Below are positions 1 through 41,325 of a stretch of 41,325 bases of DNA, in pieces. Location of the stretch: assembly GCA_016234495.1 (NCBI GenBank), contig JACRBI010000023.1:1-41325 (forward strand). The letters are read 5' to 3'. Source of the DNA: Chloroflexota bacterium. GTDB lineage: Bacteria > Chloroflexota > Anaerolineae > Anaerolineales > Villigracilaceae. The notes below the pieces were generated by a model. The model had not been told where the DNA came from, made no database searches, and was given only the letters and a program-made list of their open reading frames with translations. Position numbers and translations under genes: made by a program. How positions within the stretch are numbered: position 1 is the first letter of the stretch; the number at the start of each line of letters is the position of its first letter.

Positions 1-642
1 CAGAACACTTGCATCAAACCGTTCCTTCAGGTTTTCCATCGTGGCTTTGCTCTCGCGGGTTTGTTCGTCGAAGAAGGTCGGCAGGATGCCCAATAGATTT
101 CCGCGCCAGTTTTTCTTTTCCTGAAGCACGCTCATCATGAGCAGCACCTTCGAGACGCCGTCGGCGGAAAGGAACTCGGTGGCAGTCGGCACGATCACGA
201 GATCGGATGCCCAGACCGCCCGTTCCTGGATGCCGCCGACACTTGGAGCGGTATCGAAGAGGATGTAGTGGAGTCCATCCTTGAAGAAGCGTTGGATGGA
301 TTGGCGGATGGCGGAGATGGGTTTGTCCTGCGCGTTGAGCACGGTCTGGGCGGCCATTGTCTGCTGGTCTCCAGGCAGGAGATACAGTCCTTCCCGCCCG
401 GAGAAACGAACCCATGACTGCACAAAGGTGGTCTCCTGTGGGGTGCTTCCCATTGTGAGCAGGTAAAACGCGCCGGGTTCGGGGTTGCGTCCTAGGGCGG
501 TGGCGGACTGCCCTTGTGGATCAAGGTCGATCAGCAGAACGCGCCTGCCTTTTTGGGACAGACCGTGGGCGAGGGATACGGCGGTTGTGGTCTTGCCGAC
601 CCCGCCCTTTTGATTGGCAATACAAATGACTTTGGTTGACAT
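1..642 (-). CDS. parA: ParA/Soj-type partition ATPase (partial, C-terminus off the window)
   Basis: ATP-driven segregation protein that normally works with a DNA-binding partner to position plasmids, integrative elements or chromosomes. The first 214 codons are visible and the reading frame runs off the left edge without a stop. Seen: start ATG at 642, deviant Walker A motif KGGVGKT at residues 12-18, a second motif LLIDLDPQGQSA near residue 40, and the switch region FDTAPSVGG near residue 110. These are the order and spacing expected of ParA/MinD-family proteins. An AGGA Shine-Dalgarno lies about 10 nt before the start. It is the third gene of a minus-strand operon after a small DNA-binding-like protein and a 31-residue membrane peptide. 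Together with the recombinases to the right it suggests a mobile element that needs stable inheritance. Confidence 0.93.
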   Translation of the reverse strand, partial: MSTKVICIANQKGGVGKTTTAVSLAHGLSQKGRRVLLIDLDPQGQSATALGRNPEPGAFYLLTMGSTPQETTFVQSWVRFSGREGLYLLPGDQQTMAAQTVLNAQDKPISAIRQSIQRFFKDGLHYILFDTAPSVGGIQERAVWASDLVIVPTATEFLSADGVSKVLLMMSVLQEKKNWRGNLLGILPTFFDEQTRESKATMENLKERFDASVL

Positions 643-670
643 AAGTTGGGTTTCCTAGAATGGAATATGG

Positions 671-766
671 TTAGCGGAAAAATGCGACTACCAGCAGAAA
701 GATGATCAGCCCCACCGCGATCGGGCCAAGGCAGGTGGCCACACCGGAAAGAATTCCTGCAAACAT
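671..766 (-). CDS. 31-residue single-pass membrane peptide in the parA operon
   Basis: Unrecognised small protein. The peptide begins MFAGILSGVATCLGPIAVGL and continues with a hydrophobic stretch ending FFR, so nearly all of it could form one transmembrane helix. Support for coding: a strong AGGAGGG Shine-Dalgarno 5-8 nt before the ATG, a start only 3 nt after the stop of the upstream gene, and 28 nt to parA downstream. Its function cannot be inferred; a membrane anchor or a small toxin-like peptide are both possible. It is too short for similarity to be reliable. Confidence 0.6.
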   Translation of the reverse strand: MFAGILSGVATCLGPIAVGLIIFLLVVAFFR

Positions 767-769
767 GAT

Positions 770-985
770 TTACCCTCCTTTCATTTCCGACTGAATTGTT
801 TCATCCACAGGGTGGATGTCAGGTTGGGTTGGAATGGGTGTTTCGACCGGGATCATGCCCAGTTTTTGCAGTTCCCTGCGAATGATCAAGGCTGCCTGAG
901 CCTTGGGAGCGCGGTATTCACGCTGCGCCAGATCGTTCAGCGCAGTCAGTTCGTAATCCCGCAGATGGATGATGACTTTCGCCAT
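770..985 (-). CDS. Small ribbon-helix-helix-like protein, putative ParB/CopG-type partner
   Basis: A 71-residue protein beginning MAKVIIHLRDYELTALNDLA. The short N-terminal beta strand followed by two helices matches the layout of Arc/CopG ribbon-helix-helix DNA-binding proteins, and such proteins are commonly encoded beside ParA as centromere binders or autorepressors. The start at 985 is chosen because a GAGG motif lies 5 nt upstream; an in-frame GTG at 991 falls inside that Shine-Dalgarno and is unlikely. The C-terminal third is proline-rich and probably disordered. The gene leads the small minus-strand operon ending in parA. The DNA-binding role is inferred from fold pattern and position only. 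Confidence 0.6.
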   Translation of the reverse strand: MAKVIIHLRDYELTALNDLAQREYRAPKAQAALIIRRELQKLGMIPVETPIPTQPDIHPVDETIQSEMKGG

Positions 986-1000
986 GTTCACCTCGTGTGA

Positions 1001-1033
1001 AAAAAATAAAGAGCCGTACAGCGACGGCTCTTT
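1001..1033 (-). terminator. Intrinsic terminator/attenuator in front of the parA operon
   Basis: A perfect 10-bp stem (AAAGAGCCGT and its complement, 1008-1017 and 1024-1033) with a 6-nt loop. On the minus strand it is followed by a run of seven Ts. It lies only about 16 nt upstream of the first partition gene, so it would stop transcripts coming from the 1935-1267 gene, or act as an attenuator if the operon promoter lies further upstream. Confidence 0.75.
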
Positions 1034-1266
1034 TATCAGGCGGGAGTCAAGGAATTACCCAGTTTGATTTATGGGAATTCTACGGAAATTCAAACGTGCA
1101 GATCATCAAGGATTGAAAGGCGCGAGTCGCCATAATGAAAAGTTGGACTGCTTTCTAAACATTGGAATCAAAAAAGATCGGAAACGTACTTCCCCGTAAT
1201 TTGTGCTGTTTCGGGTTGTGTTTTCCTTGCTGCTTCCTCCCTGGATTGTTCTTGCGATTACATGCC
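1034..1266. other. Gene-free stretch
   Basis: About 230 bp between the terminator and the end of the next minus-strand gene. Overlapping short frames on both strands have no Shine-Dalgarno or recognisable product. I see no convincing gene or repeat here; it may hold the promoter of the parA operon. Confidence 0.4.
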
Positions 1267-1935
1267 TTACGCGATTTCTTTTTCGTGCTCCTGTACACCG
1301 GTGGATCTTTTCGCCTTTGCCCGGCGGCGGATTTCATCCATCGCGCGTTGCCGCCAGACACTGTAGTAGGTTTGTTCGGAGACAATGGGGGAGCCGTCTG
1401 AATTCGTTCCCAGAAGCTCGGCGATCAATTCACCAAGGGTGAAAGCATCGCGGATCGGGTCGCGGTTTTCCCATTTCATGGCGATGGGGATCCAGCGCTC
1501 CAGAGGAAAGGTGGGTTTACGACCGCGCCGGGCGGGCATGTTGAAGAGGTCGAAGGGTTCGATCATCTGTGGTTCAGGGGTGATGGTTTGGATTTGTACC
1601 GCTTCTTTTTCCTTCAATTCATAGCCCCATAGATTCATGAACGCCTCGGTCCAGCTTCCTTTTTGTGGATGATGGAAGATGGACCTCTTCATACGAATCA
1701 ACTGGTCGATCCAATGACCGAGACCAATTCCAGCCACGACCAATATCATCAACAGGACAACATGATACATGATGGCAACTTGTGCCACCGCTGCGCCCAG
1801 TCCGCTTTCGAGACTGTGATAGGACCATGTGATTTGAAAAAACAATCCCACCAGGGCAATCATGAGTAGGGCGAGCAGGATCATCTTTTTGGGTGAGCCA
1901 TATTTTTTGGCTCTGATGAGAGACAAAAGTTTCAT
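1267..1935 (-). CDS. Two-TM membrane protein with basic cytoplasmic domain, unknown function
   Basis: A 222-residue protein not recognised as a named family. The basic N-terminus is followed by two predicted membrane helices (about residues 17-37 and 50-75). The cytoplasmic remainder contains a basic RRGRKPTFPLERW segment near residue 135, then a helical region (YYSVWRQRAMDEIRRRAKAK) near the end that resembles a DNA-binding or coiled module. The charge pattern puts the C-terminal domain in the cytoplasm. It lies in the element, transcribed away from the excisionase/recombinase genes. One possibility is a membrane-tethered regulator or conjugation accessory protein; this is speculation. Confidence 0.6.
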   Translation of the reverse strand: MKLLSLIRAKKYGSPKKMILLALLMIALVGLFFQITWSYHSLESGLGAAVAQVAIMYHVVLLMILVVAGIGLGHWIDQLIRMKRSIFHHPQKGSWTEAFMNLWGYELKEKEAVQIQTITPEPQMIEPFDLFNMPARRGRKPTFPLERWIPIAMKWENRDPIRDAFTLGELIAELLGTNSDGSPIVSEQTYYSVWRQRAMDEIRRRAKAKRSTGVQEHEKEIA

Positions 1936-1983
1936 GGGCGGGAGATTTTACCTTAAGAAAATTCCACAAAGAAGGTAAAAATT

Positions 1984-2001
1984 AATTTCACTTTTGAAAT
2001 T
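1984..2001. promoter_or_regulatory. Operator-like palindrome between divergent genes
   Basis: AATTTCA-CTTT-TGAAATT is a perfect 7-bp inverted repeat in the AT-rich gap between the minus-strand membrane gene (start 1935) and the plus-strand genes (from 2211). Its place suggests a repressor site, but this is inference. Confidence 0.35.
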
Positions 2002-2210
2002 CGATAAATGGGACTTTATTTATAAGAAATATGTGCTCCCATGTTTTTTTTGCTTTTTGTTTTAGGCAGTTGATTTGAATTTTCATAATCAAATTATCAA
2101 ACATACTGAACTCATACTTGACTCTCGCCATGTAAAACAGAGGGGAACTACAACATTGAATGAAGAGGAAGTAATGCCATGATGAAAATGAAAACGCAGG
2201 AGGAATGATC

Positions 2211-2405
2211 TTGGAAAACAATCCTCCACCACTGGATGCAGATCGCATTGCCCTGCGATTGATGTTCAGGGCAATCGCAGAGTACGGTCGAAAAGTTCGA
2301 TTGCGCCGCCAGGCTGCGGATGAAAAGATGGAACAAGCAGATCCAAAAACCGGATCAGCAGGCCCATCAGCCACGGCGAAGGAAGAAGAATGTCGTAAGC
2401 CATGA
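2211..2405 (+). CDS. Small hypothetical protein upstream of excisionase-like gene
   Basis: About 64 residues, starting at TTG 2211 (encoded MENNPPPLDADRIALRLM). A GGAGGA Shine-Dalgarno ends 7 nt before this TTG; the in-frame ATG at 2205 is only 1 nt from the same motif and is therefore less likely. The protein has a helical middle rich in Arg and Ala and a charged, low-complexity tail. No family recognised. It is probably co-transcribed with the HTH gene that follows at 2525. It belongs to the mobile element's accessory genes. Confidence 0.45.
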   Translation: MENNPPPLDADRIALRLMFRAIAEYGRKVRLRRQAADEKMEQADPKTGSAGPSATAKEEECRKP

Positions 2406-2524
2406 TGAATAATAGATGGCTGATTTTGGAGGTCATGCAAAGTTTGTATCGATTGAAAATTTAATACACTGGGCGTATCCCTCGCTGTGAACGACAGGTA
2501 TAATTCCCTGTTGGAGCGCAAATA

Positions 2525-2737
2525 ATGACTGATGATGAATGGCTGACAATCCAACAAGCGGCGAAAGTAAGCGGTTATCATGCCGAATATCTGCGCATCA
2601 TTGTTCGAGCGGGGAAGGTGGTTGCCCATAAATTTGGTCCGGTCTGGGCAATCAGCAAAAAGTCCCTGTTGTCCTATCTGAAAACCGCGGAAAAATCCGA
2701 GGATAGGCGGCACGGTCCCAAAGTAATTAAAAAATAA
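2525..2737 (+). CDS. Excisionase/MerR-like helix-turn-helix protein
   Basis: A 70-residue DNA-binding protein. The segment WLTIQQAAKVSGYHAEYLR at residues 6-24 is a MerR/excisionase-type helix-turn-helix, followed by a wing-like segment and KKSLLSYL. This order is typical of HTH_17-type excisionases and small element regulators. A GGAG motif lies 8 nt before the ATG and a TATAAT box lies at 2499-2504. It sits directly before the recombinase transcription unit, so it is a natural candidate for a recombination directionality factor or for the repressor acting at the palindrome at 2772-2799. The specific role is inferred. Confidence 0.7.
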   Translation: MTDDEWLTIQQAAKVSGYHAEYLRIIVRAGKVVAHKFGPVWAISKKSLLSYLKTAEKSEDRRHGPKVIKK

Positions 2738-2764
2738 GTTCTTTTTACACGATCCGTTGTTTGC

Positions 2765-2793
2765 TTGTTAAAAATACATTTTACTGATAAAAT
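2765..2793 (+). promoter_or_regulatory. Sigma70-type promoter of the recombinase unit
   Basis: TTGTTA at 2765-2770, 17-bp spacer, TAAAAT at 2788-2793, with an extended -10 TG at 2785-2786. Predicted transcription start is about 2800, giving a leader of about 180 nt before the first gene at 2980. Confidence 0.65.
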
Positions 2794-2799
2794 GTATTT
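2772..2799. promoter_or_regulatory. Perfect 12-bp palindromic operator overlapping the promoter
   Basis: AAATACATTTTA, four-base gap CTGA, then TAAAATGTATTT: both arms match perfectly. It covers the spacer, the -10 box and the likely start site, the classic place for a dimeric repressor to block RNA polymerase. The HTH protein at 2525 or the ribbon-helix-helix protein at 770 are candidate binders. Confidence 0.6.
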
Positions 2800-2945
2800 G
2801 CACCGAATAACGGGCGCGTAAAGTGCTGGAACACGATACACGCCCTGACCCAACCCACCGGTACTAGCGGTAGACGGGCTATTCGTATTATAGCCTCTGC
2901 AAACGCCCTGGTGGGATTCCATCGGGGCGTTTTGCTTTCCGGCTG
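2800..2945 (+). ncRNA. Candidate structured leader RNA (riboswitch-like, class unknown)
   Basis: Base pairing seen by eye: closing stem CGAATA (about 2804) with TATTCG (about 2879); a hairpin GGGCGCGT/ACACGCCC with one mismatch, capped by GTG/CAC; and a second arm with CCC..GGG and CCG..CGG. Together these form a three-way junction. The 3' strand of the closing stem can instead pair in GGCTAT/ATAGCC. A terminator-like hairpin follows at 2899-2935, and its right arm can also pair with a second AAACGCCC at 2955-2962 next to the Shine-Dalgarno of the 84-residue ORF. Mutually exclusive stems in front of a gene are typical of riboswitches or attenuators. I could not match it to a known class. Confidence 0.5.
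2899..2940 (+). terminator. Terminator-like hairpin in the recombinase leader
   Basis: GCAAACGCCC pairs with GGGCGTTTTGC with one bulge, and an inner GGTGG/CCATC extends the stem. The GC-rich core is followed by TTTTGCTTT. It lies between the structured RNA and the first ORF, so it would end a free RNA or attenuate the operon. Confidence 0.55.
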
Positions 2946-2979
2946 GGGGAAGTGAAACGCCCAAACAAGGAGACAACCT

Positions 2980-3234
2980 ATGGATGTTCAATTTTTGACT
3001 CGTAAGGCCACGAAGGTGGTCATGCCGGACCGGGCATTTGCTCTCGCAAACCTCTCCGTTCTGCGACAGGAATGGGAGCAGGCTGCGGATGGGGACAGCC
3101 TGATCAATGTTCCCGCCTCGGTCGGACTGCTTCTTTTTGATGTCACTACCAGATTGGGGTTGACCCAGGAGGAGCAAACCCAGGTGTTGGGTGACCAGCT
3201 TTTCCGGGAGGCGTTGGTCAAGTCGCAGCTGTAG
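2980..3234 (+). CDS. Conserved-looking 84-residue protein upstream of recombinases
   Basis: Begins MDVQFLTRKATKVVMPDRAF. AAGGAG lies 7 nt before the start. The protein looks like a compact helical domain with no membrane segment or metal motif, and I do not recognise a family. It follows the structured leader and precedes the tandem recombinases by about 90 bp, so it could be a recombination cofactor or control protein. There is no direct evidence for either. Confidence 0.6.
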   Translation: MDVQFLTRKATKVVMPDRAFALANLSVLRQEWEQAADGDSLINVPASVGLLLFDVTTRLGLTQEEQTQVLGDQLFREALVKSQL

Positions 3235-3323
3235 ATGTTGGGAATGACTTGAAGGGATCCATCCAGCCATGATCCCTTCAAGTGTCGGAACGAAACAAAC
3301 AAAACAACAGTATGGAGTTTTCT

Positions 3324-5030
3324 ATGGGTAAAAGAGCAGTGATTTATGTGCGCACATCATCCGAACAACAGGGCGAAAAATGCAGCCCAGTCGAGCAGGA
3401 ATCGGATTGCCGTCGGTTTGCCGCGCAGCAGGGGTTGGTGGTCGTCAACGTGTATCGCGACACAGAACGGTATCGCGTCAAAAACAAATGGGTGGAACCA
3501 TCCGGGACACGCTATGACCGTCCTGCGATGCTGGCAATGCTTCGCGATGCCGCCGATGATCAGTTCGATGTCATCCTTGCGTGGCGGGAGGACAGGCTTT
3601 ACCGCGGCATGCGGGCTATGTTGTTGATTCTTGAAACGATCCAACAGCATAACCTGACCATCATGCTGGCGCTCGAAACCTTTGATCCGGCAACGGCTCC
3701 CTTGAAAGCCTGGCTTGCCCAGGTGGAACTGGAGAATATCAAGGAACGCATGACGATGGGGGTGAAGGCGCGCCTCAAGGCTGGCAAGGCGAATTCGGGG
3801 CAGGATCGTTATGGCTATCGCCGTGTGGGGGAACAGATCGAAGTGGTTCCGGAGGAGGCGAAATGGGTCCAGCAGATATTTGCCTGGTATATCGCGGGCG
3901 TTTCGATGCGCGAAATGCGCAGACGCTTGATTGCGGCAAATGCCCCTCAAAAGGATACGACGGCTATTCGCCGTATCCCGTGGTCTTTCAATAGCCTTAA
4001 GGGAATTCTGCATGGCGCCAGTGACTATGCCAGGGGAGTCAAAACCCAGAGTCGGGAAGGGGAACGATTTCAAATGAAGCTTATCCCCATCCTGGATATG
4101 GATACCTATCGAAAATTCATGGAGTTGAGGGAGAGTTATATCTTCCCGTCGCAACAAGTTCCAAAAATTGATTTTCTGATCCGTGGCTTGCTTTACTGCC
4201 CGTGTGGTTACAAGATGGGTATTCGCATCTCGAAATCATCCCGTGACCAATGGGATGGTGAATGGGAAGTCGGCAGGATTCGGGGCAATTACACCTGTCT
4301 TTGCAAACACGACGAACTTGTATCCCCTGATTGTCCGCGTACTGTAAAAAACGCGGAGGCGGATCGAAATGTCTGGCGGCAGGTCTGCAATGCCATCAAT
4401 CATCCCGAACTTCTCCTGGAACAGGCGAAGCTTCTTGTCGATGAGTTGAAAACGGATGCGCTGATAAGCGGGAACGACAAGGAACTTATTGAGAAGGAAT
4501 TGGACAGCCTGATATTGAGCCGACAGTGGGTGATTACCCAGGCAAGGAAAGGGGTAATTTCAGAGCCTGACATGGATCAACAGTTGATGGATATGTCCAT
4601 TAGGGAAGTGGACCTAAAGAAGCAATTGAATGCCATCCAGGAGGCGGTTGATGCTCAATTGCTGGTTGATTGGGAGGCAAAGGTTCAGCAATATCTTGCC
4701 GATTTGCAGGAGGGTATTCAGGCATTGCATCGCATGCCTGACGATCCCGCTGAACAACGAAGAGTCGTTGAGTTGAAACGCCAGATTATTGAAACCCTTG
4801 TGGAAAAAGTTTCCGTTGACCGTGACCACCAATTCACCGTGACGATTCGCCTGCATCTGCTGGGGATTTTGGAGAATACAACCGGTAATAGCGGCAGTTC
4901 CAGCAATGCTGGACAGTGGCCGACGGGCGGAACTGGGAATCGATCAAATCCATCCGGCAGAACAACAGGATTCAAATCACGGATAGGTCATATCCGGGTG
5001 AGCGCCAATTGGATCATGCAAGGCATGTAA
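3324..5030 (+). CDS. Large serine recombinase, first of tandem pair
   Basis: Site-specific integrase of the large serine recombinase type, 568 residues. The N-terminal resolvase domain begins KRAVIYVRTSSEQQ, with the nucleophile predicted at Ser12, and has a further catalytic patch REDRLYRGM near residue 90. A recombinase domain follows (QDRYGYRRVG near 160; helical region to about 270). A zinc ribbon spans about 290-350 (CPCGYKMG, then CLC, then DCP). Then comes a coiled-coil region (about 380-490) and an unusual Gly/Ser/Thr-rich tail. Start 3324 is chosen over upstream in-frame codons because GGAG lies 8 nt before it and because it aligns with the N-terminus of the second recombinase. It is separated from that gene by 13 nt. 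Confidence 0.9.
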   Translation: MGKRAVIYVRTSSEQQGEKCSPVEQESDCRRFAAQQGLVVVNVYRDTERYRVKNKWVEPSGTRYDRPAMLAMLRDAADDQFDVILAWREDRLYRGMRAMLLILETIQQHNLTIMLALETFDPATAPLKAWLAQVELENIKERMTMGVKARLKAGKANSGQDRYGYRRVGEQIEVVPEEAKWVQQIFAWYIAGVSMREMRRRLIAANAPQKDTTAIRRIPWSFNSLKGILHGASDYARGVKTQSREGERFQMKLIPILDMDTYRKFMELRESYIFPSQQVPKIDFLIRGLLYCPCGYKMGIRISKSSRDQWDGEWEVGRIRGNYTCLCKHDELVSPDCPRTVKNAEADRNVWRQVCNAINHPELLLEQAKLLVDELKTDALISGNDKELIEKELDSLILSRQWVITQARKGVISEPDMDQQLMDMSIREVDLKKQLNAIQEAVDAQLLVDWEAKVQQYLADLQEGIQALHRMPDDPAEQRRVVELKRQIIETLVEKVSVDRDHQFTVTIRLHLLGILENTTGNSGSSSNAGQWPTGGTGNRSNPSGRTTGFKSRIGHIRVSANWIMQGM

Positions 5031-5043
5031 TCTGGAGACACTA

Positions 5044-6711
5044 ATGAAACCACGTGCAGTGATTTACGTTCGAACATCCTCTGAACATCAAGGTGAAAAA
5101 TCGAGTCCGGCTGAGCAGGAAGCGGATTGCCGCAAATTGGCGGCTGATCAGGGATTGAAGATAGTCGGAGTATATCGGGATATTGAAAAATACCGTGTCC
5201 GGAATAAATTGGTGGAGCCATCCGGCACGCGATCCGACCGCCCTGGGTTATTGTCCATGCTGAGAGACGCATCCAGGGGTGAATTTGACATCATTCTTGC
5301 ATGGCGTGAAGATCGTCTTTACCGAGGTATGCGTTCCATGCTTCTGGTGTTGGAGACCATTCAGGAACGCAAAATACAAATCATGCTTGCCAGGGAGACC
5401 TTTGATCCCAAGATTGCTCCGCTTCGTGCCTGGGTTGCACAAATGGAGCTTGATGGAATGAAGGAACGAATGACGATGGGCGTAAAAGCCCGCCTTAAAT
5501 CAGGCAAGGCAAATACCGGGCAGGACCGCTACGGGTATATGCGCGTTGGGGATGCCATCGAAGTGGTTGAGGAAGAAGCATATTGGGTCAGACAGATATT
5601 TGCCTGGTATGTGGATGGTGTGCCGATTTTGGAGATACGCAAGCGGTTGATTGCGGCGAACGCACCTCAAAAGGGCAGCAGTATCCCAAGGAGAATGCAA
5701 TGGGCAAGGTCAAGTATTCAGGCAGTATTGATTGCCGCCAAGGAATATGCCTATGGCATAAAGATTCAAACTCGTAAAGGTGAATCCTTCCAGATCCCAA
5801 TTCAGCCCATAATTGATACGGTGATGTATGAAAGATATCTTCGTGTCCGGGAGAGCAAAAAGACACATCCGATTAGAAGGATCAAATATGATTATCTAAT
5901 CGGCGGTAAGCTTTTTTGCGATTGCAATTACAAGTGGGGGGCAAGAACCAACAAGTCCAAGAGGAATAGGAAGGGTGAGTTGATCAGACGAAAGACTCCC
6001 GTTCGAGTCTATTATTGTGGACAATCACATAAGGACCAGGTTTCACCCAATTGTCCCCGGCACATTGGCGCCAAGAAGGCGGAGGAAATCGTTTGGCAAA
6101 AGGTTTGCGCCGCGGTGGACAAACCCGAATACCTGCTTGGACAGGCGCGACAGATTGTTAATCAAATTAGGGAAAGTCAGGGCACATTGGAGCAGGATCG
6201 GATAAGGATTGAAAATCAGTTGGAAGCGGTGTTGACAGAGCGGCAATGGGTTATTACTCAAGCGCGCAAAGGTGCTTTTACCACAAATGACATGGAATAT
6301 CAGCTAAGCCAACTTACCTTTCAAGAGGTAACTCTTAAGCAGGAACTTGCCACGCTTGGAGAAACTATCAATATTAATTCCCTGAATAATTGGGAGGAAA
6401 ATGTCGTTGAATTCTTGGCTGACCTGAGAGCCGGCGTTGAAGAGTTAAAAATTGCTGCTCCCCAGACACCTGAGGAGCAGCATGAAGTTTTTGTGCTAAA
6501 GAAACGGGTTGTTGATACTTTGGTCGAACGTGTTGATATCGATATAGACCGAAATCTTTCTGTGCAGATCCGACTGAATCTTCTCGATATTCTACGAAAA
6601 GATGCTGAAAGCGGAGGTTCTACTGCTGGGGTACAAAATTTTGAGGTCGGAACTTATACCCGTATACGATCAACCCCCGTTCGTCGCCATCGTTCCTCAT
6701 CTTCCGAGTAA
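5044..6711 (+). CDS. Large serine recombinase, second of tandem pair
   Basis: 555-residue paralogue of the preceding gene, clearly alike through the catalytic domain (KPRAVIYVRTSSEHQ; Ser12), REDRLYRGM, QDRYGYMRVG, a zinc ribbon with CDC, CG and NCP pairs, and the coiled-coil region. GGAG lies 8 nt before the ATG, so the two genes form an operon. The proteins diverge after the shared LLxIL motif. The last 30 residues here are encoded on the strand opposite the 3' end of the minus-strand DUF35 gene (6620-7030), with a 92-bp convergent overlap. This suggests that the recombinase frame reads across the element-chromosome junction. Two large serine recombinases may act together or at different sites. 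Confidence 0.9.
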   Translation: MKPRAVIYVRTSSEHQGEKSSPAEQEADCRKLAADQGLKIVGVYRDIEKYRVRNKLVEPSGTRSDRPGLLSMLRDASRGEFDIILAWREDRLYRGMRSMLLVLETIQERKIQIMLARETFDPKIAPLRAWVAQMELDGMKERMTMGVKARLKSGKANTGQDRYGYMRVGDAIEVVEEEAYWVRQIFAWYVDGVPILEIRKRLIAANAPQKGSSIPRRMQWARSSIQAVLIAAKEYAYGIKIQTRKGESFQIPIQPIIDTVMYERYLRVRESKKTHPIRRIKYDYLIGGKLFCDCNYKWGARTNKSKRNRKGELIRRKTPVRVYYCGQSHKDQVSPNCPRHIGAKKAEEIVWQKVCAAVDKPEYLLGQARQIVNQIRESQGTLEQDRIRIENQLEAVLTERQWVITQARKGAFTTNDMEYQLSQLTFQEVTLKQELATLGETININSLNNWEENVVEFLADLRAGVEELKIAAPQTPEEQHEVFVLKKRVVDTLVERVDIDIDRNLSVQIRLNLLDILRKDAESGGSTAGVQNFEVGTYTRIRSTPVRRHRSSSSE

Positions 6712-7030
6712 CCATCTCAACGGGCATGCCGATTTCCACAGGTTGGTTACCTATGTCTGTCAATTGCGCGGTGAGCATGGGTCCTTCTTCGAGCTTTACG
6801 ATCGCAACCGTATATGGGGCGTTGGCGTCAAAGCCGGCGGGTGCTTCGTACACGGTGGTATAAGAATACACCTCGCCTTTGCCGCTGAATGCAAATTGTT
6901 CTTTTGCCTCGTCGCCGCAGTTGGGGCAGATGTCGCGGGGCGGGAAAATTTTGTGATCGCAGTGTGGGCAGACTTCGCCCACAAGTCCGTATCGTTGTTT
7001 CTTGAGTCGCCAGTGTCGTGGAATTTCCAT
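6620..7030 (-). CDS. Zn-ribbon/OB-fold protein (DUF35 family)
   Basis: 136 residues, the usual length of the family. An N-terminal rubredoxin-like zinc ribbon has paired motifs CPHC (about 21-24) and CPNC (about 35-38), followed by an OB-fold (GEVYSYTTVYEAP, then YTVAIVKLEEGPMLTAQL). DUF35 proteins partner SCP-x-type thiolases and HMG-CoA synthases as acyl-CoA-binding scaffolds. A thiolase of that type is encoded at 11921, but 5 kb away and on the other strand. AAGGA precedes the start by about 10 nt. The last residues overlap the end of the second recombinase, so the 3' end may have been rebuilt by integration of the element. Confidence 0.85.
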   Translation of the reverse strand: MEIPRHWRLKKQRYGLVGEVCPHCDHKIFPPRDICPNCGDEAKEQFAFSGKGEVYSYTTVYEAPAGFDANAPYTVAIVKLEEGPMLTAQLTDIGNQPVEIGMPVEMVTRKMRNDGDERGLIVYGYKFRPQNFVPQQ

Positions 7031-7051
7031 TCGAATGTCTTCCTTTCTATG

Positions 7052-7098
7052 AGCCTGATTCTATCCTGCATGACTCTCAGAAACTATCAGGCTTTTTT
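7052..7098 (+). terminator. Plus-strand terminator-like hairpin
   Basis: AGCCTGAT (7052-7059) pairs with ATCAGGCT (7086-7093) and is followed by TTTTTT. The loop is long (26 nt). It could end transcripts running out of the recombinase operon. Confidence 0.45.
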
Positions 7099-7206
7099 CA
7101 ACGGAAAGGAAGGCGGTGGGGAGTTGGACGGGGATTGCAAAAGTTAGATTCTCTCAGTTGAACAGAGGCAGGCGTCGGGTGGAGTGAGGCGGGATCGTCG
7201 TCAGGG

Positions 7207-7248
7207 AAAAAATTGCAATGAAATTCGACTGAAATCCCGCAATTTTTT
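7207..7248. terminator. Bidirectional hairpin AAAAAATTGC/GCAATTTTTT
   Basis: Perfect 10-bp arms with a 22-nt spacer lie between the divergent DUF35 and kinase genes. It is T-rich on the exit side of both strands; terminator or other regulatory role uncertain. Confidence 0.35.
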
Positions 7249-7283
7249 ACGATTCGGGCAATGTTGCCCCTAGTTCAATCTGA

Positions 7284-7289
7284 TATAAT
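7284..7289 (+). promoter_or_regulatory. Extended -10 promoter of the kinase gene
   Basis: TGATATAAT (TG-n-TATAAT) lies 33 nt before the start codon; an AAGG Shine-Dalgarno lies in between. Confidence 0.55.
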
Positions 7290-7322
7290 CCCAGCCATTA
7301 TTGAGTTCAGAAGGTTTATCAG

Positions 7323-9521
7323 ATGACGCTTGAGAAAAATACCCTCCTTCATAATCGTTACCGAATTGTTGAAATTCTTGGTCAGGGCGGCATGGGATCA
7401 GTTTACCGCGCTGTGGATGAAAACCTTGGTGTGGTGATCGCTCTCAAAGAGAACCTGTTTACCACCGATGAATACTCGCGTCAGTTCCGCCTTGAGGCGG
7501 TGATTCTGGCGAATCTTCGCCACCCGAATTTGCCGCGTGTCTCCGACCATATTGTGCTGGGAGATCAGGGACAATATCTGGTGATGGATTTCATTGAAGG
7601 CGAAGACTTGCGCAACCGCATGGAGCGGCTGGGCATGCTTGCGGAGGATGATGCCATCCAGATTGGTGCGGCAATGTGCGATGCTCTTGGATATTTACAC
7701 TCACGCAAGCCGCCGATCTTGCACCGCGACATCAAGCCCGGCAATGTGAAGATCACACCGGATGGTCACATCTATTTGGTCGATTTTGGGCTGGCTAAGG
7801 TGTATCAAAATGCAAGCCAGGCAACGACAACAGGCGCGCGGGCGATGACGCCCGGCTATTCCCCGCCGGAACAATATGGGACTGCGCGCACAGATCCTCG
7901 CACTGACATTTATTCGTTGGGCGCCACGTTGTATGCCGCTTTGAGCGGGGTAATCCCTGAAGACGGATTGGCGCGCGCGATGGATAACGCGCAATTAACT
8001 CCGCTGCGCAAACGCAACTCAAAAATCTCGCGCCGTTTGGCGGCCGCAATCGAAAAAGCGATGGCTGTCGACCCAAGTGACCGCTTTCAAGATGCCGAGG
8101 AATTTAAAAAAGCCCTGCTCGGCTCAAAGTCCAAGACACAGCAGCTGACGGGCAGTTTTACCGTCGCACCGCCGCCGCCTGAATCTTTCCCACAGAAAGA
8201 CGCGATCGAATCAGTAACCTCGGTCGAGGTCAAGACCCCCATCCCTTTTGTGCCGACCGCCGAAAAAGATAACCTTCCTTTTGTATCGCCGCTCAAAAAG
8301 CAAAAGGAACGCGAACGCAAGCGCCGTTTCGCCATGCTGCGTTTCACATTGGTTTTGTTGGTTTTAGCCCTGGTTGCCATTCCCTTTTTCGCTCCGGGCG
8401 TTTTACCCGACAATTTGCGCGGCATGATTCCCTTCCCATTGTCCGCCTCGGCGACACCCACGCACGCGCCAACCCTTCCCCCGACACAGACTTTAACGAC
8501 CATTCCCACAGCCACTGCGATTCCACCAACTGCGACACTTGTCCCAACCCGGACAGCGCGTCCAACTTCGACCCCGACCCTGATCGCCAGCCCGGCCCCG
8601 GTGGGCACGGTCACACCTTTTAGCAGTCCGATAGCTCCCATTGTCATTCCCAGCAGCGGGCTTGGACAGATCGCATACGCCTCCAGCCGATCGGGGGTTC
8701 CGCAGATCTACCTTGTTGATCTTTCCAGCGAGACTGCAGTCCAGATCACAGATATGCCCGAAGGCGCCTGCCAGCCGTCATGGGCTCCTGACGGTGTGAA
8801 GCTCGTGTTCATTTCACCATGCAAGGGCATGGATGACATCTATTACAAAGCCAGCTTGTACGTTATTAAGGTGGACGGTACTGGCTTGACGGCTGTTGCG
8901 ACGGCTCCGGGCGGTGATTTTGAACCCGCCTGGTCACCTGATGGAAAATCCATTGCGTTCACTTCGATACGAAGCGGGCAAATGGAAATTTACACTGTGG
9001 ATGCCAACGACCTTTCTACAGTTACTCAGATTACAAAAGGCGGCACGCGCGTTGAGTCTCGTCAGGCATCCTGGTCGCCAGATGGTTCCCAGTTTGTTTA
9101 TGTTGTCAAACGCATCGGTGTCTTCCAGGTTTGGCTGATGAATTCGGATGGCACTGACCAACAGCAGATCGTTCGCAGCGGCCTGGAGTTTAATGACTAC
9201 CTCCCAACCTGGTCGCCGGACGGTCAGTTGATCCTGTTCAGCCAGCGTTGCGCCGTTACTCCATGCCCGCCCTATGTGATGAGTATCTCTGCCGTCGATC
9301 GCTCGAGTGAACAAGGCACGCGTATGTTGTTTAACCTCGTTACGATCGAAAATGTGCATTATTCACCCGATGGATTAATGCTTGCATATGAAGGCGGAGA
9401 AACCGGTAAAAACAATGATATTTTCTTCATGACCGTTTCAGGCAAGGATCCTACGCGGATAACCACAGACCCCAGCCTGGATTTCAATCCCGCCTGGCGG
9501 CCGCTTCCAACAACTCCTTAA
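7323..9521 (+). CDS. Membrane Ser/Thr protein kinase with extracellular TolB-like propeller
   Basis: 732 residues. The cytoplasmic Hanks-type kinase domain (about 10-265) has glycine loop GQGGMGSVY, lysine in IALKE, catalytic loop HRDIKPGN, DFG and the activation segment GYSPPEQYG. All key residues are present, so it should be active. A Pro-rich juxtamembrane stretch is followed by one membrane helix (about 340-362), an extracellular Pro/Thr-rich linker (about 375-440), and a beta-propeller with repeated PD40 motifs (PSWAPDG, PAWSPDG, ASWSPDG, PTWSPDG, VHYSPDG). The layout resembles PknD-type receptor kinases in which the propeller senses an external signal. The ligand is unknown. It is monocistronic, with a strong terminator at 9548. 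Confidence 0.93.
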   Translation: MTLEKNTLLHNRYRIVEILGQGGMGSVYRAVDENLGVVIALKENLFTTDEYSRQFRLEAVILANLRHPNLPRVSDHIVLGDQGQYLVMDFIEGEDLRNRMERLGMLAEDDAIQIGAAMCDALGYLHSRKPPILHRDIKPGNVKITPDGHIYLVDFGLAKVYQNASQATTTGARAMTPGYSPPEQYGTARTDPRTDIYSLGATLYAALSGVIPEDGLARAMDNAQLTPLRKRNSKISRRLAAAIEKAMAVDPSDRFQDAEEFKKALLGSKSKTQQLTGSFTVAPPPPESFPQKDAIESVTSVEVKTPIPFVPTAEKDNLPFVSPLKKQKERERKRRFAMLRFTLVLLVLALVAIPFFAPGVLPDNLRGMIPFPLSASATPTHAPTLPPTQTLTTIPTATAIPPTATLVPTRTARPTSTPTLIASPAPVGTVTPFSSPIAPIVIPSSGLGQIAYASSRSGVPQIYLVDLSSETAVQITDMPEGACQPSWAPDGVKLVFISPCKGMDDIYYKASLYVIKVDGTGLTAVATAPGGDFEPAWSPDGKSIAFTSIRSGQMEIYTVDANDLSTVTQITKGGTRVESRQASWSPDGSQFVYVVKRIGVFQVWLMNSDGTDQQQIVRSGLEFNDYLPTWSPDGQLILFSQRCAVTPCPPYVMSISAVDRSSEQGTRMLFNLVTIENVHYSPDGLMLAYEGGETGKNNDIFFMTVSGKDPTRITTDPSLDFNPAWRPLPTTP

Positions 9522-9547
9522 TTTGAAGGCGTGCTCATAAACACATA

Positions 9548-9581
9548 AACAGGGAAGGCATTAAGCCTTCTCTGTTTTTTT
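9548..9581 (+). terminator. Intrinsic terminator after the kinase gene
   Basis: An 11-bp stem (ACAGGGAAGGC paired with GCCTTCTCTGT, one mismatch) with a 4-nt loop is followed by seven Ts. Confidence 0.88.
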
Positions 9582-9651
9582 AAGCAACGAGGAAAATAGA
9601 AGTAAAATTGACCCGCGAATTAATTTCTTATCGGTGTATTCGGAGGCAACT

Positions 9652-10290
9652 ATGAGCGAATTGACATTCCCAATTGTGCAGGATTACCTTGCGAGCCTTG
9701 TCCCGTTGAGGGAAGCGGAATTGCAGGAAATGGAAGACTATGCCGGGAAAAATAACTTTCCTATCATCGGTCCTGTGTGCGGATATTATTGTTATCAGCT
9801 GGCACGCATGATCGGTGCAAGGTCGATCTTTGAGCTTGGCTCAGGTTTTGGTTATTCCACCGCCTGGTTTGCGAAGGCTGTAAAGGAAAATGGGGGAGGT
9901 GTGGTGCATCACACTGTCTGGGATGAGGAACTGTCAGGGAGAGCAAGCAGGCACCTGTCAAAGTTGGGATTCGCTGACCTCGTCCAGTATCATGTTGCTG
10001 AGGCTGTAGAATCCCTTCGCCGCGAATCAGGTCCCTTTGACATCATCTTCAATGATATTGATAAAGAGGCGTATCCCGCGTCTTTGGATGTGATCAAGGA
10101 AAAACTTCGCAGCGGCGGGCTGCTGATTATTGATAATATGCTTTGGAGCGGGCGGATTTTTGACAGCAAGGATTTTTCCCCTGCAACCGAAGGTGTGCGT
10201 GAATTTACACGCCGAATCACTGGTGATAAAGATTGGATCGTTTCGCTCGCGCCTGTCCGGGATGGGATGATAGTCGCCTATAAAAAGTAA
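9652..10290 (+). CDS. Class I SAM-dependent O-methyltransferase
   Basis: 212 residues, similar in plan to the caffeoyl-CoA/catechol O-methyltransferase group (methyltransferase family 3). SAM-binding motif I is FELGSGFGYST, with a DxDK-type metal/substrate motif FNDIDKEAYP and then GGLLIIDNMLWSG. A GGAGG Shine-Dalgarno 6 nt before ATG 9652 decides the start over a GTG at 9634. The acceptor substrate cannot be told from sequence. The PLP lyase gene starts 10 nt downstream, so the two are probably co-transcribed. Confidence 0.88.
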   Translation: MSELTFPIVQDYLASLVPLREAELQEMEDYAGKNNFPIIGPVCGYYCYQLARMIGARSIFELGSGFGYSTAWFAKAVKENGGGVVHHTVWDEELSGRASRHLSKLGFADLVQYHVAEAVESLRRESGPFDIIFNDIDKEAYPASLDVIKEKLRSGGLLIIDNMLWSGRIFDSKDFSPATEGVREFTRRITGDKDWIVSLAPVRDGMIVAYKK

Positions 10291-10300
10291 AAGGAAAAAC

Positions 10301-11464
10301 ATGACAGATTTCAACATAGTTCCAAACCGCCGTAACTTGAGCAATTCAAATAAATGGATAAAGTATTCAAAAAATGTTCTGCCGATGTGGCTGGCAGATA
10401 TGGATTTTCAATCGCCTGCTCCGATCTTGAAAACGCTTCATAAAGCGGTGGAGCATGGTGTGATGGGGTATGAATTTCCCACGCCTGCCTTGAAGCAAAC
10501 AGTGGCTGCACGGATGGATAAGCTGTACGGCTGGAAGGTCAGACCCGAAATGGTGACTGCTGTGACGGGCATTGTCAGCGGTCTTAGTGTTGCGGCACGG
10601 ATTGCCTGCACGCCAAAGCGGGGTGTGCTTGTGCAAACACCTGTATATAACGAATTCCATGAAGTAAAAAATAATATCGGCGTCCCGCAGTTGAATGCGC
10701 CTTTTGTAAAAAAAGTGAACGGGAACATTTTAAGTTATGAAATTGACTGGGATATTTTTGAAAAGCAGGTCAAGAAGGCGGGCATGTTCCTGTTGTGCAA
10801 TCCGCATAACCCGCTGGGAATTATTTTCTCACGCAATGACTTGTTGAGAATGGCGGAGCTTTGCATCAGGAATAATGTCTTGATCGTTTCGGACGAAATC
10901 CATTCTGAACTGCTGTTGGATGGCAACAAATTTACCCCGATGGCGCAGTTGTCTGCTGAGATTGCAAAGAATACGATCACGCTGATTGCCCCGTCCAAGA
11001 CCTTTAATGTCCCGGGTTTGTTTTGCGGGTTTGCGATCATCACAGACAAGGAATTACATGAGCGTTATGAAAGGGAAGTCAGCCGTTTGAGCTTGCATGT
11101 CGGCAGCATGGGGCTGCTCGCCGCTCAGACCGCGTTCTCGGGCAACTGTGACGGTTGGTTGATCGAACTTCGCCGTTACCTGAAAGGTAACCGCGACTTT
11201 CTTGTGGAATATGTGACAGAACACATGCCTGAAGTTCGCCTGACCATCCCCGCTGCGACGTATCTTAGCTGGCTTGATTTTACGCAAACAAAAATTGAAG
11301 GTTCTCCATTTGAGTTTTTCCTGAAGAACGCGAATGTCGCAGCCAGCGAAGGCAGGATTTTTGGCCGGGAAGGCGAAGGACATATCCGCTTGAATTTTGG
11401 GACTTCACACAAACTGCTTGAGCAGGGACTTGAGCGAATGAGGAAAGCGCTTAAAAAGATATAA
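10301..11464 (+). CDS. patB: PatB/MalY-type PLP-dependent C-S lyase (cystathionine beta-lyase family)
   Basis: 387 residues, fold-type I aminotransferase family. Seen: LPMWLADMDF near the start (typical of MalY/PatB), LLCNPHNPLG, VSDEIHSELLLDG, the PLP-binding lysine in APSKTFNVPG (Lys233), and the substrate carboxylate arginine in GHIRLNFGTS near the C-terminus. It cleaves C-S bonds of cystathionine or S-substituted cysteines to pyruvate, ammonia and a thiol. It overlaps no neighbour and follows the O-methyltransferase by 10 nt, which could mean joint thiol/methyl metabolism. Regulation is not evident. Confidence 0.88.
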   Translation: MTDFNIVPNRRNLSNSNKWIKYSKNVLPMWLADMDFQSPAPILKTLHKAVEHGVMGYEFPTPALKQTVAARMDKLYGWKVRPEMVTAVTGIVSGLSVAARIACTPKRGVLVQTPVYNEFHEVKNNIGVPQLNAPFVKKVNGNILSYEIDWDIFEKQVKKAGMFLLCNPHNPLGIIFSRNDLLRMAELCIRNNVLIVSDEIHSELLLDGNKFTPMAQLSAEIAKNTITLIAPSKTFNVPGLFCGFAIITDKELHERYEREVSRLSLHVGSMGLLAAQTAFSGNCDGWLIELRRYLKGNRDFLVEYVTEHMPEVRLTIPAATYLSWLDFTQTKIEGSPFEFFLKNANVAASEGRIFGREGEGHIRLNFGTSHKLLEQGLERMRKALKKI

Positions 11465-11494
11465 AAAAGACGGACGAGAGTTTACTCGTCCGTC
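11463..11494. terminator. Strong hairpin after patB
   Basis: GACGGACGAG (11469-11478) and CTCGTCCGTC (11485-11494) form a perfect 10-bp stem with a 6-nt loop. A run of As precedes it (Ts on the minus strand). On the plus strand the T-tract is weak. Confidence 0.6.
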
Positions 11495-11920
11495 GAATGT
11501 TCGTTATTTTTGGAAAGGAACGACTCAGCAACCTTCATATCGTTTGGGGAACGTCTGGTGCTCAAGTTTGGGCTTGGACCAGGTCAGTGCGTTTCGACCT
11601 TCCCATTTATATGTGCGTCAGGCGGTGTATCTATCGCGACCTCCTTTTTGCATCACTAATTTTGTCGAGAGGAATCTGATTCTTTCGGGAACGTTCAAAT
11701 CAGATGAGGGAGTTCGATCTTTCCCTTATTACTAAATTTTTTTCTGCTATAACCTTATGGCGACCTCCTTTTCCTTTTCTGCTTCAAGCATACATCAAAA
11801 ACGAAATTTATACATTAAAAAAACTTATTGCTTTTGTTAGCTTTATTAACTCTTGAAACCCAACATCCCTTTGTTTATTTCCGATAGTTCCTGATAGAGC
11901 AATGCGGTAGAATTTATGTC
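11495..11920. other. Gene-free 425-bp gap with a repeated anti-Shine-Dalgarno-like motif
   Basis: No convincing gene on either strand. The 17-mer TAT(C/G)GCGACCTCCTTTT occurs at 11632-11648 and 11756-11772, 124 bp apart. On the plus strand it includes ACCTCCTTT, the sequence of the 16S rRNA 3' tail. On the minus strand it reads as a perfect Shine-Dalgarno, AAAGGAGGT, but no start codon or ORF follows at the right distance. Confidence 0.45.
11908..11913 (+). promoter_or_regulatory. -10 box for a leaderless thiolase transcript
   Basis: TAGAAT is followed by 7 nt and then the ATG at 11921, with no Shine-Dalgarno. Transcription would start at or next to the start codon. Confidence 0.45.
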
Positions 11921-13072
11921 ATGAGAAAAATAGCCATCCTTGGAATTGGTCAGATAAAAATCGGCGAGCACTGGGAGCGCTCGCTGCGTGAGATCGGCGG
12001 CGACGCTGCCTTTGCCGCCATGCAAGATGCGGGCATGGATAAGGTCGATTCTCTTTTTGTGGGCAACATGCTTTCGCCGCTGGTGAATGGGCAGAATCAA
12101 CTTGGCACTTTTTTTTCAGATTGGATCGGCCTGTGGAAACAGGAAGCCGTAAAGATTGAAGCCGCCTGCGGATCGGGAGCGGCGGCGTTTCGCGCCGCGC
12201 TGATGACTGTTGCCTCCGGCGACGCAGAGTCAGCGCTGGTGGTGGGTGTCGAAAAAATGACCGACAAGGCCGGCCGCGACGTCACCGCGGCATTGGCAAC
12301 TGCCGCCGATGCAGATTATGAAGTGGAACAGGGCATTTCCTTTGTCGGCATTAATGCCCTGGTGATGCGCAGGTATATGCACGAGTTCGGCTGGAAACAT
12401 GAAGACTTTGCGCCGTTCTCCATCAACGCACATGCGAATGCCATGCACAATCCCTTTGCCCGCCTGCATGAAAAAATCACAGTTGAGAAGTTTGAAAAAT
12501 CGTCCATGGTCGCCACGCCGATCAACTTATTGGACGCATCCCCGATCGGTGATGGGGCAGCGGCCATGGTTATTGTCCCTGCCGAGAAAGTACAGCGCAA
12601 GTCACGTATTCTTGTTGCAGGCTCCAGCGCTGCAACAGATACCATCGCTGTGCATTCGCGCAAGGACCCCTTGTTCTTACAGGCAGCATTTCAATCATCG
12701 AGGCGCGCTTATGAGATGGCCGGCATAACGCCGAATGATATTGATGTTTTTGAATTGCACGACGCATTCTCGATCATGGCAGCGCTTTCACTCGAAGCCA
12801 GCGGATTTGCCGAAAGAGGCCAGGGCGTCAGACTCGCTCTCGAAAACGAGATCAGCATTCAGGGCCGCGTGCCCGTCTGCACTCGCGGCGGATTAAAAGC
12901 CCGCGGGCATCCAGTTGGCGCGACAGGGATGTATCAGCTTGTCGAAGTCGCCCAGCAATTGCGCGGAGAGTGCGGACAAACTCAGGTGGATGGCGCAAAG
13001 ATCGGCATGGCGCAAAACATTGGAGGATCAGGCGCAACGATCTTGACCCATATTCTGCAAAAAGAGGATTGA
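11921..13072 (+). CDS. SCP-x-type thiolase (acetyl-CoA acetyltransferase-like)
   Basis: 383 residues. The nucleophilic cysteine is in EAACGSGAAAF (Cys83). The His-containing motif HDAFS and the conserved GLKARGHPVGATG motif follow, and the C-terminus has NIGGSGATIL. This pattern is that of the SCP-x/archaeal-type thiolases, which act with DUF35 Zn-ribbon proteins, rather than the classic FadA/AtoB group. The reaction is likely thiolytic cleavage or condensation of acyl-CoAs; exact substrate unknown. The start codon lacks a Shine-Dalgarno but has a -10 box 7 nt upstream. The DUF35 protein at 6620 is a plausible partner despite the distance. Confidence 0.85.
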   Translation: MRKIAILGIGQIKIGEHWERSLREIGGDAAFAAMQDAGMDKVDSLFVGNMLSPLVNGQNQLGTFFSDWIGLWKQEAVKIEAACGSGAAAFRAALMTVASGDAESALVVGVEKMTDKAGRDVTAALATAADADYEVEQGISFVGINALVMRRYMHEFGWKHEDFAPFSINAHANAMHNPFARLHEKITVEKFEKSSMVATPINLLDASPIGDGAAAMVIVPAEKVQRKSRILVAGSSAATDTIAVHSRKDPLFLQAAFQSSRRAYEMAGITPNDIDVFELHDAFSIMAALSLEASGFAERGQGVRLALENEISIQGRVPVCTRGGLKARGHPVGATGMYQLVEVAQQLRGECGQTQVDGAKIGMAQNIGGSGATILTHILQKED

Positions 13073-13152
13073 AAATGTCTTGATTCCTGAACAATCTTGC
13101 TATATACTAGAAAAAATTGCAAGGTAATTGTCATGTTTGTCAGGAGGTTATC

Positions 13153-13542
13153 ATGATGCCAGAACGACGAAAACTATCGCGCCGAACATTTTCGTATTAT
13201 ATGAGGGTAATGGACGAAGCAACTGGCAAGTTGATTGGCCATCTATCGGATATAAGTACGAATGGTTTTAAATTGGATAGTCAGAAACCCATCCCGGTAA
13301 AGTCGGATCTACGATTGCGAATTGACCAGACCGATCAGATATCCAACAAAAGTTATGTGTCATTTTCTGCGCGGGCGATTTGGTGCCAGCTCGATCAGTT
13401 TGACCCCAACACTTATAACGTTGGCTTTCAGATCTTAAATATGACGCCGTCGGACTATGACATATTTTTAAAAATGTTCAACGCTTATGGAATGCAGAAG
13501 AATTCCCGTCATGACAATAATTTTGACCAGGCGCAGCGGTAG
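13153..13542 (+). CDS. PilZ-domain protein (c-di-GMP effector)
   Basis: About 129 residues made of a single PilZ domain. The c-di-GMP-binding signature is complete: an Arg-rich RRKLSRR motif near residue 5 and DISTNGFKL about 30 residues later (the DxSxxG motif). A GGAGG Shine-Dalgarno ends 5 nt before ATG 13153 (another ATG follows at 13156), which rules out the upstream in-frame start. Such one-domain proteins bind cyclic di-GMP and pass the signal to an unknown partner. It is monocistronic, with its own terminator. Confidence 0.85.
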   Translation: MMPERRKLSRRTFSYYMRVMDEATGKLIGHLSDISTNGFKLDSQKPIPVKSDLRLRIDQTDQISNKSYVSFSARAIWCQLDQFDPNTYNVGFQILNMTPSDYDIFLKMFNAYGMQKNSRHDNNFDQAQR

Positions 13543-13562
13543 AGATTTGTGCGCGACTCTTC

Positions 13563-13592
13563 AAGCCCCGTGAAAGCGGGGCTTTATTTTTT
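13563..13592 (+). terminator. Intrinsic terminator after the PilZ gene
   Basis: AAGCCCCG-TGAAAG-CGGGGCTT forms a perfect 8-bp stem followed by TATTTTTT. Confidence 0.9.
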
Positions 13593-13645
13593 CAGGCGTC
13601 GTCAAGGCCTGATTTGTGATTTATGCAATAGACGCTGAAACCGTG

Positions 13646-13651
13646 TAAAAT
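13646..13651 (+). promoter_or_regulatory. -10 box for a leaderless acyltransferase transcript
   Basis: TAAAAT, 6 nt, then ATG 13658; no Shine-Dalgarno is present. Confidence 0.45.
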
Positions 13652-13657
13652 TAATCC

Positions 13658-14326
13658 ATGAAAAAGTTCCTGCGCTGGCTGATACACACTGTCTTGAAGA
13701 TCATTACAAAAATAGAAACCGACGGATATGAACACCTGCCTGAATCCGGCGGCTTCGTCATCGCCTGTAACCACCTGGGCTTTTTGGATGCGCCAATGGC
13801 TTTTTATGCACTCGATAACTGGAATCTTTTTATTCCCGTGGCAGAAAAATGGGAAGAGATTCCCGTTCTCAAATGGCTGGGTAAACATCTCAATTTGATT
13901 TTTGTTGACCGCTTCAACCCCGATCTTAAATCCATGCGCGAAATGATAAGACGCATGGAAGAAGGGCAGACCCTGGTCATTTCACCGGAGGGCACGCGCG
14001 CCCGCGATGAAAAAATGGCGCAGGGCAAACCCGGCGTCGCCTATCTGGCTTCAAAGATGGGCTGGCAGATCGTGCCGGTTGCAATCTCCGGCACAGAAGA
14101 CCGCATCCTGCGCGGGAACCTCAAACGGTTACGGCGGACTCACATAAAACTCACGGCAGGGAAATCATTTACTCTGCCTCCCTTTCCAAAAGAGAATCGT
14201 GAAGTGGTTTTACAGGAATACACCGATGAGATCATGTGCCGAATTGCCGTCATGCTCCCGGAAAGGAATCGCGGCTACTACGCGGAACATCCGCGCTTGA
14301 TGGAATTACAGAACGGCGGCGGATGA
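13658..14326 (+). CDS. PlsC-like 1-acyl-glycerol-3-phosphate acyltransferase (copy 1)
   Basis: 222 residues. The catalytic HX4D motif is CNHLGFLD near residue 33, and the phosphate-binding motif SPEGTRARD lies near residue 111. A hydrophobic N-terminal helix would sit in the inner face of the membrane. It transfers an acyl chain to lysophosphatidic acid or a related acceptor. A second, related acyltransferase follows 66 bp later with its own promoter. The stop codon lies inside the loop of the terminator hairpin at 14312-14341. Confidence 0.87.
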   Translation: MKKFLRWLIHTVLKIITKIETDGYEHLPESGGFVIACNHLGFLDAPMAFYALDNWNLFIPVAEKWEEIPVLKWLGKHLNLIFVDRFNPDLKSMREMIRRMEEGQTLVISPEGTRARDEKMAQGKPGVAYLASKMGWQIVPVAISGTEDRILRGNLKRLRRTHIKLTAGKSFTLPPFPKENREVVLQEYTDEIMCRIAVMLPERNRGYYAEHPRLMELQNGGG

Positions 14327-14341
14327 CCGCCGTTTTTTTTT
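14312..14341 (+). terminator. Terminator overlapping the stop codon of acyltransferase 1
   Basis: ACGGCGG pairs with CCGCCGT and is followed by nine Ts. The TGA stop at 14324-14326 is in the loop, so a terminating ribosome would cover the hairpin and may influence its folding. Confidence 0.85.
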
Positions 14342-14379
14342 ACGGACATAATTTAAGAGACCGGGAAAATAATTGTTGT

Positions 14380-14385
14380 TACAAT
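14380..14385 (+). promoter_or_regulatory. Extended -10 box for a leaderless acyltransferase 2 transcript
   Basis: TGTTACAAT (TG-n-TACAAT), 7 nt, then ATG 14393; no Shine-Dalgarno. Confidence 0.5.
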
Positions 14386-14392
14386 ACGCCCC

Positions 14393-15055
14393 ATGAAATT
14401 TAAAACCTTGCGCTCCATTGTACGTTTCATCATGAACATCATCGCCGACGTTGAAGTGGTTGGCCTGGAAAAACTTCCCCAGGGAAATTTAATGCTCGCA
14501 TCGAATCACCTCGGGCGGCTGGATACGGCTGTGCTGCTCTACGCAGTTGACCGCGAAGACATCATCATGGCTGTGGCCGAGAAATACAAGGATCACCCGT
14601 TGTTTGGCGCCATTGGCCGTGCCGTGGATGCGATCTGGCTCAACCGCTTTGAAGCAGATTTTGGCGCCTTGCGCGAAATTCTAGCAAGGATGCAAAAGGG
14701 CGGGTTAATGGTCATTGCCCCGGAAGGCACGCGCTCCAAAACCGAGGCACTGCAAAAAGCCAAAATGGGCGCGGCATTTTTGGCAGGCAAAAGCGGATAT
14801 CCTGTTCTGCCTGTCGCGTTGACTGGTACCGAAGATCGCGGCGTGCTAGAAAACCTAAAAAAGTTTCGACGTTCAAAAATAAAAGTGGTCACAGGAAACC
14901 TGTTTACGGTTGACCTTCCGAAGGGCAGGGGTCGCGAGGAAGCCATGCAGAACGCAACTGACGAGATCATGTGTCAGATCGCCGCCAACCTGCCGGAAAA
15001 ATATCGCGGTTTTTACAAGGATTATCCGAGGGTGAGGGAACTGGAACAGAACTGA
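14393..15055 (+). CDS. PlsC-like acyltransferase (copy 2)
   Basis: 220 residues, a clear paralogue of the preceding gene. HX4D motif SNHLGRLD near residue 36 and APEGTRSK near 111 are both intact, and the C-terminal ends of the two proteins match (DEIMCQIAANLPEKYRGFY). It likely handles a different acyl donor or glycerolipid acceptor. The gene ends in a 34-bp convergent overlap with the SulP gene. It has its own -10 box, so it is probably transcribed on its own. Confidence 0.86.
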   Translation: MKFKTLRSIVRFIMNIIADVEVVGLEKLPQGNLMLASNHLGRLDTAVLLYAVDREDIIMAVAEKYKDHPLFGAIGRAVDAIWLNRFEADFGALREILARMQKGGLMVIAPEGTRSKTEALQKAKMGAAFLAGKSGYPVLPVALTGTEDRGVLENLKKFRRSKIKVVTGNLFTVDLPKGRGREEAMQNATDEIMCQIAANLPEKYRGFYKDYPRVRELEQN

Positions 15056-16695
15056 CACCCGCGCCTCTCTGCCTCGACGATGGCCTGATCGCTGGACCAA
15101 AAGAAATTTTCCTCACCGATAAGGTCTACCAGCCCGCCGCGTTCCATCATGTTGCGCGCATTATCGTGGACGCCGGCGAACATCAGCGTTCCGCCCTGCT
15201 TCTGTAGTCTCTCATACAAGCGGTGAATGGACTCAAGCCCCGCCGTATCTATCAGCGACACACCGCGCATCGACAGAATTAATGCATGGGTATCTCCCAG
15301 ATTTGAAAACGCCTCGTTGAACTGACCTGTCGCCGCGAAGAAAAGCGGTCCCGTTAGAAATGCCACGCGCACGTGTTTGCATTTCCCCTCAGTCTCAATC
15401 CCCTTTTGTTTCAAACGCTCAATATCCACTTCCTGCACGTTGATGTCAATGCTGGCGATCTTGTTCAGGAAGACTGCGCCAGCCAGGAAAGTGCCGAGCA
15501 GGATGGCCTGCGTCAGGTCCAACACGATCGTTGCCAGCATGGTGATGGTAAATGCGATCATGTCTGTTTTGAAGCGATTGCCAAACATGAATTTGATCGC
15601 ATCCCATTCATTCATGCGGACGGCTGTCACCATCAACACGCCAGCCAATGCCGCCAGCGGAATTCGCTCCATGAACGGGGTGAGCAGGAACATGGACAGC
15701 AAAATTCCAACTGCGTGGATGATGCTGACCATGCGAGTCTGCCCGCCTGATTTGATTCCCACGCTCGAGCGCGCGATCGCGGCTGTGGCAGGGACTCCGC
15801 CAAAGAAGGGGATGACCATGTTGCCGACTCCCTGCGCGATGAGTTCCTGATTCGCCTGCAACCGAACGCCTGTCATGTTGGAGCCGACTGCGCCGCATAA
15901 TAATGATTCGACCGCGCCCAATGCCGTGATGGTCAGGGTGGGGGTGATGAAGTCAGATAGATTGCTGAATGGAATGTGGGCAAGGCTCAGGTGGTCGGCG
16001 AGGAACAATGTGCGGGGGATGACTCCGATCATTGGGGCCGACCAGTTCAGGGCGTAGTTAAGAAGCGTCGCAAGGATGATTCCCAGCAGCGAAGCCGGGA
16101 ATCTCGCACTCCATTTTGCAGGCCAGAATAACATCGTCCCGATCACGATCAGCCCGAGGACGATTGTCTGCCAGTCAAATGAAAGAGGTGAATTAAAGTA
16201 GCCGATGAATTTTTGCGCGGCGGTCTCTGTGCCCGGGGTTTTGACGCCGAGGAAGTTGTCGATTTGCCCGATGAAGATGATGAGCGCGATGCCCGATGTG
16301 AAGCCGCTGATGACGGGCGCGGGGATGAAGGCGATGAATCGCCCGAGGCGCATCAGGCCGATGACGAGCAGGATCAGCCCCGAGAGCAAACCCGCGATCC
16401 AGATGCCTTCGAGTCCATATCTTGAAACCAGCACGATCAAGACTGCAGACATTGCGCCTGTCGGACCGCTGATTTGGTATGGCGCGCCGCCGAGTGCGCC
16501 CATGATGATGCCCGCAAGAATGGCAGTGACCAAACCCGCTGCGGCTGTGGCGCCGGATGCGACTCCGAATGCGAGCGCGAGCGGCAATGCGACTGCGGCA
16601 ACGGTCAGCCCTGCAAGAAGGTCCTGTTGAAATTTGGCAAGTGAATAGTTTGAGAACTCGTCTTTATAAAGACGAGCAAGCGAACGACGCGGCAT
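15022..16695 (-). CDS. SulP-family anion transporter with STAS domain
   Basis: 557 residues. The N-terminus (DLLAGLTVAAVALPLALAFG) is the SulP signature, followed by about 12-14 membrane segments to residue ~410 and a cytoplasmic STAS domain (about 430-540; GVSLIDTAGLESIHRL). SulP members carry sulfate, bicarbonate, nitrate or related anions; the substrate here cannot be assigned from sequence. Its neighbour operon encodes beta-carbonic-anhydrase-like proteins, so bicarbonate is a reasonable guess, but that is inference. It overlaps the end of the plus-strand acyltransferase gene by 34 bp. Confidence 0.9.
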   Translation of the reverse strand: MPRRSLARLYKDEFSNYSLAKFQQDLLAGLTVAAVALPLALAFGVASGATAAAGLVTAILAGIIMGALGGAPYQISGPTGAMSAVLIVLVSRYGLEGIWIAGLLSGLILLVIGLMRLGRFIAFIPAPVISGFTSGIALIIFIGQIDNFLGVKTPGTETAAQKFIGYFNSPLSFDWQTIVLGLIVIGTMLFWPAKWSARFPASLLGIILATLLNYALNWSAPMIGVIPRTLFLADHLSLAHIPFSNLSDFITPTLTITALGAVESLLCGAVGSNMTGVRLQANQELIAQGVGNMVIPFFGGVPATAAIARSSVGIKSGGQTRMVSIIHAVGILLSMFLLTPFMERIPLAALAGVLMVTAVRMNEWDAIKFMFGNRFKTDMIAFTITMLATIVLDLTQAILLGTFLAGAVFLNKIASIDINVQEVDIERLKQKGIETEGKCKHVRVAFLTGPLFFAATGQFNEAFSNLGDTHALILSMRGVSLIDTAGLESIHRLYERLQKQGGTLMFAGVHDNARNMMERGGLVDLIGEENFFWSSDQAIVEAERRGCQFCSSSLTLG

Positions 16696-16911
16696 ATTCT
16701 AGTTTCTCCGGACAATTATTTTTTACAAAGGCTCGCACCGAGGCAATCGCTCGGCACACGTGCTCCCCCAGGCGTCCTTTGTTTAATGGCAGTTATTTTA
16801 TCACTGTTGATTTTGTTTGGGCGGGGATTTTTTTCAATTCATTCGAAATTATAAAGACCTCGGAGGTTTCCAAAACCTCTGAGGTCTGTTTAAATATCCC
16901 TTCGGGATTGG
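16696..16911. other. Gap with a long palindrome after the carbonic-anhydrase-like operon
   Basis: Holds the promoter side of the SulP gene and an imperfect inverted repeat at 16855-16887 (AGACCTCGGAGGTTT with AAACCTCTGAGGTCT, one mismatch). This sits just downstream of the minus-strand operon and may end its transcript, although the T-tract on the minus strand is broken. Confidence 0.5.
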
Positions 16912-17274
16912 TTACGAATTTTGCTCAAATGCCCCGTCCAAAGTCAAATAATAGGTATCCACCTCAAGGTGCGGAAAGAGGCGCCGAATCTTTTCTTCAG
17001 CGTTATTCAAATCCTCCTCGTGGCGTTCTTCCGTTCCCGCTGTGCCGTACATGCCGCAGTCTTCGTGATTGATGAGGATGACTTTGGAGATCCCATGCAG
17101 GCGGGCGGAGATATCGACCTGGCGGATGACATCGTACACGTCATAGACGCCGCCAGCGATCACCGCACGGTCGTAACTGCCAAAGGGCAGATTCTTCTCC
17201 AGCCACTGGTTGATGTAGGATTGCAGGCGAAAATCCATGCAGTGGACGACGATGGCTTCACATTTGTGAGTCAT
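16912..17274 (-). CDS. Miniature beta-carbonic-anhydrase-like protein (copy 1)
   Basis: 120 residues. Zinc ligands are visible in the beta-CA pattern: HCMDFR (Cys and the Asp-Arg dyad) near residue 10 and NHEDCG (His and Cys) near residue 75. The start at 17274 has an AGGA motif upstream and aligns with copy 2. At 120 residues it is much shorter than typical beta-carbonic anhydrases (about 200) and lacks room for the full N-terminal arm. It may be a CO2-, COS- or CS2-hydrating enzyme or a zinc-binding relative. It is the last gene of the five-gene operon, 16 nt after copy 2. Confidence 0.75.
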   Translation of the reverse strand: MTHKCEAIVVHCMDFRLQSYINQWLEKNLPFGSYDRAVIAGGVYDVYDVIRQVDISARLHGISKVILINHEDCGMYGTAGTEERHEEDLNNAEEKIRRLFPHLEVDTYYLTLDGAFEQNS

Positions 17275-17290
17275 GGTTCTGGCTTCCTTT

Positions 17291-17668
17291 TTATGAGATT
17301 GCTTCGAATGTCCCATTCAGGTGCAGATAAAAGGTTTCCACCTTTAGGTTTGGGAATAGCGCTTTAATTTTGGATTGCGAGTCCATCAAATCATGCTTAT
17401 GACGTTTATAAGTCCCGTCGCGGCCGTAGGCGCGGCAGTCTTCATGGTTGATGAGGCAGACGGTTTCGATGGTGTGGATTTGCACCGCGAGCGAGACGTA
17501 TTTCAAGACCATCTCGTAATCATGCACGCTGCCAGCCAGCGAGACAATGTCGAAGTTGTCATACCCAAAGCGGACGGTGATCCACGGCTGGATGAATTTC
17601 TGCAGGCGGTAATCCATGCAGTGGACAACTAGCGCATCACAATGGATGATGGGTTTTTTGGCTGGCAT
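17291..17668 (-). CDS. Miniature beta-carbonic-anhydrase-like protein (copy 2)
   Basis: 125 residues and a clear tandem paralogue of the next gene. The motifs HCMDYRLQ and INHEDCRAYG supply Cys, Asp-Arg, His and Cys of a beta-CA zinc site; the Gly after the last Cys is replaced by Arg here. It starts 2 nt after the hydantoinase stop codon, so it is in the same operon. Hydantoin or pyrimidine breakdown ends in CO2 and ammonia, so a CO2-handling enzyme is a reasonable neighbour. Activity is not proven. Confidence 0.75.
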   Translation of the reverse strand: MPAKKPIIHCDALVVHCMDYRLQKFIQPWITVRFGYDNFDIVSLAGSVHDYEMVLKYVSLAVQIHTIETVCLINHEDCRAYGRDGTYKRHKHDLMDSQSKIKALFPNLKVETFYLHLNGTFEAIS

Positions 17669-17670
17669 TG

Positions 17671-19113
17671 TTACAAAACTTCGCCTTCGCCGCGCTTCAG
17701 GAATTGACCGTCACCCGATTTGCCGAGCCACTGTTCGCCATCCACGATCAATTTTCCGCGCAGGAAAACTTTTTCGGGATAGCCAGTTAACTCCCAGCCT
17801 TCATACAGGTTGTAATCGGTGCGTTGATGCGACTGCGCCACGCCGTACTTCACTTTCTTTTCCGGGTCCCAGATCACAATGTCTGCGTCTGCGCCGGGTG
17901 TGAGCGCTCCTTTGCGCGGATATAAGCCAAATATCCTGGCGGGGTTCGTGCAGTTGTAAGCCACGAATTGATTGGGTGTGATGTGTCCCGCGCGCACGCC
18001 ATACGTCCACATGACCGGCATTCGATCCTGCACGCCGGGCAGGCCGTTGGGAATTTTTGTGAAATCATCTCTTCCCAACTCTTTCCCTGCAATTGCAATT
18101 TCCCTGCCTTCGTAGATGACCGGCTGCGTGCCGTCAAAATAAAACGCGCAATGATCCGTGCCGACGGTTTGCAGCGTGCCGTCGTGCAGGCCTTCCCACA
18201 GCCGCGCGTTATCTTTTTCAGTTCGCATCGGCGGCGAGCAGATCCACTTCGCGCCGTCTGCGCGGCGCAGGTGGTCTATCGTAAAAAATAAATATTGCGG
18301 ACAAGTCTCGCCCATGGCTTTGACTCCGCGCTCGCGCGCATACTTGAGCATATCGACTTCGCCACCAACATTCATGTGGACAATGTACACCGGCGCATCA
18401 ATCTCTGCGGCCATGCCTGCCACCCGCAAAGTAGATTCGACCGCGCCCCAGGCTGGTCTTGTCCGCGCGTGCCATTCGGGTGTGGTGTGTCCCGTTGACA
18501 GAGCCTCCGCGACCAGCGTGTCGATTATGTCACCGTTTTCGCAATGCGCCATGACGAGCATTCCGTTTTCCTTTGCAATTCGCATGGCTTTGAAAATACC
18601 GCCGTCATCGAGTCGGAGTTTTCCGTTGTAGGCGGTGAAGACTTTCAGCGTCGTGATTCCCATCTCGCGCAGCGACGGAATCTCTTTTGCAACATTTTCA
18701 TCGAAGTGAGTCAGGTTCATGTGGAAGGAATAATCAATGGCGGCTTTCGCGGCTTTCTCCATCCACAAATCTACCCCCTCCTTTATTCCTCCCCCATTTC
18801 CAGAGGAAATGGGGGAGGAGGGTGGGGGCTGGGGAACAAAGTCCATCACGGTAGTTGTGCCGCCGAAAGCCGCGGCTTTGTGACCGGTGTAATGGTCATC
18901 GGAAGAGACTGTGCCGAACATGGGCAGGTCAAAATGGGTATGCGGATCCACGCCGCCGGGCAGGATCAACTTCCCCGAAGCATTCACCACCTGAGCAGAA
19001 TCAGCTTCCAGATTAAGTCCGATGCGTGTGATCTTTTCATCCTCGATCAAAACATCGGCTTGAAAAGTTTCAAAGGCGGTGACGAGCGTGCCGTTCTTAA
19101 TCAAAATTTTCAT
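17671..19113 (-). CDS. hydA: Dihydropyrimidinase/D-hydantoinase-type cyclic amidohydrolase
   Basis: 480 residues, amidohydrolase superfamily. Metal and catalytic residues are all present: DPHTH (His58, His60), the carbamylated lysine in TLKVFTAYNGK (Lys157), MAHCEN (His190), IVHMNVGG (His246) and GTDHCAF (Asp320). It opens the ring of dihydropyrimidines or hydantoins to N-carbamoyl acids. Odd feature: residues about 97-110 form a Pro/Ser-then-Gly-rich loop encoded by a 14-bp perfect palindrome, looking like an in-frame insertion after DFVPQP. It overlaps the upstream permease gene by 4 bp (ATGA) and is followed at once by the carbonic-anhydrase-like genes. Confidence 0.9.
   Translation of the reverse strand: MKILIKNGTLVTAFETFQADVLIEDEKITRIGLNLEADSAQVVNASGKLILPGGVDPHTHFDLPMFGTVSSDDHYTGHKAAAFGGTTTVMDFVPQPPPSSPISSGNGGGIKEGVDLWMEKAAKAAIDYSFHMNLTHFDENVAKEIPSLREMGITTLKVFTAYNGKLRLDDGGIFKAMRIAKENGMLVMAHCENGDIIDTLVAEALSTGHTTPEWHARTRPAWGAVESTLRVAGMAAEIDAPVYIVHMNVGGEVDMLKYARERGVKAMGETCPQYLFFTIDHLRRADGAKWICSPPMRTEKDNARLWEGLHDGTLQTVGTDHCAFYFDGTQPVIYEGREIAIAGKELGRDDFTKIPNGLPGVQDRMPVMWTYGVRAGHITPNQFVAYNCTNPARIFGLYPRKGALTPGADADIVIWDPEKKVKYGVAQSHQRTDYNLYEGWELTGYPEKVFLRGKLIVDGEQWLGKSGDGQFLKRGEGEVL
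18788..18818. repeat. Perfect palindrome inserted in frame within hydA
   Basis: CCTCCCCCATTTCC (18788-18801) and GGAAATGGGGGAGG (18805-18818) are perfect complements around a 3-nt loop. It lies inside the hydantoinase reading frame without breaking it and adds about 13 residues of simple Pro/Ser/Gly sequence where related enzymes are shorter. Confidence 0.7.
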
Positions 19114-21314
19114 GGTTGTGTCTCCTGTGATTCAAGCGCGTAGAGTCCATCATCGAGCAAAAGGTAGAGTCGGCCGGGGGTGACTGCGCCGCCCAGCAGC
19201 GGGGCAGGCGATTCGACTGAGATTTCCCAGGCTGGGGTTTCTGCGCCGGGCGCAATGTTGACGCAGTTCACTTTTACGGTGGTGGAGCCGCACAAGTAGG
19301 CTTCGCCTTTTTCGCCGATGGCGATCACTTTTGGATTCGGGTTTTGAAATGAGTAGTTGCCGATGATTCTGCTTTCGGCGTCGAGCCAGATCATGCGCGT
19401 GTCTACGAATTGCATGGTGTAGTAGAACCAGGTCAGGCCGTCTTTTGTGACGCCCTGATCGTAGGGCAGTAAAAGCACCGTGCCTTCATGCACCCATGTC
19501 TGACGCGAGCCGATTTTGAGTTCGTTGCCTTCGAAGCGCCAGCCGATGATCTCGTGGCCGAGGCGGTAATAATTTTGTCCGTTAGCGCCGCTGAAAAATG
19601 CCGGGTCGGTGAAGAGCAGTTCCTGTTCGTTTGCAAGCGCAATTGTTTTGAGCGCGCCTGTGGCGGTTTCGATGGCGCTGTTTTTCAGGAAGACCAAAGT
19701 TTGATCGGGACTGAGGCGCGGCGGCTCTTCGAGGTAGGTGTCTGCGGCAACGGTTTTCCACAGCGGTTTCCCTTCGGGTGAGAGCGCGGCGACTGAATCA
19801 ACCACTGTCAGGTAAATGTTGTCTTGCGCATCCACGATCGGACCTGAAGTTGCTTCCCGTCCATTCGAGGCGAGTGTGCGCCAGAGGCGGTTTCCGTTTT
19901 CGTCGAAGCAAGTGACATAGCCTTTTGAGTCTGCGACAATGATTCGCCCGCTTGAATCAATTGCGGGCGCGCCGACGATGACTTCGTCCAGCGCGGCTTC
20001 CCAAAGGATCGTTCCATCCGGGTTGATCGCCATTAATTTTTTATCTTTGCTTGAAACGAAAATTATTCCATCAGCATTGACGGCGGGTTTGCCGGCGCCG
20101 GTCAATGAAATATTCCATAAAAGTTTTGGCGCGGAATCCAAACTGGCCGGTACCCACATCGTTCCGTACGCATCGTGGCGCTCGGATGCCCATAAATGCT
20201 CCACGCCGCCGGACGCGATGGGCGTCTCAATTGCGGTGAGCGGCTTGACGTATAACGACTTGAACGTCAGCCATGAGCCGAGAAAAATTACCAGAATAAC
20301 CGCAGCAGTTCCCAGCGCGGCGCGATGCGATTCGATCCAAAATGAAACGGGGCGGATGACACGTACTTCGATCCACTCCTCTGCTGTTTCAGTTAAGAAT
20401 CTAAAACGCCGCCCGCCGCGCAGCCATTCCTGACTCAATCGCAGGCGCAAGCCTTCGCCCAGTAAATTGAATCCGAGCACGCCGATGCCAATCACACTGC
20501 CGACGATGATCAGCGTGGATGGGTCGGTGATCTTGACCAGCGAAGATGAAATCATTTGCCCAAGTTCGGGCAGACCTTCCACGTTGACCGCAACGAAATC
20601 AGATATCTCGACCCAGATGCCGCCGCCGATGTAATATCCAAGAAAACCAAGTTCGGCTGAAACAAGCAGGGTGCCGCTGATCTCGAACGCGAGCAGCATC
20701 CACAACAAAGACATGATCTGGCGCAGAACATGCGAATACAAAATGCGGCGGTCGGATGCGCCGAGGGCACGCGCGGCTTCGACGAAAGTTTGAGTTTTGA
20801 TGGCGCGCGTCTGTTCGCTGACCATGCGGGCTGTTTCTGCCCAACCGGTTAATCCCAGCCCGAAGATGAACGCCCAAAGACCGCGATCCACGCCGACCAT
20901 GAAGATGCCGATCAGCGCGGCAATCAAAATGGGAATCGAGAGTGCAGTTGAAAGCAGTGATTCGAGGAAGCGGCCTTTGCGTCCCTCCGACCAGCCGATG
21001 ACCATTCCCAGAATCAAGCCCAAGACAAGCCTCACGCCCGCTACCGTGACCACCATGATCATGGTCGGGCGCACAGCCCACAGGATGCGGCTGAGCAGGT
21101 CGCGCCCATAGCGGTCGGTTCCGAGCGGATAACCCGGTACTTCGAGCGCAGGATAGGGAGGGACACGAATCTTGCCGTCCACTTTGAGGGTGTAATTTTC
21201 CTTCATCGGGTCTTGCTGAGCAAAGGACGGTCCGAAGACGGCGAGGAGAGTCATGAACCCAACCAGAATTGCGCCGATCACCAAAGGCCAGTTTTTCTTT
21301 TTGCGCTGTGTCAT
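19110..21314 (-). CDS. DppC-like ABC permease fused to an extracytoplasmic PQQ-type propeller
   Basis: 734 residues in two parts. The first 300 residues are an oligopeptide/nickel-type (DppC) permease: one N-terminal membrane helix (about 10-32), GTDRYGRDLLSR, then membrane helices and an intact EAA loop for ATPase docking (EAARALGASDRRI). After a further membrane helix (about 335-356) comes a roughly 370-residue beta-propeller with repeated motifs such as DGTILWEAAL, NGNRLWRTL and EGKPLWKTV, typical of PQQ/WD40-like repeats. This fusion is unusual for ABC permeases. The propeller would lie outside the membrane, where it could replace or tether a substrate-binding protein. It overlaps DppB and hydA by 4 bp each. 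Confidence 0.85.
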   Translation of the reverse strand: MTQRKKKNWPLVIGAILVGFMTLLAVFGPSFAQQDPMKENYTLKVDGKIRVPPYPALEVPGYPLGTDRYGRDLLSRILWAVRPTMIMVVTVAGVRLVLGLILGMVIGWSEGRKGRFLESLLSTALSIPILIAALIGIFMVGVDRGLWAFIFGLGLTGWAETARMVSEQTRAIKTQTFVEAARALGASDRRILYSHVLRQIMSLLWMLLAFEISGTLLVSAELGFLGYYIGGGIWVEISDFVAVNVEGLPELGQMISSSLVKITDPSTLIIVGSVIGIGVLGFNLLGEGLRLRLSQEWLRGGRRFRFLTETAEEWIEVRVIRPVSFWIESHRAALGTAAVILVIFLGSWLTFKSLYVKPLTAIETPIASGGVEHLWASERHDAYGTMWVPASLDSAPKLLWNISLTGAGKPAVNADGIIFVSSKDKKLMAINPDGTILWEAALDEVIVGAPAIDSSGRIIVADSKGYVTCFDENGNRLWRTLASNGREATSGPIVDAQDNIYLTVVDSVAALSPEGKPLWKTVAADTYLEEPPRLSPDQTLVFLKNSAIETATGALKTIALANEQELLFTDPAFFSGANGQNYYRLGHEIIGWRFEGNELKIGSRQTWVHEGTVLLLPYDQGVTKDGLTWFYYTMQFVDTRMIWLDAESRIIGNYSFQNPNPKVIAIGEKGEAYLCGSTTVKVNCVNIAPGAETPAWEISVESPAPLLGGAVTPGRLYLLLDDGLYALESQETQP

Positions 21315-22270
21315 CCCGCCGCTCCTTTGAATTGCAGCTCGGTTTCGGCGCGCAGGCGCGGGTCGATCAAGCGGCTGAGGAATGTGGCGATGAAGTCAAT
21401 CAGCAGGAAGACTCCCACAAGGATGGTCAGGACAGCGGCGATCATCGGCGGGGAGAGCAGATCAGTTGAGAGGGAATGCCTGCTTAATAGAGTTGAAATT
21501 AATTTCCCCATACCCGGCCAGTTGAACAGCCGCTCGATGATGATCAACTCTGCGATCATGATTCGCAGTGACGCGGCTATCGTCAGCACGACTGGCGCCA
21601 GAATGCTGCGGAAGGCAAATTTTCCCTTTATTTTTTTGAAGGGGTGTCCAAAACTCATGGCTGCAACCACATATTGTTTTTCCATTTCCTCCGAAAGCAG
21701 ACCAGCCGTCACCTGCGCGATCTTGACCGTGGGTTGAATGACCAGCGCCAGCACAGGCAGAATCAAATGCGCGTCCCAGCCAAATCCTTGAAACGGAATC
21801 GGCGGAGTTGAAGTTGACATGACGTAGATCGTGATCAAAATGAAAAACGCGATCAGAAGAATTGCGATGTAAAAACTGGGCAGCGCCAGCCCAATGGTTG
21901 AGGTCAATGTCAGCCACGAAGCGACTCCGTTTTTGGAGCGGCGCACGGCGAGCCGTCCGAGTGTGATGCCCAGGATAATGCTGAGGGTCATGGCGATGCC
22001 GATCAGCCCAAGGCTTGCTCCGCCGAAGCGCGAAATATTTTCGAGCACAGGCTCGCCGGTAAATGTGGAGCCGAAGTCGCCGTTGAAAATATTTTTCAGG
22101 TAGTTGAAATATTCAGGCAGGATGGGGGGCAGTTTATTCGTCCCGAGCGAGTACGGGTCGCTGGACGAGACAATCGGCGCGGAGGCAAAAGCGAAGGCAA
22201 AACCGATAAAATTTGCGATCAACAAAGTAAGCGGAAAAATGGCGATGCGGCGCAGCACGAACTGGAACAT
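21311..22270 (-). CDS. DppB-like ABC transporter permease
   Basis: 319 residues, binding-protein-dependent transport permease of the DppB/OppB group. Starts MFQFVLRRIAIFPLTLL, typical of DppB, with about six membrane helices and an EAA-like loop (VVAAMSFGHPFKKIKGKFAFR). GGAGAG lies 4 nt before the start. First gene of a five-gene operon; its stop overlaps the start of the fused DppC gene by 4 bp. No DppA, DppD or DppF is encoded in the operon or window, so the pair must use an ATPase from elsewhere or act otherwise. Confidence 0.88.
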   Translation of the reverse strand: MFQFVLRRIAIFPLTLLIANFIGFAFAFASAPIVSSSDPYSLGTNKLPPILPEYFNYLKNIFNGDFGSTFTGEPVLENISRFGGASLGLIGIAMTLSIILGITLGRLAVRRSKNGVASWLTLTSTIGLALPSFYIAILLIAFFILITIYVMSTSTPPIPFQGFGWDAHLILPVLALVIQPTVKIAQVTAGLLSEEMEKQYVVAAMSFGHPFKKIKGKFAFRSILAPVVLTIAASLRIMIAELIIIERLFNWPGMGKLISTLLSRHSLSTDLLSPPMIAAVLTILVGVFLLIDFIATFLSRLIDPRLRAETELQFKGAAG

Positions 22271-22305
22271 GGTCTCTCCGATGGATGGGCAACTTTTTCC
22301 CAGCC

Positions 22306-22333
22306 ATTATAACTGGCAGACCGCATCTGTAAA
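22306..22333 (-). promoter_or_regulatory. Promoter of the permease-hydantoinase operon
   Basis: On the minus strand TTTACA (22333-22328), 16-bp spacer and TATAAT (22311-22306), with a Shine-Dalgarno downstream. It lies back to back with the promoter of the LysM gene. Confidence 0.65.
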
Positions 22334-22355
22334 ATAAGCCCCAAATAAACCCTGA

Positions 22356-22361
22356 TATAAT
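22356..22361 (+). promoter_or_regulatory. Extended -10 box for a leaderless LysM gene transcript
   Basis: TGATATAAT, 7 nt, then ATG 22369; no Shine-Dalgarno. Confidence 0.55.
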
Positions 22362-22368
22362 TTCAACA

Positions 22369-23205
22369 ATGAATTCAAAACGATCAATTATTTTATTTAC
22401 TTTGGTGAGTTTGCTTTTGCTCGGAGTCTGGCTGCCGGCTGGCGCCGCACCGGATTTGCAGCAGCAATTTCCCACACCTACGCCCGGGGCAGACGGCCGC
22501 ATCGTTTATATTGTGCAGCCCGGTGACAACTGCATCCGTGTGGCGGCATTGAACGCGATCTCTGTCGAACAACTGCGCCAGTTGAATTCAAAATTGGACG
22601 AGAACTGCACGCTGGTGGATGGACAGGAACTGCTCGTGGGTATTGTCTCGGTGGCGGGGACTCCCACCCTTGGGCCGTCTCCCACGCCCGGGCTGCCGAC
22701 GGTCACCCCTACGCCGTTCACTGGTACGACCGAAATCTGCATTTTGCTCTTTGACGATTCAAACGGCAACGCCATCCACGAAGCGACAGAGCCGGCGATT
22801 GCCGGCGGCGCAGTCAGCGTTACAGAGGTCAACGGTGAATATTCTGCCGCGCAAGAAACAGTCGTGCCTGCCGACCCGGATGTGTATCAGGGAATTTGCT
22901 TTTCCAATGTCCCCGAAGGCAGTTACAACATTACGATGGGTGTACCGGATAATTACAATGCGACGGTGAATATGGATTATTCGCTGGTTGTCCATGCCGG
23001 TGACCGCGCAGAAGTGGGCTTTGGCGCCCAGTCGAAGGATGTGGTCGTGGACCCGGCAGCGCAGGAGCCGCAAGCTACAGGCAAATCTCCCATCATCGGC
23101 ATCCTTGGCGGGTTGCTTTTGCTGGGCGGCGCAGGGCTGGGATATTATGCGTGGCGCTCGAGTAAGCCAGAGAGTAAATTAAACAGCGGTATGTTCAAAA
23201 AGTAA
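22369..23205 (+). CDS. Secreted LysM and prealbumin-like domain protein with C-terminal membrane anchor
   Basis: 278 residues. A signal peptide (residues 1-27, cut after AGA) is followed by a LysM module (about 42-95; YIVQPGDNCIRVA, then VDGQELLVG), which binds peptidoglycan or chitin-like glycans. A Pro/Thr linker (PTLGPSPTPGLPTVTPTPF) leads to a Cna-B/SdrD-like beta domain (LLFDDSNGNAIHEATEPAIAG through the GSYNITM segment), and a C-terminal membrane helix (about 240-262) with a short basic tail. It is probably a cell-envelope protein exposed outside. Transcribed divergently from the permease operon and ended by a bidirectional terminator. Confidence 0.82.
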   Translation: MNSKRSIILFTLVSLLLLGVWLPAGAAPDLQQQFPTPTPGADGRIVYIVQPGDNCIRVAALNAISVEQLRQLNSKLDENCTLVDGQELLVGIVSVAGTPTLGPSPTPGLPTVTPTPFTGTTEICILLFDDSNGNAIHEATEPAIAGGAVSVTEVNGEYSAAQETVVPADPDVYQGICFSNVPEGSYNITMGVPDNYNATVNMDYSLVVHAGDRAEVGFGAQSKDVVVDPAAQEPQATGKSPIIGILGGLLLLGGAGLGYYAWRSSKPESKLNSGMFKK

Positions 23206-23210
23206 ATGCA

Positions 23211-23240
23211 AAGCGGACGCTACAAACGTCCGCTTTTTTT
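23211..23240. terminator. Bidirectional terminator between LysM gene and rnhB
   Basis: AAGCGGACG pairs with CGTCCGCTT around a 7-nt loop, with a T-run on the plus strand. The rnhB stop codon (23220-23222) lies at the hairpin loop. Confidence 0.85.
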
Positions 23241-23846
23241 TATTTTGAATGTCTTGCGGTGGATGGGGGAGTGGCCCAATTCTGCGATCATCTCCCGATG
23301 AAATAATGTCCCATACCCTTTGTGGCGGGGGAAGTTGTAGGCGGGGAATTTTGCGTCAAGCCCGCACATGAATTCGTCACGCGCGGTCTTGGCGAGGATG
23401 GATGCGGCGGCGATGCTCAATGAGCGTTGGTCGCCTTTGACGAGCGCGGTTTGCGGAATATCCAGTTCGGGGAGTTCGAGGCGGAAATCTGTCAGTAAAA
23501 AATCTGGAAAGCAATGCAGCATTTCCAATGCGCGGCCTGCGGCGAGACGTGTGGCTGGGACGATGCCAAGCGAGTCTATTTCATCTGCCGAGGCGAAGCC
23601 AACGCCCCATGATCGGACAGCTTCTTTAATTTGCGGAGCAAGCTCGCTGCGCCTGCGGGGAGTCAACTGTTTGGAGTCGCGCACCCCGCTCAAAGTTAAA
23701 GTCAGATGCGGGTTGTTGGGGAGGATGACGGCGCCGACGCAGACCGGTCCAGCCAGCGCGCCGCGTCCTGCTTCGTCCAATCCTGCAATGTGTTTGCATG
23801 TTTGCCAAAGCGCGGATTCGAGGGATAGGTCAGGGGTTGAGGTCAT
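23220..23846 (-). CDS. rnhB: Ribonuclease HII
   Basis: 208 residues, usual RNase HII length. Catalytic motif GLDEAGRGALAGP near residue 22 gives the first Asp and Glu; the conserved DSKQLTPRRR lies near residue 58, and the SIAAASILAKTARDE motif near 145-160 supplies further active-site residues. It removes ribonucleotides from RNA-DNA hybrids. The start overlaps the end of the upstream glycosyltransferase gene by 17 bp, so the two are co-transcribed. Confidence 0.93.
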   Translation of the reverse strand: MTSTPDLSLESALWQTCKHIAGLDEAGRGALAGPVCVGAVILPNNPHLTLTLSGVRDSKQLTPRRRSELAPQIKEAVRSWGVGFASADEIDSLGIVPATRLAAGRALEMLHCFPDFLLTDFRLELPELDIPQTALVKGDQRSLSIAAASILAKTARDEFMCGLDAKFPAYNFPRHKGYGTLFHREMIAELGHSPIHRKTFKIKKSGRL

Positions 23847-24561
23847 ATCTGCCGCGCAGCGAGTTGATATGGATGCGGAAGATGTCGCCGATCATGCGCA
23901 GGGCGTCGCGCACGGCGCTCACTTTGCTGTCGGCGTCGAAATACCATTGAATGGGGATTTCTTTGATCCGCAGCTTCTTTCGGCGTGCCAGGTAAAGAAG
24001 CTCGATATCGAATGACCAGCCCATGAGGGTTTGCTGACGAAAGAGGCTTTCGGTGGCTTCGGCGCGAAAACATTTGAAACCGCATTGGGTGTCGTTGAGC
24101 CCCGGCAGGATTAAGAGTCGAATCGCAAGGTTGATGGCGCGTCCGCCCCAATGCCGGTAGGGCGGCTCATTGAATCGAATTGCCCCCGGGGCTTCACGCG
24201 AGCCGATTGCAATGTCGAAATCCTCGAGTGCGGGAGGAAGAAATTTATGCAGTTCTTCGATCGGCATGGATAGGTCGGCGTCGCAAATAAAACGGAATTC
24301 GCCATGCGCATCCAACATACCGCGCCGCACGGCATTGCCTTTTCCGCGTTCTTCTTCGTGGATGACGATCAGGTCTGGGTGTTGTGTTGCAAATTGGCGG
24401 GCAAGTTCGAGCGTGCGGTCAGAACTTCCGTTTTCAACGATAATCACTTCGGAGGAATACGGTTGGGTTTTGAGGAACGTAAAAATCTGCCCCAGCGTGC
24501 GGGGCAGACGATTCTCTTCATTATGAGCGGGAATAACAATGGATAGGAACGGAGATGCCAA
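23830..24561 (-). CDS. Family 2 glycosyltransferase, DPM/Alg5-like
   Basis: 243 residues. GT-A fold: SIVIPAHNEENRLPRTL at the start, ENGSSDRT, and the nucleotide-sugar/metal motif CDADLS near residue 95, then GSREAPGA and GWSFDIELLYLARR. It resembles polyprenyl-phosphate (dolichyl-phosphate) glucosyl- and mannosyltransferases. It has no membrane helices, so it may work on the inner leaflet with other proteins. It lies 6 nt downstream of the NERD-like gene and overlaps rnhB. Confidence 0.86.
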   Translation of the reverse strand: MASPFLSIVIPAHNEENRLPRTLGQIFTFLKTQPYSSEVIIVENGSSDRTLELARQFATQHPDLIVIHEEERGKGNAVRRGMLDAHGEFRFICDADLSMPIEELHKFLPPALEDFDIAIGSREAPGAIRFNEPPYRHWGGRAINLAIRLLILPGLNDTQCGFKCFRAEATESLFRQQTLMGWSFDIELLYLARRKKLRIKEIPIQWYFDADSKVSAVRDALRMIGDIFRIHINSLRGRYDLNP

Positions 24562-24567
24562 AGTGAA

Positions 24568-25503
24568 CTACATGTTCAAATAGAATACGATCCCAAACCC
24601 GGCGACGATGACACAGCACTCGACGATGAACATTCCCACCAGTAAAATAGCTTGTTTGTTGGACAGGCCCAGGATTTTTCCCCTGGTTGGCGCCTGCTTT
24701 GGAGGCAACTGCATGGATGGGTTTGTCTCACGCAGACTCTGTGGAGCGGTTTGCGGGGCGAATGGGGGGTGACCCTCTTCAAATGCGAAATCGAATTCGT
24801 TGGGGTCGAAAGACTTTGCTGAATCGGCTGCGTCGAAGATTGCCTTCGCGCGCGAGACAGGCCTGGGGGCGGGGGGAGGTGCGGACATGGCGGGTTTGGG
24901 TTTTTCTGGTTGGCGCGGCTCGATGATACGGTCTGCAAGATCATAAACTGATTCGGAACGCCAGATGGGCCGCGCCTGTATCAGTGTGCCGGCGAATTGT
25001 TTGATGGCATCGCTCATTACCACGCGCGCAACCGGCCGCAGGGATTCAATGTGCGCGCCGGGGTCGCTGGCGATCAAGACCGCTTCAACGGGAGAAGGCA
25101 GGTTTATGTTTTGCGTTGCCAGATATTTTTGGACAGCGCGCGCGCGCTTCAACACAATTTCGATCAGGTTGATATTGGCAGGCTGTGAAAGCCCATAGTT
25201 GATGTTGTTCCATTGATCGCCCTTGGCTTCAAACTGTCCTTTTAGCGGTGTGACGTGGATGACATAGATTCCGCCCGGGCCGACCAGAATGATGGGAATC
25301 ACGACCTCAATAATCGGCAGGGTGAAGTTGCGGATCAGCACAAAACCTTTTTCAAGCGCGCGCTCCAATTGGGCGATCACAACCTTTTGGGCTTCCAACT
25401 CGTTGAACCAGTTCAGCCCATATTTCAGTGTTCCCTGTGCGCGGCCTGAAATACTGATGTTTCCTGCGGCATCCTGGAAGGGGGTTTTATCTATGATCTT
25501 CAT
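24568..25503 (-). CDS. NERD-like domain protein with C-terminal membrane helix
   Basis: 311 residues. Residues 30-190 resemble a nuclease-related (NERD) domain: GFVLIRNFTLP, IILVGPGGIYVIHV and GDQW. A long low-complexity linker rich in Pro and Ala (about 200-280) leads to one C-terminal membrane helix (about 285-308). The NERD region lacks obvious extra catalytic motifs, so nuclease activity is uncertain. It probably heads an operon with the small upstream gene, the glycosyltransferase and rnhB. Confidence 0.6.
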   Translation of the reverse strand: MKIIDKTPFQDAAGNISISGRAQGTLKYGLNWFNELEAQKVVIAQLERALEKGFVLIRNFTLPIIEVVIPIILVGPGGIYVIHVTPLKGQFEAKGDQWNNINYGLSQPANINLIEIVLKRARAVQKYLATQNINLPSPVEAVLIASDPGAHIESLRPVARVVMSDAIKQFAGTLIQARPIWRSESVYDLADRIIEPRQPEKPKPAMSAPPPAPRPVSRAKAIFDAADSAKSFDPNEFDFAFEEGHPPFAPQTAPQSLRETNPSMQLPPKQAPTRGKILGLSNKQAILLVGMFIVECCVIVAGFGIVFYLNM

Positions 25504-25515
25504 TGCTTTTCACTT

Positions 25516-25818
25516 TTAGAAAGCCGGTACTTTCTCAAGCTCGTCGCGGGTTGCCTTTTCACTGGTGGCGAGAATCTCGCGGTCGTCCTGTTTTAAGATC
25601 ATCACAGGTTTCCCGAGCTTGAATGTGCTGGCATTTAATTCTTCACGCGCGCCGGTCACATAGGTTTGACCTTTTTGCAGGCGTTCCAGCAGCGTTTTGC
25701 GGTCCACCAGAACCCGGTCAGAGTAAGTAGCGCCGCGCCGTTGATAGGCGCGCACCAGGGTGATCTGACCATTTTTATAACGGACTGCTTCGATGACTCC
25801 ATCAATTTTTTTGCTCAT
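25516..25818 (-). CDS. Small conserved hypothetical protein
   Basis: 100 residues, starting MSKKIDGVIEAVRY at 25818, with an AGAGG Shine-Dalgarno about 8 nt upstream; an upstream in-frame start is less likely. It has a beta-rich N-terminal half (GQITLVRAYQRRG, SDRVLVDRKTL), no membrane segment, and no family I recognise. It ends 12 nt before the NERD-like gene, suggesting a shared transcript. Confidence 0.65.
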   Translation of the reverse strand: MSKKIDGVIEAVRYKNGQITLVRAYQRRGATYSDRVLVDRKTLLERLQKGQTYVTGAREELNASTFKLGKPVMILKQDDREILATSEKATRDELEKVPAF

Positions 25819-25851
25819 TGGCTTTCCTCTCAAGCAATTTTAGCACACAAG

Positions 25852-25894
25852 ATAAAAGCCACAGCCACAAAGAATTACTCTGTGAATCTGTGGC
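25852..25894 (-). terminator. Terminator-like hairpin after the tRNA-Pro transcript
   Basis: GCCACAG (25858-25864) pairs with CTGTGGC (25888-25894) around a long loop with inner pairing. On the minus strand it is followed by TTTTATC. Confidence 0.5.
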
Positions 25895-25900
25895 CTTACT

Positions 25901-26104
25901 GTCGGGGCGAAAGGATTCGCATCGTCCCCCCTGCGGGGAAACCTGCGACCCATCTTTCCAAACATTTTGTCGGGGCGAAAGGATTCGCATCGTCCCCCCT
26001 GTGGGGAAACCTGCGACCCATCTTTCCAAACATTTTGTCGGGGCGAAAGGATTCGCATCGTCCCCCCTGTGGGGAAACCTGCGACCCATCTTTCCAAACA
26101 TTTT
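25901..26104. repeat. Three 68-bp tandem repeats carrying the tRNA-Pro 3' end
   Basis: Units start at 25901, 25969 and 26037 with a strict 68-bp period, and the tRNA itself continues the phase at 26105. Each unit holds an 18-nt copy of the tRNA 3' end (acceptor and T-arm strand) plus a 50-nt linker. The units differ by about one base. They lie downstream of the tRNA in its direction of transcription. Confidence 0.92.
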
Positions 26105-26105
26105 G

Positions 26106-26180
26106 TCGGGGCGAAAGGATTCGAACCTTCGACCTCTTGCTCCCAAAGCAAGCGCGCTAGCCGGACTGCGCCACGCCCCG
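26106..26180 (-). tRNA. tRNA-Pro(TGG)
   Basis: 75 nt, full cloverleaf: acceptor CGGGGCG/CGCCCCG, D-arm GCGC..GCGC, anticodon arm CTTGC-TTTGGGA-GCAAG giving anticodon TGG, and T-arm with TTCGAAT. Discriminator base A; CCA is not encoded. It decodes proline CCN codons. It is unusual in being flanked on both sides by tandem arrays of its own end fragments. Confidence 0.95.
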
Positions 26181-26408
26181 ATATTCACTTTTACAGCACA
26201 CGCGCCATCTCCGTCTTCGCGCTGCGCCACGCCCCGATATTCACTTTTACAGCACACGCGCCATCTCCGTCTTCGCGCTGCGCCACGCCCCGATATTCAC
26301 TTTTACAGCACACGCGCGCCATCTCCGTCTTCGCGCTGCGCCACGCCCCGATATTCACTTTTACAGCACACGCGCGCCATCTCCGTCTTCGCGCTGCGCC
26401 ACGCCCCG
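26181..26408. repeat. Four 56-58-bp tandem repeats carrying the tRNA-Pro 5' end
   Basis: Copies of the first 15 nt of the tRNA recur with ends at 26236, 26292, 26350 and 26408 (periods 56, 56, 58, 58; the longer ones have one extra CG). Each unit has a 15-nt tRNA 5' end copy next to a promoter-like TAAAAG box placed 7 nt before it on the minus strand, then a 35-nt linker. It lies upstream of the tRNA in its transcription direction. Confidence 0.92.
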
Positions 26409-26427
26409 ATCAAATGAACTGCGCGAG

Positions 26428-26433
26428 TATAAT
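26428..26433 (+). promoter_or_regulatory. -10 box TATAAT for a leaderless esterase transcript
   Basis: TATAAT ends 7 nt before ATG 26441. The upstream sequence is the tRNA-repeat array. Confidence 0.5.
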
Positions 26434-26440
26434 GCGAAGG

Positions 26441-27355
26441 ATGAACACCCGTCAAGCAAATATCGCCGCCACTTGTATTACGCTTCTTTTTGGACTTTCA
26501 GCCTGTTCCGCTCCAATCGAACAAGTCCCCACCCAAACTGTCATTTTCCCAACCTCCACCCCGACAGCGACCTTCACTTTTGGCGTCACTCCCGCCACGT
26601 TGACTCCTGACCCGGCGTCCATCTCAACTCCATTTACTTGCGCTGGCGAAAATGGTCTTGTTGAAAAAAAAATCGTCGAAACTACCAAACCTCCGCAGGA
26701 GTTTTTGATTTACCTGCCTCCGTGCTACGAAAGTTCAGCCGATCTTCGTTTCCCTGTGCTGTACTTGTTGCACGGACAAACCTATACCGACGATCAGTGG
26801 ATTCGCCTCGGTGTGCCACAGATCGCTGACCACCTTATCCAGGCGGGGGAGATCATCCCTTTTATTATCGTCTTCCCCGATGACCGTTATTGGAATTTGG
26901 AGGCAGGCTCGGGCTTCGGCGACCGTTTGATCAATGCCGTCATCCCGTTTGTGGACGAGAACTATCGCACCCTCGCAGACCGCGATTACCGCTCACTAGG
27001 CGGTCTCTCTCGCGGCGGCGGCTGGGCAATCGAATTGGGATTCGCTCACCCCGAACTTTTTGGCGCGCTGGGACTACACTCGCCGGCCATAAAGGTAAAA
27101 GACGGCCCGCACATTGAAAGGATAATCAAAGCCCTGCCCGAAAAGGACCATCCGCTTTTGTGGCTGGACATTGGCGATGTGGACCCTGAATTGGCGAGCG
27201 TGATTCCCTTTGAAGAGAAACTCACCGGAAATGATTATGTCCATGAATTTCATTTGTACCCCGGCGGTCATACCGAAGATTACTGGGGTGACCATGCCGA
27301 AGAATATCTGCGCTGGTACGCGCAGCGATGGATGGAAGAAACAACGGGACAATAA
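26441..27355 (+). CDS. Lipoprotein esterase, alpha/beta-hydrolase (esterase D/enterochelin-esterase-like)
   Basis: 304 residues. A lipoprotein signal with lipobox LSAC (Cys around residue 20) and a Thr/Pro-rich stalk lead into an alpha/beta hydrolase: LYLLHGQTYTDDQW, a nucleophile serine in GGLSRGGGW, and a catalytic His in GGHTEDYW near the C-terminus. The family cleaves short acyl or feruloyl esters at the cell surface. The start at 26441 is chosen because TATAAT ends 7 nt upstream and the signal peptide follows; longer frames upstream run through the repeat array and are spurious. Confidence 0.85.
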   Translation: MNTRQANIAATCITLLFGLSACSAPIEQVPTQTVIFPTSTPTATFTFGVTPATLTPDPASISTPFTCAGENGLVEKKIVETTKPPQEFLIYLPPCYESSADLRFPVLYLLHGQTYTDDQWIRLGVPQIADHLIQAGEIIPFIIVFPDDRYWNLEAGSGFGDRLINAVIPFVDENYRTLADRDYRSLGGLSRGGGWAIELGFAHPELFGALGLHSPAIKVKDGPHIERIIKALPEKDHPLLWLDIGDVDPELASVIPFEEKLTGNDYVHEFHLYPGGHTEDYWGDHAEEYLRWYAQRWMEETTGQ

Positions 27356-27365
27356 AAGAGATTTA

Positions 27366-27433
27366 ACCACGGAGATCACAAAGAACACAGAGAGAATTTT
27401 AATAAACTCTGTGACCTCAGTGTTCTCAGTGGT
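27366..27433. repeat. Imperfect palindromic repeat, copy 1
   Basis: ACCACGGAGATCACA at one end and CTCAGTGTTCTCAGTGGT at the other form a long, imperfect hairpin around an AT-rich centre. A related copy is at 29185-29256. It lies just after the esterase gene. Confidence 0.75.
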
Positions 27434-27484
27434 AATGCTTTTGCCTTGAACTATTTCATGTGTAAGAAGAAGCAATCACTAAGA

Positions 27485-27490
27485 TATAAT
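27485..27490 (+). promoter_or_regulatory. -10 box TATAAT of galE
   Basis: TATAAT lies 29 nt before ATG 27520; AGGAG follows at the right distance from the start. Confidence 0.5.
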
Positions 27491-27519
27491 TTCCCGACAA
27501 TTTATTTCAGGAGATTCAA

Positions 27520-28497
27520 ATGAACATACTGGTTACAGGCGGAGCGGGGTACATTGGTTCCGCCACCGCTGAAGCATTGATTCAGGCCGGACACACGGTC
27601 ACAGTTTATGATTCACTCGTCACGGGTCATCGCGCGGCGGTGCCTGCGGACGCAAAATTCATTCACGCCAGCCTTGATGATTCTCATTCATTGGCCGAAG
27701 CGCTGACATCCACCAAATTCGACGCGGTCATGCATTTCGCGGCGTTCATCGAAGCCGGCGAAAGCATGAAAGACCCGGGCAAATTCTTCCGCAATAACTT
27801 TGTGAACTCGCTGCAATTGATGGAAACCGCTGTGAAAAGCGGGGTGAAGCGCATCGTCTTTTCATCCACGGCGGCGGTGTATCAATCCAGCGAAGAACCG
27901 TTGACCGAAGAGTCGCCCATTGGCCCGACGAACGTCTACGGCCACACAAAGCTGATGACCGAGCAGGCGCTCGAATGGTATCGCAGCATTCACGGCTTGC
28001 ACTTCGCAGCCTTGCGTTACTTCAATGCCTGCGGAGCGCTGCCCGGGCGCGGCGAAGCGCACCAGCCTGAGTCACATTTGATTCCGCGCGTGTTGCAGAT
28101 CGCATTGGGGCAGGCCGAGTCCGCGACCATTTACGGCACAGACTATCCCACGCCGGACGGAACCTGCATCCGCGATTACATCCACATTGCAGATTTGGTC
28201 TCAGCGCATTTGCTGGCGTTGGGCGCGCTTGAGTCACGTGACAAGATGATCTATAACGTCGGCAGCGGGAACGGTTTCTCGGTGAGGGAAGTGATCGAGA
28301 CGGCGAGGCAGGTTACAGGTCACGCCATACCCGCGATTGAAGCGCCGCGTCGTTCCGGTGATTCGGCGCGGTTGGTCGCATCCCCGAAAAAAATCATGGA
28401 CGAATTAGGCTGGAAGCCGCAGCATACCAACATGCGCGACATCCTTTCCAGCGCGTGGGAGTGGCACAAGTCGCATCCCAATGGATATGAAAAATGA
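27520..28497 (+). CDS. galE: UDP-glucose 4-epimerase
   Basis: 325 residues, extended SDR family. The NAD-binding motif is GGAGYIGS at residues 7-14, the catalytic Ser/Thr lies in FSSTAAVY, and the Tyr-Lys pair in YGHTKLM near residue 147. It interconverts UDP-glucose and UDP-galactose, supplying galactose for cell-surface glycans. An AGGAG motif precedes the start. Its stop overlaps the start of the protease gene by 4 bp (ATGA), so both are on one transcript. Confidence 0.92.
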   Translation: MNILVTGGAGYIGSATAEALIQAGHTVTVYDSLVTGHRAAVPADAKFIHASLDDSHSLAEALTSTKFDAVMHFAAFIEAGESMKDPGKFFRNNFVNSLQLMETAVKSGVKRIVFSSTAAVYQSSEEPLTEESPIGPTNVYGHTKLMTEQALEWYRSIHGLHFAALRYFNACGALPGRGEAHQPESHLIPRVLQIALGQAESATIYGTDYPTPDGTCIRDYIHIADLVSAHLLALGALESRDKMIYNVGSGNGFSVREVIETARQVTGHAIPAIEAPRRSGDSARLVASPKKIMDELGWKPQHTNMRDILSSAWEWHKSHPNGYEK

Positions 28498-29144
28498 ATC
28501 TACTCACTTTTGTGATCGTGCTCGCCGGCTGGGTTTTCTCGCTTTGCCTGCATGAATTTTCGCACGCGCTGGTTGCCTATTACGGCGGCGACACGACCGT
28601 GAAAGACAAAGGCTACCTCACGTTCAATCCGCTCAAATATACACATCCCGTTTACTCATTGCTAATTCCAATGATCTTCCTATTGATGGGTGGAATTGGT
28701 TTGCCGGGCGGCGCGGTTTATATTGAGCGATGGAGATTGCGTGACCGAAGATGGGAGACTGCTGTTTCGCTGGCGGGACCATTCTCCAACGCGCTTCTTG
28801 CTTTAATCCTCGGCTTGATCCTGCGCTACGGGCCGGTCACCACCCTCGGCATTTGGCCGGGACTCGCCTTCCTGGGCTTGCTTCAAATTTCAGCGGTCGT
28901 GCTTAACTTGATTCCCCTCCCGCCCTTTGACGGGTACGGCGCGCTCGAGCCGCACCTGCCCATGAGCGTGCGCATGAAATTCAATGACATGCGCGGAATG
29001 TTATCGTGGGTGGTGTTCCTTGCGCTCTGGTATGTGCCATTCATCGGTTCGATGTTTTGGAATCTCATCTTCTTCCTCTCCCGCCTCGCAGGGATTCCCT
29101 TGCAGTTGGCCGGGCTGGGGTTGAGTCAATTTAAGTTTTGGTAA
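28494..29144 (+). CDS. Site-2 protease-type (M50) membrane metalloprotease
   Basis: 216 residues, several membrane helices. Zinc motif HEFSH (HExxH) near residue 21 and the second motif NLIPLPPFDG near residue 140 give the metal ligands of M50/SpoIVFB-type proteases. It cuts membrane-bound substrates within the bilayer. Translationally coupled to galE by a 4-bp overlap. The last 45 bp, ending exactly at the TAA, are repeated at 29956-30000, on the other side of an inserted nucleotidyltransferase cassette. Confidence 0.88.
   Translation: MNLLTFVIVLAGWVFSLCLHEFSHALVAYYGGDTTVKDKGYLTFNPLKYTHPVYSLLIPMIFLLMGGIGLPGGAVYIERWRLRDRRWETAVSLAGPFSNALLALILGLILRYGPVTTLGIWPGLAFLGLLQISAVVLNLIPLPPFDGYGALEPHLPMSVRMKFNDMRGMLSWVVFLALWYVPFIGSMFWNLIFFLSRLAGIPLQLAGLGLSQFKFW
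29100..29144. repeat. 45-bp direct repeat, left copy (3' end of the M50 gene)
   Basis: Identical to 29956-30000 except for one base (29121). Ends exactly at the stop codon. The two copies are 856 bp apart and bracket the toxin-antitoxin-like pair. Confidence 0.9.
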
Positions 29145-29162
29145 TGATGATTGCAGATAAAT

Positions 29163-29295
29163 CGGGAGTGGCTAAAAATCTCTTACCACGGAGATCACGA
29201 AGTCCACAGAGATTTTTTAAAGGGGTTTTCTCTGTGATCTCTGTGCCCTCTGTGGTTAAATCTTTTTGGCAAGCCCACGAGATTAGCCACTCCGG
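29163..29295. repeat. Nested palindromic repeat, copy 2 (MITE-like)
   Basis: Outer arms CGGGAGTGGCTAA..ATCTC (29163-29182) and GAGATTAGCCACTCCGG (29279-29295) enclose an inner palindrome (29185-29256) that is related to the repeat at 27366-27433. Confidence 0.7.
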
Positions 29296-29331
29296 ATAAA
29301 CCTTGAGTCGCAAAAAACTCAAAAGGTTTGC

Positions 29332-29337
29332 TATACT
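29332..29337 (+). promoter_or_regulatory. Extended -10 box for a leaderless antitoxin-like transcript
   Basis: TGCTATACT (TG-n-TATACT), 6 nt, then ATG 29344; no Shine-Dalgarno. Confidence 0.5.
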
Positions 29338-29343
29338 AAACCC

Positions 29344-29553
29344 ATGGACGAAAATAAATTTCCCCGATTGGATAAAACCGTTTTCTCGGTCGTCTCGTTG
29401 GAAGAAGCCGATAACGATGAGATGGAATTTTGGCTTTCCAAAACGCCTTATGAACGGTTGAGTGCATTGGAAACCTTGAGGCAAATTTTCTATGGCTACA
29501 ATCCAACTACCACCCGACTTCAAAGAATTTTTGAAATTGCTGAAAGAGCATGA
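29344..29553 (+). CDS. Small partner protein of nucleotidyltransferase (antitoxin-like)
   Basis: 69 residues. The segment FWLSKTPYERLSALETLRQI followed by a GYNPTTTRLQRIFEIAE tail is a pattern I recognise from short proteins encoded directly before AbiEii/DUF6036-type nucleotidyltransferases. It overlaps the downstream nucleotidyltransferase gene by 62 bp in another frame, which suggests tight coupling. It may be the antitoxin or an accessory subunit; the assignment is by context. Confidence 0.7.
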   Translation: MDENKFPRLDKTVFSVVSLEEADNDEMEFWLSKTPYERLSALETLRQIFYGYNPTTTRLQRIFEIAERA

Positions 29554-29941
29554 AGTTCGCTATTTGTTGATTGGGGGCTATGCGGTTGGCTATCACGGAT
29601 ACATCCGCGCCACTGGCGACATGGATATATGGATTGCCATTCACCCGGACAATGCCCATAAAATGGTCGCTGTTTTGAAAGCCTTTGGCTTTGATCACCC
29701 AGACTTAAGCGATGACCTGTTTTTACAGGAAAATAAGATTCTGCGCATGGGTGTTCCGCCCGTGAGACTTGAAATCACCACATCCATTTCTGGCGTTGAC
29801 TTTGACGAATGTTTTCATACGCGGGTCGTGGATGAGCTTGACGGCGTCGAGGTCAATTTAATTGATTTGGAAAATCTCAAGAAAAACAAAAAGGCCAGTG
29901 GGAGATTAAAAGACCTGACGGATTTCAAAAAATTGTCTTGA
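29492..29941 (+). CDS. Nucleotidyltransferase, DUF6036/AbiEii-like (toxin-antitoxin-type)
   Basis: 149 residues. Nucleotidyltransferase signature LLIGGYAVGYHGYIRATGDMD (GG, then DxD) near residues 25-45, and a third acidic/strand region with RLEITTSISG. This class transfers NMP to an RNA or protein target and often acts as a toxin in TA or phage-defence modules. It is paired with the small gene overlapping its start. The two genes sit between 45-bp direct repeats, so the module looks inserted. Confidence 0.78.
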   Translation: MATIQLPPDFKEFLKLLKEHEVRYLLIGGYAVGYHGYIRATGDMDIWIAIHPDNAHKMVAVLKAFGFDHPDLSDDLFLQENKILRMGVPPVRLEITTSISGVDFDECFHTRVVDELDGVEVNLIDLENLKKNKKASGRLKDLTDFKKLS

Positions 29942-29955
29942 TGTATCATTTTGCA

Positions 29956-30000
29956 TTGCAGTTGGCCGGGCTGGGGCTGAGTCAATTTAAGTTTTGGTAA
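29956..30000. repeat. 45-bp direct repeat, right copy
   Basis: Copy of the M50 gene 3' end including its stop codon, one mismatch to 29100-29144. It lies 14 bp after the nucleotidyltransferase gene and 39 bp before the ilv operon promoter. Confidence 0.9.
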
Positions 30001-30038
30001 GACACCTTACACTTTCCTCCGAATCCCACATTTTCCCC

Positions 30039-30066
30039 TTGACTTATTTCCGTTTCCGCCTATAAT
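30039..30066 (+). promoter_or_regulatory. Sigma70-type promoter of the ilv-leu-cimA operon
   Basis: TTGACT (30039-30044), 16-bp spacer, TATAAT (30061-30066). Predicted start about 30073, giving a short 5' leader before the leader peptide. Confidence 0.85.
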
Positions 30067-30085
30067 CGGGCGAAATTCACAAGCC

Positions 30086-30190
30086 ATGTACACACTTTTA
30101 TCCAGCCTCTCCCTTATTGTAGTCGTCCTTGTAGTCCTTATTATTAAAGGACAATTTTCGGTTAGGATGGCAGCGGTGAGAGTAAAGTAA
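30086..30190 (+). CDS. ilvL: Branched-chain amino acid leader peptide (attenuation)
   Basis: 34 residues starting MYTLLSSLS. Codons 10-20 (30113-30145) encode [11 protein letters not shown], eleven branched-chain codons in a row, using both common and rare Leu/Val/Ile triplets. This is the hallmark of leader peptides that sense charged tRNA-Leu, -Val and -Ile. It starts about 13 nt after the predicted transcription start and ends 20 nt before a strong terminator (30210). The TAA at 30188-30190 places a terminating ribosome over the antiterminator strand at 30160-30170. Confidence 0.85.
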
Positions 30191-30222
30191 ATCACTGAAT
30201 GAGAACGAGAGCCGCCCTAACC
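30134..30222 (+). promoter_or_regulatory. Attenuator: pause hairpin and antiterminator pairing
   Basis: GTCCTT (30134-30139) pairs with AAGGAC (30147-30152) as the first hairpin, inside the control codons. GGTTAGGATGG (30160-30170) pairs with CCGCCCTAACC (30212-30222) in the terminator: 10 of 11 positions pair, one of them G-U. A ribosome stalled at the Leu/Ile/Val run leaves the second pairing free and blocks the terminator. Confidence 0.75.
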
Positions 30223-30237
30223 ACGGGCGGCTTTTTT
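30210..30237 (+). terminator. Attenuator terminator of the ilv operon
   Basis: AGCCGCCC (30210-30217) pairs perfectly with GGGCGGCT (30225-30232) around a 7-nt loop and is followed by a T-run. Confidence 0.93.
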
Positions 30238-30253
30238 ATTATCAATTAAGAGC

Positions 30254-30306
30254 GGACGATAGACCGTTGACCGTAAAACACCGTCCATCGTCTACCGTCT
30301 ACGGTC
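30254..30306. repeat. Palindromic spacer repeat, family A, before ilvD
   Basis: Imperfect inverted repeat built from GACGATAGACCG-type words and their complements (GTCCATCGTC, CTACGGTC). Related copies lie at 33727, 34373 and 39545. Confidence 0.65.
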
Positions 30307-30338
30307 AGTCATCAAACAATAAACACCACAGGAGTTCT

Positions 30339-32006
30339 ATGCGTTCAGACACAGTCAAAAAAGGATATGAGAAAGCCCCGCATCGCGCGTTACTGCGCGC
30401 CACGGGTTTGCAGGACGATGATTTCAAGAAACCGTTTGTTGCCATTGTTAATTCTTATGTGGATGTTGTCCCCGGACATGTGCATTTGCAGGATTTCGGC
30501 AAACTGGTCAAGGACGCTGTCCGCGCGGCGGGCGGAGTTCCATTTGAGTTCAACACCATCGGCGTGGATGACGGCATCGCGATGGGTCACATGGGGATGA
30601 AGTACTCGCTTCCTTCGCGTGAACTGATTGCTGACTGCGTCGAGACCATGATCGAAGCCCATAGATTCGACGCCATGGTCTGCATCCCGAACTGTGACAA
30701 GATCGTGCCTGGCATGTTGCTGGCCGCGATGCGCGTCAACGTACCGACCATTTTTGTCTCTGGCGGGCCAATGAAAGCAGGCGTCACTCCCGATGGCGAA
30801 ACGATTGACTTGATCTCTGTCTTTGAAGGTGTCGGCGCATTTTCAGCGGGGAAAATTGACGAGAAGCGTTTATCCATTTTGGAAAAATTTGCATGTCCAT
30901 CCTGCGGTTCGTGTTCTGGCATGTTCACCGCCAACTCCATGAACTGTCTGATGGAAGTGCTCGGTCTCGCCCTGCCTTATAACGGCTCTGCCTTGGCGAA
31001 GACTCCCGAACGCGAAGCATTGGCGAAACAAGCTGCGGCACAGATCATGACCTTGATCGAACGCGACATCAAGCCGCGAGACATCGTGACCGCCGAAGCG
31101 ATTGACGATGCGTTCGCGCTGGATATGGCAATGGGCGGCTCGTCGAATACAGTGCTACACACTCTGGCATTAGCCAACGAAGCCAATGTGGACTATCCGC
31201 TGGATCGCATCAACTCGGTCGCAGACAAGGTGCCGCATATCTGCAAAGTGAGTCCAGCCGGCAAATGGCACATGGAAGATGTTCATCGTGCAGGCGGAAT
31301 CCCTGCCATTTTGAACGAAGTCCAGCGGGGGACAGGCATGTTACATTTCGACCGCATTACGGTCACAGGCAAGACCTTAGGGGAATCGATTCAAGGCGCA
31401 GAAATAAAAGACGAAGAAGTAATTCGTAAATATGAAAATGCCCATTCCAGACGCGGCGGACTGTCTATTTTATTTGGCAACCTCGCGCCTAATGGGGCAG
31501 TGGTCAAAGTCGGCGGCGTGAGCGAAGCGATGATGAAGTTCGAAGGTCCCGCAGTTATTTTTGAATCACAGGATGATGCCATGGCTGGAATTCTCGCCGG
31601 CAAGGTCAAAGCAGGAGATTGTGTTGTGGTGCGTTATGAAGGTCCGAAGGGCGGGCCGGGGATGCAGGAAATGCTTTCGCCCACGTCCGCAATCATGGGG
31701 CAGGGACTCGGCGACAAGGTTGCGCTCATCACCGATGGGCGATTCAGCGGCGGGACTCGCGGCGCATGCATCGGTCATGTCTCGCCGGAGGCTGCTGCGG
31801 GCGGTCCGATTGGGGCGCTCAAAGCCGGGGATGTAATCCAAATTGATTTGGTGGCACGCAGTCTCAACGTCAAGTTGAGCGACGCGGAAATTCAGAGTCG
31901 GCTCGATGCGCTGCCTCCGTTCAAATCCACGACCACATCCAAATGGTTAAAGAGATATTCATATTTTGTAACGAGCGCAGATACAGGAGCAATTCTGAAT
32001 TCATAA
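30339..32006 (+). CDS. ilvD: Dihydroxy-acid dehydratase
   Basis: 555 residues, normal length. It dehydrates dihydroxy-isovalerate and dihydroxy-methylvalerate to the 2-keto acids of valine and isoleucine. Seen: [11 protein letters not shown] and the iron-sulfur cysteines in [19 protein letters not shown], then [23 protein letters not shown] lies 4-8 nt before ATG 30339; frames extending further upstream cross the repeat and are not real. First structural gene of the attenuated operon. Its last residues and stop codon lie within a palindrome (31992-32014), so the repeat has supplied the end of the gene. Confidence 0.95.
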
Positions 32007-32014
32007 TTCAGAAT
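31992..32014. repeat. Palindrome family C at the ilvD stop codon
   Basis: ATTCTGAATT and AATTCAGAAT are perfect 10-bp complements around CAT. The ilvD TAA is at 32004-32006. A related sequence lies after leuC (38927). Confidence 0.8.
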
Positions 32015-32038
32015 TCTGAATTTCGAAAAGGAGAGCAA

Positions 32039-33724
32039 ATGAAAAAAACAGGTGCTGAAATTTTGTGGGAATGTGTGGTGCGCGAAGGCGTGGAGGTTGT
32101 CTTCGGGTATCCGGGCGGGGCGAACATGCCGATCTATGATGCGATGTTGAGTTATCCCATCCATCATGTTTTGGTGCGGCACGAGCAGGGCGGCGCGCAC
32201 ATGGCGGACGGATATGCGCGCGCTTCCGGCAAAGTTGGAATGGCGATGGGGACGTCGGGTCCCGGGGCGACGAATCTCGTCACGGGCATTGCCACGGCGA
32301 TGATGGATTCTGTTCCTGTTGTATTCGTTACGGGACAGGTCGCCGCGCACCTCATTGGCGGTGATGCGTTTCAAGAAGTGGACGTGACCGGCATCACCCT
32401 GCCGATCACAAAACATAATTATCTCGTGACACGCGCCGACCAGATCGCGGATGTCGTGCGCGAGGCATTTTACATCGCCCGCAGCGGACGCCCCGGCCCT
32501 GTGCTGATCGACATCTGCAAGAACGCGCAGGTAGAACAATGTGAGTTTGTCTACCCTGAAAATGTGAGACTGCCCGGCTATCAGCCTGTTGCACATGCGC
32601 CAAAAGATTCTCTTGAACATGCGGTGAAATTAATTGAGAAGGCTCAGCGCCCGATCATTTTATGCGGCCATGGCGTGCTGGCATCCAAGGCCGAAGAAAT
32701 TTTGATGAACTTTGCAGTGAAGACTCAAACACCCGTCGCAAGCACCTTGCTGGGGCTAGGGGCGTTTCCCGCTTCGCATGAATTAAGCCTCGGCATGATG
32801 GGGATGCACGGCGAAGTCCATACCAACATGGCGATTCAAAATTCCGACCTGATCCTTGCTTTCGGGATGCGCTTCGATGACCGCGTGACCGGCACATTGA
32901 AGACCTATGCTCCGCGCGCAAAGAAAATTCATATTGAAATTGACCCGTCTGAAATTCACAAGAATGTGGCGGTGGACGTTCCCCTGGTCGGCGATTTGAA
33001 AACCGTCCTGACCGATCTCGTTCCGCTGGTGGATGAATACGATCACGAAGAATGGTTGAAAGAAATCAGCGATTGGAAAGCCGAAGCCGACTCGCGCAGC
33101 ATCATGAACTGGCCTGATGACGGCAAACTTTATGTGCCTCATCTAATCGCGGATATTTGGAAGGCGACAGGCGGCGGCGCGATCATGACCACGGATGTCG
33201 GTCAGCATCAAATGTGGACGGCACAGTATTACGCGCTCGATAAACCGAATCGCTGGCTCACTTCCGGCGGCGCGGGCACGATGGGCTTTGGTCTGCCCTC
33301 CGCGATTGGCGCATGGTTCGCCGCGAAAGATCAGGAAATTTGGGCCATCGCTGGCGACGGCGGTTTCCAGATGACCGCCGCAGAACTCACGACTGCCGTT
33401 CAAGAAGGCGCGAACGTAAAAGTTGCTATCATGAACAACAGCTTCCTCGGCATGGTGCGTCAGTGGCAGGAGTTCTTTTTTGAGAAGCGCTACTCCGCCG
33501 TGAATATGCTTTCACCTGATTTTGTGAAACTCGCCGAAGCGCACAATGTCCCTGCACGGCGAGTCACCAAACGCGAAGAAATTGATGAAGCCATTGCCTG
33601 GGCGCGCAGCATTAAGGGACCGACAGTGATTGAGTTCCGTGTTGAACAGGAAGACGCAGTTTATCCGATGGTTCCTGCAGGCGCGGCTTTGGATCAGATG
33701 TTGCAGAGACCTGCGAAGGCGTAA
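32039..33724 (+). CDS. ilvB: Acetolactate synthase large subunit
   Basis: 561 residues, TPP-dependent. It makes 2-acetolactate or 2-aceto-2-hydroxybutyrate, the first common step of valine, leucine and isoleucine synthesis. The catalytic Glu is in RHEQGGAHMADGYARA (Glu49), the FAD/QVAAHLIGGDAFQE region is intact, and the TPP/Mg motif GDGGFQMTAAEL with NN follows near residue 440-470. The AAGGAGAG Shine-Dalgarno before ATG 32039 decides the start over the in-frame codon at 31943, which would overlap ilvD. The regulatory subunit IlvN follows. Confidence 0.95.
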   Translation: MKKTGAEILWECVVREGVEVVFGYPGGANMPIYDAMLSYPIHHVLVRHEQGGAHMADGYARASGKVGMAMGTSGPGATNLVTGIATAMMDSVPVVFVTGQVAAHLIGGDAFQEVDVTGITLPITKHNYLVTRADQIADVVREAFYIARSGRPGPVLIDICKNAQVEQCEFVYPENVRLPGYQPVAHAPKDSLEHAVKLIEKAQRPIILCGHGVLASKAEEILMNFAVKTQTPVASTLLGLGAFPASHELSLGMMGMHGEVHTNMAIQNSDLILAFGMRFDDRVTGTLKTYAPRAKKIHIEIDPSEIHKNVAVDVPLVGDLKTVLTDLVPLVDEYDHEEWLKEISDWKAEADSRSIMNWPDDGKLYVPHLIADIWKATGGGAIMTTDVGQHQMWTAQYYALDKPNRWLTSGGAGTMGFGLPSAIGAWFAAKDQEIWAIAGDGGFQMTAAELTTAVQEGANVKVAIMNNSFLGMVRQWQEFFFEKRYSAVNMLSPDFVKLAEAHNVPARRVTKREEIDEAIAWARSIKGPTVIEFRVEQEDAVYPMVPAGAALDQMLQRPAKA

Positions 33725-33726
33725 AT

Positions 33727-33782
33727 CAGACCGCGGACAATGGACGATGGACAGTACGGTCTGCCGCCCACGGTCTATGGTC
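33727..33782. repeat. Palindromic spacer repeat, family A, between ilvB and ilvN
   Basis: CAGACCG near the left and ACGGTCTG internally, then CACGGTCTATGGTC; shares GGACGATGGAC words with the other family A copies. Confidence 0.6.
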
Positions 33783-33798
33783 GAATTAGGAGAATCAA

Positions 33799-34365
33799 AT
33801 GTTATACACTTTCATTGCATTAGTAGAAAACAAACCCGGCGTGTTGAACCGCGTGGCGTCATTGTTCCGCCGCCGCAACTTCAACATCGAGTCATTGGCT
33901 GTCGGGCGCACCGAGAAACCTGACATCTCGCGCATGACCGTCGTGGTGGATTGTCCCAACGGGGATTTGGATGCGCACAAGATAGAGGCGAATCTTTATA
34001 AACTCGTCAACGTGATCGATGTGCAGGACGTGACGCATCAACCTTCGGTGACCCGTGATCTGGCTCTGATCAAGGTGATGGTCGGCCCCGAGAAACGCGC
34101 CGAAGTCAACAGCCTTGCGGAAATATTCCGCGCCCGCATCGTAGACGTGGCGGCTGATTCTGTCATCGTTGAGATCACCGGCACCGAAGACAAGATCGAA
34201 GGCATGATCGAACTCTTGCGCCCGACCGGTATCGTCGAAATGGTGCGCACGGGTCAAGTTTCGATGACGCGCGGAGTCAACGATGGAGTCCGCCGGGTGC
34301 AGCAGGGCACAACAGGGAACAGGTATCTTGAGGAATACGATGAGATGCCGGAGATGGCGCCGTAG
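33799..34365 (+). CDS. ilvN: Acetolactate synthase small (regulatory) subunit
   Basis: 188 residues. N-terminal ACT domain (residues 1-75; FIALVENKPGVLNRVASLFRRRNFNIESL), which binds valine for feedback inhibition in this family, and the C-terminal ALS small-subunit domain. AGGAG lies before the start. At 188 residues it is longer than the E. coli IlvH/IlvN forms. It pairs with IlvB just upstream. Confidence 0.94.
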   Translation: MLYTFIALVENKPGVLNRVASLFRRRNFNIESLAVGRTEKPDISRMTVVVDCPNGDLDAHKIEANLYKLVNVIDVQDVTHQPSVTRDLALIKVMVGPEKRAEVNSLAEIFRARIVDVAADSVIVEITGTEDKIEGMIELLRPTGIVEMVRTGQVSMTRGVNDGVRRVQQGTTGNRYLEEYDEMPEMAP

Positions 34366-34372
34366 AAAACTC

Positions 34373-34434
34373 GACCATGGACGATAGACGATTGACCGTA
34401 AAACCACACGGTCTACGGTCAATCGTCCACGGTC
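34373..34434. repeat. Palindromic spacer repeat, family A, between ilvN and ilvC
   Basis: GACCATGGACGATAGACGATTG and its near-complement CAATCGTCCACGGTC form a long hairpin (the arms are 34373-34395 and 34418-34434). Confidence 0.7.
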
Positions 34435-34490
34435 TTTTGTGCAAATTCAAATCTGAAAAATAAAACATTATCTTAAGGAGATTAGAAATC

Positions 34491-35543
34491 ATGGCAAAAA
34501 TTAATTTTGGCGGTACCGTTGAAGATGTTGTCACTCGCGACGAGTTTTCACTTGATAAAGCGCGTGAAGTTTTGAAGAATGAAGTTGTGGCGGTCATCGG
34601 CTACGGCGTGCAGGGACCTGCCCAAGCGATGAACATGCGCGACAATGGCATCACCGTGATCGTCGGTCAGCGCGAAGGGACAAAGAACTGGGACAAGGCC
34701 GTTGCTGATGGCTGGGTACCCGGCGAGACTCTCTTCAATGTGGAAGAAGCCGCAGAAAAAGGGACAGTCATTCAATACCTGCTCTCTGATGCAGGTCAGC
34801 GCTCACAATGGCCGAAGATCGTGGAATGTCTCAACGAAGGCGACATGCTCTACTTCTCGCATGGCTTCTCCGTCACGTTCAAGGATGACACCGGCGTTGT
34901 GCCTCCCCCGCATGTGGATGTGGCGCTCGTTGCGCCCAAAGGATCGGGCACAAGCGTCCGCCGCAACTTTTTGGCGGGCAGCGGAATCAACGCCAGCTAT
35001 GCAGTTCATCAGGATTTCACAGGCAAGGCCAACGAACGCGCCATTGCTTTGGGCATTGCCATCGGCGCGGGATATTTGTTTCCGACCACTTTCAAGAACG
35101 AAGTTTACAGCGATCTGACAGGTGAGCGCGGAGTTTTAATCGGCGCGCTCTCGGGCGTGATGGAAGCGCAATACAACGTCCTCCGCAAGCACGGACATTC
35201 CCCTAGCGAAGCCTTCAACGAAACAGTGGAAGAACTTACGCAATCCCTGATCCGTCTCGTTGGCGAGAACGGTATGGACTTCATGTATGCCAACTGCTCA
35301 ACAACTGCCCAGCGCGGCGCACTGGACTGGCATCCGCGTTTCCGCGATGCGGTTGCGCCTGTGTTCGATGACCTGTATGAATCCGTTCTGAGCGGCAACG
35401 AAGCCCGCATCACACTCGAAGCCAACAGCCGCGCGGACTATCGCGAAAAATTGGAAGAAGAACTGGCCGCTTTCCACAATTCTGAAATGTGGCAGGCAGG
35501 CGCGGCGGTACGTTCATTACGACCGGAAAACTGGAAAAAGTAA
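34491..35543 (+). CDS. ilvC: Ketol-acid reductoisomerase
   Basis: 350 residues. The Rossmann motif is GYGVQGPAQ near residue 39, and catalytic helix motifs include SDLTGERGVLIGA, GHSPSEAFNETVEE and CSTTAQRGALDW. It converts acetolactate and acetohydroxybutyrate with NAD(P)H to the dihydroxy acids. Sequence words such as GHSPSEAFNETVEE and GMDFMYANCSTTAQRGALDW, from memory, match the fungal mitochondrial Ilv5 type rather than the enteric or short class I form. AAGGAG lies before the start. Confidence 0.95.
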   Translation: MAKINFGGTVEDVVTRDEFSLDKAREVLKNEVVAVIGYGVQGPAQAMNMRDNGITVIVGQREGTKNWDKAVADGWVPGETLFNVEEAAEKGTVIQYLLSDAGQRSQWPKIVECLNEGDMLYFSHGFSVTFKDDTGVVPPPHVDVALVAPKGSGTSVRRNFLAGSGINASYAVHQDFTGKANERAIALGIAIGAGYLFPTTFKNEVYSDLTGERGVLIGALSGVMEAQYNVLRKHGHSPSEAFNETVEELTQSLIRLVGENGMDFMYANCSTTAQRGALDWHPRFRDAVAPVFDDLYESVLSGNEARITLEANSRADYREKLEEELAAFHNSEMWQAGAAVRSLRPENWKK

Positions 35544-35549
35544 TTGGCG

Positions 35550-35593
35550 ATTAGTAAATGGTAATTGGTAATTACCATTTACCAATTACTAAT
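35550..35593. repeat. Palindromic spacer repeat, family B, between ilvC and leuA
   Basis: ATTAGTAAATGGTAATT near one end and AATTACCATTTAC..ATTACTAAT at the other are complementary, giving a long AT-rich hairpin. Similar direct repeats are found at 41172. Confidence 0.7.
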
Positions 35594-35607
35594 TTGAAGG
35601 AGTGCAA

Positions 35608-37245
35608 ATGACGAATTATGTAAAGATATTCGACACAACATTAAGAGATGGCGAACAGTCCCCGGGCGCGACGATGACTTCGGCGGAAAAACTGGAAGTG
35701 GCGCGGTCGCTGGCGCGCATGGGCGTGGACATCATCGAAGCGGGATTCCCTGCCGCCTCGCCGGACGACCTCGAAGCCGTCAGACGAATCGCTGTCGAGG
35801 TGGGCAACCAGCCCAAAGGACAGACCGATGCGAAAGTCCCTGTCATCGCCGGACTGGCGCGCGCAAACAAATCCGATATTGACAAGGCGTGGGAAGCTGT
35901 CAAAGGCGCGCAGAATCCCCGCATCCATACTTTCCTTGCGACATCACCGATCCACATGAAGCACAAGCTGAAAATGGATCCGGAGGAAGTGGTGCAGCGC
36001 GTTTCTGAGATGGTTGCGTACGCGCGCTCACTCTGCGCGGATGTTGAGTTCAGCCCCGAAGATGCGGGGCGTTCCGACCCGCAGTTTTTGTATGTTGTGC
36101 TGGGTGAGGCGATCAAGGCCGGCGCGACCACGTTGAACATTCCTGACACGGTCGGTTACACCACGCCCGATGAATATTTCAATTTGATCGATGGCATCAT
36201 CAAGAACACGCCGGGGATGCATGATGGCATCACGGTTTCTGTGCATTGCCACGATGACCTCGGCATGGCGACTGCGAATGCGCTGGCTGGGATTCAAGCG
36301 GGCGCGCGTCAGGCTGAAGTGACCATTAACGGCATCGGTGAACGCGCGGGCAATACATCGCTTGAAGAAGTTGTGATGACGCTTAAGACCCGCCACCCTG
36401 TTTTCAACCTTGAAACTGGAATCGAAACGCAGCAGCTTTCGCGCGTTTCAAAATTGGTCAGCAATTACACGGGCATTGTGGTTCAGCCGAATAAAGCCAT
36501 TGTCGGTGCGAATGCATTTGCGCATGAAGCGGGCATTCATCAGGATGGAATGTTGAAGCACCAGACCACGTATGAGATCATGCGCCCGGAAGATGTGGGT
36601 GTGAATCAGACGATGTTGGTGATGGGCAAACATTCAGGCCGCGCCGCATTGCGCGCGCGGCTGGCTGTGATGGGACACTCGCTCGATGAAGCCGAACTTG
36701 ATAAAGCTTTTGCGCGTTTCAAGGAACTGGCTGACCGCAAGAAGGTCATTACCGATGCCGACCTCGAAGCCGTGATCGCCGATGAGTTCTATCGTCCGCG
36801 CGATGTATATTATCTCGAAGGTTTGCAGGTTTCATGCGGCACACTTGGAATGCCCACCGCCACCGTCCGCTTGCGCGGACCCGACCGCGAGATTTACAAC
36901 TTCGCTTCGATGGGCACTGGCCCGGTGGATGCGACCTACAAAGCCATTGACGCAATCGTCAAGATGCCGTGCAAACTGCTCGAGTTCAACATCCACGCCA
37001 TCACCGAAGGCATTGACGCCCTCGGCGAAGTGACTGTCCGCATTCAAAGCGACAACAACAACGATACCAAAATGGATGCGCAAAGCGAGCTTGAATATGC
37101 GCGCGTTTACGGTGGTCACGGCGCGGATATGGACATCATCGTTGCCAGTGCCAAGGCATATATCAACGCGCTCAATAAATTGATCATCGCCAAGACCGAA
37201 GGCACACAGCCTCTCCAAAATAATTTTGGCGTGATGCTGGGGTAA
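35608..37245 (+). CDS. leuA: 2-isopropylmalate synthase
   Basis: 545 residues. [12 protein letters not shown] at residue 9 is the HMGL-like catalytic start; metal site [14 protein letters not shown] near 210; [11 protein letters not shown] follows. The C-terminal 120 residues form the LeuA allosteric domain for leucine feedback. It condenses 2-ketoisovalerate and acetyl-CoA, the first step specific to leucine. GGAG before ATG 35608 decides the start. It is similar in plan to cimA, which ends the operon. Confidence 0.93.
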
Positions 37246-37248
37246 AAA

Positions 37249-37262
37249 GATTAGGGATTAGG
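37249..37262. repeat. Inverted repeat arm D (left) flanking the small ORF
   Basis: GATTAGGGATTAGG, exact complement of 37498-37511, about 235 bp apart; other ATTAGG words lie around it. Confidence 0.8.
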
Positions 37263-37338
37263 TAATTAGGAATTAGGCGTAATTCCTAATCCTTAATAAC
37301 CTGCGGAATCAACAGAGTGTTTCTAAAAGGAAAAAAAC

Positions 37339-37509
37339 ATGACCTCTCAAAATGAAGAATTCGGCACGTATGAAAATCAATCTTTTGATCATTACCCTAA
37401 AGCTCCCATGTTCCCCACTGGCTGGGATTTGAGCGAAATGCAGACTAGGCCAGAAGATAGAGAAGTTGAAGCAAGCGCCTCTGATGATGAGGGCATTCCT
37501 AATCCCTAA
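37339..37509 (+). CDS. 56-residue acidic protein between leuA and leuC
   Basis: Starts MTSQNEEFGTYENQSFDHYP and is acidic (many Glu and Asp near the C-terminus), with no membrane segment. A GGA-containing purine-rich site lies 8 nt before the ATG. Its stop codon is formed by the right-hand inverted repeat (37498-37511), and the gene is enclosed by both arms. No family recognised; it may be an accessory peptide or a passenger of the repeat. Confidence 0.5.
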   Translation: MTSQNEEFGTYENQSFDHYPKAPMFPTGWDLSEMQTRPEDREVEASASDDEGIPNP

Positions 37510-37511
37510 TC
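37498..37511. repeat. Inverted repeat arm D (right) flanking the small ORF
   Basis: CCTAATCCCTAATC, exact complement of 37249-37262. It contains the small ORF's TAA (37507-37509). Confidence 0.8.
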
Positions 37512-37525
37512 CCTAATTACCTATC

Positions 37526-38926
37526 ATGCCTAAAACTCTCTTTGACAAAATCTGGGAATCGCACGTTGTTGCAGAACAACCTGAATCTCCCGCCATCCTT
37601 TACATTGACTTGCACCTCGTGCATGAAGTCACATCTCCGCAAGCCTTCACTGGCCTGCGTCAGCGCGGACTCAAAGTCCGCCGCCCCGAGAAGACTCTCG
37701 CCACGATGGATCATTCCATCCCGACGACTCCGATCGATGTCCCCATCGCAGACGCAATGGCCGCCGCGCAGATTCAGCAAATGGAAACCAATGCCGCCGA
37801 ATTCGGAATCACACTGCACGGCATGACCAGCCCGCATCGCGGCATCGTCCACGTGATCGGACCTGAACTCGGGCGCACGCAACCCGGCATGACCATTGTC
37901 TGCGGCGACAGTCACACCGCCACGCATGGCGCGTTTGGCGCGCTGGCTTTCGGCATCGGCACGTCTGAAGTTGAACATGTCCTTGCGACTCAATGCCTGC
38001 TGCAAAATAAACCGAAGACATACGAAGTGCGAGTGAACGGAACTTTATCCAATGGCGTTTCAGCCAAGGATATTATTCTCGCTCTGATTGCGAAGATCGG
38101 CGTCGGTGGGGGGACAGGGCACGTCTTTGAATTCACCGGTGAAGCCATCCGCGGACTTTCGATGGAACAGCGTATGACCATTTGCAACATGTCCATTGAA
38201 GGCGGCGCGCGCGCGGGCATGATCGCCCCCGATGAAGTCACCTTTGAATATCTCAAAGGACGCGAGTTCGCTCCCCAAGGCGCAGAATGGGACAAGGCTG
38301 TTGCCTATTGGAAGACTCTGCCCAGTGACGAAGGCGCAACGTACGACAAGTCCGTTACGCTCGAAGCCTCCGAGCTTGAGCCAATGATTACCTATGGCAC
38401 GAATCCCGGCATGGGCATGAAGATCACAGACCGAGTCCCGAGCACAGAGTCATTCACCGAACCTTCACAAAAGGCCGCGTTTGAAAAAGCATTAGCGTAC
38501 ATGGGACTCGAAGCCGGTCAATCCCTGCTCGGCAAAAAAGTGGACGTGGTCTTTATCGGCTCCTGTACCAACTCACGCATCTCCGATCTGCGACTTGCTG
38601 CCTCGGTACTCAAAGGCAATAAAGTTGCCGATGGATTACGTCTCATGGTTGTGCCCGGCTCACAGGATGTTAAGAAACAAGCAGAGCAAGAAGGCTTGGA
38701 TAAAGTCTTCAAAGAAGCAGGCGCGGAATGGCGCGAAGCTGGCTGCTCGTTATGCATAAGTATGAATGGAGACTTCGTTCCTTCTGGCCAATATGCAGTT
38801 TCTACAAGCAATCGGAATTTTGAAGGCCGTCAGGGAAAAGGTTCACGTACTTTCTTAGTTAGTCCAGTTACTGCTGCTGCCACAGCAATAAATGGGGTCG
38901 TAACCGATCCAAGGACGATGATCTAA
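37526..38926 (+). CDS. leuC: 3-isopropylmalate dehydratase large subunit
   Basis: 466 residues, aconitase family. Iron-sulfur cysteines are in [11 protein letters not shown] and [10 protein letters not shown] near the C-terminus; [22 protein letters not shown] is the substrate motif. It isomerises 2- to 3-isopropylmalate and, in the citramalate route, citramalate to 3-methylmalate. The last 180 bp (from about 38745) are visibly more AT-rich with other codon choices than the rest of the gene. Confidence 0.94.
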
Positions 38927-38964
38927 TTCAGAATTCAGAATTCTGATTTCAAAATTCAGAATTG
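38927..38964. repeat. Palindromic spacer repeat, family C, between leuC and leuD
   Basis: TTCAGAATTCAGAATTCTGA and following words repeat the ATTCAGAATTCTGAAT pattern seen at the ilvD stop. Confidence 0.65.
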
Positions 38965-38972
38965 GAGAACTC

Positions 38973-39554
38973 ATGGCTCAATTCACAACATTAACTTCCC
39001 GCGCAATTCCGCTCCCAGTCAACGATATTGATACGGATCAGATCATCCCCGCGCGCTTTCTCAAAGCGACCGACAAAAAAGGCATGGGCGACAATCTCTT
39101 CGCCGACTGGCGTTATAACGCCGATGGCTCTCCCAAAGCGGACTTCATTCTTAATCAGGCCAACTCAAAGGGCGCGCAAATTCTATTAGCCGGAGACAAC
39201 TTCGGGTGCGGCTCGAGCCGTGAACATGCGCCCTGGGCGCTGACAGGTTTCGGATTCAAGGCGGTCATCTCCACATCCTTTGCCGACATCTTCCGCAATA
39301 ATTCCTTGAAGAATGGACTCATCCCCATCATTGTGGATGACGCGACTCACAAAATGCTCTTTGACCTTTTGGAGGAAGCGCCCCGCGCCGAACTGACAGT
39401 TGATCTTGCAGCCCAGACAGTTTCCTTCCCCGGTGGTTCCTTCGCCTTCCCAATTGACCCATTTAACAAAACATGTTTATTAAATGGCGTGGACGAACTT
39501 GGGTACATCATGGGATTTGAGAAGGAAATCGCGGCATTTGAAAATAGACAATAG
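38973..39554 (+). CDS. leuD: 3-isopropylmalate dehydratase small subunit
   Basis: 193 residues. Substrate-specificity region and the swivelling-domain motif [17 protein letters not shown] at residues 73-89. Forms the active isomerase with LeuC upstream. GGAG precedes the start. Its stop lies against a family A palindrome, so the C-terminal residues (ENRQ) are repeat-derived. Confidence 0.94.
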
Positions 39555-39600
39555 ACCACAGACTGTGGACGATATGGTCGATGATCTACTGTCCACCGTC
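39545..39600. repeat. Palindromic spacer repeat, family A, between leuD and cimA
   Basis: AATAGACC words at the left and GATGATCTACTGTCCACCGTC at the right are near-complementary; contains the leuD stop codon. Confidence 0.55.
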
Positions 39601-39614
39601 AGACAAGAGAACTC

Positions 39615-41171
39615 ATGACAAAGATTCAAATCTACGACACCACCCTGCGTGACGGAACGCAATCCGAAGGCTTCAACCTTTCGGCGAATGACAAAGTCCG
39701 CATCGCGCACAAACTGGATGAACTCGGCGTTGCCTTCATCGAAGGCGGCTGGCCTGGCTCCAACCCCAAAGATGTGGAGTTCTTCGAACGCGCGCGCGAC
39801 ATGCAATGGAAGAATGCGCTCATCGCAGCATTCGGTTCCACCTGCCGCGTCAAAGGCGGCCCCGAAGACGACGCGAATATCAAAGCCCTGCTTGATTCGC
39901 AAACCCCCGTCTGCACCATCTTTGGCAAAACGTGGACTCTGCACGTCACCGAAGTTTTGCAAACCACGCTCGAAGATAATCTGCGGATCATCGAGCAGTC
40001 TGTTGCCTATCTCAAAGCCAACGGCAGGCGCGTCATCTACGATGCCGAGCATTTTTTCGACGGCTACAAAGCTGATTCATCCTACGCGCTTGAAACCTTG
40101 AAGGCGGCCATTCGCGGCGGCGCGGAAATGGTCGTGCTGTGCGACACCAACGGCGGCTCCATGCCCTGGGATGTTGAACGCATCATCCGCGAAATGAAGT
40201 CTTCCATCACGCATCCCTTCGGCATTCACCCGCATAATGATTCCGAGACCGCGCTCATCAATGCGCTGACCGCCGTGCGCGAAGGCGCGATTCAAGTTCA
40301 AGGCACGATCAACGGCGTGGGCGAACGCTGCGGAAACGTGAACCTGTGCTCGGTCATGGCGAACCTCGAACTCAAGATGGGATATCAATGCCTGCCCAAG
40401 GGAAATATCCAGCACTTATATGACCTGTCTCATTTCGTCGCGGAGGTTGCCAACATCACGCCCGACGAGCATTTGCCTTTCGTGGGCAAATCTGCCTTCG
40501 CACACAAAGGCGGAGTGCATGTCGCTGCGATGAGGCGCTCGGCTGTTTCCTATCAACACATCAGCCCGGAAAGCATCGGCAACAAAATGCGCGTGGTGGT
40601 CTCGGATTTGTCCGGGCGTGGAAACCTGCTCAGCAAAGCCGAAGAACACGGCGTGGAAGTGGACGGCACGGAGGTCGTTCCCATTCTCAACGAGATCAAA
40701 GAACTTGAAGCGCGCGGTTTTTCATTTGAAGCGGCTGAGGCCTCGGTTGCGATCATGTTGAAGCGGCAGGAATACGGCTACAAGCCGCCGTTTGAACTGA
40801 TTGACTTCTTCGTCAACGTTGAGCATCGTCAGGGACGCGGCATTTTCGCCGAAGCGATGGTCAAAGTCCGCGTGCAGGGCGAAGTGCTGCACACCGCAGC
40901 CGAAGGCAACGGCCCGGTCAACGCGCTGGATCTTGCGCTGCGAAAAGCACTGATGGGATACTATCCGCGCATCGCGAATTTTCATTTGTCCGATTACAAA
41001 GTCCGCATCCTGGATTCAGATCACGGCACAGAAGCCATCACCCGCGTCTTGATCGACACGCGCAATACTACCTCGCGCTGGAGCACTGTCGGCGCGGGCA
41101 CGAACATCATCGAAGCCTCATGGCGCGCGCTCGCGGATTCGGTGGAATATGGTTTGATGGTGGCGCATTAA
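39615..41171 (+). CDS. cimA: (R)-citramalate synthase
   Basis: 518 residues. HMGL-like domain with DTTLRDGTQSEGF at residue 8, metal motif HPHNDSETALINAL near 205, GERCGNVNLC, and a C-terminal LeuA-type dimer/allosteric domain (about 390-515). CimA condenses pyruvate and acetyl-CoA to citramalate, which LeuCD and LeuB convert to 2-ketobutyrate, bypassing threonine in isoleucine synthesis. Sequence differs from LeuA in the active-site region (SEGF in place of SPG). It is the last gene of the operon and lies 50 bp after leuD. Confidence 0.92.
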   Translation: MTKIQIYDTTLRDGTQSEGFNLSANDKVRIAHKLDELGVAFIEGGWPGSNPKDVEFFERARDMQWKNALIAAFGSTCRVKGGPEDDANIKALLDSQTPVCTIFGKTWTLHVTEVLQTTLEDNLRIIEQSVAYLKANGRRVIYDAEHFFDGYKADSSYALETLKAAIRGGAEMVVLCDTNGGSMPWDVERIIREMKSSITHPFGIHPHNDSETALINALTAVREGAIQVQGTINGVGERCGNVNLCSVMANLELKMGYQCLPKGNIQHLYDLSHFVAEVANITPDEHLPFVGKSAFAHKGGVHVAAMRRSAVSYQHISPESIGNKMRVVVSDLSGRGNLLSKAEEHGVEVDGTEVVPILNEIKELEARGFSFEAAEASVAIMLKRQEYGYKPPFELIDFFVNVEHRQGRGIFAEAMVKVRVQGEVLHTAAEGNGPVNALDLALRKALMGYYPRIANFHLSDYKVRILDSDHGTEAITRVLIDTRNTTSRWSTVGAGTNIIEASWRALADSVEYGLMVAH

Positions 41172-41210
41172 TAATTGGTAATTGGTAATTGGTAATTATT
41201 GATTTTTGAA
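41172..41210. repeat. AT-rich direct repeats after cimA
   Basis: TAATTGG/TAATTGG-type heptamers repeat in tandem and resemble the family B spacer. No good terminator hairpin was found here. Confidence 0.5.
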
Positions 41211-41232
41211 AAACGAAAGTCACAAAATGTGC

Positions 41233-41238
41233 CATAAT
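41233..41238 (+). promoter_or_regulatory. Extended -10 box of the last gene
   Basis: TGCCATAAT (TG-n-CATAAT) is followed by 6 nt and then the ATG at 41245; no Shine-Dalgarno. Confidence 0.4.
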
Positions 41239-41244
41239 AGAGGC

Positions 41245-41325
41245 ATGAGACGAAAAGGAACAAATGAAGAGTTAGCCATCATACGCAATCAAGGGCTGCG
41301 CCTGCTAGCTGCAGGCAAAAAGCCC
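41245..41325 (+). CDS. N-terminus of a probable IS630-like transposase (partial)
   Basis: 27 codons visible before the window ends: MRRKGTNEELAIIRNQGLRL and then LLAAGKKP. The RxxxGLRLLxxGxxP layout is the start of the helix-turn-helix of IS630/Tc1-type transposases. Too short to be certain; a winged-helix regulator is possible. Confidence 0.45.
   Translation, partial: MRRKGTNEELAIIRNQGLRLLAAGKKP

Follow-up and report, generated by a model that had tools for sequence, protein, structure and literature searches.

A predicted ribosome-mediated attenuator of the ilvL/leuL type before the ilv-leu-cimA operon in a Chloroflexota order

The ilvL leader of Escherichia coli, which precedes ilvGMEDA, combines a run of Ile/Val/Leu codons with an antiterminator 5' strand that lies in the leader reading frame (strand 2) and with a GC-rich terminator followed by a T-run, and the E. 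coli leuL leader uses four consecutive Leu codons as its control run. BCAA leader ORFs and ilvB motifs have also been described in Actinobacteria (PMC1262725; PMC10272879); there the ilvB leaders and the ilvB-II motif (Corynebacterium) place a BCAA-rich leader ORF and a terminator before ilv genes, the terminator stem pairs with a loop, that of the hairpin P1 upstream (PMC10272879), and by its title a cited study reports that leaders in C. glutamicum are translated without a ribosome binding site (cited in PMC1262725; PMC10272879). Six T-boxes are reported for two Chloroflexi genomes (PMC2494555), and exchange between T-boxes and leader peptides has been described (PMC2965389), in a paper whose main text contains neither 'Chloroflex' nor 'ilv'. 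Our literature search, which for these sources extended to partial texts, found no report of such a leader in Chloroflexota; an earlier prediction may be contained in the attenuation survey of Lopatovskaya 2010 (cited in PMC4833913).

Here we analysed a 41,325-nucleotide stretch of DNA (the window), which corresponds to contig C6 in an assembly of 57 contigs and 4.1 Mb. Its sequence and RNA modelling make it highly probable (about 0.93) that a ribosome-mediated transcription attenuator of the ilvL/leuL type precedes an ilv-leu-cimA operon. A sigma70-type promoter with 11 of 12 consensus bases can be read directly from the forward strand (30039-30066), on which all features named below also lie, and consists of a -35 element TTGACT (30039-30044), a 16-nt spacer and a -10 element TATAAT (30061-30066). 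The leader peptide ORF (30086-30190; 34 codons and a TAA stop at 30188-30190) has its ATG at 30086, 19 nt past the -10 box and approximately 13 nt after the presumed transcription start, and no Shine-Dalgarno-like 4-mer (AGGA, GGAG or GAGG) was found before it, in both of which it is unlike E. coli ilvL. Codons 10-20 (30113-30145) are 11 consecutive Leu/Ile/Val codons (Leu-Ile-Val3-Leu-Val2-Leu-Ile2), a mixed run unlike the Leu codons of leuL; Leu/Ile/Val account for 23% of the codons in 20 window ORFs, and an 11-codon run would be expected by chance at approximately 1e-7 per start position. A hairpin (GUCCUU...AAGGAC, 30134-30152) spans the end of the control codons and may possibly be an RNA polymerase pause hairpin; when 48 leaders are aligned, 39 fold better here than their mononucleotide shuffles, at z < -2. 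Strand 2 (30160-30171; GGTTAGGATGGC) follows this hairpin, unlike the loop pairing of ilvB-II, and occupies codons 25-29 of the leader frame, as strand 2 of ilvL likewise lies in frame. The intrinsic terminator (30207-30237) comprises a hairpin of 11 pairs between strands 3 and 4 (30207-30235) and a T-run, and its strand 3 (30211-30222; GCCGCCCTAACC) forms 11 pairs with strand 2 over 12 positions, including one G-U, compared with 8 pairs found by our script for ilvL and 6 for leuL. The promoter, leader with its control codons, antiterminator strand and terminator thus all lie where a preliminary description of the sequence had placed them, and its pairing of 10 of 11 positions for 30160-30170 agrees with the slightly longer helix measured here.

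Behind the leader, on one strand, the gene order is ilvD-ilvB-ilvN-ilvC-leuA-(56-aa ORF)-leuC-leuD-cimA, which adds leuA, leuC, leuD and cimA when compared with E. coli ilvGMEDA, and does so in a different phylum. The dihydroxy-acid dehydratase gene ilvD (30339-32006; TIGR00110) is followed by ilvB (acetolactate synthase large subunit; 32039-33724; TIGR00118), whose ORF opens at 31943 and whose start at 32039 comes after AAAAGGAG, and then by ilvN (acetolactate synthase small subunit; 33799-34365; TIGR00119), ilvC (ketol-acid reductoisomerase; 34491-35543; TIGR00465) and leuA (2-isopropylmalate synthase; 35602-37245; TIGR00973). After a small ORF of 56 aa (37339-37509) come leuC (37526-38926; TIGR00170), leuD (38973-39554; TIGR00171) and cimA (citramalate synthase; 39615-41171; TIGR00977). 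The small ORF has no Pfam match and is matched in six other same-genus genomes (7 of 61 counting the window's own) at 33-57% identity, in each case on the ilvD contig and several kilobases downstream of ilvD. The nine genes counted previously are therefore nine only if this ORF is included, the recognised enzyme genes being eight; leuB, considered as a ninth, was rejected, the sole leuB match above the cut-off in the assembly being on contig C49. All nine ORFs are probably co-transcribed. A dispersed repeat of the GACGATAGACCGTTGACCG... type lies between the terminator and ilvD (30255-30306) and has 18 further matches in the genome, one of which lies between ilvN and ilvC (34379-34434).

A promoter scan alone performs at chance level in the window (1 found, mean of 1.1 in shuffles), and terminator-like sites are more frequent than in shuffles (4 found, mean 1.0). 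What places the promoter, leader and terminator above chance is their conservation: the promoter is kept in 49 of 50 close-relative leaders, the leader and terminator in 76 of 79 named loci, and the cognate pairing exceeds all of 2000 permutations (see below for each). A search for IlvD in 61 genomes gave a match in 45, and the leader, the terminator and at least 8 pairs between strands 2 and 3 were found in 32 of the 34 same-genus loci that could be parsed. One of the two misses (G001) was misparsed by the script, its contig being a named locus that carries the leader (L080) and also gives a strong match to our RNA model, and in the other (G017) the contig ends one base before ilvD. The RNA model adds two genomes (G019 and G027), so that the module is present in 35 of 37 same-genus genomes, a count that includes two not judgeable (G017, and G014, which has no ilvD match and weak model matches only). 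Among 50 non-redundant leaders of close relatives, 49 have an upstream promoter that matches 9 or more of the 12 consensus bases, and the single miss (G025) results from an upstream ATG picked by the script. As far as can be judged from sequence, this strong predicted promoter speaks against a transcription start downstream of the terminator, which the preliminary description had named as refuting its reading. The octamer CGGGCGAA, directly 3' of the -10 box (30067-30074), is near-constant in close relatives and is a GC-rich discriminator. The commonest distance from the -10 box to the start codon is 19 nt (27 of 50 close-relative leaders), and because this distance is short, the leader start lies near the presumed RNA 5' end. 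A Shine-Dalgarno-like 4-mer occurs in none of these 50 leaders and in 9 of 53 others. The Leu/Ile/Val run is kept in relatives, where it is often interrupted by one or two other residues.

Beyond the genus, we read named ilvD loci that were the best 80 of 594 confirmed candidates and are for that reason the closest relatives of the window IlvD rather than a random sample. The closest of these records are labelled as Chloroflexi, Anaerolineae or Anaerolineales MAGs, with one Candidatus Villigracilaceae, and by these labels the window probably belongs to Anaerolineales (Chloroflexota). One locus (L112) has no upstream DNA; among the remaining 79 of these best 80, a Leu/Ile/Val-rich leader is present in 77 and a leader with a terminator (at or below -10 kcal/mol) in 76, nearly all with Chloroflexi or Anaerolineae labels. 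The exceptions are L094, which lacks the terminator, and L103 (labelled Acidobacteria) and L114 (labelled Ignavibacteriae), which lack a credible leader. A stricter scan demanding at least 8 pairs between strands 2 and 3 finds the module in 79 of 86 loci, and not in L093, L094, L103, L110, L114, L121 and L127. Overall, 103 of 110 non-redundant candidate leader ORFs are followed by a terminator; of the seven that are not, six are extra hydrophobic ORFs that we judged spurious, including the L114 candidate, and the seventh (L094) is real-looking. The isolates Bellilinea caldifistulae, Leptolinea tardivitalis, Flexilinea flocculi and Ornatilinea apprima carry the module, as do other families of the order. 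The attenuator is nevertheless not universal there: of 24 genomes sampled from the same order but from other genera, 14 have it (13 by strong RNA-model matches at E 4e-9 or better, and G047 by locus parsing); the other ten (G040, G042, G044, G049, G053, G055, G056, G057, G058 and G060) gave no or weak model matches only. Since the RNA model (R1) kept only terminator pairs, its weak matches, from approximately E 1e-7 upward, are largely other terminators; we used the strong matches and a second match in G041 (E 8.0e-7), which lies beside a strong one and has a leader. It is on all judgeable same-genus genomes and these 14 of 24 others that the spread through a large part of the order is based, and the computational support for this predicted mechanism, an ordinary one that is widely conserved in the lineage, is strong.

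In the wider phylum, where 165 genomes have an ilvD match, 60 further upstream regions were read (L138-L157 and 40 others). The leader, terminator and pairing strand occur together in eight loci of two families (L146-L148 and L150-L154), and the module is also found in two relatives of the window (G098, L191; G146, L190) whose IlvD is just 43% identical. A T-box precedes ilvD in two other genomes (L158 and L163), and by the same criteria the other 48 regions have neither module nor T-box, with a few doubtful candidates. Among the candidates set aside, L157, L168 and L186 have poor or absent pairing or no terminator, a leader-like ORF in L145 was not counted because its terminator was not found, and a T-box match in L179 was not counted because it overlaps a tRNA match. 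The T-boxes before ilvD invite the reading that in the window too a tRNA- or ligand-sensing riboswitch, a T-box or another, runs the terminator and the leader ORF is incidental, the more so as the window's genome has eight T-box matches, four of which were located upstream of pheS, a trpB-like gene, thrS and ileS (contigs C7, C25, C32 and C14; L207-L210). We regard this as highly improbable: the T-box covariance model (RF00230) finds nothing in the window, every Rfam family stays below its gathering threshold both in the window leader and in 20 further loci of the set, and what these leaders conserve most is the in-frame Leu/Ile/Val codon run. The top Rfam score was 20.7 bits for Phe_leader (RF01859; gathering 55) and the lowest E-value 0.042 for Teg23 (17.7 bits; gathering 166), so that the leader family, unlike the actinobacterial ilvB leaders and ilvB-II motif, is without a match in Rfam 15. 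By analogy the attenuator would resemble a T-box in antiterminating upon amino-acid starvation, and would be unlike one in that its presumed sensor is a translated codon run. T-boxes for other genes and ilv-leu leader-peptide attenuation appear to coexist in the window's genome.

The alternative helix between strands 2 and 3 is exclusive with the terminator and is conserved by covariation, more weakly in a fixed register. It has 6-17 pairs across 103 leaders and is formed by dissimilar sequences in different leaders, such as GGTTAGG/CCTAACC, GTTTGAGGCGGC/GCCGCCTCAAAC and GGGCAGCCCT/AGGGCTGCCC. Outside the close group (53 leaders), cognate duplexes have a mean of -21.1 kcal/mol as against -15.8 kcal/mol when partners are swapped, and in the median case 5 of the 52 swapped arms outscore the cognate one. 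Across 50 deduplicated leaders the gapped complementarity score is 25.0 for cognate arms, compared with a permutation mean of 18.7 (sd 0.5) and a maximum of 20.8 in 2000 partner permutations. Taken leader by leader, the pairing stands out only moderately from dinucleotide shuffles, with a median z of -2.5 and all 100 shuffles beaten in 33 of 103 cases. Covariation counted in a fixed register is modest, with 64.9% of positions paired versus 60.6 +/- 1.2% in partner shuffles (maximum 64.1% of 1000), and a one-base slide still yields 64.2%, since the helix of one clade is shifted by a single base. Alignment of relatives, as the preliminary description had proposed, thus finds the codon run and both alternative pairings conserved, whereas their lack of conservation is what it had named as refuting. 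This covariation also bears on the possibility that the leader acts by coupling only, through suppression of Rho by upstream translation or re-initiation at ilvD, with the antiterminator unused. Leader ORFs have been proposed to work via re-initiation (PMC4833913), yet the leader stop lies 148 nt from ilvD, the intrinsic terminator is kept throughout nearly all of the named loci counted above and the alternative helix covaries, which makes coupling alone barely credible.

The spacing of these elements points the same way as their pairing, to attenuation of the ilvL/leuL type. In close relatives the position of strand 2 is narrow (10th-90th percentile, 16-19 nt before the stop), and in all 103 leaders the stop is at least 12 nt from the terminator, near the reach of the ribosome's leading edge. 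In all 103, too, the stop falls in the interval from strand 2 to strand 3, which measures 35 nt or more, so that a terminating ribosome would sit between the two strands. The same script measures 23 nt from strand 2 to the stop and 22 nt from the stop to the terminator in ilvL of E. coli K-12, 25 and 24 nt in leuL and 16 and 27 nt in ivbL, and it puts strand 2 over or past the stop in thrL, trpL and hisL; by these matching distances the geometry of the window is that of ilvL/leuL. Outside the close group the leader tail is basic beyond its base composition, with a mean net charge of +2.1 in the last eight residues of 52 tails against +0.8 (sd 0.2) after nucleotide shuffling, and 43 of the 52 are positive. 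A hydrophobic stretch and a conserved basic tail would suit a functional small membrane peptide followed by an ordinary terminator with partial read-through. As an account of the locus we find that very unlikely, as it explains neither the covariation between leader and terminator arm nor the narrow position of strand 2, and a peptide acting in trans would in any case be compatible with attenuation.

To model the switch, the RNA was cut just past strand 3 and folded at equilibrium with a ribosome footprint (A-site -16 to +13) kept single-stranded. For the window this gives an antiterminator when the A-site is at any of codons 4-20 and hardly any at codons 21-32, and other footprints change this little. 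A ribosome placed on the control codons leaves the antiterminator more than half formed in 94 of 100 leaders (47/47 close relatives and 47/53 others), as had been expected of a stalled ribosome, and with one on strand 2 it is below 20% in 100 of 100. Folding with and without the ribosome-masked segments thus yields the predicted switch. Without a ribosome the antiterminator has a median of 0.01 in close relatives and 0.19 in others, exceeding one half in 10/47 and 20/53, respectively; in the window it does form (8.2 of about 11 pairs). Strand 2 is more paired upstream without a ribosome than with a stalled one in 40/47 close relatives and 42/53 others, a difference that in the window is small (0.75 versus 0.70). 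The preliminary description had the ribosome at the leader stop mask strand 2, and here the folding disagrees: that ribosome covers 30172-30201 and leaves 30160-30171 free, and masking is unsupported since the antiterminator still forms at the stop codon in 43/47 close relatives and 26/53 others. At the stop position in the window the antiterminator declines gradually with larger assumed footprints and is mostly lost only once these extend some 24-28 nt to the 5' side of the A-site. Imperfect results also come from the E. coli controls (without a ribosome, ilvL fully formed and leuL not at all; at the stop codon, 0.60 for ilvL and 0.25 for leuL), so that even for known cases the method is no firm guide at the stop codon. 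In the full-length window RNA the terminator is favoured at equilibrium at every ribosome position, so the switch decision must be kinetic (co-transcriptional), as it likewise is in known attenuators.

From this anatomy and modelling we infer that transcription start, leader translation, stalling, termination efficiency and the response to amino acids would be linked as follows. RNA polymerase would start a few bases past 30066 and a ribosome would follow on the leader. When charged Leu-, Ile- or Val-tRNA is scarce, this ribosome would stall at codons 10-20, leaving strand 2 free to pair with strand 3 as the latter emerges, and the 2:3 helix would block the terminator so that the ilv-leu-cimA operon is transcribed. 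When the tRNAs are charged, the ribosome would move onto strand 2 and then to the stop between strands 2 and 3, where it probably hinders the 2:3 helix sterically and leaves 3:4 free; the terminator would then form and transcription end at approximately 30237. Without a ribosome, strand 2 would in many leaders be mostly held by upstream RNA, so that the default may also be termination. The excess of basic residues in the last eight of the leader raises the unlikely further idea of a nascent-chain brake, by which the charge would slow the ribosome just past strand 2 and keep it there, ahead of strand 3, until the terminator has formed. If true, a stop up to 38 nt past strand 2 could still give tight termination, and in some lineages two modules in series could sharpen the response.

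What these comparisons describe is in all probability textbook ribosome-mediated attenuation, placed ahead of the main operon for branched-chain amino acids across much of one Chloroflexota order, and the arrangements found before this one pathway (a single module, tandem modules, a T-box or nothing recognised) form a natural series in which regulator exchange could be studied. Two complete modules stand in series in L095, L096, G054 (L042) and G041 (L227), the last two being of the same family; a second 'module' in L077 was rejected as an overlapping frame. Tandem attenuators that answer different signals are described for the Salmonella mgtCBR leader (PMC3641672). The module also persists although the next gene changes: it lies before a different ilvD, unmatched by the window IlvD at the cut-off, in G019 (L226), G038 (L221) and G046 (L224); in G045 it precedes ilvB, and in G050 a CBS-domain gene that is followed by ilvB.
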